Assembly: GCF_013342985.1 (NCBI RefSeq)
Contig: NZ_CP054490.1
Coordinates: 1 to 64,000, forward strand
Length of the DNA stretch: 64,000 nt
Direction: 5' to 3'
Origin: Candidatus Ruthia endofausta
GTDB taxonomy: Bacteria; Pseudomonadota; Gammaproteobacteria; PS1; Pseudothioglobaceae
Under the pieces are notes generated by a model, which had not been told where the DNA came from, did no database searches, and saw only the letters and a program-made list of their open reading frames with translations. The stretch's first letter is position 1. Each line of letters starts with the position of its first letter. This document shows, piece after piece, positions 1-64,000 of the stretch. A program made the translations under genes and the position numbers.

Positions 1-555
1 GTATATTTACGAATTGAGCCTCAAGAGCCGGGTGCTGGTTATGAGTTTGTTGATGAAATTAAGGGCGGTGCTATCCCTAAAGAATATGTACCTGCAGTAA
101 ATAAAGGTATTCAAGAGCAAATGAAAAATGGCGTATTGGCTGGCTTTCCTTTAGTTGATATTAAAGTAACTGTTTACGATGGTTCTTATCATGATGTTGA
201 CTCAAATGAGATGGCATTTAAAATTGCAGCCAGTAAGTGCTTGAGTGAAGGTGTTAGAATGGCTAATCCTCAATTACTTGAGCCAATGATGGCGGTTGAA
301 GTTTCAACGCCTGAAGATTATATGGGTGATGTGATGGGCGATATTAATAGGCGTCGTGGTATTGTCGGTGCGATGGAAGATATACTTACAGGTAAGCAAG
401 TTAAGGCAGAAGTCCCTTTAGCAGAAATGTTTGGTTATGCTAATGATTTGCGCTCAATGACACAAGGTCGAGCAAGCTATTCAATGGAATTTGTAAAATA
501 TACGGCAGCGCCCAAAAACGTGGTTGATGAAGTGATTGAAAAATTAAATAAGTAA
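1..555 (+). CDS. fusA: Elongation factor G, C-terminal part
   Basis: This is the last 184 residues of the ribosomal translocase EF-G, a GTPase that moves tRNA and mRNA through the ribosome. The reading frame is open from base 1, so the gene begins outside the window and the GTPase domain is not visible. The visible part matches EF-G domains IV and V, including the conserved stretches [12 protein letters not shown] and [11 protein letters not shown] and the C-terminal RASYSMEF region. It lies 10 bases ahead of tuf with AAGGGGAA between them, the usual str-operon order (rpsL-rpsG-fusA-tuf). Identification is firm. The only limitation is the truncation by the window edge. Confidence 0.97.
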
Positions 556-565
556 GGGGAATAAA

Positions 566-1756
566 ATGTCAAAAGAAAAATTCAAAAGAACCAAACCACA
601 CGTCAACGTCGGCACAATCGGTCACGTTGACCACGGCAAAACCACACTCACAGCCGCCATCACTAAAGTCATGGCGGAAGCGCGCGGCGGTGAATTCAAA
701 GATTATGCAGATATTGATAATGCCCCTGAAGAAAGAGAACGCGGTATTACTATCTCAACAGCCCATGTAGAGTATGAGTCTGAAGTTCGTCACTACGCAC
801 ACGTTGACTGTCCAGGACACGCCGACTACGTTAAGAACATGATCACAGGTGCTGCTCAAATGGACGGTGCTATTATTGTCATTGCTGCCACAGACGGTCC
901 AATGGCTCAAACCCGTGAACACATTCTATTATCTAAGCAAGTAGGCGTACCTTACATCGTTGTTTACATGAACAAAGCCGATATGGTTGATGATGATGAA
1001 TTGGTTGAATTGGTTGAAATGGAAATCCGTGAGCTATTAGACGAATACGATTTCTCAGGTGATGACACCCCGGTTATCTTCGGTTCAGCACTGAAAGCTT
1101 TAGAAGGCGACACCTCAGATATTGGCGTGCCTTCCATTATTAAATTAGTAGAAGCACTAGACACCTACATTCCAACCCCTAAGCGTGACACAGATAAATC
1201 CTTCATCATGCCAATTGAGGACGTATTCTCAATTTCAGGTCGTGGTACTGTGGTAACAGGTCGTATTGAAGCAGGCATTGTTAATGTCGGTGACGAGTTA
1301 GAAATCGTTGGCATTAAAGATACTCAAACCACCACTTGTACAGGTGTTGAAATATTTAGAAAGTTACTTGATTCAGGCGAGGCAGGTGACAATGTCGGTG
1401 TGTTACTTCGTGGTACCAAGCGTGAAGAAGTTGAGCGCGGTCAAGTATTGGCTAAGCCAGGTTCAATCAAGCCACATTCAAAGTTTGAAGCCGAAGTTTA
1501 TATTTTAACCAAAGATGAAGGTGGTCGTCATACCCCATTCTTTAACAACTACCGTCCACAGTTCTATTTTAGAACAACAGATGTGACAGGTGCTTGTCAG
1601 CTTCCTGATGGTGTAGAGATGGTGATGCCAGGTGACAACGTGAAAATGCAAGTAGAATTATTGTCACCAGTCGCTATGGAAGATGGTTTAAGATTTGCTA
1701 TTAGAGAGGGTGGTCGTACGGTGGGTGCGGGTGTGGTTTCTAAGGTGACGGATTAA
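566..1756 (+). CDS. tuf: Elongation factor Tu
   Basis: EF-Tu delivers aminoacyl-tRNA to the ribosome as a GTP complex. The 396-residue length is normal. Visible GTPase motifs are GHVDHGKT (residues 19-26), DCPGH near 81 and NKAD near 136, followed by the two beta-barrel domains. The start has a good AGGGGAA ribosome site. The first ~100 bases use many C-ending codons, unlike the A/T-ending codons of most neighbours and of later parts of this gene. This may reflect strong codon selection or gene conversion with a second tuf copy that is not visible here. Position between fusA and tRNA-Trp/secE is typical for gammaproteobacteria. Confidence 0.98.
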
Positions 1757-1832
1757 TCAAAAAAAGTTAAAACTTAAACAGATTTAAAAAATAGAGTTGG
1801 CTTGGACAAATATCTAAGCCTTTAAGGTTTAT

Positions 1833-1908
1833 AGGCAAGTGGCTCAATTGGTAGAGTAATGGTCTCCAAAACCATTGGTTGGGGGTTCGAATCCCTCCTT
1901 GCCTGCCA
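1833..1908 (+). tRNA. trnW: tRNA-Trp (CCA anticodon)
   Basis: The 76-base sequence folds as a cloverleaf. The acceptor stem AGGCAAG pairs with CTTGCCT and is followed by discriminator G and an encoded CCA. A D arm with GGTAGAG, a T arm containing GTTCGAATC, and an anticodon stem ATGGT/ACCAT enclosing loop CTCCAAA are also visible. The anticodon is CCA at 1866-1868, which decodes UGG (tryptophan). The gene sits between tuf and secE, as in many gammaproteobacteria, and is probably processed from the same transcript. Confidence 0.97.
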
Positions 1909-1924
1909 TGTTAAAGGATGTAAT

Positions 1925-2296
1925 GTGACTAAAGCAGTAGAAAGACAAGTAAAAGAGTCATCACTAGGAATGATTGTATCAGTTCTAATTGTAATTGCAT
2001 CTCTTGTGTTGTTTTATTTAGACCCATTAGGATTAAATAAAACGCTATACAAAGTATTGGTTTTATTGTCTAGTCTTGTGTTGGCAGGTTTTGTGTTCTT
2101 TAAATCATCCCAAGGCGTGCGTTTTAGTTTATTTTTAATTGAGACAAAAATTGAATTACGTAAGGTTGTGTGGCCCACACGCGATGAAACTATTAAAACC
2201 ACAGGTATGATTATGGTTACTGTTGTGATTGTGGCTATTTTCTTGTGGATAGTTGATGCACTACTCTCGTTGATGGTGCAGTTGTTAACAAATTAA
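1925..2296 (+). CDS. secE: Preprotein translocase subunit SecE
   Basis: SecE is the clamp subunit of the SecYEG channel in the inner membrane. The 123-residue product has three predicted membrane segments (about residues 14-32, 41-60 and 93-118). The conserved cytoplasmic SecE helix, including ELRKVVWPTRDET, lies before the last one. The frame is open back into the tRNA, but the start chosen is GTG at 1925: it begins just after the tRNA, has AAAGGA seven bases upstream, and gives the usual gammaproteobacterial length. nusG follows after 12 bases, the universal secE-nusG pairing. Confidence 0.95.
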   Translation: MTKAVERQVKESSLGMIVSVLIVIASLVLFYLDPLGLNKTLYKVLVLLSSLVLAGFVFFKSSQGVRFSLFLIETKIELRKVVWPTRDETIKTTGMIMVTVVIVAIFLWIVDALLSLMVQLLTN

Positions 2297-2308
2297 GAGG
2301 GGGCTAAG

Positions 2309-2842
2309 ATGTCTAAAAGATGGTATGTGCTTCATGCAAGAAGTGGTTTTGAAGCGAAAGTTAAGATTGCAATTGAAGGGTCTGTTATTAGAGAAGGACT
2401 TGAAGACTTGGTAGGTGAGGTTTTGGTGCCAACTGAGCAAGTTGTTGAGTTAAAAGATGGGCAGAAAAAAACGGCAGAACGTAAGTTTTTTCCAGGTTAT
2501 ATGTTGGTGAATATGGAACTTACTGAACCCAGTTGGTTGCTAGTTAAAAACACTAATAATGTGATTGGTTTTATTGGCGGCTCATCAGGCAAACCTTCTC
2601 CAATTACGCAACGTGAAGTTGATAAAATTCTTGCACGTGTGCAAGAAGGCGCTGACAAGCCTAAGCCTAAAGTGGCTTATCAACCAGGCGAAGAAATTTT
2701 AGTTATTGATGGACCGTTTAATGAATTTAATGGCTTGGTTCAAGCAGTTGATTATGAAAAGAATTTATTGAGAGTAGAGGTGCTAATTTTTGGTCGTTCT
2801 ACTTCGGTAGAATTGGAATTCTCACAAGTAGAGAAAACTTAA
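2309..2842 (+). CDS. nusG: Transcription antitermination factor NusG
   Basis: NusG binds the RNA polymerase clamp, reduces pausing and links transcription to Rho and to the ribosome. The 177-residue protein begins with the typical NGN domain (KRWYVLHARSGFE) and contains FFPGYMLVNM. It ends with a KOW domain in which PGEEILVIDGPF is clear. The start has a strong GAGGGGG ribosome site eight bases upstream. It is cotranscribed with secE and precedes the L11-L1 ribosomal genes as in most bacteria. Nothing is unusual in length or sequence. Confidence 0.98.
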   Translation: MSKRWYVLHARSGFEAKVKIAIEGSVIREGLEDLVGEVLVPTEQVVELKDGQKKTAERKFFPGYMLVNMELTEPSWLLVKNTNNVIGFIGGSSGKPSPITQREVDKILARVQEGADKPKPKVAYQPGEEILVIDGPFNEFNGLVQAVDYEKNLLRVEVLIFGRSTSVELEFSQVEKT

Positions 2843-2849
2843 ACGACAA

Positions 2850-2939
2850 ACAACTTTTAAAGTTGTGATTTAACAGGGGAGCTTAATCGGCGTTTGTACC
2901 TATAACGGGTATAAATACCCAAAATGAGGCAAAGCCTCA
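2850..2939 (+). promoter_or_regulatory. Structured leader of the rplK-rplA operon
   Basis: Three short inverted repeats fill the 107-base gap before rplK. They are ACAACTT/AAGTTGT at 2850-2866, GGGTAT/ATACCC at 2907-2920, and TGAGGC/GCCTCA around an AAA loop at 2925-2939, directly before the AAGGAAG ribosome site. In E. coli, ribosomal protein L1 represses its own operon by binding an RNA structure at this place. The sequence shows the repeats; autoregulation by L1 here is inference from the known family. Confidence 0.5.
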
Positions 2940-2949
2940 AGGAAGAAAA

Positions 2950-3390
2950 ATGGCTAAAAAAATTGAATCCTATATTAAACTTCAAGTGGCTGCACAAGAA
3001 GCAAATCCATCACCACCTGTAGGTCCTGCATTGGGTCAGCATGGTGTTAATATTATGGAATTTTGTAAAGCATTTAACGCAAAGACTCAAGATATTGACA
3101 AAGGCATGAAAGTACCCGTTGTGATCACTGTTTATAGTGATCGTAGTTTTACCTTTGTAACTAAAACACCACCAGCAGCTTTGTTAATCTTAAAAGTAAC
3201 GGGTATTAAAAGAGGTAGTAGCCTTCCTCATCTAGATAAAGTGGGTAATATTACTCGTGTCCAATTAGAAGAAGTGGCTAGTATGAAGATGAAAGATTTG
3301 AATGCTAATGACATGGATGCAGCAGTTAATATTATTGCTGGCACGGCTAGGTCAATGGGTATCACGGTGGAGGGTGGAGCAAGTGGCTAA
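2950..3390 (+). CDS. rplK: 50S ribosomal protein L11
   Basis: L11 forms the base of the ribosomal stalk near the GTPase centre and binds 23S rRNA. The 146-residue product is close to the usual 142. It shows the typical N terminus [12 protein letters not shown], the [15 protein letters not shown] proline-rich segment, and the C-terminal RNA-binding domain ending [12 protein letters not shown]. The AAGGAAG ribosome site supports the ATG start. Its last eight bases overlap the start of rplA, which suggests translational coupling within the L11-L1 operon. Confidence 0.98.
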
Positions 3391-4078
3391 ATTAACAAAA
3401 AAACAAAAAAATATTTCAGCCAAGGTTGAGTCTAATAAGCATTATTCAATTAATGACGCTTTAAATTTATTAAAAGAATGTGCAACAGCAAAATTTGATG
3501 AGTCTATCGATGTGAGTATCAATTTAGGTATTGATGCTAAGAAATCTGACCAAAATGTTCGTGGTGCAGTGCTTTTACCAAATGGTACGGGCAAAACAGT
3601 TCGTGTTGCTGTATTTACTCAAGGTGACAATGTGGCTAAAGCACAAGATGCTGGTGCAGACGTTGTTGGCATGGAAGATTTAATGAAATCTATGCAAGAC
3701 GGTGATTTAAACTATGATGTGGTGATTGCATCTCCAGACGCCATGGGTGTTGTGGGTCGTCTAGGTCAAGTGTTAGGTCCTCGTGGTTTGATGCCTAACC
3801 CTAAAGTCGGTACAGTAACGTTAGATGTTGTAACTGCTGTTAATAATGCTAAAGCAGGTCAAGTGCGTTATCGCGCTGACAAAGCTAGTATTGTTCATGG
3901 CTGTGTTGGCAGAGCGTCATTTGATACAAGCGCGCTAACGCAAAATATTAATGCTTTAATAGAAGCACTTAAAAAAGAAAAACCTAGTTCAGCCAAGGGT
4001 ATTTTTTTTAAAAAATTAAGTATTTCTTCAACCATGGGGCCAGGATTTAGCGTTGATTTAGCAAGTGTAGATATTTAA
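3383..4078 (+). CDS. rplA: 50S ribosomal protein L1
   Basis: L1 binds 23S rRNA at the E-site stalk and commonly represses its own mRNA. The 231-residue product (E. coli: 234) contains the L1 signature region [15 protein letters not shown] and the preceding [13 protein letters not shown]. The frame is open further upstream inside rplK, but that extension does not resemble L1. GTG at 3383 is preceded by GGTGGAG and gives VAKLTKKQK, the normal beginning of the family. It overlaps the end of rplK by eight bases. Confidence 0.95.
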
Positions 4079-4091
4079 GTTTTATTAAAAG

Positions 4092-4170
4092 AGGTCTTTG
4101 CATGATGATGCAAAGACCTTTAAGAGAATTCTTTGGGTCGCAAGATTTTTCTTGCATGACCTCAAAGACC
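4092..4170 (+). promoter_or_regulatory. rplJ-rplL leader with alternative hairpins
   Basis: The 232-base gap before rplJ holds a perfect 12-bp hairpin (4092-4103 with 4108-4119). A second stem follows: CTTTG+GGTC+GCAAG with CTTGC+GACC+CAAAG, with small bulges, at 4131-4167. The sequence CAAAGACC occurs in both 3' arms (4111-4118 and 4163-4170). Either copy can therefore pair with GGTCTTTG at 4093-4100, so two folds exclude each other. Neither hairpin is followed by a T run, so they do not look like ordinary terminators. In E. coli the L10-L12 complex binds the equivalent leader and blocks translation. Confidence 0.55.
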
Positions 4171-4310
4171 ATAGGTGCAAACGTATCTTCTGGTATGTTT
4201 GTTTAATTGATTGATTTTTTCGATCTGCCTATGTAGAGGGTATGCAAATACTCTGTGGCGAAAGTTATCGAAAGATGGCTTTCTTTTTTAAATTGTTCAG
4301 GAGAAGGTAA

Positions 4311-4835
4311 ATGGCTCTAAATCTGATGGCAAAAAAAGCAGTTGTTGAACAAGTAAATTCACTTGCAAAAGTGTCAGTTTCTGTTGGCGTTGCTGAGTAT
4401 CGCGGATTGACAGTTGAGCAAATGACTAATTTACGTTCAAGTGCGCTTGATGCTGATGTGACTCTACGTGTTGTAAAGAACTCACTAGCAAAAAGAGCAT
4501 TGATAAAGACAGAATGCGAATGTGTATTGCCGGTTCTTAGTGGACCCGTTATTTTGGGTTTTTCACAAGAAGATCCAGGTGCAGTAGCACGAGTATTCAA
4601 AAATTTTATCAAGAAGAATGAAGATTTACTCGTTAAAGGTTTGGGCGTTTCAGGTGAATTTGTAGAATCAAATCAACTTCAACGCATTGCAGACTTACCA
4701 ACTAAAGATCAAGCAATTGGTATCATAATGGCGTTAATGTTAGCACCAGTTGAGAAACTAGTTAGAACCTTAATTGAGGTGCCAACTAAGGCGACTCGAG
4801 TAGTGGCAGTAGTTTGCGATCAAAAGCAATCATAA
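4311..4835 (+). CDS. rplJ: 50S ribosomal protein L10
   Basis: L10 anchors the L7/L12 dimers to the ribosomal stalk. The 174-residue protein has the conserved N-terminal region around [14 protein letters not shown] and [12 protein letters not shown], and a C-terminal helix that would bind L12. The CAGGAGAAGG ribosome site fits the ATG start. It is separated from rplL by 22 bases containing a good ribosome site, and the two form one operon. A structured leader lies upstream. Confidence 0.97.
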
Positions 4836-4857
4836 ATAAATAAAAGGAGTAAATATC

Positions 4858-5238
4858 ATGGCTAAATTAACCAATGAAGATATTTTAAATGCAATTGCCG
4901 ATATGTCGGTAATGAATGTTGTTGGGTTAGTATCAGCAATGGAAGAGAAGTTTGGTGTAAGTGCTGCTGCAGTAGTTGCGGCACCAGTTGCAGCAGCAGA
5001 CCCAGGTGATGACGCAGTAGCTGAAAAAGATGAGTTTGACGTTATGTTAACCTCATTTGGTGAGAAAAAAGTTGCTGTCATTAAGGCGGTTCGTAGTATT
5101 ACTGGATTGGGTCTTAAGGAGGCTAAAGACATGGTTGAGTCTGCGCCAGTAGTAATCAAAGAGGGTGCGTCTAAAGCAGAAGCTGAAGAGATTCAAAAAC
5201 AGCTTGAAAAAGCTGGTGCTAACGTAAAACTAAAATAA
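4858..5238 (+). CDS. rplL: 50S ribosomal protein L7/L12
   Basis: L7/L12 is the multi-copy stalk protein that recruits translation factors. The 126-residue product has the N-terminal dimerisation helix, an alanine-rich hinge ([12 protein letters not shown]) and the conserved C-terminal domain with [20 protein letters not shown] and ending GANVKLK. The AAAAGGAG ribosome site is strong, as expected for a protein made in excess over L10. An intrinsic terminator directly follows. Confidence 0.98.
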
Positions 5239-5255
5239 TTAGTTAAACGTAAAAA

Positions 5256-5292
5256 CTTAGAACCCCCTTGTCGGGGGTTCTAAGTTTTATTT
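5256..5292 (+). terminator. Terminator or attenuator between rplL and rpoB
   Basis: A perfect 12-bp stem pairs CTTAGAACCCCC with GGGGGTTCTAAG around a five-base loop and is followed by TTTTATTT. This is a textbook intrinsic terminator. E. coli has a partial attenuator in the same gap, which lowers rpoBC expression relative to the ribosomal genes. Whether this one is leaky cannot be seen from sequence. Confidence 0.9.
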
Positions 5293-5340
5293 GTGTACAG
5301 ACTCAATGAAATGTTTTTTAAAAATATCAATTGAAGTTTG

Positions 5341-5368
5341 TTGATTAAGAAGAAATTTTTTATATAAC
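5341..5368 (+). promoter_or_regulatory. Possible rpoB promoter
   Basis: TTGATT (5341-5346) and TATAAC (5363-5368) are separated by 16 bases and lie just upstream of the rpoB start, after the rplL terminator. The match to sigma-70 elements is fair, but chance matches are common in AT-rich DNA. It would allow rpoBC to be transcribed independently of the strong terminator. Confidence 0.35.
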
Positions 5369-5393
5369 ACGATCGACTCAATACGAGGTATTC

Positions 5394-8300
5394 ATGGCTT
5401 ATTCATTCACCGAAAGAAAGCGAATTAGAAATAACTTTGGTTCTAGAGAATCAATTTTGACCGAACCAGATTTACTAGCAATCCAAATTGATTCATTTAA
5501 TAGTTTTATCCAAGCGGGTAACAAAACTAAGCAAGACGTTGGTTTACATGCTGTTTTTCAATCAGTGTTTCCGATTACTGCGGTTAATAGTTATGCTCAA
5601 ATTGAGTACGTTGATTATGAATTACAAGAACCTAAATTTAATGTTGAAGAGTGTAAGTTACGTGGCATAACGTTTGCATCCACATTACGCGTGAAATTAA
5701 ATTTGGTTTTATTTGATAAAAATGCTTCAACTTTAAAGAAAAAGCGCAAAGTTAAGCAAATTATTGAAGAAGATGTTTATTTAGGACAATTGCCACTTAT
5801 GACTGAAACGGGTACCTTTGTTATTAATGGTACTGAGCGTGTTGTTGTCTCTCAACTACACAGATCTCCTGGCGTTATTTTTGAGCATGATAAGGGTAAA
5901 ACACACTCTTCAGGTAAGATTTTATTCTCGTCACGCATTATTCCTTACCGTGGTTCATGGTTGGATTTTGAATATGACCATCACGAGCATTTGTATGTTC
6001 GAATTGACAGGCGTAGAAAATTACCAGTCACCACATTATTACGCGCCATGGGCCTAAGTAGTGAAGGTATTCTTGAAACCTTTTTTGAAAAGACTATTAT
6101 TAAATTAAAAGCCAAATCATGTGATTTGAGCATGGCACCGATTCGCCTGCAACGCACAATTGCAGAATTTGATATTGTTGTCAATCAAGACGTGGTAGTT
6201 GAAAAAGGTCGTAGAATTACTGCTAAGCATGTCAAGTTATTGGAAAAAGCAGGTATTAAATCAATCAATGCACCATTAGAGTATCTACTTGATAAGGTAA
6301 TTTCTGCTGATATTATTGATAAAGATACGGGTGAAATTTTAATATCAGCCAATACTGTTATTTCTGAAGAAGTATTAGAGTTACTAAACACTAATAAAAT
6401 TAAAAAAATAGAAATCCTTTATATTAATGTGTCTGAGACAGGTGCTTATATTTCAGATACATTGCGCTTAGATGAAACGCAAACCGAGATTGAAGCTCGT
6501 ATGTCCATCTATCATGTAATGCGTCCGGGTGAGCCTGCCACTGAAGATGCGGTTAATCTACTATTTAACAATTTATTTTTTAAAAATGACCGCTATGATT
6601 TATCAAAAGTTGGCCGTATGAAGCTTAATCGTCGTTTGGGCATTGGGTCTGAAACAGGTGAGCATGTATTAACCAATGATGACATTATTAGTGTTATTAA
6701 GTTACTCATTAATATTAAAGACGGTAATGATTCTGTTGATGATGTTGATACGTTAGCCAACAGACGCGTAAGAGCAATTGGTGAGATGATTGAAAATCAG
6801 TTTAGAATTGGCCTTGTTAGAGTTGAAAAAGCAGTCAGAGAAGGTTTGAATTTAGCTGAAACAGACGAATTAACGCCACAAGATTTAATCAATTCTAAGC
6901 CTGTATCTGCAGCAGTTAGAGAATTTTTTGGCTCCTCTCAGTTGTCTCAATTTATGGATCAAGTAAATCCTTTGTCAGGTGTGACTCATAAGCGTCGTAT
7001 TTCTGCGCTAGGCCCTGGTGGATTAACTCGTGAGCGTGCTGGTTTTGAAGTGCGTGATGTGCATCCTTCGCACTATGGTCGTTTGTGTCCAATTGAAACA
7101 CCAGAAGGCCCTAATATTGGCTTGATTAATACATTGGCTGTTTATGCTAAAACAAACAGCTATGGATTTTTAGAAACCCCTTATCAAGTGGTTAAAAATG
7201 GCAAAGTGACTAAAGAGGTGATTTATGTCTCAGCCATTGATGAAATCACGCATACAATTGCACAAGCAAATGCAATAGTGAATGATAAAGGCAAGTTAAT
7301 GGATGATCTTATTTCTTGTCGCCATAAGAATGAGTTTGTTTTGGTAAATTCATCAGAAGTGACGTTAATCGATATTGATTCTAAGCAAATTGCATCGGTA
7401 GCAGCATCACTCATTCCTTTCTTAGAGCATGACGATGCGAACCGTGCGCTGATGGGCTCAAACATGCAACGCCAAGCTGTTCCTGTGTTAAAAGCTGAAA
7501 AACCATTGGTTGGTACAGGTATTGAACGTGTTGTAGCAACGGACTCTCGTGTTTGCGTGACTGCTAAACATAGTGGCGTGGTTGAGGCAGTAGATGCATC
7601 ACGTATTGTTATTCGTGTAGATTCTAAACAAACTAAAGCAAGTGAGTTGGGTGTTGATATTTATAATTTGACTAAGTATTCACGCTCCAATCAGAATACT
7701 TGTATTAACCAAAAGCCATTAGTTAAAACCGGTGACAAAATTGCTGCTGGTGATGTTTTGGCAGATGGCCCATCAACTGATATGGGTGAGTTAGCACTGG
7801 GTCAAAATATGAAGATTGCCTTTATGCCTTGGAACGGCTATAACTTTGAAGATTCAATTTTAATTTCAGAGAAGATTGTGCAAGAAGATCGTTATACAAC
7901 CATTCATATTGAAGAGTTAACTGCTTATTCACGTGATACTAAATTAGGTCCTGAAGAGATTACCGCAGACATTCCAAATGTTAGCGAATCAGCACTGTCT
8001 AAGTTAGATGAAGTGGGTGTTGTTTATGTAGGTGCTCGTGTTAAAGGTGGCGATATCTTAGTAGGTAAGGTAACCCCTAAGAGCGAAACAGTGCTTTCTC
8101 CTGAGGAGAAATTACTCAGAGCTATTTTTGGCGAAAAAGCCAACAATGTTAAAGATTCATCATTACGTGTTGGTGCCTCTAAATCGGGTGTTGTTATTGA
8201 TGTTCAAGTATTTACACGTGATCGTGTGGAAAAAGATGCCAGAGCGTTAAGTATTGATGCAGAACGTTTAGAGAGAATTAAAAAAGACATCGACGATGAA

Positions 8301-9476
8301 TCTGGCATTATTGATGGTGATATCTTCCGTCGCGTACGTTTGAAACTTTCTGGTAATATGCTAAGTAAGACTGTTGGTGATATTAAAGTAGGTGAAAAGT
8401 TAAGCGCCAAGTTGATGAAAAAACTTGATAATAAAGACATTGCTGAGCTTAAAGTTGAAGATGCGACTGTTAATAAAGCAGTAGCAGCATTGGTTAAACA
8501 AGCCAAAGCCAAGCAAGTTGAGTTTGAGAAATTTTTTGAAGAAGAAAAAGCCAAAATTAACGAAGGCGCAGAATTGCCACCAGGGGTTATGAAGATGGTT
8601 AAAGTTTACGTAGCAACTCGTAAAACACTCCAAGTGGGTGATAAAATGGCTGGACGTCATGGCAATAAAGGTGTGATTTCACGTGTATCTCCAGTTGAAG
8701 ACATGCCTTATCTTGCAGATGGCTCTACCATAGATTTTATGCTTAATCCATTGGGTGTGCCATCACGTATGAATGTGGGTCAAGTATTAGAAGTTCACTT
8801 GGGTTATGCTGCTAAAGGTTTGGGACATAAAATTGCTGCCATATTAGACGAAAAACGCACTGAGATGGTTAAACAGATTAGAGACTTCTTAGACAAGGTT
8901 TATAATTCCTATGGCAAGCAAGAAGATTTAGCGTCATTTAGTGATGAAGAAATTATTGAACTGGCAAATAATCTTCGTGAAGGCGTGCCAATGGCAACAC
9001 CAGTATTTGATGGCATTAAAGAAGAAGACATTAAATCACTACTTAGGTTGGCTGATTTGCCAGAGTCTGGACAAGAACAATTGTACGATGGTCGTACAGG
9101 CGAGCCATTTGATCGCCACGTGACCGTCGGCTATATGCATATATTAAAACTGAACCATTTGGTTGATGACAAGATGCATGCGCGTTCTACTGGCCCTTAT
9201 TCACTAGTGACACAACAACCACTTAGTGGCAAGGCTCAGTTTGGTGGTCAAAGATTTGGTGAGATGGAGGTGTGGGCATTAGAGGCTTATGGTGCAGCAC
9301 ATACATTGCGCGAAATGTTAACCGTAAAATCTGATGATGTCGCAGGACGAGCAAAAATGTATAAGAGTATTGTTGATGGTAAGAATTTAACAGAGTCGGT
9401 CATGCCAGAATCGTTTAATGTTTTGGTAAAAGAGATTCGTTCGTTAGGTATTGATGTTGAGTTAGAACAACACTAA
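5394..9476 (+). CDS. rpoB: RNA polymerase beta subunit
   Basis: This is the beta subunit of RNA polymerase, forming half of the catalytic cleft. The 1360-residue length is close to the E. coli 1342. The rifampicin-pocket region is clear around residues 505-570 ([16 protein letters not shown] and [14 protein letters not shown]), as are [13 protein letters not shown] and the C-terminal [10 protein letters not shown]. The ribosome site is GAGG, seven bases before ATG. rpoC follows after 13 bases. No truncation or unusual insertion is apparent. Confidence 0.99.
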
Positions 9477-9489
9477 TTAGGAGAATTCA

Positions 9490-12400
9490 ATGAGAGATTT
9501 ATTAAAAATTCATAAGTTAGAGCAAAAAGAGCAAGATTTTGACGCAATTAGAGTTGGGCTGGCTTCTCCTGAGAAGATTCGTTCATGGTCATATGGCGAG
9601 GTTAAAAAGCCTGAAACTATTAATTATCGTACCTTTAAGCCTGAAAGAGAAGGCTTGTTTTGTGCCAAAATATTTGGTCCCATGAAAGATTTTGAGTGTT
9701 TGTGTGGTAAGTATAAACGCATGAAATTTCGCAACGTTGTGTGTGAAAAATGTGGGGTTGAGGTAACGTATTCAAAAGTTCGCCGTGAGCGCATGGGTCA
9801 TATCGAATTATCAGCACCAGTTGCGCATATTTGGTATTTAAAATCTTTGCCTTCACGTCTGGGATTGTTGATGGATATGACACTCAAGGATATTGAACGT
9901 GTGCTTTATTTTGAAGCATTCTTAGTGACTGATCCAGGTTCAACACCACTTGTGCGTAAGCAGTTATTAACTGAAGAGATGTATTTTGATGCACTAGATG
10001 AATATGGTGATGACGAGTTTGATGCAAAAATGGGTGCAGAGGCTATTCAAGATGTTTTATCCGACATGAAACTTGAGGTTGAAGCGGCTAATTTACGCGA
10101 AGACAGTTTAAATACAAAAAGTCAAACCAAACTTAAAAAATATAATAAACGTCTTAAATTGGTTAACTCATTAATCCAATCTGGCAATAAGCCTGAATGG
10201 ATGGTGTTAAAAGTATTGCCAATTCTTCCGCCCGATTTACGTCCTTTAGTGCCATTAGATGGCGGTCGTTTTGCGACTTCGGATCTTAACGACTTATATC
10301 GTCGCGTAATTAATCGTAATAATCGTTTAGCACGTTTATTAGAGCTTGATGCGCCTGAAATCATCGTTCGCAATGAAAAGCGTATGCTACAGGAAGCAGT
10401 AGACTCACTCATTGATAATGGTCGTCGTGGTCGTGCTGTGATGGGTAATAATCGTCGTCCTTTGAAATCTATATCAGATATGATTAAAGGCAAGCAAGGG
10501 CGTTTCCGCCAAAATTTATTAGGTAAGCGAGTTGACTATTCAGGTCGTTCGGTGATTGTTTGTGGACCATATCTTAAGTTACACCAGTGTGGTTTGCCTA
10601 AGAAAATGGCATTAGAATTATTTAAGCCATTCATTTATAATAGATTGCAAGCCAAAGGCTTGGCTTCAACTATTAAAGCTGCTAAGAAAATGGTTGAAAG
10701 CGAATCACCAGAAGTGTGGGACATTTTAGAAAAAGTCGTGCATCAACACCCAGTGTTACTAAACCGTGCACCAACATTGCACCGTTTAGGTATCCAAGCG
10801 TTTGAGCCGCTACTAATTGAAGGCAAAGCTATTCAGTTACATCCACTTGTCTGTGGTGCATTCAATGCTGACTTTGATGGCGATCAAATGGCAGTACACG
10901 TGCCTTTATCTGAGGAGGCACAATTAGAGGCAAGAACCTTAATGTTGGCGTCTAATAATGTCTTACACCTTGCTAGTGGTGAGCCTATTATTGTGCCTTC
11001 GCAAGATGTTATTTTGGGTCTTTATTATATGACCCGTGAGATGATTAATCAAAAAGGTGAAGGGCTAATTTTTGCAAATGCAACCGAAGCGCTTAACGCT
11101 CATGAATCTGGCAATGTTACCTTGCATGCAAAGGTTAAATTACGCATTCAGGATTATCAAAAAATTGATGGTAAATTTGAGCCTAGTACTAAACGTATCG
11201 TTGATACCACGGTGGGTCGTGCGATTTTTTCAAGAATTTTGCCGAATGGCTTGTCATTTGATTTAATCAATGAAGCCATTAGTAAAAAAGTAGTTTCTAA
11301 TTTAATTCATGTTTGCTACCGCACGCAAGAATTAAAGCAAACGGTTATGTTTGCTGATCAAATGATGTATATGGGTTTTCAATATTCAACCAAATCAGGT
11401 ATTTCATTTTGTTCAAATGATATGATTATTCCAGACTCTAAAGCCATGATGATTGAACAAGCAGAGGTTCAAGTTAAAGATATTCAGGAGCAATTTTCTA
11501 AAGGTGTTGTGACCGATGGTGAGCGCTATAACAAGGTGATTGATATTTGGTCGCGTACTTCTGAAAAAGTGGCAAAAGCAATGATGGACGAGATTGGTTT
11601 TGAAGATTTTATTGATGCTGATGGTAAGACTCAAAAACTTGCCTCATTTAACTCGGTTTATATGATGGCTGATTCAGGTGCAAGGGGCTCCCCTGCACAA
11701 ATGCGTCAGTTATCAGGCATGCGCGGATTGATGGCGAAGCCAGATGGCTCAATTATTGAAACCCCAATTACGTCAAACTTCCGTGAAGGTTTGAACAACA
11801 TGCAGTATTTTATTTCTACACATGGTGCACGTAAAGGTTTGGCTGATACAGCACTGAAAACAGCAAACTCTGGTTATTTAACCAGGCGTTTGGTGGATGT
11901 TGGACAAGACTTGGTTATTACTGAAGATGATTGTGGTACCGATAATGGCTTGATTATGAAAGCAGTGATTGACGGTGGTAATATTGTACAAACCTTGGGT
12001 ACAGCAACATTAGGTCGAGTGACAGCAAAAGCTGTATTAATGCCAGATTCAACGAATGTATTTTTAGAAAAAGGTCATTTAGTTTCCTTGGATGATTCAG
12101 ACAAGATTAATGAATTAGGCATTGAGTCGATGAAAGTACGTTCAGCTATCACTTGCGATACACGTTATGGCGTGTGCTCATCATGCTATGGTAATGATAT
12201 GGCACGTAGTCATAAAATTGGTGTTGGTGAGGCAATTGGTGTTATTGCAGCACAATCCATTGGTGAGCCAGGTACGCAGTTAACCATGCGTACTTTCCAT
12301 ATTGGTGGCGCTGCATCTGCTTCTACTGCAGTTAGTAGTATCAATGTTAATACGGACGGTGTTGCACACTTTGAAAATTTAAAATCGATTACCAATGAAA

Positions 12401-13677
12401 ATAATGATTTAGTGGTCATTTCTCGCTCTTCTGAAGTGACTATTCGTAATAACAAAGGTCAAGAGGTTGAACGTTATAAAATTCCTTATGGTGCGATTGT
12501 ACATGTGCAAGAAGGTGGTGCGGTTAAAGCAAAAGATAAGATTGCTGATTGGGATCCACATACACACCCTATTATTTCTGAACAAGCAGGTCGTGTGATT
12601 TTTGTAGATTTTGTTGAGGGTTTGACCGTTAATAAAAATACCGATCCATTGACAGGTTTAACTTTCTTTGAGATGATTGATGAAGCCGAAAGATCAACAG
12701 CAGCAAAAGGACTAAAGCCGTTAATTAAAATGGTTGAGGAGAATGATTCTGAAGTTGTACTATCAACACATTATCTACCATCAACTGTTAAGATTAATTT
12801 AGACGACAATCAAGTGATTGCAGCAGGTGAAGTATTGGCTAAAATTCCTAAAGATTTGTCTAAAACAAGTGATATTACGGGCGGTCTACCACGTGTTGCT
12901 GATTTATTTGAAGCGCGCAAAGCTAAAGATCATTCAATTCTTGCAGAAGCAACTGGCGTTATTAGTTTTGGTAGCTCTACCAAATCTAAAGACCGTTTAA
13001 TTATTACCAGTGCAGAAGGTAAAGCCATTGAAATGATGATTCACAAATGGCGTCAAATTAACGTATTTGATGGTGAAACAATTGAAAAAGGCGATGTCAT
13101 TTCAGATGGTCCATCTAATCCGCATGATATCTTACGTCTATTGGGTGTTGAGGCGTTGGCTAATTATGTTGTTAGAGAAGTTCAAAATGTTTATCGCTTA
13201 CAAGGTGTTAATATTTCTGATAAACATATTGAAGTGATTGTTAAACAAATGCTACGTAAAGTTGAGGTTCTTAATGCAAGCGATTCATCATTTGTTAATG
13301 GTGAAACTGCTGAATATGGTCGAGTGATTGAAACCAATAAGCAATTAGAAGCACAAGGCAAAGACTTAATCACTTATCAAAGATTGCTAATGGGTATCAC
13401 TAAAGCATCTTTGGCAACTGAGTCATTTATTTCTGCTGCCTCATTCCAAGAAACAACTCGTGTGTTAACAGAAGCTTCAACAACAGGACGTGTGGATACA
13501 CTCCAAGGTTTGAAAGAAAATGTGATTGTGGGTCGATTGATTCCAGCAGGTATAGGTTTTAAACATCATCAAAAACGTCGTGCTCAATATGTTGCAAGTA
13601 TTACGCAAACAGTTGATGCACAGCAGGCATTGGCTGATCAATTAAACGAAGCAGAGGGGCAAACACAAGAGGGGTAA
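9490..13677 (+). CDS. rpoC: RNA polymerase beta' subunit
   Basis: This is the largest polymerase subunit, which carries the catalytic magnesium site. NADFDGDQ at residues 459-466 supplies the three aspartates. A zinc site near the N terminus uses C70, C72, C85 and C88. The second zinc site includes C889, C896 and C899 ([11 protein letters not shown]), followed by the conserved [20 protein letters not shown]. The length of 1395 is typical. It is cotranscribed with rpoB and ends shortly before an intrinsic terminator. Confidence 0.99.
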
Positions 13678-13704
13678 TATTAACTTTTTCTTAAAAATAA
13701 AAAA

Positions 13705-13736
13705 ACCGCATTAATCAAAATTGATGCGGTTTTTTT
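13705..13736 (+). terminator. Intrinsic terminator after rpoC
   Basis: An 11-bp stem (ACCGCATTAAT with ATTGATGCGGT, one G-U pair) around a CAAA loop is followed by six T residues. It closes the long ribosomal protein and RNA polymerase operon. Confidence 0.92.
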
Positions 13737-13783
13737 ATTACAAGGTTTAAAATACTTGGAATTTCTACATAAATACTGTTTAT

Positions 13784-15238
13784 ATGAATCAATCTAGTTT
13801 CAATCAATTTGTTGAACAAGGCTATAACCATATTCCCGTTTTTAAGGAGGTGATTTTAGATACTGATACCGCATTAGGTTTGTATTTAAAACTGGCAGAT
13901 ACACCTTATTCTTATCTTTTTGAATCCGTACAAGGTGGAGAAAGATGGGGTCGTTATTCAATGATTGGCTTGAGTGCACAAACCGTTATTAAGGTATTTG
14001 GTTATGAGGTTTGTATTGAGAAAAATTCACAGCAATCTGAGTCATTCACTGTAGAAGATCCACTACTATGGATTGAGCAATATCAACAGCAATATAAGGT
14101 ACCAAAAATTGAAAATTTGCCAGAGTTTAATGGTGGTTTGGTGGGCTATTTTGGTTATGAAATTATTCACTATATCGAGCTAAAATTAAAACATGCTAAG
14201 CAAAAAGACGAGCTTAATATTGCAGATATTATGTTGATGGTGTCTAATGATTTGGTGGTATTTGATAATTTAGCCAATAAGGCTTTCTTAATAACACACA
14301 TTAATCCTAGCAAGCAAAGTTTTGAAGATGCGCAATTAAGGTTAAGTGAAATCGAGCGTCAGATTAACCAGCCTTTAATTAAAAAAGACTATCAATCTGA
14401 TCATCTTAGTAGTGCAGATTTTATCTCTAGCTTTGGCGAGCAAAACTATAAAGCTGCAGTTGATACTATTCAACAATATATCAAGGCTGGTGATGTCATG
14501 CAAGTGGTTCCTTCACAAAGACTTAGTGCAACATTTAAAGCACCACCAATTGAGTTATATCGACAACTTAGACGCCTCAATCCATCGCCTTATATGTATT
14601 ATCTTAATTTAGATGATATTATGATTATCGGTTCTTCACCAGAAATTCTCACTCGTGTAGATAGTAATAGGCGTGCAACTGTTAGGCCTATGGCAGGTAC
14701 TCGTGCGCGCAGTAAAAACCATACCCAAGACTTAGCATTGGAGCAAGACTTATTAAATGATGAGAAAGAAATTGCAGAACACTTAATGTTGATTGACTTG
14801 GGTCGTAATGATTTAGGTCGTATTGCAAAAACTGGCACAGTTAAATTGACTGATAAAATGTTTGTTGAGCGCTATTCGCATGTGATGCATATTGTGTCAA
14901 ACGTTGAATGTGAACTTAAAGACGATGTGAGCGTGATTGATGTTTTAAAAGCAACTTTTCCAGCAGGTACACTCAGTGGCGCGCCTAAAGTACGAGCTAT
15001 AGAAATTATCAATGAGATTGAGCCTTTAAAACGCAATATTTATTCAGGTGCAATTGGCTATTTATCTTGGCATGGATGTATGGACATGGCAATTGCTATT
15101 CGCACTGCTGTGATTAAAGATCAAATGCTTTATGTTCAAGCTGGAGCGGGTATTGTTTATGACTCTATAGCACAATCAGAATGGGATGAGACTATGCATA
15201 AAGCTCAAGCACTTATCAAGGCTGCACAGCAAGTTTAA
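13784..15238 (+). CDS. trpE: Anthranilate synthase component I
   Basis: TrpE converts chorismate to anthranilate, the first committed step of tryptophan synthesis, using ammonia from the TrpG glutaminase. The 484-residue protein shows the chorismate-binding enzyme signatures: VVPSQRLSATF, SPEILTRV, RPMAGTRAR, LIDLGRNDLGRI, FPAGTLSGAPKVRA and a C-terminal QAGAGIVYDS. The N-terminal region with LLESVxGG-like residues (YLFESVQGGERWGRYS) belongs to TrpE rather than PabB. It stands alone between two terminators, with no trpG next to it. The ATG has no obvious ribosome site. Confidence 0.95.
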   Translation: MNQSSFNQFVEQGYNHIPVFKEVILDTDTALGLYLKLADTPYSYLFESVQGGERWGRYSMIGLSAQTVIKVFGYEVCIEKNSQQSESFTVEDPLLWIEQYQQQYKVPKIENLPEFNGGLVGYFGYEIIHYIELKLKHAKQKDELNIADIMLMVSNDLVVFDNLANKAFLITHINPSKQSFEDAQLRLSEIERQINQPLIKKDYQSDHLSSADFISSFGEQNYKAAVDTIQQYIKAGDVMQVVPSQRLSATFKAPPIELYRQLRRLNPSPYMYYLNLDDIMIIGSSPEILTRVDSNRRATVRPMAGTRARSKNHTQDLALEQDLLNDEKEIAEHLMLIDLGRNDLGRIAKTGTVKLTDKMFVERYSHVMHIVSNVECELKDDVSVIDVLKATFPAGTLSGAPKVRAIEIINEIEPLKRNIYSGAIGYLSWHGCMDMAIAIRTAVIKDQMLYVQAGAGIVYDSIAQSEWDETMHKAQALIKAAQQV

Positions 15239-15247
15239 GTGGAAAAA

Positions 15248-15285
15248 AATAACCAAATAATTTCTTGTTGTTTGGTTATTTTTTT
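15248..15285 (+). terminator. Intrinsic terminator after trpE
   Basis: A 10-bp stem (AATAACCAAA with TTTGGTTATT) and a T run of at least seven bases follow trpE by about ten bases. The stem is AT-rich but complete. It isolates trpE from the Sox operon. Confidence 0.8.
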
Positions 15286-15583
15286 ACTTCCTTTTGAGGA
15301 ATAACTTAGTTTTTCTCTGTAAATGCATGCGTTTTAAACTCAAACAAGTAATATTGATTTTTTTATAAATGGCATTGCTTGCAGTTGGTATGAAAAGTTA
15401 CCTTTAAATAAGGTCATAAAACATTGGATATTGCGCGGACATTTCTTTTAGAAGCCTAGAATATTATAATATAACGCTTTAATAAAAGAGTTGCAAAGTA
15501 TTTTTAAGTACTATATCATTCTCCTCGTCAAGGCTTAATGCCTTGTTGAGGGATTTATTTTTTTATGTAAAAAGGGGAGAAAC
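15286..15583 (+). promoter_or_regulatory. Sox operon upstream region with leader hairpin
   Basis: This is noncoding DNA between the trpE terminator and soxX. TATAAT at 15465-15470 is a plausible -10 box, but no convincing -35 box sits at the right distance. Further down, 15523-15551 forms a hairpin CCTC+CAAGGC / GCCTTG+GAGG with a small internal loop. It is followed by GATTTATTTTTTTA, so it resembles an intrinsic terminator placed before the soxX ribosome site. That suggests attenuation or control of transcript ends, but no regulator is identifiable from the sequence. Confidence 0.45.
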
Positions 15584-15931
15584 ATGAAGAAAACCATTTC
15601 TTCTATCTCAGTAGTCGTGACGTTGGCAATATTATTTATGATGCCAACACAAGTGGGTGCTAAAGAGATGACGGGTGAAGAGGTAACTTTCAGTCGAAAG
15701 TTTGGCAATTGTCTATCATGCCATATGATTCCAGGCGGTAGTTTACCAGGAACGATTGGACCACCACTACTTGCAATGAAAGCAAGATTTCCAAATAAGG
15801 CTGATTTAAGAAAGCAAATTTGGGATGCGACTATTAAAAATCCAGATTCAATTATGCCTCCATTTGGTAAGCAGCAAGTGTTAAGCGAGAAGCAAATTGA
15901 TCAAATTACAGATTTCATTTATTCAAAATAA
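15584..15931 (+). CDS. soxX: Sulfur oxidation c-type cytochrome SoxX
   Basis: SoxX is the small periplasmic cytochrome of the SoxXA complex, which attaches thiosulfate to the carrier SoxY. The 115-residue precursor has a signal peptide (about residues 1-26). One haem site CLSCH lies at residues 43-47 and a probable methionine ligand at M91 in SIMPPFG. The start has GGGGAG upstream. The gene is followed by soxY, soxZ, soxA and a soxK-like gene on the same strand, with short spacers containing strong ribosome sites. Length and motif order match SoxX of gammaproteobacterial sulfur oxidisers. Confidence 0.93.
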   Translation: MKKTISSISVVVTLAILFMMPTQVGAKEMTGEEVTFSRKFGNCLSCHMIPGGSLPGTIGPPLLAMKARFPNKADLRKQIWDATIKNPDSIMPPFGKQQVLSEKQIDQITDFIYSK

Positions 15932-15941
15932 GGAGAGCAGG

Positions 15942-16385
15942 ATGAAAAAAAGGTTATTTTTAAAAAGTGCAATGGCAGGTTCTGCAGTTGCCACAGCAGT
16001 AGGTGCAGGCTTACTAACACCAAGTATGGCTTTTGCTAATTCTATAAGTTTTAAGGTTAAATCAGATACAGCAACTGCTTCGGTTGCAAGTGCTGCTCAA
16101 GGTTCATTTAAATTCAAAGCACCTAAGATTGCTGAGAATGGTGCAGTAGTGCCGATGACAGTGGATGCTTCTAAGATTAAAGGCGTAACAAACATTTCTT
16201 TCTATATTAGGAGTAATTCTACCCCTTTAGTAGCTTCATTTAATTTATCTGGTGCTCAGGGTTATGTTTCTACTCGTGTTAAGATGGGTAAGACTTCTCC
16301 AGTGATAGCGTTAGTGACAGCAGGCGGTATAACAACTTCTAAAACTCAAGAAGTCAAAGTAACGATTGGCGGCTGTGGCGGTTAA
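15942..16385 (+). CDS. soxY: Sulfur carrier protein SoxY
   Basis: SoxY carries sulfur intermediates covalently on a C-terminal cysteine during thiosulfate oxidation in the periplasm. The 147-residue product ends in GGCGG, the invariant SoxY carrier tail, with the cysteine at 145. The start at 15942 has AGGAGAG upstream and gives MKKRLFLKSAMAG. This resembles a Tat signal, but with KR in place of the twin arginines; a hydrophobic stretch and an alanine-rich cleavage region follow. Earlier in-frame starts lack a ribosome site. It is paired with soxZ as usual. Confidence 0.95.
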   Translation: MKKRLFLKSAMAGSAVATAVGAGLLTPSMAFANSISFKVKSDTATASVASAAQGSFKFKAPKIAENGAVVPMTVDASKIKGVTNISFYIRSNSTPLVASFNLSGAQGYVSTRVKMGKTSPVIALVTAGGITTSKTQEVKVTIGGCGG

Positions 16386-16417
16386 TTAACTAATTATATT
16401 AAAAGGAGAATATAAAA

Positions 16418-16720
16418 ATGGCAAATATTAAATTAAAGCCCAAGGCTAGAAAAGGTGTTATTGGTATTAAGTGTTTAATTAAGCACCCTATGGAGACAGG
16501 CTTACGTAAGAAAAAAGGTAAAATCGTACCAGCTAACTATATTGAAAATATGGTTATATTACACAATGGCAACAAAGTTGTAGACGCTGATATCGGTAGC
16601 TCAATTTCTGAAAACCCATATTTTAAGTTTAACGTTCCTGGTAAAAAGGGTGACATAATTGAACTTAAGTATAAAGACAATAAAGGTAAAACAGGTTCTG
16701 CGACTATAAAGTCTAAGTAA
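16418..16720 (+). CDS. soxZ: Sulfur oxidation protein SoxZ
   Basis: SoxZ forms a heterodimer with SoxY and helps present the sulfur-bearing arm to SoxXA, SoxB and SoxCD. The 100-residue protein has no signal peptide, which fits the family because SoxZ is exported together with SoxY. The conserved core KCLIKHPMETGLRK and the ENPYFKFNVPG region identify it. The AAAAGGAG ribosome site lies nine bases before ATG. It lies directly after soxY and before soxA. Confidence 0.95.
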   Translation: MANIKLKPKARKGVIGIKCLIKHPMETGLRKKKGKIVPANYIENMVILHNGNKVVDADIGSSISENPYFKFNVPGKKGDIIELKYKDNKGKTGSATIKSK

Positions 16721-16747
16721 CTGTTTATAATTACTGAGGAGAGATTA

Positions 16748-17563
16748 ATGAAAAAACTAGTAACCATAGTGGCTAATTTAGGCTTGTTGGTTGGTATGGC
16801 ATCAGCTGATGTTGCATCTGACCAAAAAGCTTTTATTAAGCACTTTAAAACAATTTTTCCGAATGTTGAATTTGCAGACTATACCAATGGTGTATATGCG
16901 GTTGATCAAGGTTCAAGAGAACAATTCGAAGAAATCTTAGACGGTATTCCTCCTTATGAGGAAGCGGTAGAGAAAGGTGGCAAGGAGTATTTGAAGTTTG
17001 GCCTTAATAAGTGTAGCTCACTTAAAGATCCAGCGGCAGCCCGTGTTAAACACCCATACTTTGATGAAATAACTCAGCAAGTGGTCACACTTGAAAGTGC
17101 GATTAAGAAGTGTTACCAACAGCGAACTGGTAAGAAGCTAGGCTCTAAGAAAGGTAAAATTGCTCGTATTAGTGCTTGGATTTCAGATCAAGCAGCTGGA
17201 CAAAAGATTAACGTAAAAGTTGAGTCTGCTGGCGCTAAGGCGGCTTATGAGGAGGGTAAGGTTTTCTTTTATGCTAAGCGTGGTCAGTTCAACATGTCTT
17301 GTGCAGATTGTCATGTGTATAATGCAGGTAAAAAAGCGCGCGCTGATATTTTATCACCTGCGTTAGGTCATACTACTCACCTACCTATGTATCGTGCGAA
17401 ATGGGCTAGTATGGGTACACTACACCGTCGTTATGGTGGTTGTTTGAAAAACATGCGTGCTAAGCCATTAAAAGCTCAGACAGAAGCGTTTCGCAATATG
17501 GAATTCTTTCATCAAGCAATGAGCAATGGTCTTGAAATCACTGCTGATAGATATAGGAAATAG
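16748..17563 (+). CDS. soxA: Sulfur oxidation c-type cytochrome SoxA
   Basis: SoxA is the catalytic subunit of SoxXA, forming the disulfide between thiosulfate and SoxY. The 271-residue precursor has a signal peptide (residues 1-20) and one haem site CADCH at 185-189. The active-site cysteine is C232 in RRYGGC. Residues C89 and C122 lie where diheme SoxA proteins have another haem and may form a disulfide, so this is a single-haem type. The start has GAGGAGAG upstream. The neighbouring soxXYZ and soxK genes support the role. Confidence 0.95.
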   Translation: MKKLVTIVANLGLLVGMASADVASDQKAFIKHFKTIFPNVEFADYTNGVYAVDQGSREQFEEILDGIPPYEEAVEKGGKEYLKFGLNKCSSLKDPAAARVKHPYFDEITQQVVTLESAIKKCYQQRTGKKLGSKKGKIARISAWISDQAAGQKINVKVESAGAKAAYEEGKVFFYAKRGQFNMSCADCHVYNAGKKARADILSPALGHTTHLPMYRAKWASMGTLHRRYGGCLKNMRAKPLKAQTEAFRNMEFFHQAMSNGLEITADRYRK

Positions 17564-17572
17564 GAGACACTA

Positions 17573-17893
17573 ATGAAAAAAGTATTATTAACAACTTTGA
17601 CACTATTTGCTTTAACAGTTCAGGCTGATTTCTTGGATGGTTCGCATAACTGGAATAATGGTTCTTCTGATTCATTTAAGTCTGCTATTAAAGCAGCACA
17701 GACTGGTTATGAAGCCAATCTTGCTGTAAATATGGCATGGCGTGATACTGGAAAAATGATTAAAAAAGCTAAAAAATTGTATAAAGCAGGTAAAAATGTT
17801 GCGGCAATTACTTTGGCGAATAAAGCTCATAAGCAAACAATTAATGCAACAGTGCAAACTGCATTAGCAAAAACGGCTGGACCTAGGTTCTAA
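17573..17893 (+). CDS. soxK: SoxXA-binding protein, SoxK-like
   Basis: This is a small secreted basic protein of 106 residues with a signal peptide ending near residue 18 (LTVQA). The mature part is mostly helical and rich in lysine and alanine, including KKAKKLYKAGKN and ANKAHKQT. Position directly after soxA, small size and this composition match the SoxK/SAXB family, which binds SoxXA and stimulates its activity in some sulfur oxidisers. It has no haem motif or cysteine. The assignment rests on context and pattern; a generic periplasmic helical protein is the alternative. Confidence 0.72.
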   Translation: MKKVLLTTLTLFALTVQADFLDGSHNWNNGSSDSFKSAIKAAQTGYEANLAVNMAWRDTGKMIKKAKKLYKAGKNVAAITLANKAHKQTINATVQTALAKTAGPRF

Positions 17894-17912
17894 GGAAATC
17901 TAGTGAATTAGA

Positions 17913-17941
17913 AAAAATACCCCAACATTAGGGTATTTTTT
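17913..17941 (+). terminator. Intrinsic terminator of the Sox operon
   Basis: AAAAATACCC pairs with GGGTATTTTT around an eight-base loop, and the 3' arm itself supplies the T run. It lies 20 bases after the soxK stop and closes the soxXYZAK unit. soxB and soxCD are not in this cluster. Confidence 0.88.
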
Positions 17942-18126
17942 ATCTATTGTTTGTTGATTAAAAAAGCCTGTATTAATTTTTTTTAATCAACAGTAAGAAA
18001 TTCTCAATAATTTTTACTCTGTCTGATATATTTTTTGAAAACTTTCAGTACTTTTAAAATAAAAAAAAGTTCTTTAGACTTGTAAAATGAATAAGTATTT
18101 CATCAAATTTATTTTAATTACTCTTA

Positions 18127-21100
18127 ATGGCTAATTCTGGTTTTGTGCACCTACATTGTCAAAGTGAATTCTCAGTTGAGAACTCTTTGGTACGTATTCC
18201 AAAATTGATTGAAAAAGCACAAGAAATTGGCATGGATTCAATTGCACTAACAGATGAGTCCAACCTTTTTTCTGCCGTTAAATTTTATCAAAAAGCCACT
18301 GCTGCTAATATCAAGCCAATATTTGGTGCTAGAGTTAATGTCAAAGATAAAGAGGGTGAGTTTTATTCGGTTTTATTATTGTGTCAAGACCGCCAAGGCT
18401 ACCTTAACCTTTCTGAATTGATTTCTTTGTCTTATACTCAAGGACAATCGTTTGAGTGTGTTAGTGTAACGCAGCAACAACTAATTGATTATAACCAAGG
18501 TTTGATTATGATTGCAACACCTATTTATAGCGATGTAGCTAAACATTTAATATCGAATCAAATGATTGAGGCTAAGCAAAAAGCTAAATTTTGGCAAACT
18601 GCTTTTGTTGAACGTTATTATTTAGGTGTACAGAGAACTTCAAGGGAGTTTGATGAAAAACACTTACATCTTTGTGTTGAATTGGCGCTTGAGTTTGGTA
18701 TTGCTGTTGTGGCAACAAACGATGTGCAGTTTTTAAATGAAAGTGATTTTGATGCACATGAGGCCAGAATTTGTATTTCTCAGGGCAGTCTCTTAGATGA
18801 TACACGGCGTGAGCGACATTTTTCTAACCAGCAATTTTTAAAATCATCTGAGCAAATGCATGAACTGTTTGCTGATTTGCCAGAAATTTTAGAAAATACA
18901 TTAGAAATTGCCAAACGTTGCAATGTGCATTTTGAGCTATTCAAAAAGAATTATTTGCCAGATTTTCCTGTGCCAGAAGGCTTAACCATAGAGCAGTTTT
19001 TTTGTGAAGAGTCGGAGCGTGGTTTGATTCAGCGCTTACAAAACTTAAAAGTTGATGCGCAGGTTTATCACCAGCGCTTAAAATTTGAGCTTGATGTTAT
19101 TATTCAAATGGGATTTCCAGGTTATTTTTTAATTGTGGCAGATTTTATTAGATGGTCAAAAGAAAATGACATTCCAGTAGGCCCTGGTCGTGGTTCTGGT
19201 GCTGGTTCTTTAGTGGCTTATGTTTTGAGAATTACTAATGTTGATCCGATTAAGCATGAATTGTTATTTGAGCGTTTCTTAAATCCAGAGCGGATTTCAA
19301 TGCCAGATTTTGATATTGATTTTTGCACTGATCGTCGAGATGAAGTGATTGATTATGTGTCCAAAAAGTACGGTCATGAAAAGGTTTCACAAATTATTAC
19401 TTACGGCACGATGGCGGCTAAAGGTGTGGTGCGTGATGCGGGACGTGTTCTGGGTCATTCTTATGGGTTTAGTGACAAAATATCAAAGATGATTCCTAAT
19501 GATTTGAAAATGACACTTGAAAAAGCCTTGAGTGAGCCTGAAGAAGGAGGCTCGGAGGAATTACGAACTCGTTATGATTCGGAAGAAAGCGTGACTGCAT
19601 TAATTGATCTTTCTAAGCAGTTAGAGGGCTTAGTGCGAAACGTTGGTACACATGCAGGTGGTGTGGTGATTGCACCAAGCAAGATTAGTGATTTTTGTCC
19701 AGTATATAAAGGTTATGGTGAGAATGATGGCGTAGTTTCTCAGTTTGATAAAGATGATGTTGAAGCAGTTGGTTTGGTTAAATTTGACTTTTTAGGGTTG
19801 TCTAATTTAACGGTTATTCATAAGGCTGTTAAACTGATTAGCGCTAAAGGCTTGTCAGATGAGCCGATTGATTTAGATGCTTTGCCATTGGATGACAAAA
19901 AAGTTTATGAGTTGCTTCAACGTTGTGACACAATAGGTATTTTTCAATTAGAGTCCGAAGGTATGCGTAGTTATCTAAAGAAACTGCAAGCGGATAATTT
20001 TGAAGATATTGTTGCCATGTTAGCACTGTATCGCCCAGGCCCATTAGATGCAGGTATGATAGATGATTATATTAATGTAAAGCATGGTGCGCAGGTTAAA
20101 TATCCACATCCGATGCTAGAGCAGATTCTTAAACCAACTAATGGTGTGTTTTTGTACCAAGAACAAGTAATGAAATCAGCACAAGTAATGGCAGGTTACT
20201 CTTTAGGTGGCGCAGATTTACTTAGGCGTGCGATGGGTAAGAAAAAAGCCAGCGAGATGAGTCGTCAGCGTAGTGTGTTTGTTAAAGGCGCTGCTGAAAA
20301 AGGCATTGACGAGAAAAAAGCCAATGAAATTTTCGATTTGATTGATAAATTTTCAGGCTATGGTTTTAATAAATCTCACTCGGTGGCATACGCCTATGTA
20401 TCTTATCATACTGCTTGGCTTAAGTCTCACTATCCTGCTCCTTTTATGGCGGCAGTTTTATCCGGCATGATGGACGATACAGAGAGAATCTCATTTACCA
20501 TTAGTGAAGTGCGCCAAATGGGCTTGATGGTTAATGGGCCAAACGTATGTGAATCTAATTATGAATTTAGCATTAATGATGCAAAAACAATTGTATATGG
20601 TCTTGGTGCAATTAAAGGTGTGGGTGGGGCGTTGGTTGATGCGCTCGTATTTGAGTGTAATGCCAATGGCGCTTACAAAGATTTATTTGAGTTCTGTTCT
20701 AGAATTGAAAAGCGTTATTTGAACAAGCGCGCCATTGAGGCGTTGATTTATAGTGGCGCTTTTGATGTATTAGGCGTGGATAAGGCAAGTTTAATCAAAA
20801 CCTACCCTATAGCTATTAGACAAGCAGAACAGAAGCAAAATGACCATTCTAGTGGTCAGAGTGGGTTGTTTTCCAATACTAAACAACATAGTGAATATGA
20901 GGTGCATTATCTTTCAGCACCAAGTTTTTCGTTTAAAGAAAGATTGCAACTAGAAAAAAGCGTACTGGGCTATTATTTTGATGATCATCCTACTGATGAA
21001 TACAAGGCTGATTTAAAGCATATTGGCGCAACACTGCCTTCTAAAGTTGTCTTTAGAAATAATAAAGAAGTGCGCGTATTGGCATTAATTTCAGAGCTGC

Positions 21101-21561
21101 GTTATCGCGCTACTAAGAGTGGTGGGCAAATTGCCCTAGTTACAGTTGAAGACGGTGTCAAGCTATTAAATGCTGTGATATTTACCAAAACTCTAGGTTC
21201 GGTGAGTGAGCAACTTATTGTTGATGAAGTGGTGGTGATTTCAGGCAAAATTAATAAAGATTTTAGAAATCAGTGGCAAGTGGTGGTTGATAAAATTGAA
21301 AATATTGGAGAAGTGAAAATGAGCTATGCCAAGGGTTTTGAAGTTTTATTAAACACCAAACACCAGTCAATTTTTGACAAACTTGTCAAAGTGCTACTTG
21401 AGCACAAAGGTAATTGTCCAGTTAAAATTTCTTATATTGCTAATAATTTAAGAGGCAGTATGTTGCTAAATAAAGCCTATTTGGTGACGCCTAACCAACA
21501 GTTAATTGATGCTGTGAATGTCTTGGCTCAAGATCAAGTTAGTAAGATTCATTATCATTAG
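18127..21561 (+). CDS. dnaE: DNA polymerase III alpha subunit
   Basis: This is the replicative polymerase, 1144 residues against about 1160 in E. coli. It begins with the PHP domain (FVHLHCQSEFSVENS). The catalytic MPDFDIDFC motif lies near residue 400, and PVGPGRGSGAGSLVAY and YQEQVMKSAQVMAGYS are clear. A tandem helix-hairpin-helix and an OB-fold region follow near the C terminus. No ribosome site is obvious before ATG. It is a single cistron here, preceded by an AT-rich gap and followed by decayed DNA. No intein or frameshift is seen. Confidence 0.97.
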   Translation: MANSGFVHLHCQSEFSVENSLVRIPKLIEKAQEIGMDSIALTDESNLFSAVKFYQKATAANIKPIFGARVNVKDKEGEFYSVLLLCQDRQGYLNLSELISLSYTQGQSFECVSVTQQQLIDYNQGLIMIATPIYSDVAKHLISNQMIEAKQKAKFWQTAFVERYYLGVQRTSREFDEKHLHLCVELALEFGIAVVATNDVQFLNESDFDAHEARICISQGSLLDDTRRERHFSNQQFLKSSEQMHELFADLPEILENTLEIAKRCNVHFELFKKNYLPDFPVPEGLTIEQFFCEESERGLIQRLQNLKVDAQVYHQRLKFELDVIIQMGFPGYFLIVADFIRWSKENDIPVGPGRGSGAGSLVAYVLRITNVDPIKHELLFERFLNPERISMPDFDIDFCTDRRDEVIDYVSKKYGHEKVSQIITYGTMAAKGVVRDAGRVLGHSYGFSDKISKMIPNDLKMTLEKALSEPEEGGSEELRTRYDSEESVTALIDLSKQLEGLVRNVGTHAGGVVIAPSKISDFCPVYKGYGENDGVVSQFDKDDVEAVGLVKFDFLGLSNLTVIHKAVKLISAKGLSDEPIDLDALPLDDKKVYELLQRCDTIGIFQLESEGMRSYLKKLQADNFEDIVAMLALYRPGPLDAGMIDDYINVKHGAQVKYPHPMLEQILKPTNGVFLYQEQVMKSAQVMAGYSLGGADLLRRAMGKKKASEMSRQRSVFVKGAAEKGIDEKKANEIFDLIDKFSGYGFNKSHSVAYAYVSYHTAWLKSHYPAPFMAAVLSGMMDDTERISFTISEVRQMGLMVNGPNVCESNYEFSINDAKTIVYGLGAIKGVGGALVDALVFECNANGAYKDLFEFCSRIEKRYLNKRAIEALIYSGAFDVLGVDKASLIKTYPIAIRQAEQKQNDHSSGQSGLFSNTKQHSEYEVHYLSAPSFSFKERLQLEKSVLGYYFDDHPTDEYKADLKHIGATLPSKVVFRNNKEVRVLALISELRYRATKSGGQIALVTVEDGVKLLNAVIFTKTLGSVSEQLIVDEVVVISGKINKDFRNQWQVVVDKIENIGEVKMSYAKGFEVLLNTKHQSIFDKLVKVLLEHKGNCPVKISYIANNLRGSMLLNKAYLVTPNQQLIDAVNVLAQDQVSKIHYH

Positions 21562-21926
21562 TTGCATTGACACTGATAGTAGTGCGTATAATCTTGCCTG
21601 TATTGATTAATTGTAATATCTTTATTTAGAAAAATCTTAATTTGTCCAGCATAATTGGTGTTTAAAATATTAATGTTATGGTTTTTATATCTATCTAAAA
21701 CGATTTTAGCAGGATGATTAAATCTATTTTTACAACCACTAGAAATAATAATTTTATCCAAATATTGAATTTGTTTTGAGCGCAAGTAGAGAATAACGAC
21801 CGCATCTCCCATGTTAAATCCAGAAGGGTAGCCACTGCCTGTTGCCTGTATCAAATAATAGAGTGTATTTCGTGTTTCTTGAAAGTGACGAAAATAGCAA
21901 AGAATAGAGCAAAGATTATACCCCAT
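21558..21926 (-). pseudogene. comEC: comEC (rec2) remnant, C-terminal fragment
   Basis: The 122-residue frame resembles only the extracellular metallo-beta-lactamase end of ComEC, the membrane channel for DNA uptake. GSGYPSGFNMGDAVVILYLR and the following LDKIIIS match the segment that normally leads to the HxDxDH metal site. CKNRFNHP, then RYKNHNINILNT and an ending GQIKIFL, match the segment after it. The metal-binding histidines between these parts are missing, so an internal deletion is apparent. The membrane domain is also absent. The frame is still open but cannot encode a working channel. Its end overlaps dnaE by four bases. Confidence 0.65.
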
Positions 21927-22352
21927 TCAAAGTTTAATATTATTAAGATATTTTTAAGTGAAAATACTAAGATACCAAGCAAGAAACTTAGACTATAAAC
22001 TAGCATAAATAGTTGACACTAATCAAGGGTTTTTGTAAAGCATGTCATTATTGATTTATCATTACTAAATATATCTTGAAATCCTTGGTTTAACACGTGA
22101 AACCAGCTAAGTTTTCCTCTAAAGTGTTCTCAAATCAATTGATAGACATTTTTTCAGCTATTGGTTTTTTATAAATTTATATAAGTTATTGATTTTTAAT
22201 TAAAAATTTTAACTGATTAATTTTTATTCAAAACCATAAAAAGGTGCAATGTATCAACGTATTTGAGTACTTTTCAATGAGATATTAACATGTTTATCCA
22301 CACTTTTGTGAGTAAGTCTATTGGGTGTTGATTTAATAGCATTTTTTGGTGT
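21927..22352. other. AT-rich gap without a recognisable gene
   Basis: About 425 bases of very AT-rich DNA lie between the comEC remnant and coaBC. I see no frame with recognisable protein similarity. One exact DnaA-box sequence, TTATCCACA, occurs at 22294-22302, but it is isolated. The stretch is probably the eroded 5' part of comEC plus spacer. Confidence 0.5.
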
Positions 22353-23546
22353 TTATAAGTATTCTTTAATAAAGATTGCAAGGATTTTTTTTGCCACTTT
22401 TTTTTTGCTATTTTTTGCTATTTTTTTGTTTAAATTTTGACTTAAAAAAACCACCTCATTTTCATCCACATTGGAGCCAAAATCAGTATTTGAAACGTCA
22501 TTAAGGATAATGACATCACAGCCTTTATTTTTGAGCTTTTTTTGAGCATTTTTTAACGTATTTTGCGTTTCTGCAGCAAAACCCATACAAATAGGTTTTT
22601 TTCCTAATTTGCAGACATCTGCCAATATGTCTTTGTTTGGAATGAGCTCAAGTATTAGGTTTTTTCCATCTTTTTTGATTTTCTGATTTTTTGTATTTTT
22701 AACAGAAAAATCACTCACAGCCGCACAAGCAATAAAAATATCTTGACCAGCAATGTTATTCATAACTTTGGTATACATCTGTTGTGCACTAATAATGGGC
22801 ATATTGTTAGATTTTTCATTTAGAGTTGTGGTGATATTGCCATAAATACAAATCACTGATGCGCCCATTTCAATACAAGCATTAATCAATGCCATGCCCA
22901 TTTTTCCGCTACTGTGATTAGAAATAAACCTAACTGGGTCAATGGCTTCAATAGTAGCACCTAAAGTAATCAACACTTTTTTACCAGTGAGTTTTGTACT
23001 AATGAACTGCTTAGCCACTTGTTTTGCAATGCTTAATGGCTCTACGAGCCTGCCTATACCAATATCACCACAAGCCTGTTCGCCAGATTCTGGCTTAATG
23101 ATGATTGCATGACGACTAATGAGTGTTAATAAGTTGTCTTGAAGTGCATGAGATTGATACATTTTTAGGTTCATAGCAGGTGCAATAAGTAGTGCTGCAT
23201 TACTTGCTAAAATGACACTACTTAATAAGTCATTAGCTTTTCCTAGAGCGATATTGGCGATGGTATTGGCACTGGCAGGCGCGATTAAAATAGCATCTGT
23301 CCATTTGGCAAGTTCAATATGTCCCATGCTAAGTTCAGCATCCTCATCCCATAAATTGTAATGAACTTTATTTTTTGAGATTGATTGTAAGGATAATTCA
23401 GTAATAAATTTAGCACCTCCCTCAGTAAGAATCACTTTTACCTGAGCGCCCAAATCTTGTAATCGGCGTACAATATCAGGTGCTTTATAAGCCGAAATAG
23501 AGCCACTAACGCCAAGGATGATATTTTTATTAGTTAAGCTGTTCAT
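22353..23546 (-). CDS. coaBC: Phosphopantothenoylcysteine decarboxylase/synthase
   Basis: This bifunctional enzyme of coenzyme A synthesis couples cysteine to phosphopantothenate (CoaB part) and decarboxylates the product (CoaC part). Residues 1-180 form the flavin-dependent CoaC domain with GVSGSISAYKA, PASANTIANIA and PAMNLKMY. The rest is the CoaB domain with VLITLGATIEAIDPVRFISNH and a KKDGKNL region. Length 397 is normal. The gene's last part contains several homopolymer runs of six to nine T (plus strand 22385-22427) that encode lysine/phenylalanine-rich sequence. Its ATG overlaps the ribD stop as ATGA. Confidence 0.95.
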   Translation of the reverse strand: MNSLTNKNIILGVSGSISAYKAPDIVRRLQDLGAQVKVILTEGGAKFITELSLQSISKNKVHYNLWDEDAELSMGHIELAKWTDAILIAPASANTIANIALGKANDLLSSVILASNAALLIAPAMNLKMYQSHALQDNLLTLISRHAIIIKPESGEQACGDIGIGRLVEPLSIAKQVAKQFISTKLTGKKVLITLGATIEAIDPVRFISNHSSGKMGMALINACIEMGASVICIYGNITTTLNEKSNNMPIISAQQMYTKVMNNIAGQDIFIACAAVSDFSVKNTKNQKIKKDGKNLILELIPNKDILADVCKLGKKPICMGFAAETQNTLKNAQKKLKNKGCDVIILNDVSNTDFGSNVDENEVVFLSQNLNKKIAKNSKKKVAKKILAIFIKEYL

Positions 23547-24592
23547 TTTAAAGTGGCAGTTATTTTGATGTCATCACCCACCATTTTAATATCGATAATA
23601 TTCAGTTTAATTTTATGAGCCATATCTTTAATAATTAGATTAAGCATTGAATTGGCATCACCACCCATCAATATGGGTGCCATATAAATAACAAACTCAT
23701 CAATTAAGTTACTTTTAATCATAGCACTAATCAGCTTAGGCCCTGCCTCAAGTAGGACATTGTTAATGCCTTGATTGCCTAATTGGATTAAGACATCATC
23801 AAGGTTCAATTTGCCAGAGTCAAGCGTTTTAGTGTTAGTTGGGTTTAAGATTAGTGTTGGTGCATCGGTGTTAAATATATTAAGTGAGGTATCTGTTATT
23901 TGGTTTTTACTATCAACCACAACACGTAGTGGTGTTGGACTGACGTCATCAAGACGTACCGTCATTAAAGGATTATCACTAATAATTGTTCCTGAGCCGG
24001 TCATAATTGCTTGGTGATTGGCACGTAGTTTTTGCACGTCCAATCTTGCGATCTCTGAGGTAATCCATTTGCTTTCACCTGAGCTCATTGAGGTTTTACC
24101 ATCAAGACTCATGGCTATTTTGCAGCGCACAAAGGGCTGATTGGTTTTCATGCGTTTGACGAATCCTTGATTAAGAGTTAATGCATCATTTTCTAACAAA
24201 CCAATCTTAACCTCAATATCTGTATTTTCAAGCATAACAACACCTTTACCATTGACTAGTGGATTAGGGTCGAGCATAGCAATAACAACTTTTTTAGCGC
24301 CTGAATCAATAATGGCTTGTGCGCAAGACGGAGTTTTGCCTTGATACGAACAAGGTTCTAAGGTGACGTAAAACGTGGCGTCCTGAGCTTGATGATTAAT
24401 TTGTTGTAAGGCGTTAATTTCTCCGTGTGCTTTGCCAAAGGTTTGGTGATAGCCTTTGGCAATAATTTTTGCATGTTTTACAATCACACAACCGACCATA
24501 GGATTAGACTTTACACTGTATATGCCTTGACTGGCAAGTTTGAGTGCGATTGCCATGTTTTGAGTGTCATTTTTTGAAAAAGTTGCCGGCAT
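23543..24592 (-). CDS. ribD: Riboflavin deaminase/reductase RibD
   Basis: RibD carries out two successive steps of riboflavin synthesis: deamination of the pyrimidine ring and reduction of the ribose. The 349-residue protein has an N-terminal deaminase domain with zinc ligands in HGEINAL and [13 protein letters not shown]-terminal reductase domain follows, with [11 protein letters not shown] and [15 protein letters not shown]. It overlaps coaBC by four bases (ATGA), suggesting translational coupling. It faces away from recA across 66 bases. Confidence 0.96.
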
Positions 24593-24658
24593 ATTTCAGA
24601 TATAATTGTGAGAATATTTTGCATAAACATTGACAATATTTTACCTAGGAGAAACAAC

Positions 24659-25675
24659 ATGGATGAAGAAAAAAAACAAGCCTTAAAAGCAGCTCTTGCA
24701 CAGATTGATAAACAATTTGGCAAGGGTTCAGTTATGTTTTTGGGCGATGACCAAGTTCAAAGTAATATTGAGGTAGTTTCTACAGGCAGTTTAGGCTTAG
24801 ATATTGCCCTAGGTATTGGTGGTTTACCTAAGGGGAGAGTGATCGAAATTTATGGTCCTGAGTCATCAGGCAAAACAACGCTAACATTGCACGTGATTGC
24901 TGAGGTACAAAAACTAGGTGGTACAGCGGCTTTTATTGATGCTGAGCATGCGCTTGATCCTAGATACGCTAAACGTTTGGGTGTTAATACGGATGATTTG
25001 TTAATTTCACAACCCGATACAGGTGAGCAAGCATTAGAGATTACGGATATGTTAGTACGCTCAGGTAGCGTGGATATTGTGGTGATTGACTCTGTTGCAG
25101 CACTCGCACCCAAGGCAGAAATAGAGGGTGAAATGGGTGCTTCACATATGGGACTTCAAGCCCGACTTATGTCTCAAGCACTTAGAAAACTTACCTCAAA
25201 CATTAAGCGAACCAATACCATGGTGATTTTTATCAACCAATTACGTATGAAAATTGGTGTTATGTTTGGCAATCCTGAAACCACAACTGGTGGTAACGCG
25301 TTGAAATTTTACGCCTCAATACGCTTAGATATTCGCCGTATTGGTGCGATTAAAAAAGGCGATGAGATTTTAGGCAATGAAACACGCGTTAAAGTATTAA
25401 AAAATAAAGTTGCATCACCCTTCAAACAAGCAGAATTTCAAATCCTTTACAACGAGGGTATTTCACTTGAAAGTGAAATAATTGATTTAGGCGTGAAGCA
25501 CGGGTTTGTTGAAAAAGCAGGTGCTTGGTATAGTGTTGAAGGAGAGCGAATTGGCCAAGGTAAAGATAACGCTCGTGAATATTTAAAATCAAACCCTAAG
25601 CTCAGTCAAAAAATCGAGACACAAATCCGTGAAAAATTACTAACTAAAGAAGCAGACATTGAAAAAGGACGTTAG
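24659..25675 (+). CDS. recA: Recombinase RecA
   Basis: RecA forms filaments on single-stranded DNA, drives strand exchange and activates LexA-type cleavage. The 338-residue protein has the Walker A motif GPESSGKT at 66-73. It also has [14 protein letters not shown] (Walker B) and the DNA-binding L2 loop around [15 protein letters not shown]. The in-frame ATG at 24608 lies in the promoter region; ATG at 24659 has TAGGAGA upstream and gives the normal N terminus. No CTGT-N8-ACAG LexA box is visible in the short upstream gap. recX follows directly. Confidence 0.98.
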
Positions 25676-25677
25676 CA

Positions 25678-26106
25678 ATCAAGACGTCGATTAATCAAGC
25701 TTATCACCAGATTTTAAGTTTATTGGTCCAGCGTGAGTATTCTGCTTTAGAGTTGACGCAAAAATTAAGTACTAAAGGTTATGCTATTGAAGAAATAGAG
25801 CCAGTATTAGTGCAACTAGCACAAAATAATTATCAAAGCGATGAACGCTTTTCTAAGGCGTTTGTACTTATGCGCACTAATCAAGGTAAGGGTGATGTAT
25901 TAATCAGTCAACAATTGAAACAAAAAGGTATTGAAGATTTTGATTTATCAACCATTGATTTTTTTGAACTTGCTAAAAGGGTTAGATTAAAAAAATATGG
26001 CGAGCAATTACCTAAAGATTATAAAGAAAAAGCTAAACAACAGCGTTTTTTACAATCACGTGGGTTTGATCTTGAGCAAATTAACCAAGTATTTAGCTGT
26101 GAATAG
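25678..26106 (+). CDS. recX: Regulatory protein RecX, unusual start
   Basis: RecX binds RecA filaments and limits their activity. The frame shows the family pattern QREYSALELTQKLSTKGY and ends with LQSRGFDLEQINQVF. Similarity appears to begin upstream of the first standard start, TTG at 25723, which has no ribosome site. The in-frame sequence from 25678 (ATC AAG ACG TCG) continues as INQAYHQILSLL, which fits the usual RecX N terminus, and AAAGGA lies eight bases before that ATC. I infer that an ancestral ATG became ATC, so translation is either from a rare start or reduced. The position after recA is conserved. Confidence 0.75.
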   Translation: MKTSINQAYHQILSLLVQREYSALELTQKLSTKGYAIEEIEPVLVQLAQNNYQSDERFSKAFVLMRTNQGKGDVLISQQLKQKGIEDFDLSTIDFFELAKRVRLKKYGEQLPKDYKEKAKQQRFLQSRGFDLEQINQVFSCE

Positions 26107-26177
26107 ACTATTTACCATGCACTCACCTTTGTATATTAAATATCCTTATAGTGAAATAAGAGTAATAGAGGCTTTAT

Positions 26178-26996
26178 TTGAACACCCAATTAAATGATGC
26201 GTGGCCAGAGATCTTAAGGTTTTAAAAAAAGCTTTTGCCTTATTTATTAAAAATGCGTGTGCGCGTTGTTTTGGCAATAATGTTTTTAATTTTCGCAAAA
26301 CTTGCCAATGTTGCAGTGCCTGTTGTTTTAAAAGAAATTGTTGACTCTTTAGAGCAAACTAACTTAGCTGATTTTGTCATTAGGGTTGCTTCTTTGCCTA
26401 TGGTGCACTATAAGGCTTGCTAGTTTGTTATTTAATGAGCTTCGTGATACGATTTTTGCGTGCGTCCGTTATCACGCTATGTATTTGATTGCACTTGCTG
26501 TGTTTAAGCACTTGTATACACTGGGTTTATTTTTTCATTTAGATTGCCGCAATGGTGGAATTACTTGTGATTATTAGTCGTTGCACTCAAAGTATGTCTA
26601 CCCTGTGTTGTCGATTTTTTTAACATTATTCCTTCGTTTTTTGAGATATGTTTAGTGATTGGTATTTTGTGGCTGAATTATGATATTTTCTTTGCTGGTA
26701 TTTCATTATTGACCGTGGTTTTTTATATCGGGTTCACACTGGCTATCACAACTTGGCGGATGAAGTATCGTTATCAGATGAATGACATGCAATCTGAGGC
26801 CAATACGAATGCAGTGGACAGTTTGATTAACTATGAAACAGTTAAATATTTTAATCAAGAGAATTTTGAAGTTAATCGTTATGATGAAACTATGACTCGT
26901 TAGGAAAATGTCGCCACGAAAAGTTTTACTTCAATGACGGTACTTAACTTTGTTCAAGTCTTATTTGTATTACTTGCTAAGAAAAATACCTACTAA
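26178..26996 (+). pseudogene. Atm1-type ABC exporter remnant
   Basis: Broken frames cover the membrane half of an Atm1/HMT1-family ABC exporter, whose mitochondrial and bacterial members export glutathione-linked or iron-sulfur related compounds. Recognisable pieces in order are RVRVVLAIMFLIFAKLANV, FNELRDTIFACVRYHAM, WRMKYRYQMNDMQSEANT, SLINYETVKYFNQENFE and RYDETMTR. A TAG stands where tryptophan is expected in the following WENVA region. There are also an early stop after EILRF and a frameshift near 26400. The nucleotide-binding domain is absent. The gene is clearly non-functional. Confidence 0.82.
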
Positions 26997-27172
26997 GTGT
27001 TGGTGGCTGAATTTAGTCACAATCCAGAGTTCCGAGACCGAGTCAGTAATATTGAGTCTTTGCAGCAACAATCATTATTTTATACGATGAAATTAACCAA
27101 CCACAATTAAATCAACTTAAAGCACGTTACTGCATGGATGTAACCTTAACATTTCCAATTGAGCGAGATTTA
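26997..27172 (+). other. Degenerate coding fragment, unidentified
   Basis: Two short plus-strand frames, one containing VAEFSHNPEFRDRV and the other ILYDEINQPQLNQLKARY, overlap in different frames and end at the mrdA stop region. They look like decayed coding sequence because of their amino-acid composition, but I do not recognise the family. They may be part of a gene that once followed the Atm1-type exporter. Confidence 0.3.
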
Positions 27173-29020
27173 TTAAGGCGAAGTATTGTTTAGTTGCTTG
27201 TCAAAATATACATCAAGCACTTGACGTGCAATTGGTGCTGCTTTTGAGCTGCCATTGCCTGTATTTTCAACAATAATAGCGATGGCTATCTCTGGATTTT
27301 CAATAGGGGCAAAGCCAGTAAACAAAGCATGATCTCGTAATTTTTCATCAAGTTTTTCTGCAATATATTGCTCTTCAGCGTCAAGGCCGAACACTTGTGC
27401 AGTTCCAGTTTTTCCAGCTAAGGTATAAGTTAAACCCTTATTGAGTCTTCTAGCGGTGCCTTTAGGGCCGTAAATGGTTTGTTTCATTCCGTCAATCACA
27501 TTTTCCCAATTTTGAATATTTTTAATTGGAATTTGTATATGGCGACCTTTTTTAGATTCAATGATTATATTGCCAGGTACTTGCGTATTTTTAAGTAAGG
27601 TTGGCCGAAATAAAGACCCCTTGTTGGCAATCGCTGCTGTGGCAACTGCAAGCTGCAAAGGAGTAACAGCTATAAATCCTTGACCAATGCCTGTAATTAA
27701 GGTCTCTCCGCGATACCAAGGCTCATTTTTATTTTTATTTTTCCAAGTTTTAGAGGGTAGAATACCAGCGCTTTCTCCGGGAATATCAATGCCTGTTTTT
27801 CGGCCAAAATTAAATAAGTCTAAATTATCGTGTAATTTGTCAATACCCAATTTATCTGCCAAATCATAGAAAAACACATCACACGATTGTGCGATTGAGT
27901 CTTTGACATTTACGTATCCATGTCCTGTTTTTTTCCAGTCGTTAAATTTGCGTTTAACGTTGGGTAATTTGTAATAACCTGAGCAGAAGGTGCTACTTTT
28001 ATTACTAATAATATTTTCTTCCAAACCTGCTAGAGCCACCATGGGTTTAATTGTAGACCCTGGTGGGTATAGCCCTTGAACGGCGCGGTTAAGCTGAGGG
28101 ATATTTGTTGAAGTTTGCAACTGGTTATAGTTAGCATGTGATATGCCATTAACAAACCAGTTTGGATTATAGATGGGCGTACTAACTAGCGTTAATATTT
28201 CCCCATTCCTGACATCTATAACTACAATTGAACCACGTTTGCCTTGAAGTAATGTTTCTGCTTTTTTTTGCATATCTAAGTCAATGCTTAAATATAAATT
28301 CTCACCTGCAATAGCAGGTTTAATAACTTGGGTGTCAATAACTCTGCCACTTACATTTCGCTCAATTTGTTGCAAGCCATTAGTGCCATGCAATCGTGTT
28401 TCGTATTGTTTTTCAATGCCAGTTTTACCTACAAACAAGGCTCCTAAATAGTTTTTCTTATCGTAAAAAAGCTTCTCTTTCTTAGTTATTCTAGAAACAT
28501 AACCAACGACATGAACGCTAGAACCTTGATTGGGATAAATCCGATGAAAATAAGGCTCTATATCTACACCAATAAAAGCATTACTAATTAAGAATTTTGC
28601 AACCTGAGTTTCATTAAGATTATATTTGATTGGGATGCTATGAAATTTTTGATAACGCCTTGCATTTTTATTAAAGCTTTTGATGTTATTATCGTTGATA
28701 AAGCCAGATTGTTTGAGTTGTTGTAGTGTTTTAGCAATATTTTTAGTTTTTTCTTGTGTTAAGGTCAATCGAAATGCCAACTTGTTAGTAGCTAAAACAT
28801 TATCATAGCGATCAAATATTTTTCCTCTACTAGGTGTTATGGGTAGAGTACGCATTTGGTTACCCAAAGCTTCTTCTAAGTAATATTCATGGTTTACTAT
28901 TTGTAAATTGTAGATTCTAATCACTAATAAAGTGGTTAGTAAAAATATAAAAATAAGTGCTAACCTCAACCTAGAGAAGAGTATTTTGTTTTCAAGTTGA
29001 GCATTATTTATACTTTGCAT
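27173..29020 (-). CDS. mrdA: Penicillin-binding protein 2
   Basis: PBP2 is the transpeptidase that cross-links peptidoglycan during rod elongation with RodA and MreBCD. The 615-residue product has one N-terminal membrane segment (about residues 18-36) and a dimerisation domain with TPSRGKIFDRYD. Active-site motifs are STIK (serine near 322), SCD and KTGTAQ near 540. The frame can begin at TTG 29050, but ATG 29020 gives the normal family N terminus and a smaller overlap with mreD. It is the last gene of mreB-mreC-mreD-mrdA; rodA is not adjacent. Confidence 0.95.
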   Translation of the reverse strand: MQSINNAQLENKILFSRLRLALIFIFLLTTLLVIRIYNLQIVNHEYYLEEALGNQMRTLPITPSRGKIFDRYDNVLATNKLAFRLTLTQEKTKNIAKTLQQLKQSGFINDNNIKSFNKNARRYQKFHSIPIKYNLNETQVAKFLISNAFIGVDIEPYFHRIYPNQGSSVHVVGYVSRITKKEKLFYDKKNYLGALFVGKTGIEKQYETRLHGTNGLQQIERNVSGRVIDTQVIKPAIAGENLYLSIDLDMQKKAETLLQGKRGSIVVIDVRNGEILTLVSTPIYNPNWFVNGISHANYNQLQTSTNIPQLNRAVQGLYPPGSTIKPMVALAGLEENIISNKSSTFCSGYYKLPNVKRKFNDWKKTGHGYVNVKDSIAQSCDVFFYDLADKLGIDKLHDNLDLFNFGRKTGIDIPGESAGILPSKTWKNKNKNEPWYRGETLITGIGQGFIAVTPLQLAVATAAIANKGSLFRPTLLKNTQVPGNIIIESKKGRHIQIPIKNIQNWENVIDGMKQTIYGPKGTARRLNKGLTYTLAGKTGTAQVFGLDAEEQYIAEKLDEKLRDHALFTGFAPIENPEIAIAIIVENTGNGSSKAAPIARQVLDVYFDKQLNNTSP

Positions 29021-29475
29021 TTTGATAATAAAAACCGAACGATTGGCCAAATCAATGCGCCAGTAAACGGCGCTAAAAATAAGTAATAGTTGATAACAAA
29101 ACCTTGTGTTAATACAAAAGTTAGTAAGAAAAATACCAGATAAATACTACTAGATATAAACACATAGATTTGTTGAGTGCTTAGGTTGGATACAAAAAAT
29201 GATTGTTTGACATTATTAATAAATAGGCTGCTCAATATGAGTGCTAAGGCATTTTGTCCCAAAATATCACCATGTAGAACGTCAACAAGTAAGCCAAGAA
29301 TGAGTGCAATAAAAAATTTGGCTTTGGTTGGAAAATATACCAACCAATAGGTATAAAAAAGTAACAACCAAAATGCAGATGCATCTAATAACACATCATT
29401 TAGAGGTATTACACTTAAAATTAATGCAAAAAAAGTAATCTTAGTTAGAAATATGTAAGGGCGCTGTGCGTTCAT
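29008..29475 (-). CDS. mreD: Rod shape-determining protein MreD
   Basis: MreD is a small inner-membrane protein of the elongation complex. The 155-residue product is almost entirely hydrophobic, with five or so membrane segments. It has the typical GLLVDVLHGDILGQNAL motif near the middle. Two bases separate it from mreC and its end overlaps the mrdA start. Membership in the mre cluster confirms the assignment, since sequence conservation in this family is weak. Confidence 0.92.
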   Translation of the reverse strand: MNAQRPYIFLTKITFFALILSVIPLNDVLLDASAFWLLLFYTYWLVYFPTKAKFFIALILGLLVDVLHGDILGQNALALILSSLFINNVKQSFFVSNLSTQQIYVFISSSIYLVFFLLTFVLTQGFVINYYLFLAPFTGALIWPIVRFLLSKCKV

Positions 29476-29477
29476 GA

Positions 29478-30272
29478 TTAATCGGTCGTAATAATGACAA
29501 ATTCTAGTTGCTCTAGTGTTTGAGTAGGTTCTAATTGGATATGCAAAAAGGGCTCGTTTTGGTGTTCTTCTACACGAATTACTCTTCCTAATGGATATCC
29601 ATTAGGAAATTTTGAACCGATGGCGCTACTTAGAAATACATCACCCACTTTAACGTCCAAATTAGGCTCGATAAATTCAACATCTAATAGATGATTATTC
29701 TCAGCAACGCCTCTGCTAATACCACGAATACCACTACGTTCATTTTTAACAGGCACGTGTTGCGTAGGGTCACTGGCCATTAATATGGTTGAATATAGTG
29801 GCGTTGTTCGCGATACTTGTCCAATAATGCCTTTAGCGCTTAAGGCAACCTGTCCAACCTTGATACCGCTACTACTACCTTTGTTAATAATAATTTGTTT
29901 TTTCAGTCTAGATTGGCTGAGTGCACTTATTCTTGCCAAGGTAAAGTTTTGTTGCTTGATGGCATAACTTGAACCTAAAAGCGCTTGGAGCTTTTTATTC
30001 TCAAGCGTTAAAGCGTTGTAGGTTTGTAATTTAGCTTTGAGTTTTAATAGTTCACGATGTAAATTATTATTATTTCTGATTAATTGACTTTTGCTGGTAC
30101 CTTGCTCATCAATCCAAATATAAATCTGTGAAGGCAGATTTACCATCATATAGATGGGTGATATTAAGGTTGCAATTGGTTGTCTTAGATGATTAAGATA
30201 TGAGAACTTATAATCAGAGAGTATAAGTAGTATAGCGATAATGACAGGGATAAAAAGTTTAAGAAACTTCAT
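29478..30272 (-). CDS. mreC: Rod shape-determining protein MreC
   Basis: MreC is a bitopic periplasmic scaffold that links cytoplasmic MreB to PBP2. The 264-residue protein has a single N-terminal membrane segment (residues 5-24). A coiled-coil stretch rich in leucine, lysine and asparagine follows at about 60-95. The conserved beta domain contains INKGSSSGIKVGQVAL, GIIGQVS and DPTQHVPV. Length is a little below the E. coli 367 but common in this group. It is followed by mreD with two bases between. Confidence 0.94.
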   Translation of the reverse strand: MKFLKLFIPVIIAILLILSDYKFSYLNHLRQPIATLISPIYMMVNLPSQIYIWIDEQGTSKSQLIRNNNNLHRELLKLKAKLQTYNALTLENKKLQALLGSSYAIKQQNFTLARISALSQSRLKKQIIINKGSSSGIKVGQVALSAKGIIGQVSRTTPLYSTILMASDPTQHVPVKNERSGIRGISRGVAENNHLLDVEFIEPNLDVKVGDVFLSSAIGSKFPNGYPLGRVIRVEEHQNEPFLHIQLEPTQTLEQLEFVIITTD

Positions 30273-30308
30273 GTTGGTAACCCTTATAAATCGTTAATCA
30301 ATATTTAA

Positions 30309-31340
30309 CTACTCAGCAGCTAAAAACCCCACATTATGTTCAGATATCATACTAAGTGCAACACCACCACCACGAGCAACACAAGTGAGTGGATCGTCAG
30401 CAATGCGTATTGGTAGACTGGTTTCTTGACCAATAAGCTTATCAAGACCGTCCAAAAGTGCACCGCCACCTGTGAGAACTAAGCCATTTTCAGCAATGTC
30501 AGAGCTTAACTCTGGTGGTGTTTTCTCTAGCGCAGTTCTAATAGCACCAAGAATCATTTTAAGTGGTTCTTGTAAGGCTTGTCGAATTTCAGTATTAGTT
30601 ATATTAAAACTCACTGGAATGCCTTTGGCAACATCACGACCTCTAAATTGCATTTCTTTAATTGCATTTGATTTAAAAGCAGAACCGACCTCTTCTTTGA
30701 TTTGTTCAGCAGTAGAGTAACCAATAATAATACTGTGTTCACGGCGCACGAATTTAACAATCGTGTCATCAAACACATCACCACCTACGCGCAGTGAGTC
30801 AGAATATACAATGCCATTTAGTGACATGATTGCAATTTCAGTTGTGCCACCACCAACATCAATAACCATAGCACCTGAAGCTTCTTCAATAGCCATACCT
30901 GCACCCAGTGCAGCCGCCATTGGTTCCTCAATTAAATAAACATCACGTGCACCTGCACCAACAGCACTTTCTTTAATAGCGCGACGCTCAACTTGAGTTG
31001 CACCGCAAGGCACGCAAATAAGCACTTTAGGACTGGGTGAAAAAAAGCCAGAACGCAAAACCTTACGAATAAAGTGCTGTAGCATTTTCTCAGTGATTTT
31101 AAAATCAGCAATCACACCATCTTTCATCGGTCTGATGGCTTCAATGGAGCCAGGTGTTCTACCCAACATATTTTTAGCATCTTGACCCACAGCAATGACG
31201 GTTGATTCTAACGACCTTTTGTCATTATGAATAGCAACCACTGATGGCTCATTAAGTACTACAGCACCATCCATATAAATCAGTGTATTAGCCGTACCTA
31301 AGTCAATAGAAAGACTTTGGCCTTTTAAAAAATCAAACAT
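30309..31340 (-). CDS. mreB: Rod shape-determining protein MreB
   Basis: MreB is the bacterial actin homologue that forms membrane filaments and guides elongation. The 343-residue length is standard. ATP-binding motifs of the actin/Hsp70 fold are visible: [13 protein letters not shown] near the start, [13 protein letters not shown] in the middle and [16 protein letters not shown] near the end. GGGAA precedes the ATG. It heads the mreBCD-mrdA unit and is divergent from the fumarase gene across 90 bases, which must hold both promoters. Confidence 0.97.
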
Positions 31341-31430
31341 AAAAATTCCCAGTTAAGTATTCGTAAAATAAAGAGATATAATACTATAAATAATCAGTAA
31401 AAATTAAGCAATAATCAACACCTTGTAAAT

Positions 31431-32921
31431 ATGAAAATTCAACAAAAACATGTCATAGAAAGCATTTTTAATGCTTTACAATATATCTCTTATTATCACA
31501 GCCCTGATTTTATTCAAGCAATGACCAATGCTTATGAAAAAGAAACCCACAAGGCTGCAAAAAATGCCATTACACAAATTCTTATTAACTCAAAAATGGC
31601 AGCCTTAGGTAAGCGCCCAATGTGTCAAGACACTGGTATTGTTAATGTATTTGTTGAAGTGGGTATGGCGGTTACTTGGGTAGCTGATTTATCATTAGAA
31701 GATATGATTAATGAAGGTGTTCGTCAGGCATTTACCTATGCAGATAATCCTCTTAGAGCTTCAATTGTAAAAGACCCATTATTTACTAGAGTTAACACTA
31801 AAGATAATACACCAGCAGTTATTCACATGAAAGTTGTTAAAGGTAGTCAGCTTAATTTTATTGTAGCAGCTAAAGGCTGCGGTTCTGAAAATAAGGCAAA
31901 ATTTAGCGTACTTGCGCCAGATGATAATATTGTTGATTGGGTGTTAGAAACCATACCAACCATGGGTGCTGGCTGGTGTCCGCCAGGTATGATTGGCATT
32001 GGTGTTGGTGGTACGGCTGAAAAGGCTATGTTAATGGCAAAAGAAAGTTTGATGGAGCCTATCGATATTCAAGATATTGCACAAAAATCGAACCCCAGCA
32101 ACCTTGAAAAACTACGTCTGGAGTTATTTGATAAAATTAATCATTTAGGTGTTGGTGCACAAGGCTTGGGTGGTTTGACAACGGTGTTAGATGTTAAAAT
32201 TAAAGATTATCCAACTCATGCCGCCTCTCAAGCAGTGGCGATGATTCCTAATTGTGCAGCAACGCGCCATTTACACTTCTCACTTGATGGTTCAGGTGTG
32301 ACTCAATTGCCAGAAGTGGATATGGATAGCCACCCTCAATTAGAAATGGATTATTCTCAATATAAAAAAGTTGATTTAAACAGTTTAACCCGCAAGCAAA
32401 TGGCTCAGTGGAATATTGGCGATACCTTGTTGCTAACAGGTATAATTATTACCGGACGAGATGCGGCACATAAACGCCTTAAGCAAATGCTTGATAATGA
32501 CGAAGGCTTGCCAGATGGTGTAGATTTTGACAATAAATTTATTTATTATGTTGGTCCAGTGGACGCCGTTGGTGATGAAGTCATTGGTCCAGCAGGTCCT
32601 ACTACTGCTACGCGTATGGATAAATTTACTGATATGCTGTTGGATAATACCAATATTTTAGGTATGATTGGTAAGGCAGAACGTGGCGAAGCTAGTATGC
32701 AAGCCATTAAAAAACACAAGGTTACATATCTTATTGCAGTAGGTGGTGCGGCTTATTTGATTTCTAAGTCTATTAAAAAGGCTAAAAAAATTGCATTTAA
32801 GGAGATGGGCATGGAGGCAATTTACGAATTTGAAGTTAAAGACATGCCAGTTACAGTCGCAATTGATACTCAAGGTAATAATATTCACAGCATTTTTCAA
32901 GATATTCAAATAACCTACTAA
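31431..32921 (+). CDS. fumA: Class I fumarate hydratase (4Fe-4S)
   Basis: This enzyme interconverts fumarate and malate in the citric-acid cycle. It belongs to the oxygen-sensitive iron-sulfur class, not the FumC class. The 496-residue protein contains PMCQDTGIV (C65), AAKGCGSENKAKF and IPNCAATRHLHFS, whose cysteines probably hold the cluster. The C-terminal beta domain has GPTTATRMDKFTDM and AVGGAAYLISKSI. No ribosome site is evident before ATG. Whether it is best named fumA or fumB cannot be decided from the sequence. Confidence 0.92.
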   Translation: MKIQQKHVIESIFNALQYISYYHSPDFIQAMTNAYEKETHKAAKNAITQILINSKMAALGKRPMCQDTGIVNVFVEVGMAVTWVADLSLEDMINEGVRQAFTYADNPLRASIVKDPLFTRVNTKDNTPAVIHMKVVKGSQLNFIVAAKGCGSENKAKFSVLAPDDNIVDWVLETIPTMGAGWCPPGMIGIGVGGTAEKAMLMAKESLMEPIDIQDIAQKSNPSNLEKLRLELFDKINHLGVGAQGLGGLTTVLDVKIKDYPTHAASQAVAMIPNCAATRHLHFSLDGSGVTQLPEVDMDSHPQLEMDYSQYKKVDLNSLTRKQMAQWNIGDTLLLTGIIITGRDAAHKRLKQMLDNDEGLPDGVDFDNKFIYYVGPVDAVGDEVIGPAGPTTATRMDKFTDMLLDNTNILGMIGKAERGEASMQAIKKHKVTYLIAVGGAAYLISKSIKKAKKIAFKEMGMEAIYEFEVKDMPVTVAIDTQGNNIHSIFQDIQITY

Positions 32922-32994
32922 GTGTGTCGCTAGAGTTTTAGTGGAACTATCTTTTTCGAACCAACTTAAGCATTTTAGAAATGTAGTCTTGGCG

Positions 32995-33000
32995 TATAAT
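32995..33000 (+). promoter_or_regulatory. -10 box of rnpB
   Basis: An exact TATAAT lies seven bases before the expected 5' end of the RNase P RNA, the right distance for a transcription start. The -35 region (around 32971-32978) is not a good match. Confidence 0.55.
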
Positions 33001-33006
33001 AGCGCC

Positions 33007-33346
33007 GAAGTTGGTCGGATGGTCGCTGGAGATTAATTTTTCAGAGGAAAGTCCGGGCTCCATAGAACAAAGTGCTAGCTAACAGCTAGGTATGGTGACA
33101 TAACGGAAAGTGCTGCAGAGATTTAGACCGCTTATTTTTAATAGGTAAGGGTGAGAAGGTGCGGTAAGAGCGCACCGCGCATTTGGCGACAAATGTGGCA
33201 AGGTAAACCCCACTTGGAGCAAGCTCAAATAAGCCAATGATGATGTTGCTCGCGGAGTTGGCGGGTAGAGTGCTAAAGCGTTTTGGTAACAAAATACGTA
33301 GATGAATGACCATCTATTACAGAACCCGGCTTATAGACCAACTTTT
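33007..33346 (+). ncRNA. rnpB: RNase P RNA, bacterial class A
   Basis: This is the catalytic RNA that trims the 5' leader from tRNA precursors. The two ends pair to form helix P1: AAGTTGGTC (33008-33016) with GACCAACTT (33336-33344). Conserved regions appear in order: GAGGAAAGTCCGGGCTCC near the 5' side, GGTAAACCCC in the middle and AGAACCCGGCTTAT near the 3' end. Total length is about 340 bases, as expected. A run of eight T follows immediately and would serve as terminator together with P1. Confidence 0.95.
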
Positions 33347-33396
33347 TTTTACTTTCTACTACATTGAATAAACAACAAAGTGAAAATTAATAGGCC

Positions 33397-34692
33397 TTAA
33401 AAGTCAGAAAAACCATACCAAGTTGGAAATAAAATAAGACTCATTAAAACCATGATTTGGATAGCAATAAAGGGCATAACACCTTTATAGATATCCATTG
33501 TTTGAATTGATTTAGGAGCAACCCCTTTGAGATAAAACAAACTAAAACCAAAAGGTGGCGTGAGAAAGGAAGTTTGCAAATTCATAGCAATTAAGATGGC
33601 AAACCAAGCCATGTCAATGCCGAGTGATTGGGCGATTGGGTAGAAGATGGGGACGATAATCAGTGAGATTTCTACAAAATCGATAAAAAATCCAAGAATG
33701 AGAATAATAAGCATGGACAGTAAAATAAAACTCATTTCTTTAGCAGGGAGTTGCATAATAAAGGTTTCTACTAGGGTGTCACCACCGTTGTAAGTAAACA
33801 CCATGGAAAAGGCAGTTGCGCCGATTAGAATGGCAAAGACCATTGAGGTGATTTTGATGGTTTCAATGCTGCTTTCACGCAACATTGCCCAGTTTAGTCT
33901 TTTATAGAGAGTGGCTAATACCAAAGAGCCTACTGCACCAATTGAGGCAGATTCAGTGGGTGTAGCAATACCAGAAAAAATAGAACCAAGTACGGCAATA
34001 ATCAGGGACAAGGGTGGGAGAATGGCTTTGGCGACAAGTAAGTATTGTGTGTGGGTTTTTAAATCATGATTTTTGCCTTTAAAGGCAGGAGTGGCTTGTT
34101 TGTCAAATTGGGCGATTATCAGCACATATAAGATATAACTACCTACCAGTATTAAGGATGGCATCACTGCACCTTTGAATAAATCTCCCACAGGTACGCC
34201 AAGGACATCTGCTAGGATGATTAGAACAATTGAAGGAGGAATGATTTGTCCTAGCGTGCCTGTGGCACAAATGACGCCACTGGCGAGATTTTTTTTGTAA
34301 TGGTGCTTGAGCATTACGGGTAGTGAAATAACCCCCATTGCTACTACACTTGCACCAACAACACCTGTAGAGGCGGCAAGTAATGAGCCAACTAAAATAG
34401 TAGAAACAGCAAGACCGCCTCGCACATTGCCAAATAACCCGCCCATGGCTTCTAAAAGCTGCTCGGCAAGTTTGGTTTTTTGCAAGACAATGCCCATGAA
34501 AATAAACAAAGGCACTGCCATTAAAATTGTATTTTGCATCACGTTCATGATGCGATAAGGCATAAAGGCAAATAAATCCACGCCTTGGCTTAACACGCCA
34601 AAAATAACCGCCACACCTGCAAAAGTAAATGCCACAGGAAAGCCGATCATTAGTAGCATTAGGGTGATTAAAAACATAATAAGCCCTATCAT
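33397..34692 (-). CDS. dctM: TRAP transporter large permease DctM
   Basis: DctM is the large membrane subunit of a TRAP transporter, which uses an ion gradient and a periplasmic binding protein to import organic acids. The 431-residue product has about twelve hydrophobic segments. It shows the family patterns MAVPLFIFMGIVLQKT, STGVVGASVVAMG, ATGTLGQIIPPSI and LNLQTSFLTPPFG-like residues. It overlaps dctQ by four bases and lies in one unit dctP-dctQ-dctM. The substrate is not determined by this subunit. Confidence 0.95.
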   Translation of the reverse strand: MIGLIMFLITLMLLMIGFPVAFTFAGVAVIFGVLSQGVDLFAFMPYRIMNVMQNTILMAVPLFIFMGIVLQKTKLAEQLLEAMGGLFGNVRGGLAVSTILVGSLLAASTGVVGASVVAMGVISLPVMLKHHYKKNLASGVICATGTLGQIIPPSIVLIILADVLGVPVGDLFKGAVMPSLILVGSYILYVLIIAQFDKQATPAFKGKNHDLKTHTQYLLVAKAILPPLSLIIAVLGSIFSGIATPTESASIGAVGSLVLATLYKRLNWAMLRESSIETIKITSMVFAILIGATAFSMVFTYNGGDTLVETFIMQLPAKEMSFILLSMLIILILGFFIDFVEISLIIVPIFYPIAQSLGIDMAWFAILIAMNLQTSFLTPPFGFSLFYLKGVAPKSIQTMDIYKGVMPFIAIQIMVLMSLILFPTWYGFSDF

Positions 34693-35165
34693 AGCTTAAG
34701 TTTTTTGAGGTTGTTACGTACAAAGATAAGCCCAGACATAATTAGCAAAATGAAACTAAGTGGGATGACACCTTTAATGATAAAGCGATAGGGTAGACCA
34801 CCGGGATCGCCACTTTGTTCGTTTAACAAAAAAGCTTGATAAGAAAAATCCACGCCGTTGTAAATAATTAAGACACTAATGGGTAGGACGAAGATAACAA
34901 AGCCAATAAGGTTAATCCATGCCTGTCTTTTAACACTAAGATTGGCATAAAAAATATCAACCCTAACATGAGCATCGTTTTGTAATGTGTAAGAAATGCC
35001 GAGTAAAAACATGGCTGAGAACAAATGCCAACCCATTTCTTGAATGGTGATTGATGAATTGTTAAAGGCGTATCTTAGAACAACATCTATAAAAATGGTA
35101 AAAATGGTTAATAAAAGCAATCCAATGGTTAGATTTTCTAACCATTTTGTGTATTTATCCACCAC
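34689..35165 (-). CDS. dctQ: TRAP transporter small permease DctQ
   Basis: DctQ is the small four-helix membrane subunit of the TRAP complex. The 158-residue protein has four hydrophobic segments and the typical EMGWHLFSAMFLLGISYTL and NDAHVRVD residues, which mark the family. The start is GTG at 35165, six bases after the dctP stop. It overlaps dctM as ATGA, so the two are probably translationally coupled. Confidence 0.93.
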   Translation of the reverse strand: MVDKYTKWLENLTIGLLLLTIFTIFIDVVLRYAFNNSSITIQEMGWHLFSAMFLLGISYTLQNDAHVRVDIFYANLSVKRQAWINLIGFVIFVLPISVLIIYNGVDFSYQAFLLNEQSGDPGGLPYRFIIKGVIPLSFILLIMSGLIFVRNNLKKLKL

Positions 35166-35171
35166 GATTAA

Positions 35172-36278
35172 TTATTGCGTTTGAGAGTTCAAATAAGCCT
35201 GATCTGAGATTGCTGTCCAAGCACGCGCCTTTTTTAAGTAATTCTTTTGTGATTGAATGATTTCTTTGGACAGTGAATTATTAGCAGCTAACTTGGTAAG
35301 GAGTTTTTTATTAGCAGCTCTAAGCTTGTCAAATACTGACTTTGGAAAGGTTTTGATTTTGATATTAGGATAATCTTTTTTCATACTTGCCCAGTTTTTG
35401 GCGCTTTCATGATTAGAGCGTGCCAGCATATCATAAGCAGCTAATTTCATTGAGGTGATTAAGATGGCTTGTAAGTCTTTAGGCAATGCATTAAACTTTT
35501 TCAAGTTAATTAAAAACTGCATTTCAGAGCCAGGTTCATGCCAACCGGTGTAGTAATAAGGGGCAATTTTATGAAAACCCATTCTTAAATCCAACGAAGG
35601 ACCTACCCATTCTAAGGCATTAATTGTGCCACGATCTAGTGCAGTGTATAACTCACCTGCTGGAATATTGGTAGGTTTAGCGCCAACCTTTGCTATGATT
35701 TCACCTGCGAATCCAGGGATGCGCATTTTTAATCCCTGTAAGTCCTCAATTGAGTTAATTTCTTCTTGGAACCAACCACCCATTTGGTTGCCAGTGTTGC
35801 CACCGATAATAGACCTTAGTCCATGCTTAGCGTAGACTTTATCCATTAATTCTTGACCACCACCATATTCAAACCAGGCATGTTGCTCGTTTGCTGTCAT
35901 ACCAAAGGGCATGGAGGTGAAAAATAAAGTATTGATGTCTTTACCTTTCCAATAGTACGAGCTAGAATGGCCAAGGTCGTATTGACCAGACTTAACCATG
36001 TCAAAAATACCAAGTGGGGCTTTGTGTTTGTTTTTAGAGTCAATTTTAATAACCAGACGACCGTTTGACATGTCAAACGCTAGTTTAACGGCTTTTTTAA
36101 CCGCATCGCCAAAAATAGGAAAGTTGCTTGGCCAAGTTTCGGCCAACTTCAAGGTATAAACTTTAAAGTTTTGTTGCTTGATTTGCTTTTGATTGTTATC
36201 ATCACTAAACCAACCAGCAGTAGTGGTGACAAAAGCAGTTAGCATTAATATGACGAGTGTTTGTGTTATTTTTTTCAT
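35172..36278 (-). CDS. dctP: TRAP transporter substrate-binding protein
   Basis: This is the periplasmic solute receptor of the adjacent DctQM permease. The 368-residue precursor has a signal peptide (about residues 1-22). The mature protein shows the DctP fold with YTLKLAETWPSNFP, RLVIKIDSKNKH, the conserved arginine in LQGLKMRIPGFAGE, and NALEWVGPSLDLRMGF. The last pattern, with EWVGP, resembles receptors for 2-oxo acids such as TakP, so pyruvate-like or other monocarboxylates are plausible ligands. The assignment to ligand is inference. Confidence 0.92.
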   Translation of the reverse strand: MKKITQTLVILMLTAFVTTTAGWFSDDNNQKQIKQQNFKVYTLKLAETWPSNFPIFGDAVKKAVKLAFDMSNGRLVIKIDSKNKHKAPLGIFDMVKSGQYDLGHSSSYYWKGKDINTLFFTSMPFGMTANEQHAWFEYGGGQELMDKVYAKHGLRSIIGGNTGNQMGGWFQEEINSIEDLQGLKMRIPGFAGEIIAKVGAKPTNIPAGELYTALDRGTINALEWVGPSLDLRMGFHKIAPYYYTGWHEPGSEMQFLINLKKFNALPKDLQAILITSMKLAAYDMLARSNHESAKNWASMKKDYPNIKIKTFPKSVFDKLRAANKKLLTKLAANNSLSKEIIQSQKNYLKKARAWTAISDQAYLNSQTQ

Positions 36279-36286
36279 GATTACCT

Positions 36287-37072
36287 TTATTTAATTTGTG
36301 CCAAAACGGCGCGATTTTGTTGATTATAGTCTTTAAATTTTTGAATATTGAAAAAATCATGATTTAATAACTGTATGATTTCTTCTTGTTGGTCAAAGCC
36401 GTGTTCTAATAAAACATAGCCTTTTTTATTAAGATATTGTGGTGCGTTATCAATAATAGTGCGAACGTCATCCAAGCCATCTTTGCCAGACACAAGTGCA
36501 CTTTGTGGCTCAAAACTTAAATCATTAAGGTAGGGGTTGCCTTGTTTAATATAAGGCGGGTTGGAGATAATTAAATCAAATGTTTGGTTAGGCGTAGCTT
36601 CAAACCAACTGCCCAGTTGAAAGTTAATGTTTGTTTTTGCATTTTGCTGGGCAATGTTAAGTGCATCAATTGAAAAGTCAGTTGCAGTTAAGTGCCATTG
36701 CGGATTTTTATCGCCTAAAGTAACAGCAATAATTCCACTACCAGTGCCTAAATCAAGTACTTCACAGATTTTATTTTTATCAAACAAGCCCAAAGCAATG
36801 TCGATTAAAAGTTCAGTTTCGGGTCTGGGGATTAGCGTACTAGGGGTAACCTTAAAATCAAGATGATAAAACCCTTTTGTGCCATTTAAATAAGCAAAAG
36901 GCGTACCAGATTGTCTTTGTTTTATGAGTTGATTAAGTTGAGTTTTTTCCTCATTATTGGGCTGATAATCATAATGGGTAATAAGTTGAGTGTGGCTTTT
37001 ATTAAGGGCTAAAGATAATAGTGGCGCAATATCAATTATGTCACTGTTTAAATAATCCTGGATGGTAACCAA
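36287..37072 (-). CDS. prmC: Release factor glutamine methyltransferase PrmC
   Basis: PrmC methylates the GGQ glutamine of release factors RF1 and RF2, improving termination. The 261-residue protein has the SAM-binding motif DLGTGSGIIAVTLG and the catalytic NPPY (ISNPPYIKQ). An N-terminal helical domain ends in GTPFAYLNGTKGFY. The start is TTG at 37072, three bases after the rhodanese stop. No upstream prfA gene is adjacent. The length is slightly shorter than E. coli's 277. Confidence 0.95.
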   Translation of the reverse strand: MVTIQDYLNSDIIDIAPLLSLALNKSHTQLITHYDYQPNNEEKTQLNQLIKQRQSGTPFAYLNGTKGFYHLDFKVTPSTLIPRPETELLIDIALGLFDKNKICEVLDLGTGSGIIAVTLGDKNPQWHLTATDFSIDALNIAQQNAKTNINFQLGSWFEATPNQTFDLIISNPPYIKQGNPYLNDLSFEPQSALVSGKDGLDDVRTIIDNAPQYLNKKGYVLLEHGFDQQEEIIQLLNHDFFNIQKFKDYNQQNRAVLAQIK

Positions 37073-37075
37073 GAT

Positions 37076-37626
37076 TTATAAATTAACGGTTGTTAATCCC
37101 AATGCTTTCCAATTTTGTATACTACCTCGAAAGTATTTAATTTTAGCAGTAGGATAACTATACTTAAGCAACGTCGTTACAGAAGTTGGTATTTGACCGC
37201 ACCAGATGCCATTGCAATATAGGACTAAAGTTTTGGCATAAGAAAAATCAGGTAATTCGTCAATTTGAACGCCTAACAAGTCTCCTATAATTTCTAGTGC
37301 TTTTTCTTTATTTTTAAAACGCGTATAAGGAATGTTAATGGCAGTGGGAATAACACCCGTAATGGTTGGCCAATTAGGTGTACGTGTACCAATAATTAAG
37401 ATGGTGTCATCACCTGCTGATTTTTGTTTAATGTAGTTAATCATAACCAACTCGCCAATCGTCTCTACAGCGTGTGACGCAAAAGAGTATAACGAGTTGA
37501 GTCTTGCCACGGGCAGTTTTGAGATAAAAACTACATTGGGTAAATAAGAATTTGTTTAGTGGCTTTTTCCTGCGCATAAGTACTTAGTGTTAATAGGCTG
37601 ATTAGTAATAATGTTAATTTTTTCAT
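37076..37626 (-). pseudogene. Exported rhodanese-like protein, frameshifted
   Basis: The ATG at 37626, overlapping the rnfE stop, begins a clear signal peptide [19 protein letters not shown], but that frame stops at TAG (37531-37533) after 31 codons. The rhodanese domain continues in another frame, open from about 37560, with FISKLPVARL, HAVETIGEL, AINIPYTRF and the catalytic loop CNGIWCGQ. A single shift near 37540-37555 separates export signal and domain. The domain could still start at GTG 37510, giving 144 residues without a signal. Rhodaneses transfer sulfane sulfur, which would suit this organism, but function is doubtful. Confidence 0.7.
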
Positions 37627-38264
37627 GATTTTTCCCCTCTTAAATCGTATCTGTTTTTCATTGCCACAATAAACCCCAAACCAATGAATGCCCCTGGTGG
37701 TAAGATGGCTAGTAAAGTACCTTGATAGTTTTCAAATATAGTAACACTAAGCGTATTACCTAAATCACCCAGTAATAATGCAGATTGCTCAAACAAAGTG
37801 CCATTGCCAATCAGTTCACGCATTGCACCTAATACAATCAGTACAATAGAAAAACCAACACCCATCATCAATCCATCCAGTGCAGATTTCCCCCAAGTAT
37901 TTTTACTAGCAAATGCTTCAGCACGCCCTAAAATAGCGCAGTTGGTTACAATCAATGGTACAAAAATACCCAATATCAAATATAAATCATAAAAGTATGA
38001 CTGCATCAATAACTCAACAATCGTTACAAATGAAGCAATTAGTAGGACAAAAATAGGAATACGAACTTCTTTTGAAATTTGATGACGAAAAATAGAAACG
38101 GTTATATTAGACGCTACTAAAACAAAAGTAGTTGCCAGCCCAAGTCCGATTGCACTCACAATATTGTTAGTGACTGCCAATAAAGGACACAGACCTAAAA
38201 GTGCAACTAAGGCTTGGTTGTTATTCCACAGACCATTTTTTATAATTTTGGTATAGTCACTCAT
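37623..38264 (-). CDS. rnfE: Rnf/Rsx electron transport complex subunit E
   Basis: RnfE is a membrane subunit of the Rnf complex, which couples ferredoxin and NADH to an ion gradient, or in its Rsx form keeps SoxR reduced. The 213-residue protein has six membrane segments. It shows the family patterns [46 protein letters not shown] and [17 protein letters not shown]. No other rnf gene is in the window on the upstream side, which is a decayed gap. Its stop overlaps the start of the rhodanese gene. Confidence 0.94.
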
Positions 38265-38808
38265 GACACTCGATTATATACTTAATCACACGTTGATTTA
38301 TTGACAACAAGCCTTTGATTTTGTAAGTCTTTTTCCTATGATGCATATTAATTCTGTAGCACTTATTTCTAATGCCCCCACAATACAGCAAATACTAGAA
38401 AGCAAAGGCTTTTATTTTACCACACTCAAATAATGAAATTGAGCGCATAGAAAGCTCTGATTTTTCTGCTAGAACCCCTTGGGATAGATTGAGTGTTCTG
38501 CGTTTTTGTTTGAGCACTTTAGCAAATGATATTTTAATTGGCGCTTAATTTACCTTAAAACATAGAAAAATGATTGCTTATTTGCCACAAAGTGTTACTT
38601 TTTTCAAAAAATTATATTTTATCACGAACAATAATTCCTGATAAAATAATTCGCATTTATGACACGTTGGAGGTGTGGTAAGCTCTTGGTTTAGCAGGAG
38701 CGAGGGTCGGGGTTAGATTGAAGTATAGTGTATTTTTTAATTAGCAAAAAAGGAGGGTATGTAGGGTATGTATAACACTCCTGTGTGTGTTAACCAGATA
38801 AAAATTGA
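38265..38808. other. Decayed intergenic region with broken frames
   Basis: This 544-base stretch lies between rnfE and clpB. On the plus strand, a frame from ATG 38338 (HINSVALISNAPTIQQIL) ends at 38433. A shifted frame continues it with SDFSARTPWDRLSVLRF to a stop at 38548. Together they look like the decayed start of one protein, but I do not recognise the family. The rest, including a more GC-rich patch near 38660-38720, shows nothing identifiable. Confidence 0.4.
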
Positions 38809-41367
38809 TTAAGAGAAAACGATTTGTCCATCTTTAACATCGCTATGAATGGTTGAGCCTGATAAGAACTCTCCAGCAAGAATTTTTTGTGACAAAGGAT
38901 TCTCTAACAACTGTTGTATGGTGCGTTTGAGTGGTCTAGCGCCAAATACAGGATCATAACCTCTGTCAACAATCATACTGATAACTGTGTCACTCAATGT
39001 TAGTTTAAGGTTAAGTTTAGCCAAGCGCGCTGATAAGATTTCAATTTGTCTGAATGCAATGTTTTTGATTTGGGATTTTCCTAGCGTTTTAAAGATCACG
39101 ATTTCATCAATACGATTGACAAACTCAGGTCTAAAGTGCTCGTTGATAATCTTAGAAAGTTCAGCGAACATATCCTTACCTGGGTTTTGTTGAATCAGGT
39201 GTGAACCTAAGTTTGAAGTCATAATAATAACAGTGTTTTTAAAATCAACTGTGCGACCTTGGCCATCTGTTAGGCGACCATCATCCAGTACTTGCAAGAG
39301 AATGTTAAACACATCTGGATGAGCTTTTTCAATCTCATCAAGTAGAATGATTGAGTAAGGTTTGCGACGCACGGCCTCAGTTAGCATGCCGCCTTGTTCA
39401 TAGCCAACATAGCCTGGGGGTGCGCCAATTAAACGTGCAACCGAGTGTTTTTCCATAAACTCACTCATATCAACACGGACAATGGCTTGCTCGGTGTCAA
39501 ATAAAAAGTCTGCCAAGGCCTTGGTGAGTTCGGTTTTTCCCACGCCAGTTGGACCCATAAATAAAAATGAGCCATCGGGGCGATTAGGATCAGATAAGCC
39601 ACTGCGTGCACGACGTACGGCATCAGAAATTACTTTAACGGCTTTGTCTTGACCCACTAGGCGTTTGTGAATAATACTCTCCATTTGCAGTAATTTGTCT
39701 TTTTCGCCTGCCATCATTTTATCCACAGGAATGCCCGTCCAACGGGCGACAATATGGGCGATTTCATCTTCCGTAACTTTATTTCTAAGCAGGGTCATTT
39801 GCTGCGTACCAGCATTTTCAGCGATACCTATTTTTTGTTCTAATTCAGGAATAATACCGTATTGAAGTTCACTCATTTTGGCTAAATCATTATTGCGATG
39901 TGCGCTTTCTAAATCGGCTTTTGCTTGCTCTAGTTCTTCTTTAAGATGATGTGCACCTTGAACCACTAATTTTTCTTTTCTCCAAATTTCTTCCAAATCA
40001 GCGTACTCTTTTTCTAGAGATTTAATTAAATCAACCAATTCTTTTAGTCGCGTTTTAGAGGCTTTGTCTTTTTCTTTTTTAAGCGCCATACGTTCGATTT
40101 TAAGTTGTACCAATTTACGGTCAAGTTTGTCCATTGATTCTGGTTTTGAATCAATCTCCATGCGAATTTGTGAGGCAGCCTCATCAATTAAATCAATGGC
40201 TTTATCTGGTAATTGTCTGTCGGTAATGTATCTGGTTGAATAGGTGACAGCAGCAATAATGGCAGGATCAGTGATTTCCACACCATGATGCACCTCGTAT
40301 TTTTCTTTAAGGCCACGCAAAATAGCAATGGTGTCTTGTTCGGTTGGTTCGTCCACCAATACTTTTTGGAATCTGCGTTCTAAAGCTGAGTCTTTTTCAA
40401 TATATTGGCGATATTCATCTAGTGTAGTAGCACCCATGCAGTGTAAATCACCACGGGCTAGAGTAGGCTTTAACATATTGCCTGCGTCCATAGCGCCATC
40501 AGATTTACCAGCACCGACCATGGTGTGCAACTCATCAATAAATAAAATGACTTGTCCTTGCTCGGCTTCTAATTCTTTGAGCACGGCTTTCAATCGCTCT
40601 TCAAATTCACCTCGATATTTAGCACCTGCCACCAGTGCAGCCATGTCTAATGACAAGACGCGCTTACCTTTAATGCCTTCGGGCACTTCGTTATTAATAA
40701 TGCGTTGTGCCAGGCCTTCAACAATGGCAGTTTTGCCCACGCCAGGTTCGCCAATTAGTACTGGGTTGTTTTTAGTACGGCGTTGCAATACTTGGATAGC
40801 ACGACGAATTTCACTATCACGACCAATTACAGGGTCAAGTTTGCCCTCAATGGCTGATTGAGTTAAATCTTGGGTATATTTATTCAGTGCATCTCTGTTA
40901 TTTTCTGCATTTTGATCAGTCACGTTCTCACCTCCTCTAAGGTTGTCAATTGCTTGGTTTAAACTTACCTCATTTGCACCAGCAGTTTTTAATAGTTTTG
41001 TGGCTGTATCATTACCTTGAATGATGACCAATAAGAATAGTTCGGTTGATAAATATATATCGTGCTTATCACTGGCTATCTTTTCAGCTGTGTTTAATAG
41101 GCGTAATAAATTTTGAGAAATATTAACATCACCGTTTGGATTGTTAATCGTGGCTAATGTATCAATTTCTTTATCAATTTCTTGTTTGAGCTTTTGAGTA
41201 TCAATATTAGTGTTGAGTAGTAGATTACCAACACTACTATCAGTATGTTGCAGCATGGCACTTAGAACATGCACCGCCTCTATGGCACTGTTGTTTTTCG
41301 TAACAGCGATAGATTGTGCAACGCCTAAGTCTTGCTGAAATTGGGCGGTTAGTTTATCAATATTCAC
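38809..41367 (-). CDS. clpB: ATP-dependent chaperone ClpB
   Basis: ClpB is the hexameric disaggregase that pulls proteins out of aggregates together with DnaK. The 852-residue product has an N-terminal Clp repeat domain, two AAA+ modules with Walker A motifs GEPGVGKTA and GPTGVGKTE, and a coiled-coil middle domain near residues 400-540. The start is GTG at 41367 ([14 protein letters not shown]). A sigma-32 type promoter lies 34 bases upstream, consistent with heat induction. Length and order of domains are normal. Confidence 0.97.
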
Positions 41368-41404
41368 GGGTTTGTTGTGTTTTTATGTTGTGTAATGATT
41401 ATCT

Positions 41405-41428
41405 ATGGGATGATTAATACATTTCAAG
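41405..41428 (-). promoter_or_regulatory. Sigma-32 type promoter of clpB
   Basis: Reading on the minus strand, CTTGAAA (41428-41422) is followed after 12 bases by CCCAT (41409-41405). These match the heat-shock sigma factor elements (CTTGAAA, 11-16 bases, CCCATnT) almost exactly. The position, about 40 bases before the clpB start codon, is appropriate. The assignment is from known consensus, not experiment. Confidence 0.75.
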
Positions 41429-41444
41429 TACAATATGAAATATT

Positions 41445-41906
41445 ATGTTAAATTTAGTGCTGTTTGAGCCTGAAATACCCAACAATACTGGCGCTATTAT
41501 TCGCTTGTGTGCCAATATGGGTGCAAATTTACACCTTATCAAACCTTACGGTTTTGAAATGGAGGATAAAAAATTACGCAGGGCGGGACTGGATTATAAA
41601 GAACTTATGCGTGTCAGTGAATATGACAATTTTGATGACTATTTGGAGAAGGCAAAACCTAAAAGGCTATTTGCAGTTAGTTCAAAAGTTAAAACCATTT
41701 ATACAGACGTTAAGTACCAAGCGGGTGACTCACTACTTTTAGGTCCAGAAACTAGAGGGCTTCCACAAGACATATTAAATCAATATAAGGGTATTACTTT
41801 ACCAATGCAAGATGGGTCTCGTAGTTTAAATTTGTCAAATTGCGCTTCTATTATGGCGTATGAAGCTTGGCGCCAAATTGGCTTTAAGAGGACTAAAGGT
41901 GCTTAA
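41445..41906 (+). CDS. trmL: tRNA (cytidine/uridine-2'-O-)-methyltransferase TrmL
   Basis: TrmL methylates the 2'-hydroxyl of wobble base 34 in certain leucine tRNAs. The 153-residue protein is a minimal SPOUT methyltransferase. It shows LFEPEIPNNTGAIIRLCAN, the GPETRGLP loop and the C-terminal knot region MQDGSRSLNLSNCASIMAYEAW. Length and motifs fit TrmL rather than the larger TrmH. It is divergent from clpB. Confidence 0.93.
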   Translation: MLNLVLFEPEIPNNTGAIIRLCANMGANLHLIKPYGFEMEDKKLRRAGLDYKELMRVSEYDNFDDYLEKAKPKRLFAVSSKVKTIYTDVKYQAGDSLLLGPETRGLPQDILNQYKGITLPMQDGSRSLNLSNCASIMAYEAWRQIGFKRTKGA

Positions 41907-42366
41907 ATTTATTGTATTGATGTTGTTTTTATCATTGGCAAGTGCTAATAGTTGTGTGGTTTTGTTGTATCATCATCTTTCTGATGTCACGCCTAAATCA
42001 ACCAGTATTAATTAGCCCTAAGTTATTTGAACAGCATTTGTAATATCTGCAAGCCAATGAATTTTTAAGTGTTAAGCTTAAAAACAATGCTTGAGCGTTT
42101 GAACGGTAATGGCGCTTGCCAAATAAATGCGTGGTTCTAACGGCTAATGATGCTTATCAATCAATTGCAGAAAATGCTTATCCGCTTTTGCGAAGATATC
42201 AAATATCAATGAATGTTTTTATAGCAACAGATTCAATTGACCATAAATATAAAGCAATGATGACTTGGCAAAAAAATGTGAGATATTTAAAGTAAAACAA
42301 TGACGTTTTATAATCATGGCACTAGCCATGCCCAGTGGATAAAAAGCAGGCATTACGGTACAGCAT
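41899..42366 (+). pseudogene. Polysaccharide deacetylase remnant
   Basis: This is decayed coding DNA starting at GTG 41899, overlapping the trmL end. Recognisable parts in changing frames are a signal-peptide-like LKFIVLMLFLSLASA, VVLLYHHLSDVTPKSTSI, LFEQHLQYLQ-like residues, KTMLERLNG, ANDAYQSIAENAYPLLRRYQ and MTFYNHGTSHAH. They correspond to the NodB-type polysaccharide deacetylase family, including the YHH and the HxxSH metal-site regions. Several stops interrupt it, and the catalytic DD is changed to ND. It is not functional. Confidence 0.7.
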
Positions 42367-42374
42367 TCAGCGGA

Positions 42375-43340
42375 TTAATCCGAAAATAATTGAGTAAGTG
42401 TATAGGCGTTACTAAAATCTTTGATATTAAGTGCTTTTTTGCCTAAAAGTTGTAAATTTTCTAAGCTTAACGCACCATTTCCAGTAGCAACAATACACTC
42501 CCCCTTATTGTATTTAATAATACTACCTGGGTTGTGATTGCTATTTGCTATTATTACAGAGGCAGATAAAATACGTAGAACTTTAATATCAAACCTGTTG
42601 CTTGATGCGTAGGTTTGGGTGATAGGGTAGGGGTTAAACGCTCTAATTTGTTGATGGATTTGTGTCGCACTTTGAGTCCAATCAATCCATGCTTCCTCTT
42701 TTTCGAGTTTTTTGGCGTAAGTGATGTTGTTTTTACTTTGTGCTATTGGCGATAAATTACCAAGATTATCTAGGACTTCAACAATAGCACTAGAACCAAG
42801 TTTGGCCAATTTGTCATGCAAGGATTGTGCTGTATCAGTGAGCGTGACTGGACAGGTTTTTTCAAGTAAGATCTTGCCTGTATCTAAGCCCTCATTCATT
42901 TGCATAATACCGATGCCCGTGGTTTTGTCACCTGCTAAAATTGCACGCTGAATAGGTGCTGCGCCGCGCCAACGTGGTAATAATGAGCCGTGGATATTAA
43001 GACAACCATACTTAGGCATATTGAGAATTTTAGCAGGCAATATTTGCCCATAAGCTACTACTACCATCACATCTGCATTGAGTTTTGCTAAGATTTGTTG
43101 AATTTTATTGTCTTTTAAGTTTTCAGGTTGAAAAACGTTTAAGTTGTGTTCTAATGCTTTTTTTTTGACAGGGCAGGCTGTTAATGCTCTCCCACGACCT
43201 TTAGGGCGATCAGGTTGACAATATACGCCAACAATATCATATTTGGCGTTAATTAGTGCTTCTAAGATGTCTACCGAAAACTCAGGCGTACCTGCAAAGA
43301 CAATGCGCGCCTTGAAAGAAATACTTTTGGCGTGCATCAT
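42375..43340 (-). CDS. fmt: Methionyl-tRNA formyltransferase
   Basis: Fmt formylates initiator methionyl-tRNA using 10-formyltetrahydrofolate. The 321-residue protein has the N-terminal formyltransferase domain with [18 protein letters not shown], the [17 protein letters not shown] active-site region and the C-terminal tRNA-binding domain. The ATG at 43340 overlaps the argH stop. An alternative ATG is three bases further in. def is not adjacent. Confidence 0.96.
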
Positions 43341-44779
43341 TTTAAAATTTCTCTTGCTATTTTGATGGCTTGTTTGACTTGGTTGGGGCTAGTTGCGCTT
43401 AAGTGGTTGCGTGCATTTAATGAGCCTTCTAGTGAGAGTATTCCAAATACATCATTTTCAATTCGATCATTAAAAGCTTGTAATTCTTCCAAACTAAGCT
43501 CGCTTAAATCTTTTTGGTGCTCAATACCGTAAGCAACTGATTTTCCAACTACTTCGTGTGCATCTCTAAATGGCAACCCTTTATTAACTAAATAGTCAAC
43601 CAAATCAGTGGCTGTGGTGTAGCCTTGTTTGGCTGAGTTATACATATTGTTACGCTTGGTTTGAATGGTTGGCACCATGTCTGCAAACACATGCAAACAG
43701 GCTTTTAAGGTGTCAACCGTATCAAATAATGGCTCTTTGTCTTCTTGATTGTCTTTGTTATAAGCCAGTGGTTGAGATTTCATAATCGTCAGCAGTGAGG
43801 TTAAATTGCCATATACGCGGCCTGTTTTTCCGCGAACCAATTCAGGCACGTCTGGGTTTTTTTTTTGTGGCATGATGGATGAGCCTGTGCAAAATCTATC
43901 AGGTAATTCGATAAAATTAAATTGCGCACTTGACCATAAAATAAGCTCTTCTGAAAAACGTGAAAGATGCATCATGATGATGCTTGCTGCGGATAAAAAT
44001 TCAATGGCAAAATCTCGATCACTCACGCCATCAAGTGAATTAAGGCAAATGCGTTCAAAGTTTAATAACTCAGCGGTACGCGTGCGATTAATTGGATAAG
44101 TGGTGCCTGCCAGTGCCGCTGAACCTAGTGGCATTGAATTGATGCGTTTCCGACAATCAAGTAGACGCTCTACATCACGCGCTAACATTTCAAAATAAGC
44201 CATCATGTGATGGCCAAAACTGATGGGTTGTGCGGCTTGAAGATGAGTAAAGCCAGGCATAATCGTATTGGTTTCTTTTTCGGCTATATCAGTTAGTGTT
44301 AGTTGTAGACGCTTGATTTCATTAATAATATCATCAATTTGATCACGTAAATAAAGGCGAATATCGGTTGCTACTTGGTCATTGCGAGAACGTCCTGTGT
44401 GTAGTTTCTTGCCTGCATCGCCAATCATCTTAACCAAATGCGCCTCAATATTCATGTGTACATCTTCAAGTGTTACTGACCACTTAAATTTATCGGTTTT
44501 GATGTCATCTAGAATTTTCTCAAGACCTTTAATAATTTGATTCTTTTCATTGTTAGTGAGTAAACCGACTTCTTGCAACATGGTGGCGTGCGCAATTGAG
44601 CCTTGAATATCGTAAGGTGCTAGAATCTTGTCAAAGAATATTGACGCGCCAAAAATTTTAACAAATTCATCTGTTGGCTCACTAAAACGCCCGCCCCAAG
44701 ATTGATTGGTTTGTGTTGTTTGCCTAGACGCCTCTTTGAGGACTGTTGTATGTCGTTTATGTTGTGTGTCGCTCGTCAT
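43337..44779 (-). CDS. argH: Argininosuccinate lyase
   Basis: ArgH splits argininosuccinate to arginine and fumarate in the last step of arginine synthesis. The 480-residue protein carries the fumarase-superfamily signature [12 protein letters not shown] and [13 protein letters not shown]. The family core begins at [11 protein letters not shown] near residue 25. The first two dozen residues are an extra N-terminal stretch without family similarity, but there is no later in-frame start that would remove it. Its end overlaps the fmt start by four bases. Confidence 0.95.
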
Positions 44780-45109
44780 AATTCTGCCTTTAATTGTCGT
44801 TTAAGTTTAGTGATTGATTTGTCAATCACCTTATCAAGCTTAGTCCAATAATAATCCATACTAGGTACGCCAACTATTTTGCCTAAGTTTGCGCATGATT
44901 CTCCATAAGAAATACTGTGGGGTAAAAATTTATACCATAAAAGGGCAGTTAGGAGTGGAAAACATTATTAAAATGAGTGCTTCGTTTTTACGTACTAACT
45001 GAGCATCTTCTAAGAGATTTTTTGCCAGTGGTGGTGGTAAAACCCTTGCAACGTAGCAAAATTAGAAACAAGCACAAGCAACAATAGATAAAATCGAAAC
45101 ATAGATCTA
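44780..45109 (-). pseudogene. Thioredoxin-like secreted protein remnant
   Basis: The 353-base gap between argH and hemC contains decayed minus-strand coding DNA. It begins near 45103 with a signal-like MFRFYLLLLVLVSNFA, then shifts frame to LAKNLLEDAQLVRKNEALIL and IMFSTPNCPF. The latter is the thioredoxin-fold strand leading to a CxxC motif; the second cysteine is lost (CPFM). The last piece, ending [15 protein letters not shown], runs to a stop that overlaps the argH ATG. The first two parts suggest a periplasmic thiol-disulfide protein; the third part I do not recognise. Confidence 0.5.
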
Positions 45110-45132
45110 TTTTAATATAAACTCTTTTAACC

Positions 45133-46047
45133 ATGAACAAAACTCTAAGAATTGCAACTCGACAATCTCCATTGGCATTATGGCAAGCAGAGTATGTTCA
45201 AACTAGGCTAGAAAAACTCTATCCTAATCTAACAGTTGTTTTGGTAGAGATGAGCACTAAGGGCGATCAAATTCTAAATTCGCCCTTGCCAAAAATTGGC
45301 GGTAAGGGTTTGTTTATTAAAGAATTAGAAGTTAGTATGATGAAAGGCATGGCTGATATTGCCGTGCATTCTATGAAAGATGTGCCTTATGAAATACCGC
45401 AAGGGTTTGAGTTAGGGGCAATTTTAAAACGTGAAAATCCCTTTGATGCCTTTGTTTCCAATGATTTTTCTAGTATTGATGATTTGCCACAAAATGCTAA
45501 AGTTGGCACTTGTTCAATGCGCCGTATTGTGCAACTTAAAGCCATCCGACCTGATTTAAAAATCCTAGATTTGCGTGGTAATATCAATACTCGATTAAAA
45601 AAATTAGACGAAGGTGAGTTTGATGGTATTATTCTTGCTTGTGCGGGGCTTATTCGTCTAGGGCTTGAAGATAGAATTAAACAACAAATTTCTGACCAGC
45701 AAAGCCTGCCTGCCATAGGGCAAGGTGCAGTAGGTATTGAAATTCGTGAAAACGATACAGGAATCCTAAAATTAATTAAGCCCTTGATTGATGTTGAAAC
45801 CACCTATAGAATAAGTGCAGAACGAGCAATGAATGCACGCCTTGAAGGTGGTTGCTTGGTGCCAATTGCAGGCTTTGCTTTGGTTAATAATGAGCAAATA
45901 ACGTTAACAGGCTTGGTGGGTAATGTTGATACTGGTGTGATATTAAAAGAGCAGGTTTTAGGTCATGTTTCTCAAGCAGAGACTTTGGGTGTTGAATTAG
46001 CAAACAAACTAATATCATTAGGTGCTAAAGATATTTTAAAAGGCTAA
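45133..46047 (+). CDS. hemC: Porphobilinogen deaminase
   Basis: HemC joins four porphobilinogen units into hydroxymethylbilane in haem synthesis. The 304-residue protein has RIATRQSPLALWQAEYV, the AVHSMKDVP motif, LDLRGNINTRLKKLD and the EGGCLVPIAGFA region, whose cysteine binds the dipyrromethane cofactor. It is followed directly by phhB with three bases between. hemD is not next to it, unlike the common hemCD order. Confidence 0.96.
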   Translation: MNKTLRIATRQSPLALWQAEYVQTRLEKLYPNLTVVLVEMSTKGDQILNSPLPKIGGKGLFIKELEVSMMKGMADIAVHSMKDVPYEIPQGFELGAILKRENPFDAFVSNDFSSIDDLPQNAKVGTCSMRRIVQLKAIRPDLKILDLRGNINTRLKKLDEGEFDGIILACAGLIRLGLEDRIKQQISDQQSLPAIGQGAVGIEIRENDTGILKLIKPLIDVETTYRISAERAMNARLEGGCLVPIAGFALVNNEQITLTGLVGNVDTGVILKEQVLGHVSQAETLGVELANKLISLGAKDILKG

Positions 46048-46050
46048 AAA

Positions 46051-46335
46051 ATGAGCACACAACCTAATTTAAAGATGTTGTTTAAATTATCAGGTTGGGT
46101 AATGCTTGATGGTAAATTGCATCAAGCCTTTATTTTTAATGATTTTACTCAGGCTTTTGGCTTTATAACGCAAGTTGCTATTGAGGCCTCAAAGATGAAT
46201 CATCACCCACATTGGTCAAATGTTTATCAAACCGTTGTGATTGATTTAATCACACATAGTGAAGGCTTAGTTACCCAATTGGATGTCGAATTGGCCGGTA
46301 AAATTAGTGATATTTTTAACCATATGAGTAAGTAA
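46051..46335 (+). CDS. phhB: Pterin-4a-carbinolamine dehydratase
   Basis: This small enzyme recycles tetrahydropterin cofactors by dehydrating 4a-hydroxytetrahydropterin; homologues are also found in Moco-linked settings. The 94-residue protein contains the family motif MNHHPHWSNVY with the catalytic histidines and a following VVIDLITH. There is no phenylalanine hydroxylase gene in the window, so the role may be other than aromatic hydroxylation. It lies in a run with hemC and a membrane protein gene. Confidence 0.9.
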   Translation: MSTQPNLKMLFKLSGWVMLDGKLHQAFIFNDFTQAFGFITQVAIEASKMNHHPHWSNVYQTVVIDLITHSEGLVTQLDVELAGKISDIFNHMSK

Positions 46336-46336
46336 C

Positions 46337-47014
46337 ATGTTGAGATTTATTGAGAAAAACTTTTTTATTATAGTGCAACGTATTGGCTTGTTGTTTGCAC
46401 TGGTTTCATTAATAACTGTTATTGCATTAGGCGTGGTTAGTTATGAAAAAATTAACACACAAGTTAGCGACAAGATTGAAAACCCAATGATTGATTTTGA
46501 CCAATATCAAAACTCACGCGCACTAACTGACAACATTAAGACTTATTTAGATGCTAATCAATCATTAAAGCAAGATGAAGAGAATAGTTTTATACGCGAG
46601 TTTGATAAATATACTCAACAGATTATTAGCCATTTACAGCAGTTGCCCGATGAAGTTATTAACAAAACAAACATGCAGCATAGAATAACAGCCTTACTTA
46701 GAATTAAGTCTAATCCTTATACAAAAATGTTGCAATTGGCTTATGTACAATCTTTAGCAAAATTAACCAAACGAGCGCTTAATACTGAAAATGGCCAAAT
46801 TAATATTGAGGATTTATTATACTGGCATGATCAGATATTTGCTCAACAAGTCAACCAGAAAACACAAGGCAATTTATTAAAAATAGGCACGGTTAAAACT
46901 CAACAAATGATAGGTTTTATTGCTTTAGGCATGGCCGCTGTCGCTTTGGGAATTTTTATTATGCTTGTGATGATGTTGGCCATGCTACGTATTGAGCAAA
47001 ACACCAGAAAATAG
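46337..47014 (+). CDS. Hypothetical membrane protein with two TM helices
   Basis: I do not recognise this 225-residue protein. It has a membrane segment near residues 12-34, a long hydrophilic and mostly helical part with many Q, N and K (about 35-190), and a second membrane segment at 193-217. The short C-terminal tail is basic. The layout suggests an inner-membrane protein with a periplasmic loop. It starts one base after the phhB stop and is probably cotranscribed with hemC-phhB, which gives no clear hint of function. Confidence 0.75.
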   Translation: MLRFIEKNFFIIVQRIGLLFALVSLITVIALGVVSYEKINTQVSDKIENPMIDFDQYQNSRALTDNIKTYLDANQSLKQDEENSFIREFDKYTQQIISHLQQLPDEVINKTNMQHRITALLRIKSNPYTKMLQLAYVQSLAKLTKRALNTENGQINIEDLLYWHDQIFAQQVNQKTQGNLLKIGTVKTQQMIGFIALGMAAVALGIFIMLVMMLAMLRIEQNTRK

Positions 47015-47120
47015 CTTCACCCTAATTATTCTAAAATTATTAGCATTTTTGGTGCTATTAGTGTTGGTTGCGTTTCTTAAATTAGGTGTGGCTTTAATAG
47101 TGCCAGATATGGGCGCGTAA
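46992..47120 (+). CDS. Possible small membrane protein, 42 residues
   Basis: A TTG at 46992, inside the end of the previous gene, opens a 42-residue frame. The frame begins LSKTPENSFTLI, then a hydrophobic helix (ILKLLAFLVLLVLVAFLKLG), and ends VPDMGA. The composition is that of a single-helix membrane protein and the overlap with the upstream gene is typical of coupled genes. There is no strong ribosome site, and hydrophobic frames occur by chance in AT-rich DNA. Confidence 0.35.
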   Translation: MSKTPENSFTLIILKLLAFLVLLVLVAFLKLGVALIVPDMGA

Positions 47121-47129
47121 ATTTAGTAT

Positions 47130-47350
47130 TTTTTTAGTTCAATTGGCTTTGAAAAATTAATTATATAATCTCTATGTGAAGAGACTAAGCGGTCATACAA
47201 TTCTTCTGTTTGTTGAAGGTCCAACTGCTTGTCGTCAAAATTTTTCTGGTAGGTTTTTTTGTAGTGCTTTTTAGGTAGTCCAGTTCTAATTTTGCTTGCG
47301 TATTGCCAATTTGTACCAGTAAATCACCTTGTTTAACAGAACTTCCAACA
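47130..47350 (-). pseudogene. HlyD-family membrane fusion protein remnant
   Basis: Minus-strand frames encode a lipoyl-like piece, YTLIKSVGSSVKQGDLLVQ followed by IGNTQAKLELDYL, which is the membrane fusion protein domain of efflux and type I secretion systems. The rest is interrupted by stops. It lies just downstream of the TolC-like remnant on the same strand, so the two were probably one export operon. Confidence 0.62.
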
Positions 47351-47357
47351 GATTTAA

Positions 47358-47830
47358 TCAGGGTATAACCTCGCTAGAAACCAGGTATATTGCTAATGCT
47401 GACCTATTTATAGTAATAAATAACAGCAAAACAAATTGGTTTTTAGCTAATTTGTACTCTGTATTAGTGAATTGCGTGAGTGACGCATCGCCAATCTCAC
47501 TTTCCAGCCCTATTTCATAATGCGCTCTAGCGCGTTTAAGACACAAATTACGATAATCAAGTTCTCAGTAGTCAGTGTTTTTTGTACTTGATTTAATTCG
47601 TTAAGTGTGAGCACTTGAGAGGATAAATTTTGTTTAAATTTCTTAATACCTAGTTCGGCTTGCTTGGCTTGTATGCCAAGTTTTGCAATGGTTTGTTGCT
47701 TAGTGTTGTCGTTGCCAAGTGGCATGGTTAAATTAGTACCAAAGCGTATTTTGCTTTCGCAAGTAGGCTTATTCACCTATTCTAATATTGCTTTTAATGA
47801 TAACGCTATAATCGTTTTTATGGCTGTTAA
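47358..47830 (-). pseudogene. TolC-family outer-membrane protein remnant
   Basis: Two overlapping minus-strand frames together resemble the C-terminal half of a TolC-like outer-membrane channel. One runs from 47776 (RFGTNLTMPLGNDNTKQQ, AKQAELGIKKF) and the other from 47546 (RARAHYEIGLESEIGDASL, FTNTEYKLAKNQ). The LAxARYExGxxSxxDxL-type pattern in the second is typical of the family. A frameshift near 47530 separates them and the N-terminal half is not visible. Confidence 0.65.
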
Positions 47831-47918
47831 TTTAATGCTTGGTTGAAGATAAATCTCGGTGTATGATTGTAGTATGGTGTTATTTTTAAATGCGTTCTTT
47901 CTTAATTCATCATATCAT

Positions 47919-48875
47919 TTAATCAAACAAAGCGTTGATGAATTCTTTGGATTGAAAAGCTTTAAGATCGTTAATCTCTTCACCTACACCAATATAACGA
48001 ATGGGCAGATTAAGTTCATCGGCAATTGCAAATAAAATCCCGCCTTTGGCGGTGCCATCTAGCTTAGTGATACTAATGCCGCTTAAAGTAACTGCTTTGT
48101 TAAATTCTTTAGCTTGATTGATGACATTTTGCCCTGATCCGCCGTCAATAACCAGCATGGTTTCATGCGGTGCGTTTTCATTTTGTTTCGCAATGACACG
48201 CTTAATTTTGGCTAGTTCTTGCATAAGGTTGTTCTGTGTATGTAATCGCCCTGCAGTGTCGGCAATTAAAATATCAATATTTTTAGCTTGTGCTGATTGG
48301 TAGGCATCAAAGATAACTGAAGCTGCATCGGTACCCGTTGTTTGTGCTACAACAGGTGTGTTATTGCGCTGCCCCCACACTCTGAGTTGTTCAACAGCAG
48401 CGGCACGAAAGGTATCGCCTGCTGCCAACATAACCGACTTGCCTTGATTTTGAAAAGATTTTGCCATTTTGCCAATCAAGGTGGTTTTGCCAGCGCCATT
48501 AACACCTACGACTAGAATAACAAAAGTCTCATTAATATTAGTATTAAGCTGGTTATCTTCAAGGAGCAATTTAGCCAATTCATCTTTTAAGAATTGATAC
48601 AAGTTTTCAGCATCTTTTAAGGTGTTTCTAGAGGCATTTTTACGTACAGACTCTAGTATTTTATCTGTGGTATTAATGCCAACATCAGCAGTGATTAATA
48701 GGGTTTCTAATGCCTCTAATAAATCGTCATTAATTTCTTTTTTACCTAATAATAAAGAAGATAAGCCAGACCCTAGTTTTTGTCTAGATTTATTTAGACG
48801 TTGTCTTAATGAAGCTGGCTTGTCTGCGTCTAAACCTTCTGATTTAGACTGATTTTTTTTAAAAAAATTAAACAT
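47919..48875 (-). CDS. ftsY: Signal recognition particle receptor FtsY
   Basis: FtsY is the GTPase receptor that docks SRP-ribosome complexes at the Sec channel. The 318-residue protein contains only a short N-terminal part before the NG domain, unlike the 497-residue E. coli form, which has a long acidic region. GTPase motifs are GVNGAGKTTLIGK, DTFRAAA, DTAGR and TKLDGTAKGG, with a C-terminal YIGVGEEINDLKAF. ftsE and ftsX are not adjacent. The short form is common in this bacterial group. Confidence 0.96.
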   Translation of the reverse strand: MFNFFKKNQSKSEGLDADKPASLRQRLNKSRQKLGSGLSSLLLGKKEINDDLLEALETLLITADVGINTTDKILESVRKNASRNTLKDAENLYQFLKDELAKLLLEDNQLNTNINETFVILVVGVNGAGKTTLIGKMAKSFQNQGKSVMLAAGDTFRAAAVEQLRVWGQRNNTPVVAQTTGTDAASVIFDAYQSAQAKNIDILIADTAGRLHTQNNLMQELAKIKRVIAKQNENAPHETMLVIDGGSGQNVINQAKEFNKAVTLSGISITKLDGTAKGGILFAIADELNLPIRYIGVGEEINDLKAFQSKEFINALFD

Positions 48876-48983
48876 AACAATTCAAGTATAAAAAAAATTA
48901 ATTTTACTATTCTTTATTTTTATCAAAGTGAAACTTTGTATATTTGACGACGTATAATAAAATTAACACTTTTGGCAATATAA

Positions 48984-49530
48984 ATGATGAAAAAAATTCC
49001 TGGATACCATGTAACTGATGAGATTCACTATCTTAATCGCCGTAACTTTTATTAAACAAAGTGCATGGTTAGGTGTAGGCTTGGCAAGGTTTAGTGCTTT
49101 TTCAAGTTCAGCAGAAAGGGGTACAAGGTGGTGGCTTGTCTGACAAGATGATATCAACTGATTATGACAAGGAACTGGCACCAAATTCTTTCAAAGAATA
49201 TTACCAATTATAATAATTTTTATGAATTTGGTACTGGCAAGCGCGATCCAGAAAAACGTAAAACTGAATTGTTTAGCGGTTATAGTAATGAGGTCGCGCA
49301 TTTATATACAGGGCTTTATTTTGTTGTTTTTATTGGTAATTATCTCAACTAATAAAATGGTGCGTCGTTTAGGCAAGCGTTGGAAAAAGTTACATAAATC
49401 CATTTATTTGATTATTATATTGGTCATTGTGTATTTTTATTGGCAGGCAAAATCGTCTATGGATATTGAACCGATGATTTATGGTTTGATTGCGTTGTTG
49501 TTTGGTTTTAGGGTTAATTGGAAAAGATGA
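48984..49530 (+). pseudogene. msrP-msrQ remnant joined by deletion
   Basis: The first part encodes pieces of MsrP, the periplasmic molybdenum enzyme that reduces methionine sulfoxide: KIPGYHVTDEIHYLNRRNF, then in other frames LSDKMISTDYDKELAPNSF and YEFGTGKRDPEK. At about 49260 it passes into the last part of MsrQ, the haem-binding membrane partner (IISTNKMVRRLGKRWKKLHK, then YFYWQAKSSMD). Most of both genes is missing and several stops occur. A 102-residue frame (49222-49530) is still open and ends at the start of the next gene, but it lacks the haem ligand helices at its beginning. Confidence 0.78.
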
Positions 49531-50852
49531 TTAAATTCATAGCGTATATTGCTTTATTCATTCACCATTTGGCATTTTCCGAAGGATTGAGTGGCTCAAA
49601 TGTGAGCACGGTAATGCTTAATAATGGCTTAAAAATTATTATTAAAACTGACCGTCGTGCGCCTGTGTTTATTTCTCAACTTTGGTATAAAGTGGGTGCT
49701 AGTGATGAATTTCAACCCATAACGGGTATCTCGCACATGCTTGAACATATGATGTTTAAGGGCTCACGTGATTATAAATCAGGTGAATTCTCTCGTATTA
49801 TTGCACGTAATGGTGGCGATGAAAATGCTTTTACCTCGAAAGATTACACTGTTTATTATCAAAAAATGCATCAATCAAAACTAGAGCTTGCTATTAAGAT
49901 GGAGGCGGATAGAATGCGTCATTTGAGTTTTTCTGATACCGAGCTAACCAAAGAAAGACAGGTGGTGATTGAAGAGCGTAGGTTGCGTGTGGAGGACAAT
50001 CCTAATGCAAAAGTATATGAAAATTTGCGACTAATCTCTTTTGACTCAAAAGGCGCCTATCATGCGCCTATTATTGGCTTTCAAGCAGATATAGAAAATT
50101 ATCATTTGTCTGATTTGCGCCATTGGTATGAAACCTATTATGCGCCTAACAATGCAACACTGGTTGTAGTGGGTGATGTTGACCCAGAGCGTGTGATTGA
50201 ATACGCAACTCGGTATTTTGGTGGATACAAGGCCAATCCAAACATTGATGACAATAAAAATAGACCCTCTATTGCACTTAATAAACAATCACGAATGCTC
50301 AAACTTAAGGCCGAGCTACCATTTTATACAATAAGTTTTCACGTGCCAAGCTTGGCCACAATAAACAGTGAAAACAAAGCGTATCAACTAGAAATGTTGG
50401 CTCATATTTTAGATAATGGTTTATCAAAAGCATTAATGAGAAATCAACAAATAGTGTCAGGCATTAGTGTGGGTTATCGATTGTATGATAAATTTGATAC
50501 TTTATTTACCATTAGTTTTGTTCCTGTACAAGGAATTAGTAGCCAAAACATCCTTCAAATGATAAAGATTCAAGTAAGGGAGTTGATTGAAAAGCCACAT
50601 TTAATTGAAGCTGAATTAAGACGTACTAAGGTGCAACTGGAGGCTGATTTTATTTTTGAACAAGACCAAATCTCTACTCAATCATACTACTTGGGCATGC
50701 TCTCTAGTGTAGGATTGAAGACTGATAAGTTGTTAAATTATGTTGCTAAAATGAATCAAGTAAGCACTCGAGATGTGGCTAATGTTGCTGAGCAGTATTT
50801 AGATTTTGATATGCTTAATTATGTTGAGCTAATACCACAAGGCACTAAATGA
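49527..50852 (+). CDS. M16 family zinc metallopeptidase
   Basis: This is a secreted M16 (pitrilysin-like, inverted zincin) peptidase. The ATG at 49527 gives 441 residues with a signal peptide ending near residue 18. The zinc motif HMLEH is at 70-74, and the third ligand is probably in VVIEERR near 145. Two M16 domains follow in the usual way. It is paired with the next gene, an inactive homologue, overlapping it by four bases. Such pairs form a heterodimeric periplasmic or envelope peptidase. The substrate is unknown. Confidence 0.92.
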   Translation: MIKFIAYIALFIHHLAFSEGLSGSNVSTVMLNNGLKIIIKTDRRAPVFISQLWYKVGASDEFQPITGISHMLEHMMFKGSRDYKSGEFSRIIARNGGDENAFTSKDYTVYYQKMHQSKLELAIKMEADRMRHLSFSDTELTKERQVVIEERRLRVEDNPNAKVYENLRLISFDSKGAYHAPIIGFQADIENYHLSDLRHWYETYYAPNNATLVVVGDVDPERVIEYATRYFGGYKANPNIDDNKNRPSIALNKQSRMLKLKAELPFYTISFHVPSLATINSENKAYQLEMLAHILDNGLSKALMRNQQIVSGISVGYRLYDKFDTLFTISFVPVQGISSQNILQMIKIQVRELIEKPHLIEAELRRTKVQLEADFIFEQDQISTQSYYLGMLSSVGLKTDKLLNYVAKMNQVSTRDVANVAEQYLDFDMLNYVELIPQGTK

Positions 50853-52138
50853 AATTTTTAATCATTTTGTTGTTATTAACAACTCAAACACAAGCTAAGT
50901 TGAATATTATGCACTGGACAACGCCTGAAGGTGCTAAAGTGTTGTTTGCACAAACCAAAGGCTTGCCCATGCTTGATATTGCCTTAAATTTTGATGCGGC
51001 CAGTTCTAGAGATGGTGCTAAATTTGGCTTGGCAACTTTAACCAATAGCTTACTGGGCACAACGAGTAAATATCATTCACAGGAGCAAATTATTGAGTTG
51101 TTTGAATCGGTAGGCGCGCAATTCTCCACGCACTCTTTAAAAGATATGGCAATTGTTTCGCTACGTACGTTAACACGTCAAGATAATTTGCAAGTAGCGT
51201 TAAACACATTCACTGAAGCTGTTACTCAACCAGTATTTAAGCACAAATATTTAAACCGTGAAAAGAAACAAACCTTGCGTTCAATTAAAGAAATTAAACA
51301 ATCACCTGCTTTAATAGCATCACTTGCTTTTGCTAAGGCAGTTTTTGCTGGACATCCTTACGAGCATACGAAAATTGGCACTAAGGCATCACTTGCTAAT
51401 ATTTGTATCCTTGATTTGACTCAACACTACCAGACATATTATGTGGCCAAAAATTTGACCATTGCTTTGGTGGGTGATATTAGCAAAACTAAAGCCAAAC
51501 AAATTGCTAGACAAATATCCCATGGTTTAAATAGTGGCAAGAAAGCTCTGAGCAACCCACTTGTTAAGACGCTTAAAAAATCACAAAATATCCATATTGA
51601 ATTTCCATCTAAGCAAACGCATTTGTTAATAGGGCAAACTGGCATTAATCGAGCACATTCTGATTATTATTCTCTATATTTAGGCAATCATATTTTGGGT
51701 GGCAGTGGATTAACTTCTATTTTAAGTGATGACATTCGTGAGCAAAAAGGCTTGGCCTATTCGGTGGTGAGTTATTTTACTAAGATGAAGTCAAATGGAT
51801 TTTTTTTAATAAAATTACAAACCAAAAATGAACAGGCAAATCAAGCTCAAAAGATTGCCATTAAAACATTAGAAAATTTTCTAAATTATCCAATTAGTAA
51901 TCAGTATCTACAAGACGGTAAGGACAATATCATTGGCGGTTTTGCTTTAGAAATAGCAAGTAATGCGAATATTTTAACGTATTTATCAATCATTGGTTTT
52001 TACGATTTGCCTTCTGATTATTTAAGTCGTTTTACTGATAAAATCAGGAATATTAGCGCCAAAGATATTCAAACGGCTTTTAGCCGATTAATCGATATGG
52101 ATAAATTTATTATTTTAAGTGTTGGGCAAGCTCAATAG
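50849..52138 (+). CDS. M16 family protein lacking the zinc motif
   Basis: This 429-residue protein is homologous to the upstream peptidase (GLATLTNSLLGTTSKYHSQE, RHxxL-type helices, and GGSGLTSILSDDIREQKGLAYS near the end). The HxxEH motif is missing: the matching position reads LATLTNSLL. A signal peptide of about 16 residues (MKFLIILLLLTTQTQA) is present. In known M16 pairs the inactive subunit helps to form the chamber. The start overlaps the upstream stop as ATGA. Confidence 0.9.
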   Translation: MKFLIILLLLTTQTQAKLNIMHWTTPEGAKVLFAQTKGLPMLDIALNFDAASSRDGAKFGLATLTNSLLGTTSKYHSQEQIIELFESVGAQFSTHSLKDMAIVSLRTLTRQDNLQVALNTFTEAVTQPVFKHKYLNREKKQTLRSIKEIKQSPALIASLAFAKAVFAGHPYEHTKIGTKASLANICILDLTQHYQTYYVAKNLTIALVGDISKTKAKQIARQISHGLNSGKKALSNPLVKTLKKSQNIHIEFPSKQTHLLIGQTGINRAHSDYYSLYLGNHILGGSGLTSILSDDIREQKGLAYSVVSYFTKMKSNGFFLIKLQTKNEQANQAQKIAIKTLENFLNYPISNQYLQDGKDNIIGGFALEIASNANILTYLSIIGFYDLPSDYLSRFTDKIRNISAKDIQTAFSRLIDMDKFIILSVGQAQ

Positions 52139-52199
52139 AAAAAGTGTAATGAGTACAAGTGAATTACTCTTTTCTTATGGAGCGTTGTAAAATACACCA

Positions 52200-52484
52200 G
52201 TGCAATTAAAAATATTTGGACGTGTGTTAGAGGATTATGCAGACCAAATATTGGATTATCAGTTACGTCATATAAAAATTAAAGATGTACTGGTTGTTGA
52301 ATTAAGTGGTAAAACTCATCATCCAATTGTTGTTCCTAGTGCGAATGATACGTTGATGGCGTGGTGTTTAAAATAACGCAAACAAAGTTACTCAGATCCG
52401 ATCAATATGGAGTAGATGCTTATCAGCGTATTAAAGGCAAGTTTCAATCTGGACAAGGTGTTTGGGTGTATGTTAAAGCTTAGA
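52200..52484 (+). pseudogene. Frameshifted gene, unidentified
   Basis: A frame from GTG 52200 encodes QLKIFGRVLEDYADQILDYQ and later VVELSGKTHHPIVVPSAND, then stops at 52376. A second frame to TAG 52484 continues with DQYGVDAYQRIKGKFQSGQG and VWVYVKA. The two probably belong to one small protein broken by a frameshift around 52375. I do not recognise the family. It follows the M16 pair on the same strand. Confidence 0.4.
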
Positions 52485-52544
52485 AATAATGAAAGGACTT
52501 TTTAACACTGGAAAGTAAGAGATAACAGGTCATTCTCAATAATG

Positions 52545-52975
52545 ATCAAACCGAGGTGTTTTTTTACTGGCTGCAATTAGCCTGGCTGTAGGTTTGGGCA
52601 ATATTTGGAAGCTCCCTTATATCGTAGGTGAAAACGGTGGCGGGGCGTTATTTGGCTATGGGGACGATGATGGTATACGGTTCTTATTTGCAAAAAGACA
52701 CGCGGTTGTTAAATTATCATTCAATGATTGGTCTGATGTTTATCTGCTAGGGGAAAGAAATATTTTTGATAGTCTGGATTATGCAACCACTAATATTTTA
52801 TTACCATTAAGAGGTTTTGGTATTAGTATATTTGCTGTGCGGGTTGTTTCTAAACAGGCTAATACTTAGTAGGCAATTACTTAGTATCTCAGACTCAAAA
52901 TATCCAATATGGCGTATTAGTGGGTATTATTGCGCCGATTGTTATTAGTATTATTGCTTGGCATGGTTTGAGTTA
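52545..52975 (+). pseudogene. Sodium:neurotransmitter symporter family remnant
   Basis: The first part, LAAISLAVGLGNIWKLPYIV followed by GENGGGALFGY, is the signature first helix of the SNF/NSS family of sodium-dependent amino-acid symporters. After about 40 unrelated-looking residues the frame continues with FDSLDYATTNILLPLRGFG and VRVVSKQANT, which matches a region near the C terminus. A shifted end follows. Most of the membrane domain between these parts is deleted, so the gene is dead. Confidence 0.8.
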
Positions 52976-53002
52976 AAACCAGTGCCATTTTTGAAAATGG
53001 TA

Positions 53003-56000
53003 TCACAAAAGAACTTTTTCAATATGCACTGATTTTATAAAATCTTTCTGCCAATGTTTACCCAGCTCTTGTTCAACAATAAGTTCAACTGGATAAATAG
53101 GCTCAATATTGGTTGAGGATTTATAGCGTGATAAGCCTTGTCGACAGGCAGGGCAGGTGGTGAGTATTTTTACAGTTTTGTTTAATTTAATGTCAGTTAA
53201 GTCTTTTTTAATTTCAATTTCTTTTTTAAATTTAACTTGCTTGGCAATATCTGCTCGTGCGACAGCAAACGTGCCTGCTTCGCCACAACAACGATCATTA
53301 CTAATAACGTTTTGATTAACCAATTCAGAGATGATTTTTTTAGAATCATCAGATTTGATTGGATCATGGCAAGGTGCATGGTAAAGGTATTGTTCATCTG
53401 TTGCATTTAATTTAACATTGTGCTCTAGTAGATATTCGTGAATATCCGTTAAGATAGAATCTTTAAAAATATCATTAAGTTCATAGCTGAGTAATTGATC
53501 AATACAAGTACCACAAGAGGTTAAAACATGTTTAATATCTAAATAATTAAGTGTATTTGCCATACGGTGGAACAAAACACGGTTATTAGTAGAAATGGCT
53601 TTACCTTTAGCCTCATCCCCGTTTGCTCTTTGAGGGTAGCCACAGCATAGATAACTTGGCGGTAAAACCACCTTAATACCTTGATGGTAAAGTAGTGCAA
53701 TTGTTGCTAGGCTAATTTGAGAGTAAAGACGCTCAGAGCCACAACCAGGAAAGTAAAAAACGCTAGATGAATCGGTGTTGGATTTTTCTGGATGTGAAAA
53801 AATGGGTACGGTGTTGGTATCATTAATATTGAGCAGTTCACGTATAGGCGCAAGCCCAGTGTCTATAGGCAACGGTTTATCTAACAAAGTAACAAGTTCA
53901 ACTTTAAAACTAGGTTTGCCCACGGTTTTATTAGGTTTTTTATACAAAAAAGGTTGCGCCATTCTTGAGGCAATATTTTGCACTTTATAGCTAAAATCAA
54001 TCAACACTTTTTTGGTTAATTTAATCTGCCAAGGTTGGGTCATGTTGAGATAAGCCATTGAGGCTTTTGAGACGATATTGGTGCGACGTTTATTTTGCTT
54101 GACTAAGATAGACCTCATTTTAATAGAGACATCACCAAAATCAATATTAACTGGACAAGGGCTTGCACATTTATGGCAAATAGTGCAATGATCAGCAATA
54201 TCATCAAACTCATCAAAATGGTTAACAGAGATACCACGTCTGGTTTGCTCTTCGTATAAAAAGGCCTCAGAAATAAGGTTAGTGCCAATAATTTTATCGC
54301 GTGGTGAGTATAAAAGATTGGCTTTTGGTACGTGCGTGGTGCAAACATCTTTACACTTGCCACAACGCAGACATGATTTAACCATGTCATTAATTTCACC
54401 AATTTCACTACTTTCAAGGATTAATGCCTCTTGTTCAACAAGGCGTAATGATGGGGTAAAGGCATTATCCAGTCCACTACCTGGCATTAGCTTTCCTTTG
54501 TTGAAGTGATTATTTGGGTCAATTTTTGCCTTATATTGGGTAAATGCTTGCTTGAATTCGTCGGATAAATATTGGTATTTAGTCAAGCCAATACCGTGTT
54601 CGCCAGAGACAATCCCACCAAGAGTTGAAGCCAAATGCATAATCTCATCCACCACAGATTCAGCTTTATGTAGCATTTTTGTATTGTGAGAATGTACTGG
54701 AATGTTGGTATGTACATTGCCATCGCCAGCGTGCATATGTATAGCAACAAATAAACGCACTTCACGATATTCCTGATGAATGACTTTGACTTGGTTGCGA
54801 ATATCAATAAAGACATCACCCATGAGCAAATCATCAAGTGGGTGAGCGAATTCATTAATGTAGGAGACCACAATCTGTGCTGTTTGTATCTGTTTGAAGA
54901 CTTTTTGCTCATTAAGACGATTAAGTAAATCTAGCCATTGATTGCTGATTTGATTCAACAGAGTTAAGGCAGAAATAATTTTGTCTTTAATAAGATTGCT
55001 TTCTGGTTTGAGATTTTTAAAGTAGGCTTCAATTCCAGCTAAAGTATCAATTTTATTGCCAATAGACAAGCGGATATTAATATGCTCAATACTGTCGTTA
55101 TAGTCTGCCAGTTTGTCCAGTGGAATAACCACATCTTCATTGATTTTAAAAGCGTTAGTATGGGCGGCAATGGCAGCGGTATTGGCACGGTCTTTCCAAA
55201 ATATTTTTCTTTTGTTGAGTGATTTAGCAATAAAGCATTCACCATCACGTTGCAAGGTAATGGTTTTAATTTTTTCAGTTTGAGTGTCAAGTGAGTGCTG
55301 ATTATTAGCACTAATATCGATTAGCAATATCATTTTCGGCAACTGCGACTTATTGGCTTTGGTGGTGTAATGCACGGCTTTAATATAGCGTGCATCTAGG
55401 TGTTCCATGCCAATAAGATCAACATCAGTATTGCTATCAACACTATTTTTAATATCAACAATGGTTGACACTGCTACTTTTAAATCATGACCAAAGAATT
55501 CTAAGCATAGCGTGTTAATATGCTCTAAAGGTTGATGCAAGATAAATTCGGCAGAAGTAATAAACCCATCGCAACCTTCTTTTTGAATGCCCGGCAGTCC
55601 ATCTAAAAATTTATTGGTAACATCTTTACCCAACCCACTTTTACGTATATGATTAGTATCGATGGTTAAGACTCTGGTTTTGATGACGGTTTGTGCATCA
55701 TCTTTGAGTGTATGTATTTCAAAACTTACTTTATCAAGCAGTTGGATTTTGTCTTGATTGTGATTCAGGCGTTTTACTTGCAACCATGAGCCATCTGGCA
55801 TGACCATTTTCCAAGACAACAAGTTGTCAATTGTTGTACCCCATCTTAGGGCTTTTTTCCCGCCTGCATTCATAGCAACATTACCACCAATCGTGCAAGC
55901 ATCTTGAGAAGTTGGATCAACTGCAAATACTAAGTTGTGTTGACTGGCTAATTCACTAACGCGCTTGGTAACTACGCCTGCACCAACATTAACGCTATGT

Positions 56001-56683
56001 ATATCGTTAGTGGTATTTATATTATCGATGAAGCTGAGTTTTTCAGTATTAATAACAGCAGTTTGTGTATTTAGTGGAATGACACCGCCTGTATAACCTG
56101 TGCCACCACCACGAGGGATGATGGTCAAACTTAGATGGATACAGGTTCTAACAATGTGTAATATCTCTTGTTCGGTATCTGGCGTGATGACCACGCTGGG
56201 GTATTCTACTCGCCAATCGGTCGCATCAGTTGAATGCGAGGCGCGTGATAAAGCATCAAAACGAATGTTATTGTTGTTTGTGACTTTAAGTAAGGCTTTT
56301 TTAATACGTTGTTTATTGTTTTTAAAATCGCTCAAACACCGTTTAAAACTACGCACTGCAATATCTGTCTGATTAAGAAGCTCAATGACTTGTGCGTTAT
56401 TATCAGTTCGCGCCTTGATTGATTCTAAACGAGAATATAGCGCTTGTATGAGCCTTCGCCAACGACGCTTATTTTTAATTAAATCTTCCTGTAAATAAGG
56501 ATTCCGATTAACCATCCACATATCACCAAGCACCTCAAATAGCATTCTAGCATTTCGACCTGTATTACGATTTTGACACAGTTGGTTTAGCAAATCCCAA
56601 GCATCAACGCTTAAAAAACGACACACAATCTCTTTGTCAGAAAAAGAGGTATAGTTGTAAGGAATTTCGTGATATTGTTTCAA
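53003..56683 (-). CDS. Large FAD-linked oxidase with Fe-S domains
   Basis: The 1226-residue protein joins an N-terminal DUF3683-like region (about 1-150), an FAD-binding PCMH domain with TIIPRGGGTGYTGGVIPL and FAVDPTSQDACTIGGNVAMN (170-320), and an FAD-oxidase C-terminal domain (to about 730). A ferredoxin-like part with CLRCGKCKDVCTTHVPK and CTICHKCASPCP follows. Last are two CCG-type domains with FPGCGSERLYS, CCGYPQ, CHDPI and RCCGEAGTFA. This matches combined glycolate or D-lactate dehydrogenase-type enzymes that pass electrons to quinone. The start is TTG at 56683. The substrate cannot be told from sequence. Confidence 0.88.
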   Translation of the reverse strand: MKQYHEIPYNYTSFSDKEIVCRFLSVDAWDLLNQLCQNRNTGRNARMLFEVLGDMWMVNRNPYLQEDLIKNKRRWRRLIQALYSRLESIKARTDNNAQVIELLNQTDIAVRSFKRCLSDFKNNKQRIKKALLKVTNNNNIRFDALSRASHSTDATDWRVEYPSVVITPDTEQEILHIVRTCIHLSLTIIPRGGGTGYTGGVIPLNTQTAVINTEKLSFIDNINTTNDIHSVNVGAGVVTKRVSELASQHNLVFAVDPTSQDACTIGGNVAMNAGGKKALRWGTTIDNLLSWKMVMPDGSWLQVKRLNHNQDKIQLLDKVSFEIHTLKDDAQTVIKTRVLTIDTNHIRKSGLGKDVTNKFLDGLPGIQKEGCDGFITSAEFILHQPLEHINTLCLEFFGHDLKVAVSTIVDIKNSVDSNTDVDLIGMEHLDARYIKAVHYTTKANKSQLPKMILLIDISANNQHSLDTQTEKIKTITLQRDGECFIAKSLNKRKIFWKDRANTAAIAAHTNAFKINEDVVIPLDKLADYNDSIEHINIRLSIGNKIDTLAGIEAYFKNLKPESNLIKDKIISALTLLNQISNQWLDLLNRLNEQKVFKQIQTAQIVVSYINEFAHPLDDLLMGDVFIDIRNQVKVIHQEYREVRLFVAIHMHAGDGNVHTNIPVHSHNTKMLHKAESVVDEIMHLASTLGGIVSGEHGIGLTKYQYLSDEFKQAFTQYKAKIDPNNHFNKGKLMPGSGLDNAFTPSLRLVEQEALILESSEIGEINDMVKSCLRCGKCKDVCTTHVPKANLLYSPRDKIIGTNLISEAFLYEEQTRRGISVNHFDEFDDIADHCTICHKCASPCPVNIDFGDVSIKMRSILVKQNKRRTNIVSKASMAYLNMTQPWQIKLTKKVLIDFSYKVQNIASRMAQPFLYKKPNKTVGKPSFKVELVTLLDKPLPIDTGLAPIRELLNINDTNTVPIFSHPEKSNTDSSSVFYFPGCGSERLYSQISLATIALLYHQGIKVVLPPSYLCCGYPQRANGDEAKGKAISTNNRVLFHRMANTLNYLDIKHVLTSCGTCIDQLLSYELNDIFKDSILTDIHEYLLEHNVKLNATDEQYLYHAPCHDPIKSDDSKKIISELVNQNVISNDRCCGEAGTFAVARADIAKQVKFKKEIEIKKDLTDIKLNKTVKILTTCPACRQGLSRYKSSTNIEPIYPVELIVEQELGKHWQKDFIKSVHIEKVLL

Positions 56684-56784
56684 TTGAAAATTGAAAGTTA
56701 ATTAAAGTGGATTTATTTTACTATAATGGGTGCTTTGAATGCTGTATGTTTACCCTGAAGGGGCTTTAAAAAAGTGGAGATTAT

Positions 56785-57207
56785 ATGTTGTGGATAAAGG
56801 CTTTTCATATTATTAGTGTGATTACTTGGTTTGCAGCTCTGTTTTATTTACCACGCCTTTTTCTTTATCATTCAATGAGCAAAGACAAACCTAGCATTGA
56901 GCGTTTTAAAGTGATGGAGCGTAAGCTTTATAAAGGTATTATGATGCCAAGTTTCATCCTAGCTAGTGTATTAGGATTATGGATGACTATTGATGGCTGG
57001 GCATATTATTCAACTCAATACTGGCTATACGTTAAGTTACTATTAGTAATATTATTGATTACATATCACTTTTATTGTGGCTATTTAGTGGGCCTTTTTA
57101 AGGCTGATAAAAACACTCGCTCTGATGTATTTTATCGTTGGTTTAACGAGTTTCCTGTGCTGATATTAGTAGGAGTTGTTATCCTTGTTGCGGTTAAGCC
57201 GTTTTAG
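56785..57207 (+). CDS. hemJ: Protoporphyrinogen oxidase HemJ
   Basis: HemJ oxidises protoporphyrinogen IX in the penultimate step of haem synthesis in many proteobacteria lacking HemG and HemY. The 140-residue protein has four membrane helices. The conserved histidine is at residue 8 in KAFHIISVITWFAALFYLPR. MERKLYKGIMMPSF, a conserved lysine in YWLYVKLLLV, and RWFNEFPVLILV also fit. The ribosome site GTGGAG is present. Its 3' end overlaps a ClC remnant on the other strand by 14 bases. Confidence 0.9.
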   Translation: MLWIKAFHIISVITWFAALFYLPRLFLYHSMSKDKPSIERFKVMERKLYKGIMMPSFILASVLGLWMTIDGWAYYSTQYWLYVKLLLVILLITYHFYCGYLVGLFKADKNTRSDVFYRWFNEFPVLILVGVVILVAVKPF

Positions 57208-57592
57208 TTATTTTTGCGTTACCAATAGGCGCACCACCAAGCATGCCCATAAAAATAAGTACAATTTTTCCAATGTCAACTTTAAATGACAAGAGTTTTT
57301 CACGTATAGATTTGTTGCGAGAGTCATTAGCAACAATTAATTGTGGAATGCCACTGCCTTGAACATAATGGCAAAAATACTTAGCAACATAAACAATCAA
57401 TACAAAAACAACAGGCGTAATGGTAAGACTTAAATAAGGCTTTGAGGCAATCAAATGCTTGAATATGTGTTGAGTATAATCACTAGAAGCAAGAAAAAAA
57501 TCAATAGCAACCAGAGTAATAATACTGCTCAGTATTAAGGATATATAAGTTTTTAGCCCACTAGGAAGTTGATGTGAAAGATATCTTTTCAA
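57194..57592 (-). pseudogene. ClC chloride channel, truncated N-terminal part
   Basis: This is a 132-residue frame with three membrane segments and the ClC hallmark GSGIPQ at residues 79-84, followed by LSFKVDIGKIVLIFMGMLGG. The next conserved signature would be GREGP, but the sequence changes to APIGNAKITKTA and stops. About two thirds of a ClC protein, including the pore-lining parts, are missing. The ATG lies four bases before the cysM stop. I regard it as a dead remnant, but the frame is open and could still be translated. Confidence 0.72.
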
Positions 57593-58476
57593 CTAAATAA
57601 TCCAGTTGATAAGTAACGATCTCCTCGGTCACAAGCAATAGTAACAATAATGGCATTATTAACTTGTTTGGACAATTCAATGGCTGCCGATACAGCACCG
57701 CCAGAAGATACGCCAGTAAAAATACCTTCTATTGTTGCCAAGTCTCGTGTAGTTTGTTCTGCTGAAGTTTGTGAAATATCCATAACGGTATCCACCTTAG
57801 AACGGTCAAATATTTTTGGCAAGTATGCTTTTGGCCAACGGCGAATGCCAGCAATTTGCGCGCCATCTTCGGGTTGTACGCCAATAATTTGAATGGCTGG
57901 ATCTTTTGCCTTCAAACTACCTGACACGCCCATAATCGTGCCAGTCGTTCCCATGGCAGAGACAAAATGGGTGATTGACCCTTGTGTATCTTGCCAAATT
58001 TCTTGTGCAGTTGTATTGATATGAGCATTTGGATTGTCTGGGTTAGAAAATTGGTCAAGCTGTTTACCCTTGCCTTGCTTTTCCATTTTATCAGCCAAAT
58101 CTCTAGCGCCTTCCATGCCTTCATCTTTGGTTACTAAGATAAGTTGAGCGCCATAAGCACTCATGGCATCACGCCTTTCTTGTGAAAGATGATCAGGCAT
58201 AATTAAGATTATTTTATAACCCTTGATGGCTGCTACCATAGCGAGCGCAATACCAGTATTGCCGCTAGTGGCTTCAATTAAAGTGTCACCAGGGGATATT
58301 TCATCTCGTTTTTCACTATTCAACACCATGTTAAGTGTAGCTCTATCTTTAACCGAGCCCCCAGGGTTATTGCCTTCTAGTTTGAGTAAGATGGTGTTTG
58401 ATGAATTAGGGTCGAGCCGCTTAAGTTTAACTAAAGGTGTATTGCCAATGGTTTGCTCAATGGTTTTGAATGTCAT
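57589..58476 (-). CDS. cysM: Cysteine synthase B
   Basis: CysM makes cysteine from O-acetylserine and sulfide or thiosulfate. The 295-residue protein shows the PLP lysine in GNNPGGSVKDRATL and the phosphate-binding loop in EATSGNTGIALA. GTTGTIMGVSGSL and the CysM-type IAGIRRWP are also present, which separates it from CysK. GTG at 58479 could add one residue; ATG at 58476 is preferred. In a sulfur oxidiser it would incorporate reduced sulfur. It is followed by a ClC remnant. Confidence 0.95.
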   Translation of the reverse strand: MTFKTIEQTIGNTPLVKLKRLDPNSSNTILLKLEGNNPGGSVKDRATLNMVLNSEKRDEISPGDTLIEATSGNTGIALAMVAAIKGYKIILIMPDHLSQERRDAMSAYGAQLILVTKDEGMEGARDLADKMEKQGKGKQLDQFSNPDNPNAHINTTAQEIWQDTQGSITHFVSAMGTTGTIMGVSGSLKAKDPAIQIIGVQPEDGAQIAGIRRWPKAYLPKIFDRSKVDTVMDISQTSAEQTTRDLATIEGIFTGVSSGGAVSAAIELSKQVNNAIIVTIACDRGDRYLSTGLFS

Positions 58477-58492
58477 CACTTTTTAGTTAAAA

Positions 58493-59557
58493 CTACATGT
58501 TGTTTAAAATAACGTCTTTAACTTCACTCATTACTGGGTTAATGTTGATCATTTGATTGGTGTATTGTGAAATTGCTGTATCAGGATCTTTTAAGCCATG
58601 ACCTGTTAAGGTGCAAACAATTTTAGAGCCTTCAAAAATTTTGCCACTCTTAATGTTATGCATTGCACCTGCTAATGAGGTTGCCGATGCAGGCTCACAA
58701 AAAATCCCTTCTTTTTCAGTGAGTAATTTTTGTGCACTTAGAATTTCTTTATCGGTTAATGAATCAAACCAGCCACCTGATTCTTTTTCAACTTTGTGTG
58801 CCAAGTCCCAACTTTGGGGATGGCCAATACGAATGGCAGTTGCAATGGTTTCGGGGTTGTCTATCATTACGCCTTTAATAAAAGGCGCGGAACCTGCTGC
58901 TTGATAGCCAACCATTTTAGGTGTATTGTTTACTTTACCTTCTTTGTGATATTCTGTATATCCCATCCAATGGGCTGAAATATTCCCTGCATTGCCCACA
59001 GGCAAGCAGTGATAATCTGGTGCGCAGCCAAGCTCTTCTATAATTTCAAAGGCAGCAGTTTTTTGACCTTGTAGGCGAAATGGGTTGATTGAATTAACAA
59101 TGGATACCGGTGCATATTCAGCCACCTCTTTAACCAAACGCATACCATCGTCAAAGTTACCTTTGATTTGGATAATAACTGCGCCATGAATCATTGCTTG
59201 CGCTAATTTACCCAGTGCAATTTTTCCTTTAGGAACCAGCACAAACGTTTTAATGCCAGCACGAGCAGCGTAAGCTGCAGCAGATGCTGAGGTGTTGCCT
59301 GTAGAGGCGCAAATAATTGCTTTAGAGCCAGATTCTACCGCTTTGCTAACCGCCATGGTCATACCGCGATCTTTAAATGAACCTGTGGGGTTTAGGCCTT
59401 CGTATTTGATATAAATATCAACATCTTTGCCTAGCTCTTTAGGAATATTTTCTAGCCGAATGAGTGGCGTATTTCCTTCTCCTAAGCTAATAAGTCGGGT
59501 GCTGTCATCCACAGGGAGTCTGTCTTTATAGCGTTCAATTAAGCCTGTATATCTCAT
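58493..59557 (-). CDS. thrC: Threonine synthase
   Basis: ThrC converts O-phosphohomoserine to threonine. The 354-residue protein is the short, class II-like form with the PLP lysine in GLNPTGSFKDRGM, CASTGNTSASAAAYAA and the GNAGNISAHW loop. AAGGAA lies before the ATG. It is nine bases after the hom stop and the two form an operon, hom-thrC. thrB (homoserine kinase) is not in the window. Confidence 0.96.
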   Translation of the reverse strand: MRYTGLIERYKDRLPVDDSTRLISLGEGNTPLIRLENIPKELGKDVDIYIKYEGLNPTGSFKDRGMTMAVSKAVESGSKAIICASTGNTSASAAAYAARAGIKTFVLVPKGKIALGKLAQAMIHGAVIIQIKGNFDDGMRLVKEVAEYAPVSIVNSINPFRLQGQKTAAFEIIEELGCAPDYHCLPVGNAGNISAHWMGYTEYHKEGKVNNTPKMVGYQAAGSAPFIKGVMIDNPETIATAIRIGHPQSWDLAHKVEKESGGWFDSLTDKEILSAQKLLTEKEGIFCEPASATSLAGAMHNIKSGKIFEGSKIVCTLTGHGLKDPDTAISQYTNQMININPVMSEVKDVILNNM

Positions 59558-59566
59558 TTTTTTTCC

Positions 59567-60844
59567 TTAATTAAGTGTTTCAACAAAGATAATTTTAACA
59601 TCTTCTTGAATGTAGTTATGGGTTTGAATTTCTGCCACTGCCTTATTCAGTTCACTAGTTTTGATAAGATTGGTAATGATGGCAATGTGTGCATTATTTT
59701 TCTGGTCAATTTGCTTTTGTATAACAGCCTCTACACTAATGTTATGATTGGCCAAGGTTGCTGTAATGTCTGCCAAAACCCCTGACTTGTCAGTGGCTAA
59801 TAAACGCAAGTAGAAAATGCTTTCAATATCATCAGTTTTGCAATTTGGAATGTTTATTAATGATTGCCAGCCCAAAACATCATGATTTACAGTACCTTTA
59901 ATAATATCAATCAAATCAGCAATAACACTACTTGCTGTTGCCTCAGCACCTGCACCCGCACCATAATAAAGCGTTTCACCAACTGCATTGCCTTTGACTA
60001 ATACGCTATTCATAATACCATCAACATTGGATAGTAGATGAGTCTTAGGCACTAAAGTTGGGTGTACATGCATTTGTAATTTTCCATCTAGTTTTTTAGC
60101 AATACCTAGGTGTTTAATAACGTAACCCAATTCTGCTGCAAAAGCAATATCTTCACCACTGATTTTGCTAATACCTTGTGTTGAAACTTGATTAAATTGT
60201 AATTCACAGCCAAATGCCATTGAGGCAAGAATGGCTAATTTATGCGCCGCATCAATACCTTCGATATCAAAAGTAGGGTCAGCTTCAGCGTAGCCCAGTG
60301 CTTGCGCCTCTTTAAGAACATCTTCAAAATCTCTACCTTTGTTGCGCATTTCAGTTAGGATAAAGTTGCTTGTGCCATTAATAATGCCAACAACTAATTC
60401 AATTTGATTGGCACTTAAACCTTGCTCTAAAGATTTTAAAATAGGAATGCCACCCGCAACAGCTGCTTCAAACAAAAGATGTGTATTGTTATCTTTTGCC
60501 AATGCTAGCAGTTCGTTGCCATGTATGGCAATTAAAGCTTTGTTGGCAGTAACGACATGTTTGCCATTTTTAATGGCTTGTTCAACCAAATCTTTAGCCA
60601 AATCTGTGCCACCTATTAATTCTAAAACGACATCAATATCATCATCATTCACAATTTTAAATGGATCTTGAGTTAGTTTAAGATGTTTAGTAGGGCAAAT
60701 GCGTGTTTGGGTTGTCTCTCTTACAGCTACGTGAGTGACGTTAATACTATCGCCAGATTGACGCGTAATTTGTGCTTGGTTTTTGTTTAACACATTCACC
60801 ACGCCACCACCGACAGTACCCAGCCCTAAAATTCCAATATTCAC
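59567..60844 (-). CDS. hom: Homoserine dehydrogenase
   Basis: Hom reduces aspartate semialdehyde to homoserine, the branch point to threonine and methionine. The 425-residue protein has an N-terminal Rossmann motif GLGTVGGGV and the catalytic region LAILASMAFG. NGTSNFILTEM and a C-terminal ACT domain (about 345-420) are also visible, the latter usual for threonine feedback control. The start is GTG at 60844. It is upstream of thrC. A possible -10 box TATAAT on this strand is at 60885-60880. Confidence 0.96.
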   Translation of the reverse strand: MNIGILGLGTVGGGVVNVLNKNQAQITRQSGDSINVTHVAVRETTQTRICPTKHLKLTQDPFKIVNDDDIDVVLELIGGTDLAKDLVEQAIKNGKHVVTANKALIAIHGNELLALAKDNNTHLLFEAAVAGGIPILKSLEQGLSANQIELVVGIINGTSNFILTEMRNKGRDFEDVLKEAQALGYAEADPTFDIEGIDAAHKLAILASMAFGCELQFNQVSTQGISKISGEDIAFAAELGYVIKHLGIAKKLDGKLQMHVHPTLVPKTHLLSNVDGIMNSVLVKGNAVGETLYYGAGAGAEATASSVIADLIDIIKGTVNHDVLGWQSLINIPNCKTDDIESIFYLRLLATDKSGVLADITATLANHNISVEAVIQKQIDQKNNAHIAIITNLIKTSELNKAVAEIQTHNYIQEDVKIIFVETLN

Positions 60845-60879
60845 AAGTATAATCCCTATTTCAATAAAACTAAAAAGGC

Positions 60880-60885
60880 ATTATA
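60880..60885 (-). promoter_or_regulatory. Possible -10 box for hom-thrC
   Basis: On the minus strand TATAAT occurs about 36 bases upstream of the hom start codon. No good -35 element is seen at the right distance. It is offered only as a candidate. Confidence 0.3.
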
Positions 60886-60940
60886 CCAATAGGATGTTTC
60901 TATATTATAGAGTTATTAAACGGAACGGTGGTTTATTTGT

Positions 60941-61441
60941 CTAAAACAATCTAAGAATTTTGTGTTGATTGTTAAAAAATACAGACGTTAGAGCTTTTAG
61001 CATATCTTCATAAATTGGTTTTTTAAAATCAATCATATTTTCAATAGGGCGCCAATAGTCTACCCATGCCCAATCATCAAATTCTATTTGTGTATGTATG
61101 TCTAGCTTAATATTGTTTTCATCTGAGATAAGACGCAACAAAAACCAAACTTGTTTTTGAGCAATACACACAGATTTTTGTTTATGTTTAATATGATAAT
61201 CAGGCAAATCATAACGTAGCCATTTAAGTGTTTTAGCAAGAACATTTAAATGTTCAGAGGAGAAGTCAATCTCTTCATTAAGCTCTTGAAAAAGTGCATC
61301 AAACTCACTCTCACCAAAGTCAATACCACTTTGTGGTAATTGCCAAGAGTCTTGTTTAAAGCATTTGACTAGAAGTATTTGTTGTTTGTTATCAATAATA
61401 ACAATGCCAGTATTAATCTGATAGCCTTCACTATCAATCAT
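60941..61441 (-). CDS. rppH: Nudix hydrolase, RppH-like
   Basis: RppH removes pyrophosphate from the 5' end of mRNA and starts its decay. The 166-residue protein has the RppH-type beginning EGYQINTGIVIIDNKQQILL and the WQLPQSGIDFGES region. The Nudix box is altered: the first glycine is serine, the arginine before the glutamate is glutamine, and the last glycine is aspartate (SGIDFGESEFDALFQELNEEID). The glutamates of the EE core remain. Function is therefore probable but not certain. It is a single cistron between hom and the BI-1 family gene. Confidence 0.85.
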   Translation of the reverse strand: MIDSEGYQINTGIVIIDNKQQILLVKCFKQDSWQLPQSGIDFGESEFDALFQELNEEIDFSSEHLNVLAKTLKWLRYDLPDYHIKHKQKSVCIAQKQVWFLLRLISDENNIKLDIHTQIEFDDWAWVDYWRPIENMIDFKKPIYEDMLKALTSVFFNNQHKILRLF

Positions 61442-61460
61442 ACTACTTTTTCGTCAGTGA

Positions 61461-62120
61461 TTAACTTTCGCCAGAAAATATACCTAGTAACTGTAATAAA
61501 CTTAAAAATAAGTTATAAATTGAAATAAACAGTGTTACTGTTGCCATGATGTAATTAGTCTCGCCACCATGGATAATATTTGAAGTCTCAAATAAAATCA
61601 AGCCACTCATTAATAAAATAAATGCTGCAGATACAGTTAATGATAATACTGGCATAGTAAAGAAATAAGCAGCAATTCCTATTAAAAATGCCACAATAAT
61701 ACCCGCTGTTAAGAAGCCAGATAAAAAACTAAAATCTTTACCCGAAGTGATGGTATAAAAAGACAGCGCTAAAAAGATAAGACCCGTACCTGTCATTGCC
61801 ATAGCAATCAGTTCAGAGCCATTTGAAAAAGTAGTTGTATAAGCGCCAATAACAGGGCCTAATGTAAGTCCCATAAAGCCTGTTAATGCAAACACTGTTA
61901 AAATTCCGTAACTCGAATTCTTAAGTTTATTAGTTAAATATAGCAAGCCAAAATAACCACCAAAAGTGATTAAAAGGCCAAAATGTGGCAAATTTAAGGA
62001 CATGGCAAGATAAGCCATTAGCCCGCTAAATAATAAGGTTGCAGAAAGTAATTGGTATGTATTTTTTAAAACGCTATTAATGCTAATGCTACGCGTTTGA
62101 GTGCTGACGTTTGTGTTCAT
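61461..62120 (-). CDS. Bax inhibitor-1/YccA family membrane protein
   Basis: The 219-residue product has seven hydrophobic helices and the BI-1 pattern (YQLLSATLLFSGLMAYLAM near the N terminus, GFMGLTLGPV in the middle). E. coli YccA, a family member, inhibits FtsH protease; others act as calcium leak channels. The frame is open upstream to 62282, but the ATG at 62120 has GGAG nine bases before it and gives the normal length. It is divergent from murD across about 60 bases. Confidence 0.9.
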   Translation of the reverse strand: MNTNVSTQTRSISINSVLKNTYQLLSATLLFSGLMAYLAMSLNLPHFGLLITFGGYFGLLYLTNKLKNSSYGILTVFALTGFMGLTLGPVIGAYTTTFSNGSELIAMAMTGTGLIFLALSFYTITSGKDFSFLSGFLTAGIIVAFLIGIAAYFFTMPVLSLTVSAAFILLMSGLILFETSNIIHGGETNYIMATVTLFISIYNLFLSLLQLLGIFSGES

Positions 62121-62179
62121 GATCCATGCTCCGTATTTAAAAGTGTAAAATACAATCATTTTACAGTGAAAATAAACAT

Positions 62180-63484
62180 ATGAAACTGGTTTTAGGCTTA
62201 GGAAAAACAGGTTTTTCAATCGCTCGTTTTTTATCAGAACAAAGCATTGACTACAAAATTGCTGACAGTCGCACCAATCCACCTTTATTATCTAAATATT
62301 CCAGTGCGTTTTTAAAATCACTCCCTACTCTCGGGGCTTGGACATTAGATTTATTAAAAAAAGTTGATGAAATTTTTATCTCTCCTGGTATTGCCCAAAA
62401 CGAATCCATTGTTATTTGGGCAAAAGAGCAAAACATTCCCATTGTTAGTGATATAGAATTATTCTCAAGATTTGCAAAAGCACCTATTATTGGAATTACT
62501 GGCTCTAATGGCAAGTCAACAGTCACACAACTATTGACACAAATGATTGCTAATGCAGGTATACAAGTTGCTATGGGCGGCAATATTGGTACGCCTGCAC
62601 TGGATTGTTTAAGTGAAAAAACAGAATATTACGTATTAGAATTATCCAGTTATCAGTTAGATTACACCCATCATCTGAATTTAATAGTAGGCATTGTGCT
62701 TAACATCACCCCTGACCATCTTGATCGATACCAAAATTTTAAACATTATATCAATTCTAAATTAAGCTTATATCAATACTGTCAACACTTAGTGATTAAT
62801 TTAGACGAACCACTCACACCCACAAAAGAAAATGCCAAGCGCTTTAGTATTAACATACCCAAGCAAGCAGATGATTTTGGCACAGTCACTTGTCACGACA
62901 TCTGCTATCTACTTAAAGGCGATGATGTACTAATGAGTATTAACGAAGCGCAATTGATTGGCGAACACAATACAAGAAACATACTTGCAGCCCTTGCCCT
63001 AGGCGACCAAATCAAACTGCCAATAACCTCCATGATACAAAGCATTAAAAACTTTAAAGGACTAGAGCACCGACTTGAGTGGGTGGTAAAGAAACAAAAC
63101 ATTGATTATTACAACGATTCAAAAGCCACCAATGCCCTGGCTACCATTACAGCACTGAACGCACTAATCGATAAATATGAAAATATTGTACTTATTGCAG
63201 GTGGTATCAAAAAGCAAGAAGACTATACTGTTTTATTTGAATTGATTGATAATAATATACCCAATGTTGTTTTAATCGGACAAAGTGCTAAAGAGTTAGG
63301 TAGCAACATCCACACTGCAAAAGTCACCTATGCTAACTCTATAGAAGCGGCGGTCAATATCGCCAACACCTTAATTGACAGTGGTGCAATTTTACTATCT
63401 CCAGCTTGTACCAGTTTTGATATGTTTGATAATTTTGAACAGCGTGGGCAGATGTTTAAGAATGCTGTTCTGGTAATATCGTAA
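62180..63484 (+). CDS. murD: UDP-N-acetylmuramoyl-alanine--glutamate ligase
   Basis: MurD adds D-glutamate to the peptidoglycan precursor UDP-MurNAc-L-alanine. The 434-residue protein has the N-terminal GLGKTGFSIARFL and the ATP-binding loop GITGSNGKSTVTQL. It also has MGGNIGTPALD, LELSSYQLDYT and NITPDHLDRY in the centre, and GLEHRLEWV and YNDSKATNALAT in the C-terminal domain. It is a single gene here, away from the usual mur cluster. No ribosome site is evident before the ATG. Confidence 0.96.
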   Translation: MKLVLGLGKTGFSIARFLSEQSIDYKIADSRTNPPLLSKYSSAFLKSLPTLGAWTLDLLKKVDEIFISPGIAQNESIVIWAKEQNIPIVSDIELFSRFAKAPIIGITGSNGKSTVTQLLTQMIANAGIQVAMGGNIGTPALDCLSEKTEYYVLELSSYQLDYTHHLNLIVGIVLNITPDHLDRYQNFKHYINSKLSLYQYCQHLVINLDEPLTPTKENAKRFSINIPKQADDFGTVTCHDICYLLKGDDVLMSINEAQLIGEHNTRNILAALALGDQIKLPITSMIQSIKNFKGLEHRLEWVVKKQNIDYYNDSKATNALATITALNALIDKYENIVLIAGGIKKQEDYTVLFELIDNNIPNVVLIGQSAKELGSNIHTAKVTYANSIEAAVNIANTLIDSGAILLSPACTSFDMFDNFEQRGQMFKNAVLVIS

Positions 63485-63782
63485 AGTTTATTAATACTTT
63501 CTAAAACTAGCCTACTTATCTTTTACAACTCCCCCCATTAATTAATAAAACCTTTTCTCTTTATAATAAATTAGTTTGTTTTGACTTTGCTTTGGTTTAG
63601 TTGTTTCAATAAATCATTGCTTTTACTTTATTTATTCTAACGTCTATAACGAGCTAAAGTATTTTTATCTTTAATTTTATTGATTGTTTTGATTTATGAG
63701 AAATTGGGCTGTAAGTCACTAAAACGCCATTAACAATAAAAAATAATCGGTTTTAAAATAAGTTATCCTCGTATAGTTATAA
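63485..63782. other. AT-rich spacer after murD
   Basis: This 298-base stretch between murD and the fusion protein remnant shows no recognisable coding frame, terminator or repeat. It is very AT-rich. Confidence 0.5.
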
Positions 63783-64000
63783 TATAAAAACGATAAACCT
63801 CTTGCGCTTATTATCAGTACTTTGTTATTGTTGTCCTGTTCGGATGATAATCAAGAAAGTACTTTTCAGCAGTTGTGTCGTATTCCTGGCATACTCCAAT
63901 CTGCTGAAAATGCAAAATTGAGTTTTGAAGTGAACGGTAAAGTTAAAAGCGTTTATGCTAACTTGGGTGATTAAGTTAAACGAGGTAATGCACTTGCAGA
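63783..64000 (+). pseudogene. RND-type membrane fusion protein remnant (partial)
   Basis: A plus-strand frame runs to the window edge. It begins without an ATG after an in-frame stop. It then shows a lipoprotein signal ALIISTLLLLSCSD, followed by ESTFQQLCRIPGILQSAENA and LSFEVNGKVKSVYANLGD, the AcrA/MexA-like lipoyl domain start. The expected lysine after GD is a TAA stop (63972-63974), and the frame then continues VKRGNALAE. Lost start codon and internal stop mark it as a pseudogene. The rest lies outside the window. Confidence 0.7.

Follow-up and report, generated by a model that had tools for sequence, protein, structure and literature searches.

A rhodanese gene cut from its signal peptide is very likely a pseudogene in a genome close to Candidatus Ruthia

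We found that the rhodanese locus between rsxE and prmC in the window, by which we mean the whole stretch of 64,000 nucleotides that was analysed, is very likely a pseudogene of reductive genome evolution, an ordinary case of gene death. An intact ortholog is found in the same gene neighbourhood in relatives, the frame is broken by a 76-base deletion that lies beyond sequencing error, and purifying selection on the domain seems to have been lost. The earlier note on this DNA had considered that the gene might simply be dying, and this is supported by three indels, one of them shared with the sister genome, by domain codons that change as if neutral between constrained neighbours, and by damage to the gene in most relatives of the genus. 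The window, with a G+C content of 37%, comes from a single-contig genome of 1,188,809 bases with a completeness of 99.97%; among named records, Candidatus Ruthia and Thioglobus/SUP05 are closest to it. Since Candidatus Ruthia magnifica is a clam symbiont (PMC3202245), we read the window genome as that of a vesicomyid clam symbiont too.

On the minus strand, the locus follows rsxE and is followed by prmC (Table 1), and its two pieces lie in different frames, as the earlier note had stated and as the open reading frames and a PF00581 match confirm. The ATG of the first piece, at 37626, overlaps the rsxE stop codon (ATGA), and the frame ends at a TAG (37533-37531). Its beginning is likely signal-peptide-like, judging from the KK, the hydrophobic run and the probable TYA-QE cleavage site that it contains and from a similar N-terminus in relatives. 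The second piece is opened, again in agreement with the earlier note, by the GTG at 37510, with no Shine-Dalgarno-like sequence visible by eye close upstream. It matches PF00581 with 31.3 bits, above the cut-off of 22.2, and its best segment shares 81% identity with the CP072538.1 copy, so that the match is far from chance. Among NCBIfam models the domain has no match at E <= 1, and no relative was found in the viral contigs searched. The domain remnant keeps the CNGIWCG loop, and the Asp of its IDTR stretch has become Gly. Beside its end, at 37070-37078, the listed prmC frame begins with TTG three bases past the rhodanese stop, and prmC may at one time have been translationally coupled to the rhodanese.

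Table 1. Features of the rhodanese locus, its neighbours and two further rhodanese matches in the window genome.
Feature	Position	Strand	Basis	Remark
rsxE, upstream neighbour	37623..38264	-	NCBIfam match, gene order	open, constrained (omega)
Truncated N-terminus, signal-peptide-like ORF, 31 codons	37531..37626	-	ORF list and sequence; similar N-terminus in intact G010 gene	
Lesion 1, one base lost	within 37534..37545	-	alignment A2	window assembly only, absent from G008
Lesion 2, junction of 76-base deletion at TAGTTTTTAT	37524..37533	-	alignment A2	common to G008/CP072533.1
Lesion 3, one base gained	within 37485..37499	-	alignment A2	window assembly only
Remnant of the rhodanese domain, open for 144 codons from GTG	37076..37510	-	PF00581, invariant positions, omega	
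prmC, downstream neighbour	36287..37072	-	NCBIfam match, gene order	open, constrained (omega)
Rhodanese match L080	G000:C1:524046-524336			2 TAG in frame
Rhodanese match L083	G000:C1:613084-613380			1 TGA in frame

Upon aligning the DNA of the locus with the intact gene of G010, a genus relative (207 codons, between rsxE and prmC), and with other copies (alignment A2), we observe three indels relative to G010, of -1, -76 and +1 bases, which take the window copy through three reading frames in turn. The earlier note had placed one shift near 37540-37555. The alignment does not bear this out; the lesions looked like a single shift because their net change equals one frame step. About 25 linker codons, a loss that the note does not mention, are also gone from the window copy. 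The TAG within the junction of the 76-base deletion is the stop that closes the signal frame. This deletion is shared with G008 (CP072533.1, Candidatus Ruthia sp. Cpac_8_S14) and breaks the frame by itself; G008 is without the two single-base indels of the window and carries other indels of its own.

These lesions bear on two further explanations. The -1 and +1 indels are known from the window assembly alone, as would suit a truly intact gene misread in sequencing or assembly, but error is not the explanation, because the frame-breaking 76-base deletion stands in two assemblies; single-base indel errors would also leave the excess of amino-acid changes unaccounted for, and we give this reading next to no weight. 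Programmed frameshifting that joins the signal and domain frames would suit their net difference of one step, but it has to contend with three frames in turn, with other shifts at this place in the sister genome and with a domain on which no selection is detected. No slippery heptamer was seen by eye in the overlap, and we consider frameshifting of this kind to be extremely improbable.

We next turn to the ends of the deletion. In G010 the counterpart of the 76-base stretch opens with TAGTTTTTAT, and the identical ten bases are found past its far end in G005 and G006. None of the genomes shown has both repeat copies exact, with G010 reading TAATTTTTAC at the far end and G005 reading TGGTTTTTGT at the near end; a perfect direct repeat would have flanked the stretch in the ancestor. 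In G006, as read from the sequences, a 21-base in-frame deletion lies at a different repeat pair with almost the same sequence. Slippage between short repeats is the likely origin of the 76-base deletion, in agreement with PMC3202245 and PMC5310779, which propose replication slippage or short repeats as the source of RecA-independent deletions. As a separate observation, the window genome has an intact recA (24668-25633; 562 bits, no stops), and among the 12 genus genomes it has no match in 4 and is present only as a remnant in one.

The earlier note had proposed a comparison with relatives, and this located an intact syntenic gene in G010 and in 12 named relatives outside the genus (L003-L013, L015). 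In these 12, one open frame of 213-229 codons, counted from stop to stop, encodes a signal-like N-terminus followed by a linker and the domain. The order clpB-rsxE-rhodanese-prmC is found in 11 of them, and in L006, the remaining one, the last three of these genes are seen on a short locus that starts inside the region. This order is a feature of the family only, because at 11 more distant loci (L016, L017, L019-L027) the rhodanese stands without rsxE or prmC beside it. The family search covered 83 genomes, of which 46 had a match at E <= 0.001, many of the matches being paralogs located elsewhere in the genome.

Within the genus, only one of the 11 other genomes, G010, carries the complete gene in one frame. 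In G007 (L033, CP072538.1) a deletion has removed most of the linker and left the signal in frame with the domain, giving a shortened rhodanese of about 160 codons in which Leu has replaced the Trp of the cysteine loop. In G005 the signal and linker carry three in-frame stops and the domain is open, G006 has a linker deletion and a one-base loss within the domain, and G008 has, besides the shared deletion, further indels and a stop, in the domain too. Many lesions are seen in the gene of G003 (1,160,782 bases), short remnants are left in G011, G002 and G004, a mere 48-base match that enters no alignment is found in G009, and G001 has no rhodanese match at E <= 0.001. The neighbours rsxE and prmC are free of gaps and stops at the columns of the window in all 10 other genus genomes aligned, a count that leaves out G001 and insertions relative to the window; G003 has one extra codon in rsxE. 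Further upstream, the gap between clpB and rsxE (38270-38805) spans about 540 bases without a long open reading frame, compared to about 50 bases separating the two matches in L003. Parts of it match 7 of the 11 other genus genomes, and it is perhaps another decayed gene.

Next, we investigated selection on the domain with a codon model (own script) fitted to 129 domain codons of six genus copies (window, G008, G007, G005, G010 and G006), in which stop and gapped codons are treated as missing and G003 and the remnants are left out. The six-copy tree was taken from the flanking genes, and its three internal splits have support of 1.000, 0.993 and 0.963. For the window, G008 and their stem, a grouping fixed before any fit, the domain omega is 1.26 (against 1: LRT 0.29, p = 0.59), with a background of 0.23, and on the same branches the control genes give 0.23 for rsxE (p = 2e-5 against 1) and 0.21 for prmC (p = 3e-8). 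The model detects no purifying selection on the domain in this window-plus-sister lineage. On the window branch alone, the domain omega is 5.3 (p = 0.20 against 1; p = 0.009 against one ratio), and the controls rsxE and prmC have 0.25 (p = 0.02 against 1) and 0.37 (p = 0.10), respectively; power is low on one short branch, since prmC, a control, does not differ from 1 there either. The stem alone has a domain omega of 0.40 in a free-ratio fit; part of the stem may predate the loss, and some weak constraint may remain.

Upon grouping the signal-cut lineages (window, G008, their stem and G005), we find a domain omega of 1.41 (p = 0.35 against 1); this grouping with G005 was picked after the free-ratio fit, which makes its comparison with the one-ratio model optimistic. 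G005 alone has an omega of 1.73 (p = 0.46 against 1), and G007 and G006 with their stem have 0.10 (p = 9e-12 against 1). The low omega in G006 must predate its break, because the domain of G006 has itself been frameshifted. The constraint on the domain seems to be gone where the signal is cut. Furthermore, among 78 domain positions that are invariant in the 12 intact orthologs, the window has changed 13 and G008 14, compared to 6 in G007, 7 in G005, 7 in G010 and 6 in G006, with two of these positions changed in every one of the six genus copies. The changes in the window include the Asp of the IDTR stretch, which we take to matter in rhodanese, and the second Gly of RGG. In neutral simulations with the observed 39 differences in 387 bases, the domain frame stayed stop-free in 31% of cases, so that an open frame here is no proof of function.

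This evidence also bears on a reading in which export was lost and the gene was kept, the domain being translated from the GTG at 37510, or from a later ATG, as a cytoplasmic sulfurtransferase. The domain frame of the window is still open over 144 codons with its PF00581 match, and the cysteine loop is kept, which are counterpoints to gene death as well. Additionally, all three window indels are confined to the 5' part and spare the domain, an arrangement expected in about 5% of cases if indels were placed by length (hand arithmetic, post hoc), and the three in-frame stops of G005 are likewise limited to the 5' part; the confinement of the indels could hint at retention of the domain. Against this stand the omega of the signal-cut lineages set beside that of G007, G006 and their stem, the altered Asp and Gly, the lack of a Shine-Dalgarno-like sequence visible by eye and a sister copy that is broken inside the domain. 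The move from periplasm to cytoplasm that the earlier note had raised is therefore not upheld, as the codon model does not find the domain under purifying selection after the loss of the signal, and we regard it as very unlikely. A similarly small chance attaches to a related scenario, in which the export half decays first in several clam-symbiont lineages and the orphan domain is briefly a weak cytoplasmic sulfurtransferase before it is lost.

Under gene death, the reading that we prefer, the ancestor would have had one gene of about 207 residues in the order clpB-rsxE-rhodanese-prmC, with signal peptide, linker and domain, an organisation seen in G010 and in the relatives outside the genus, and its product was probably exported. 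The common ancestor of the window and G008 would then have lost 76 linker bases, most simply through slippage at the direct repeat, and with them the frame. Selection on the remainder would have ceased, which the codon test supports, and the window lineage would later have gained the -1 and +1 indels together with many amino-acid changes at conserved places. Translation from the old ATG would now give a stub of 31 residues, and a useful amount of the domain is probably not produced. The window genome has eight rhodanese-domain matches, this locus included, and, if their functions overlap, the loss of one without harm is therefore plausible. Two of the others, L080 and L083 (Table 1), carry in-frame stops and may be decaying too.

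This kind of decay is well described for vesicomyid clam symbionts in PMC3202245, PMC5310779 and PMC7826175, which report decaying recA and mutY (PMC3202245), decaying uvrD and other genes (PMC5310779), and 47 pseudogenes in another clam symbiont (PMC7826175). The main texts of PMC3202245 and PMC7826175 do not contain the word rhodanese, and our literature search found no paper on short-repeat deletions in Calyptogena symbionts and listed one genome paper for the loss of a signal peptide from a rhodanese. The rhodanese case leaves existing knowledge unchanged; it offers a clear example of gene loss in an intracellular symbiont, with an apparent ancestral deletion at a short repeat followed by drift in the descendants, and with stages from intact gene to remnant visible inside one genus. 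Compared to the Thioglobus/SUP05 rhodaneses of the 12 intact relatives, the window copy is homologous, has a similar signal-like N-terminus and lies beside rsxE and prmC, but it lacks about 25 linker codons and runs through three frames, whereas theirs is one open frame with a linker. Similarly to the decay of recA, mutY and uvrD in clam symbionts, as given in PMC3202245 and PMC5310779, small indels and stops accumulate step-wise and larger deletions follow in separate lineages; the present case differs in that it concerns a rhodanese, that the short repeat at the deletion junction is directly readable, and that the window genome has kept recA intact.
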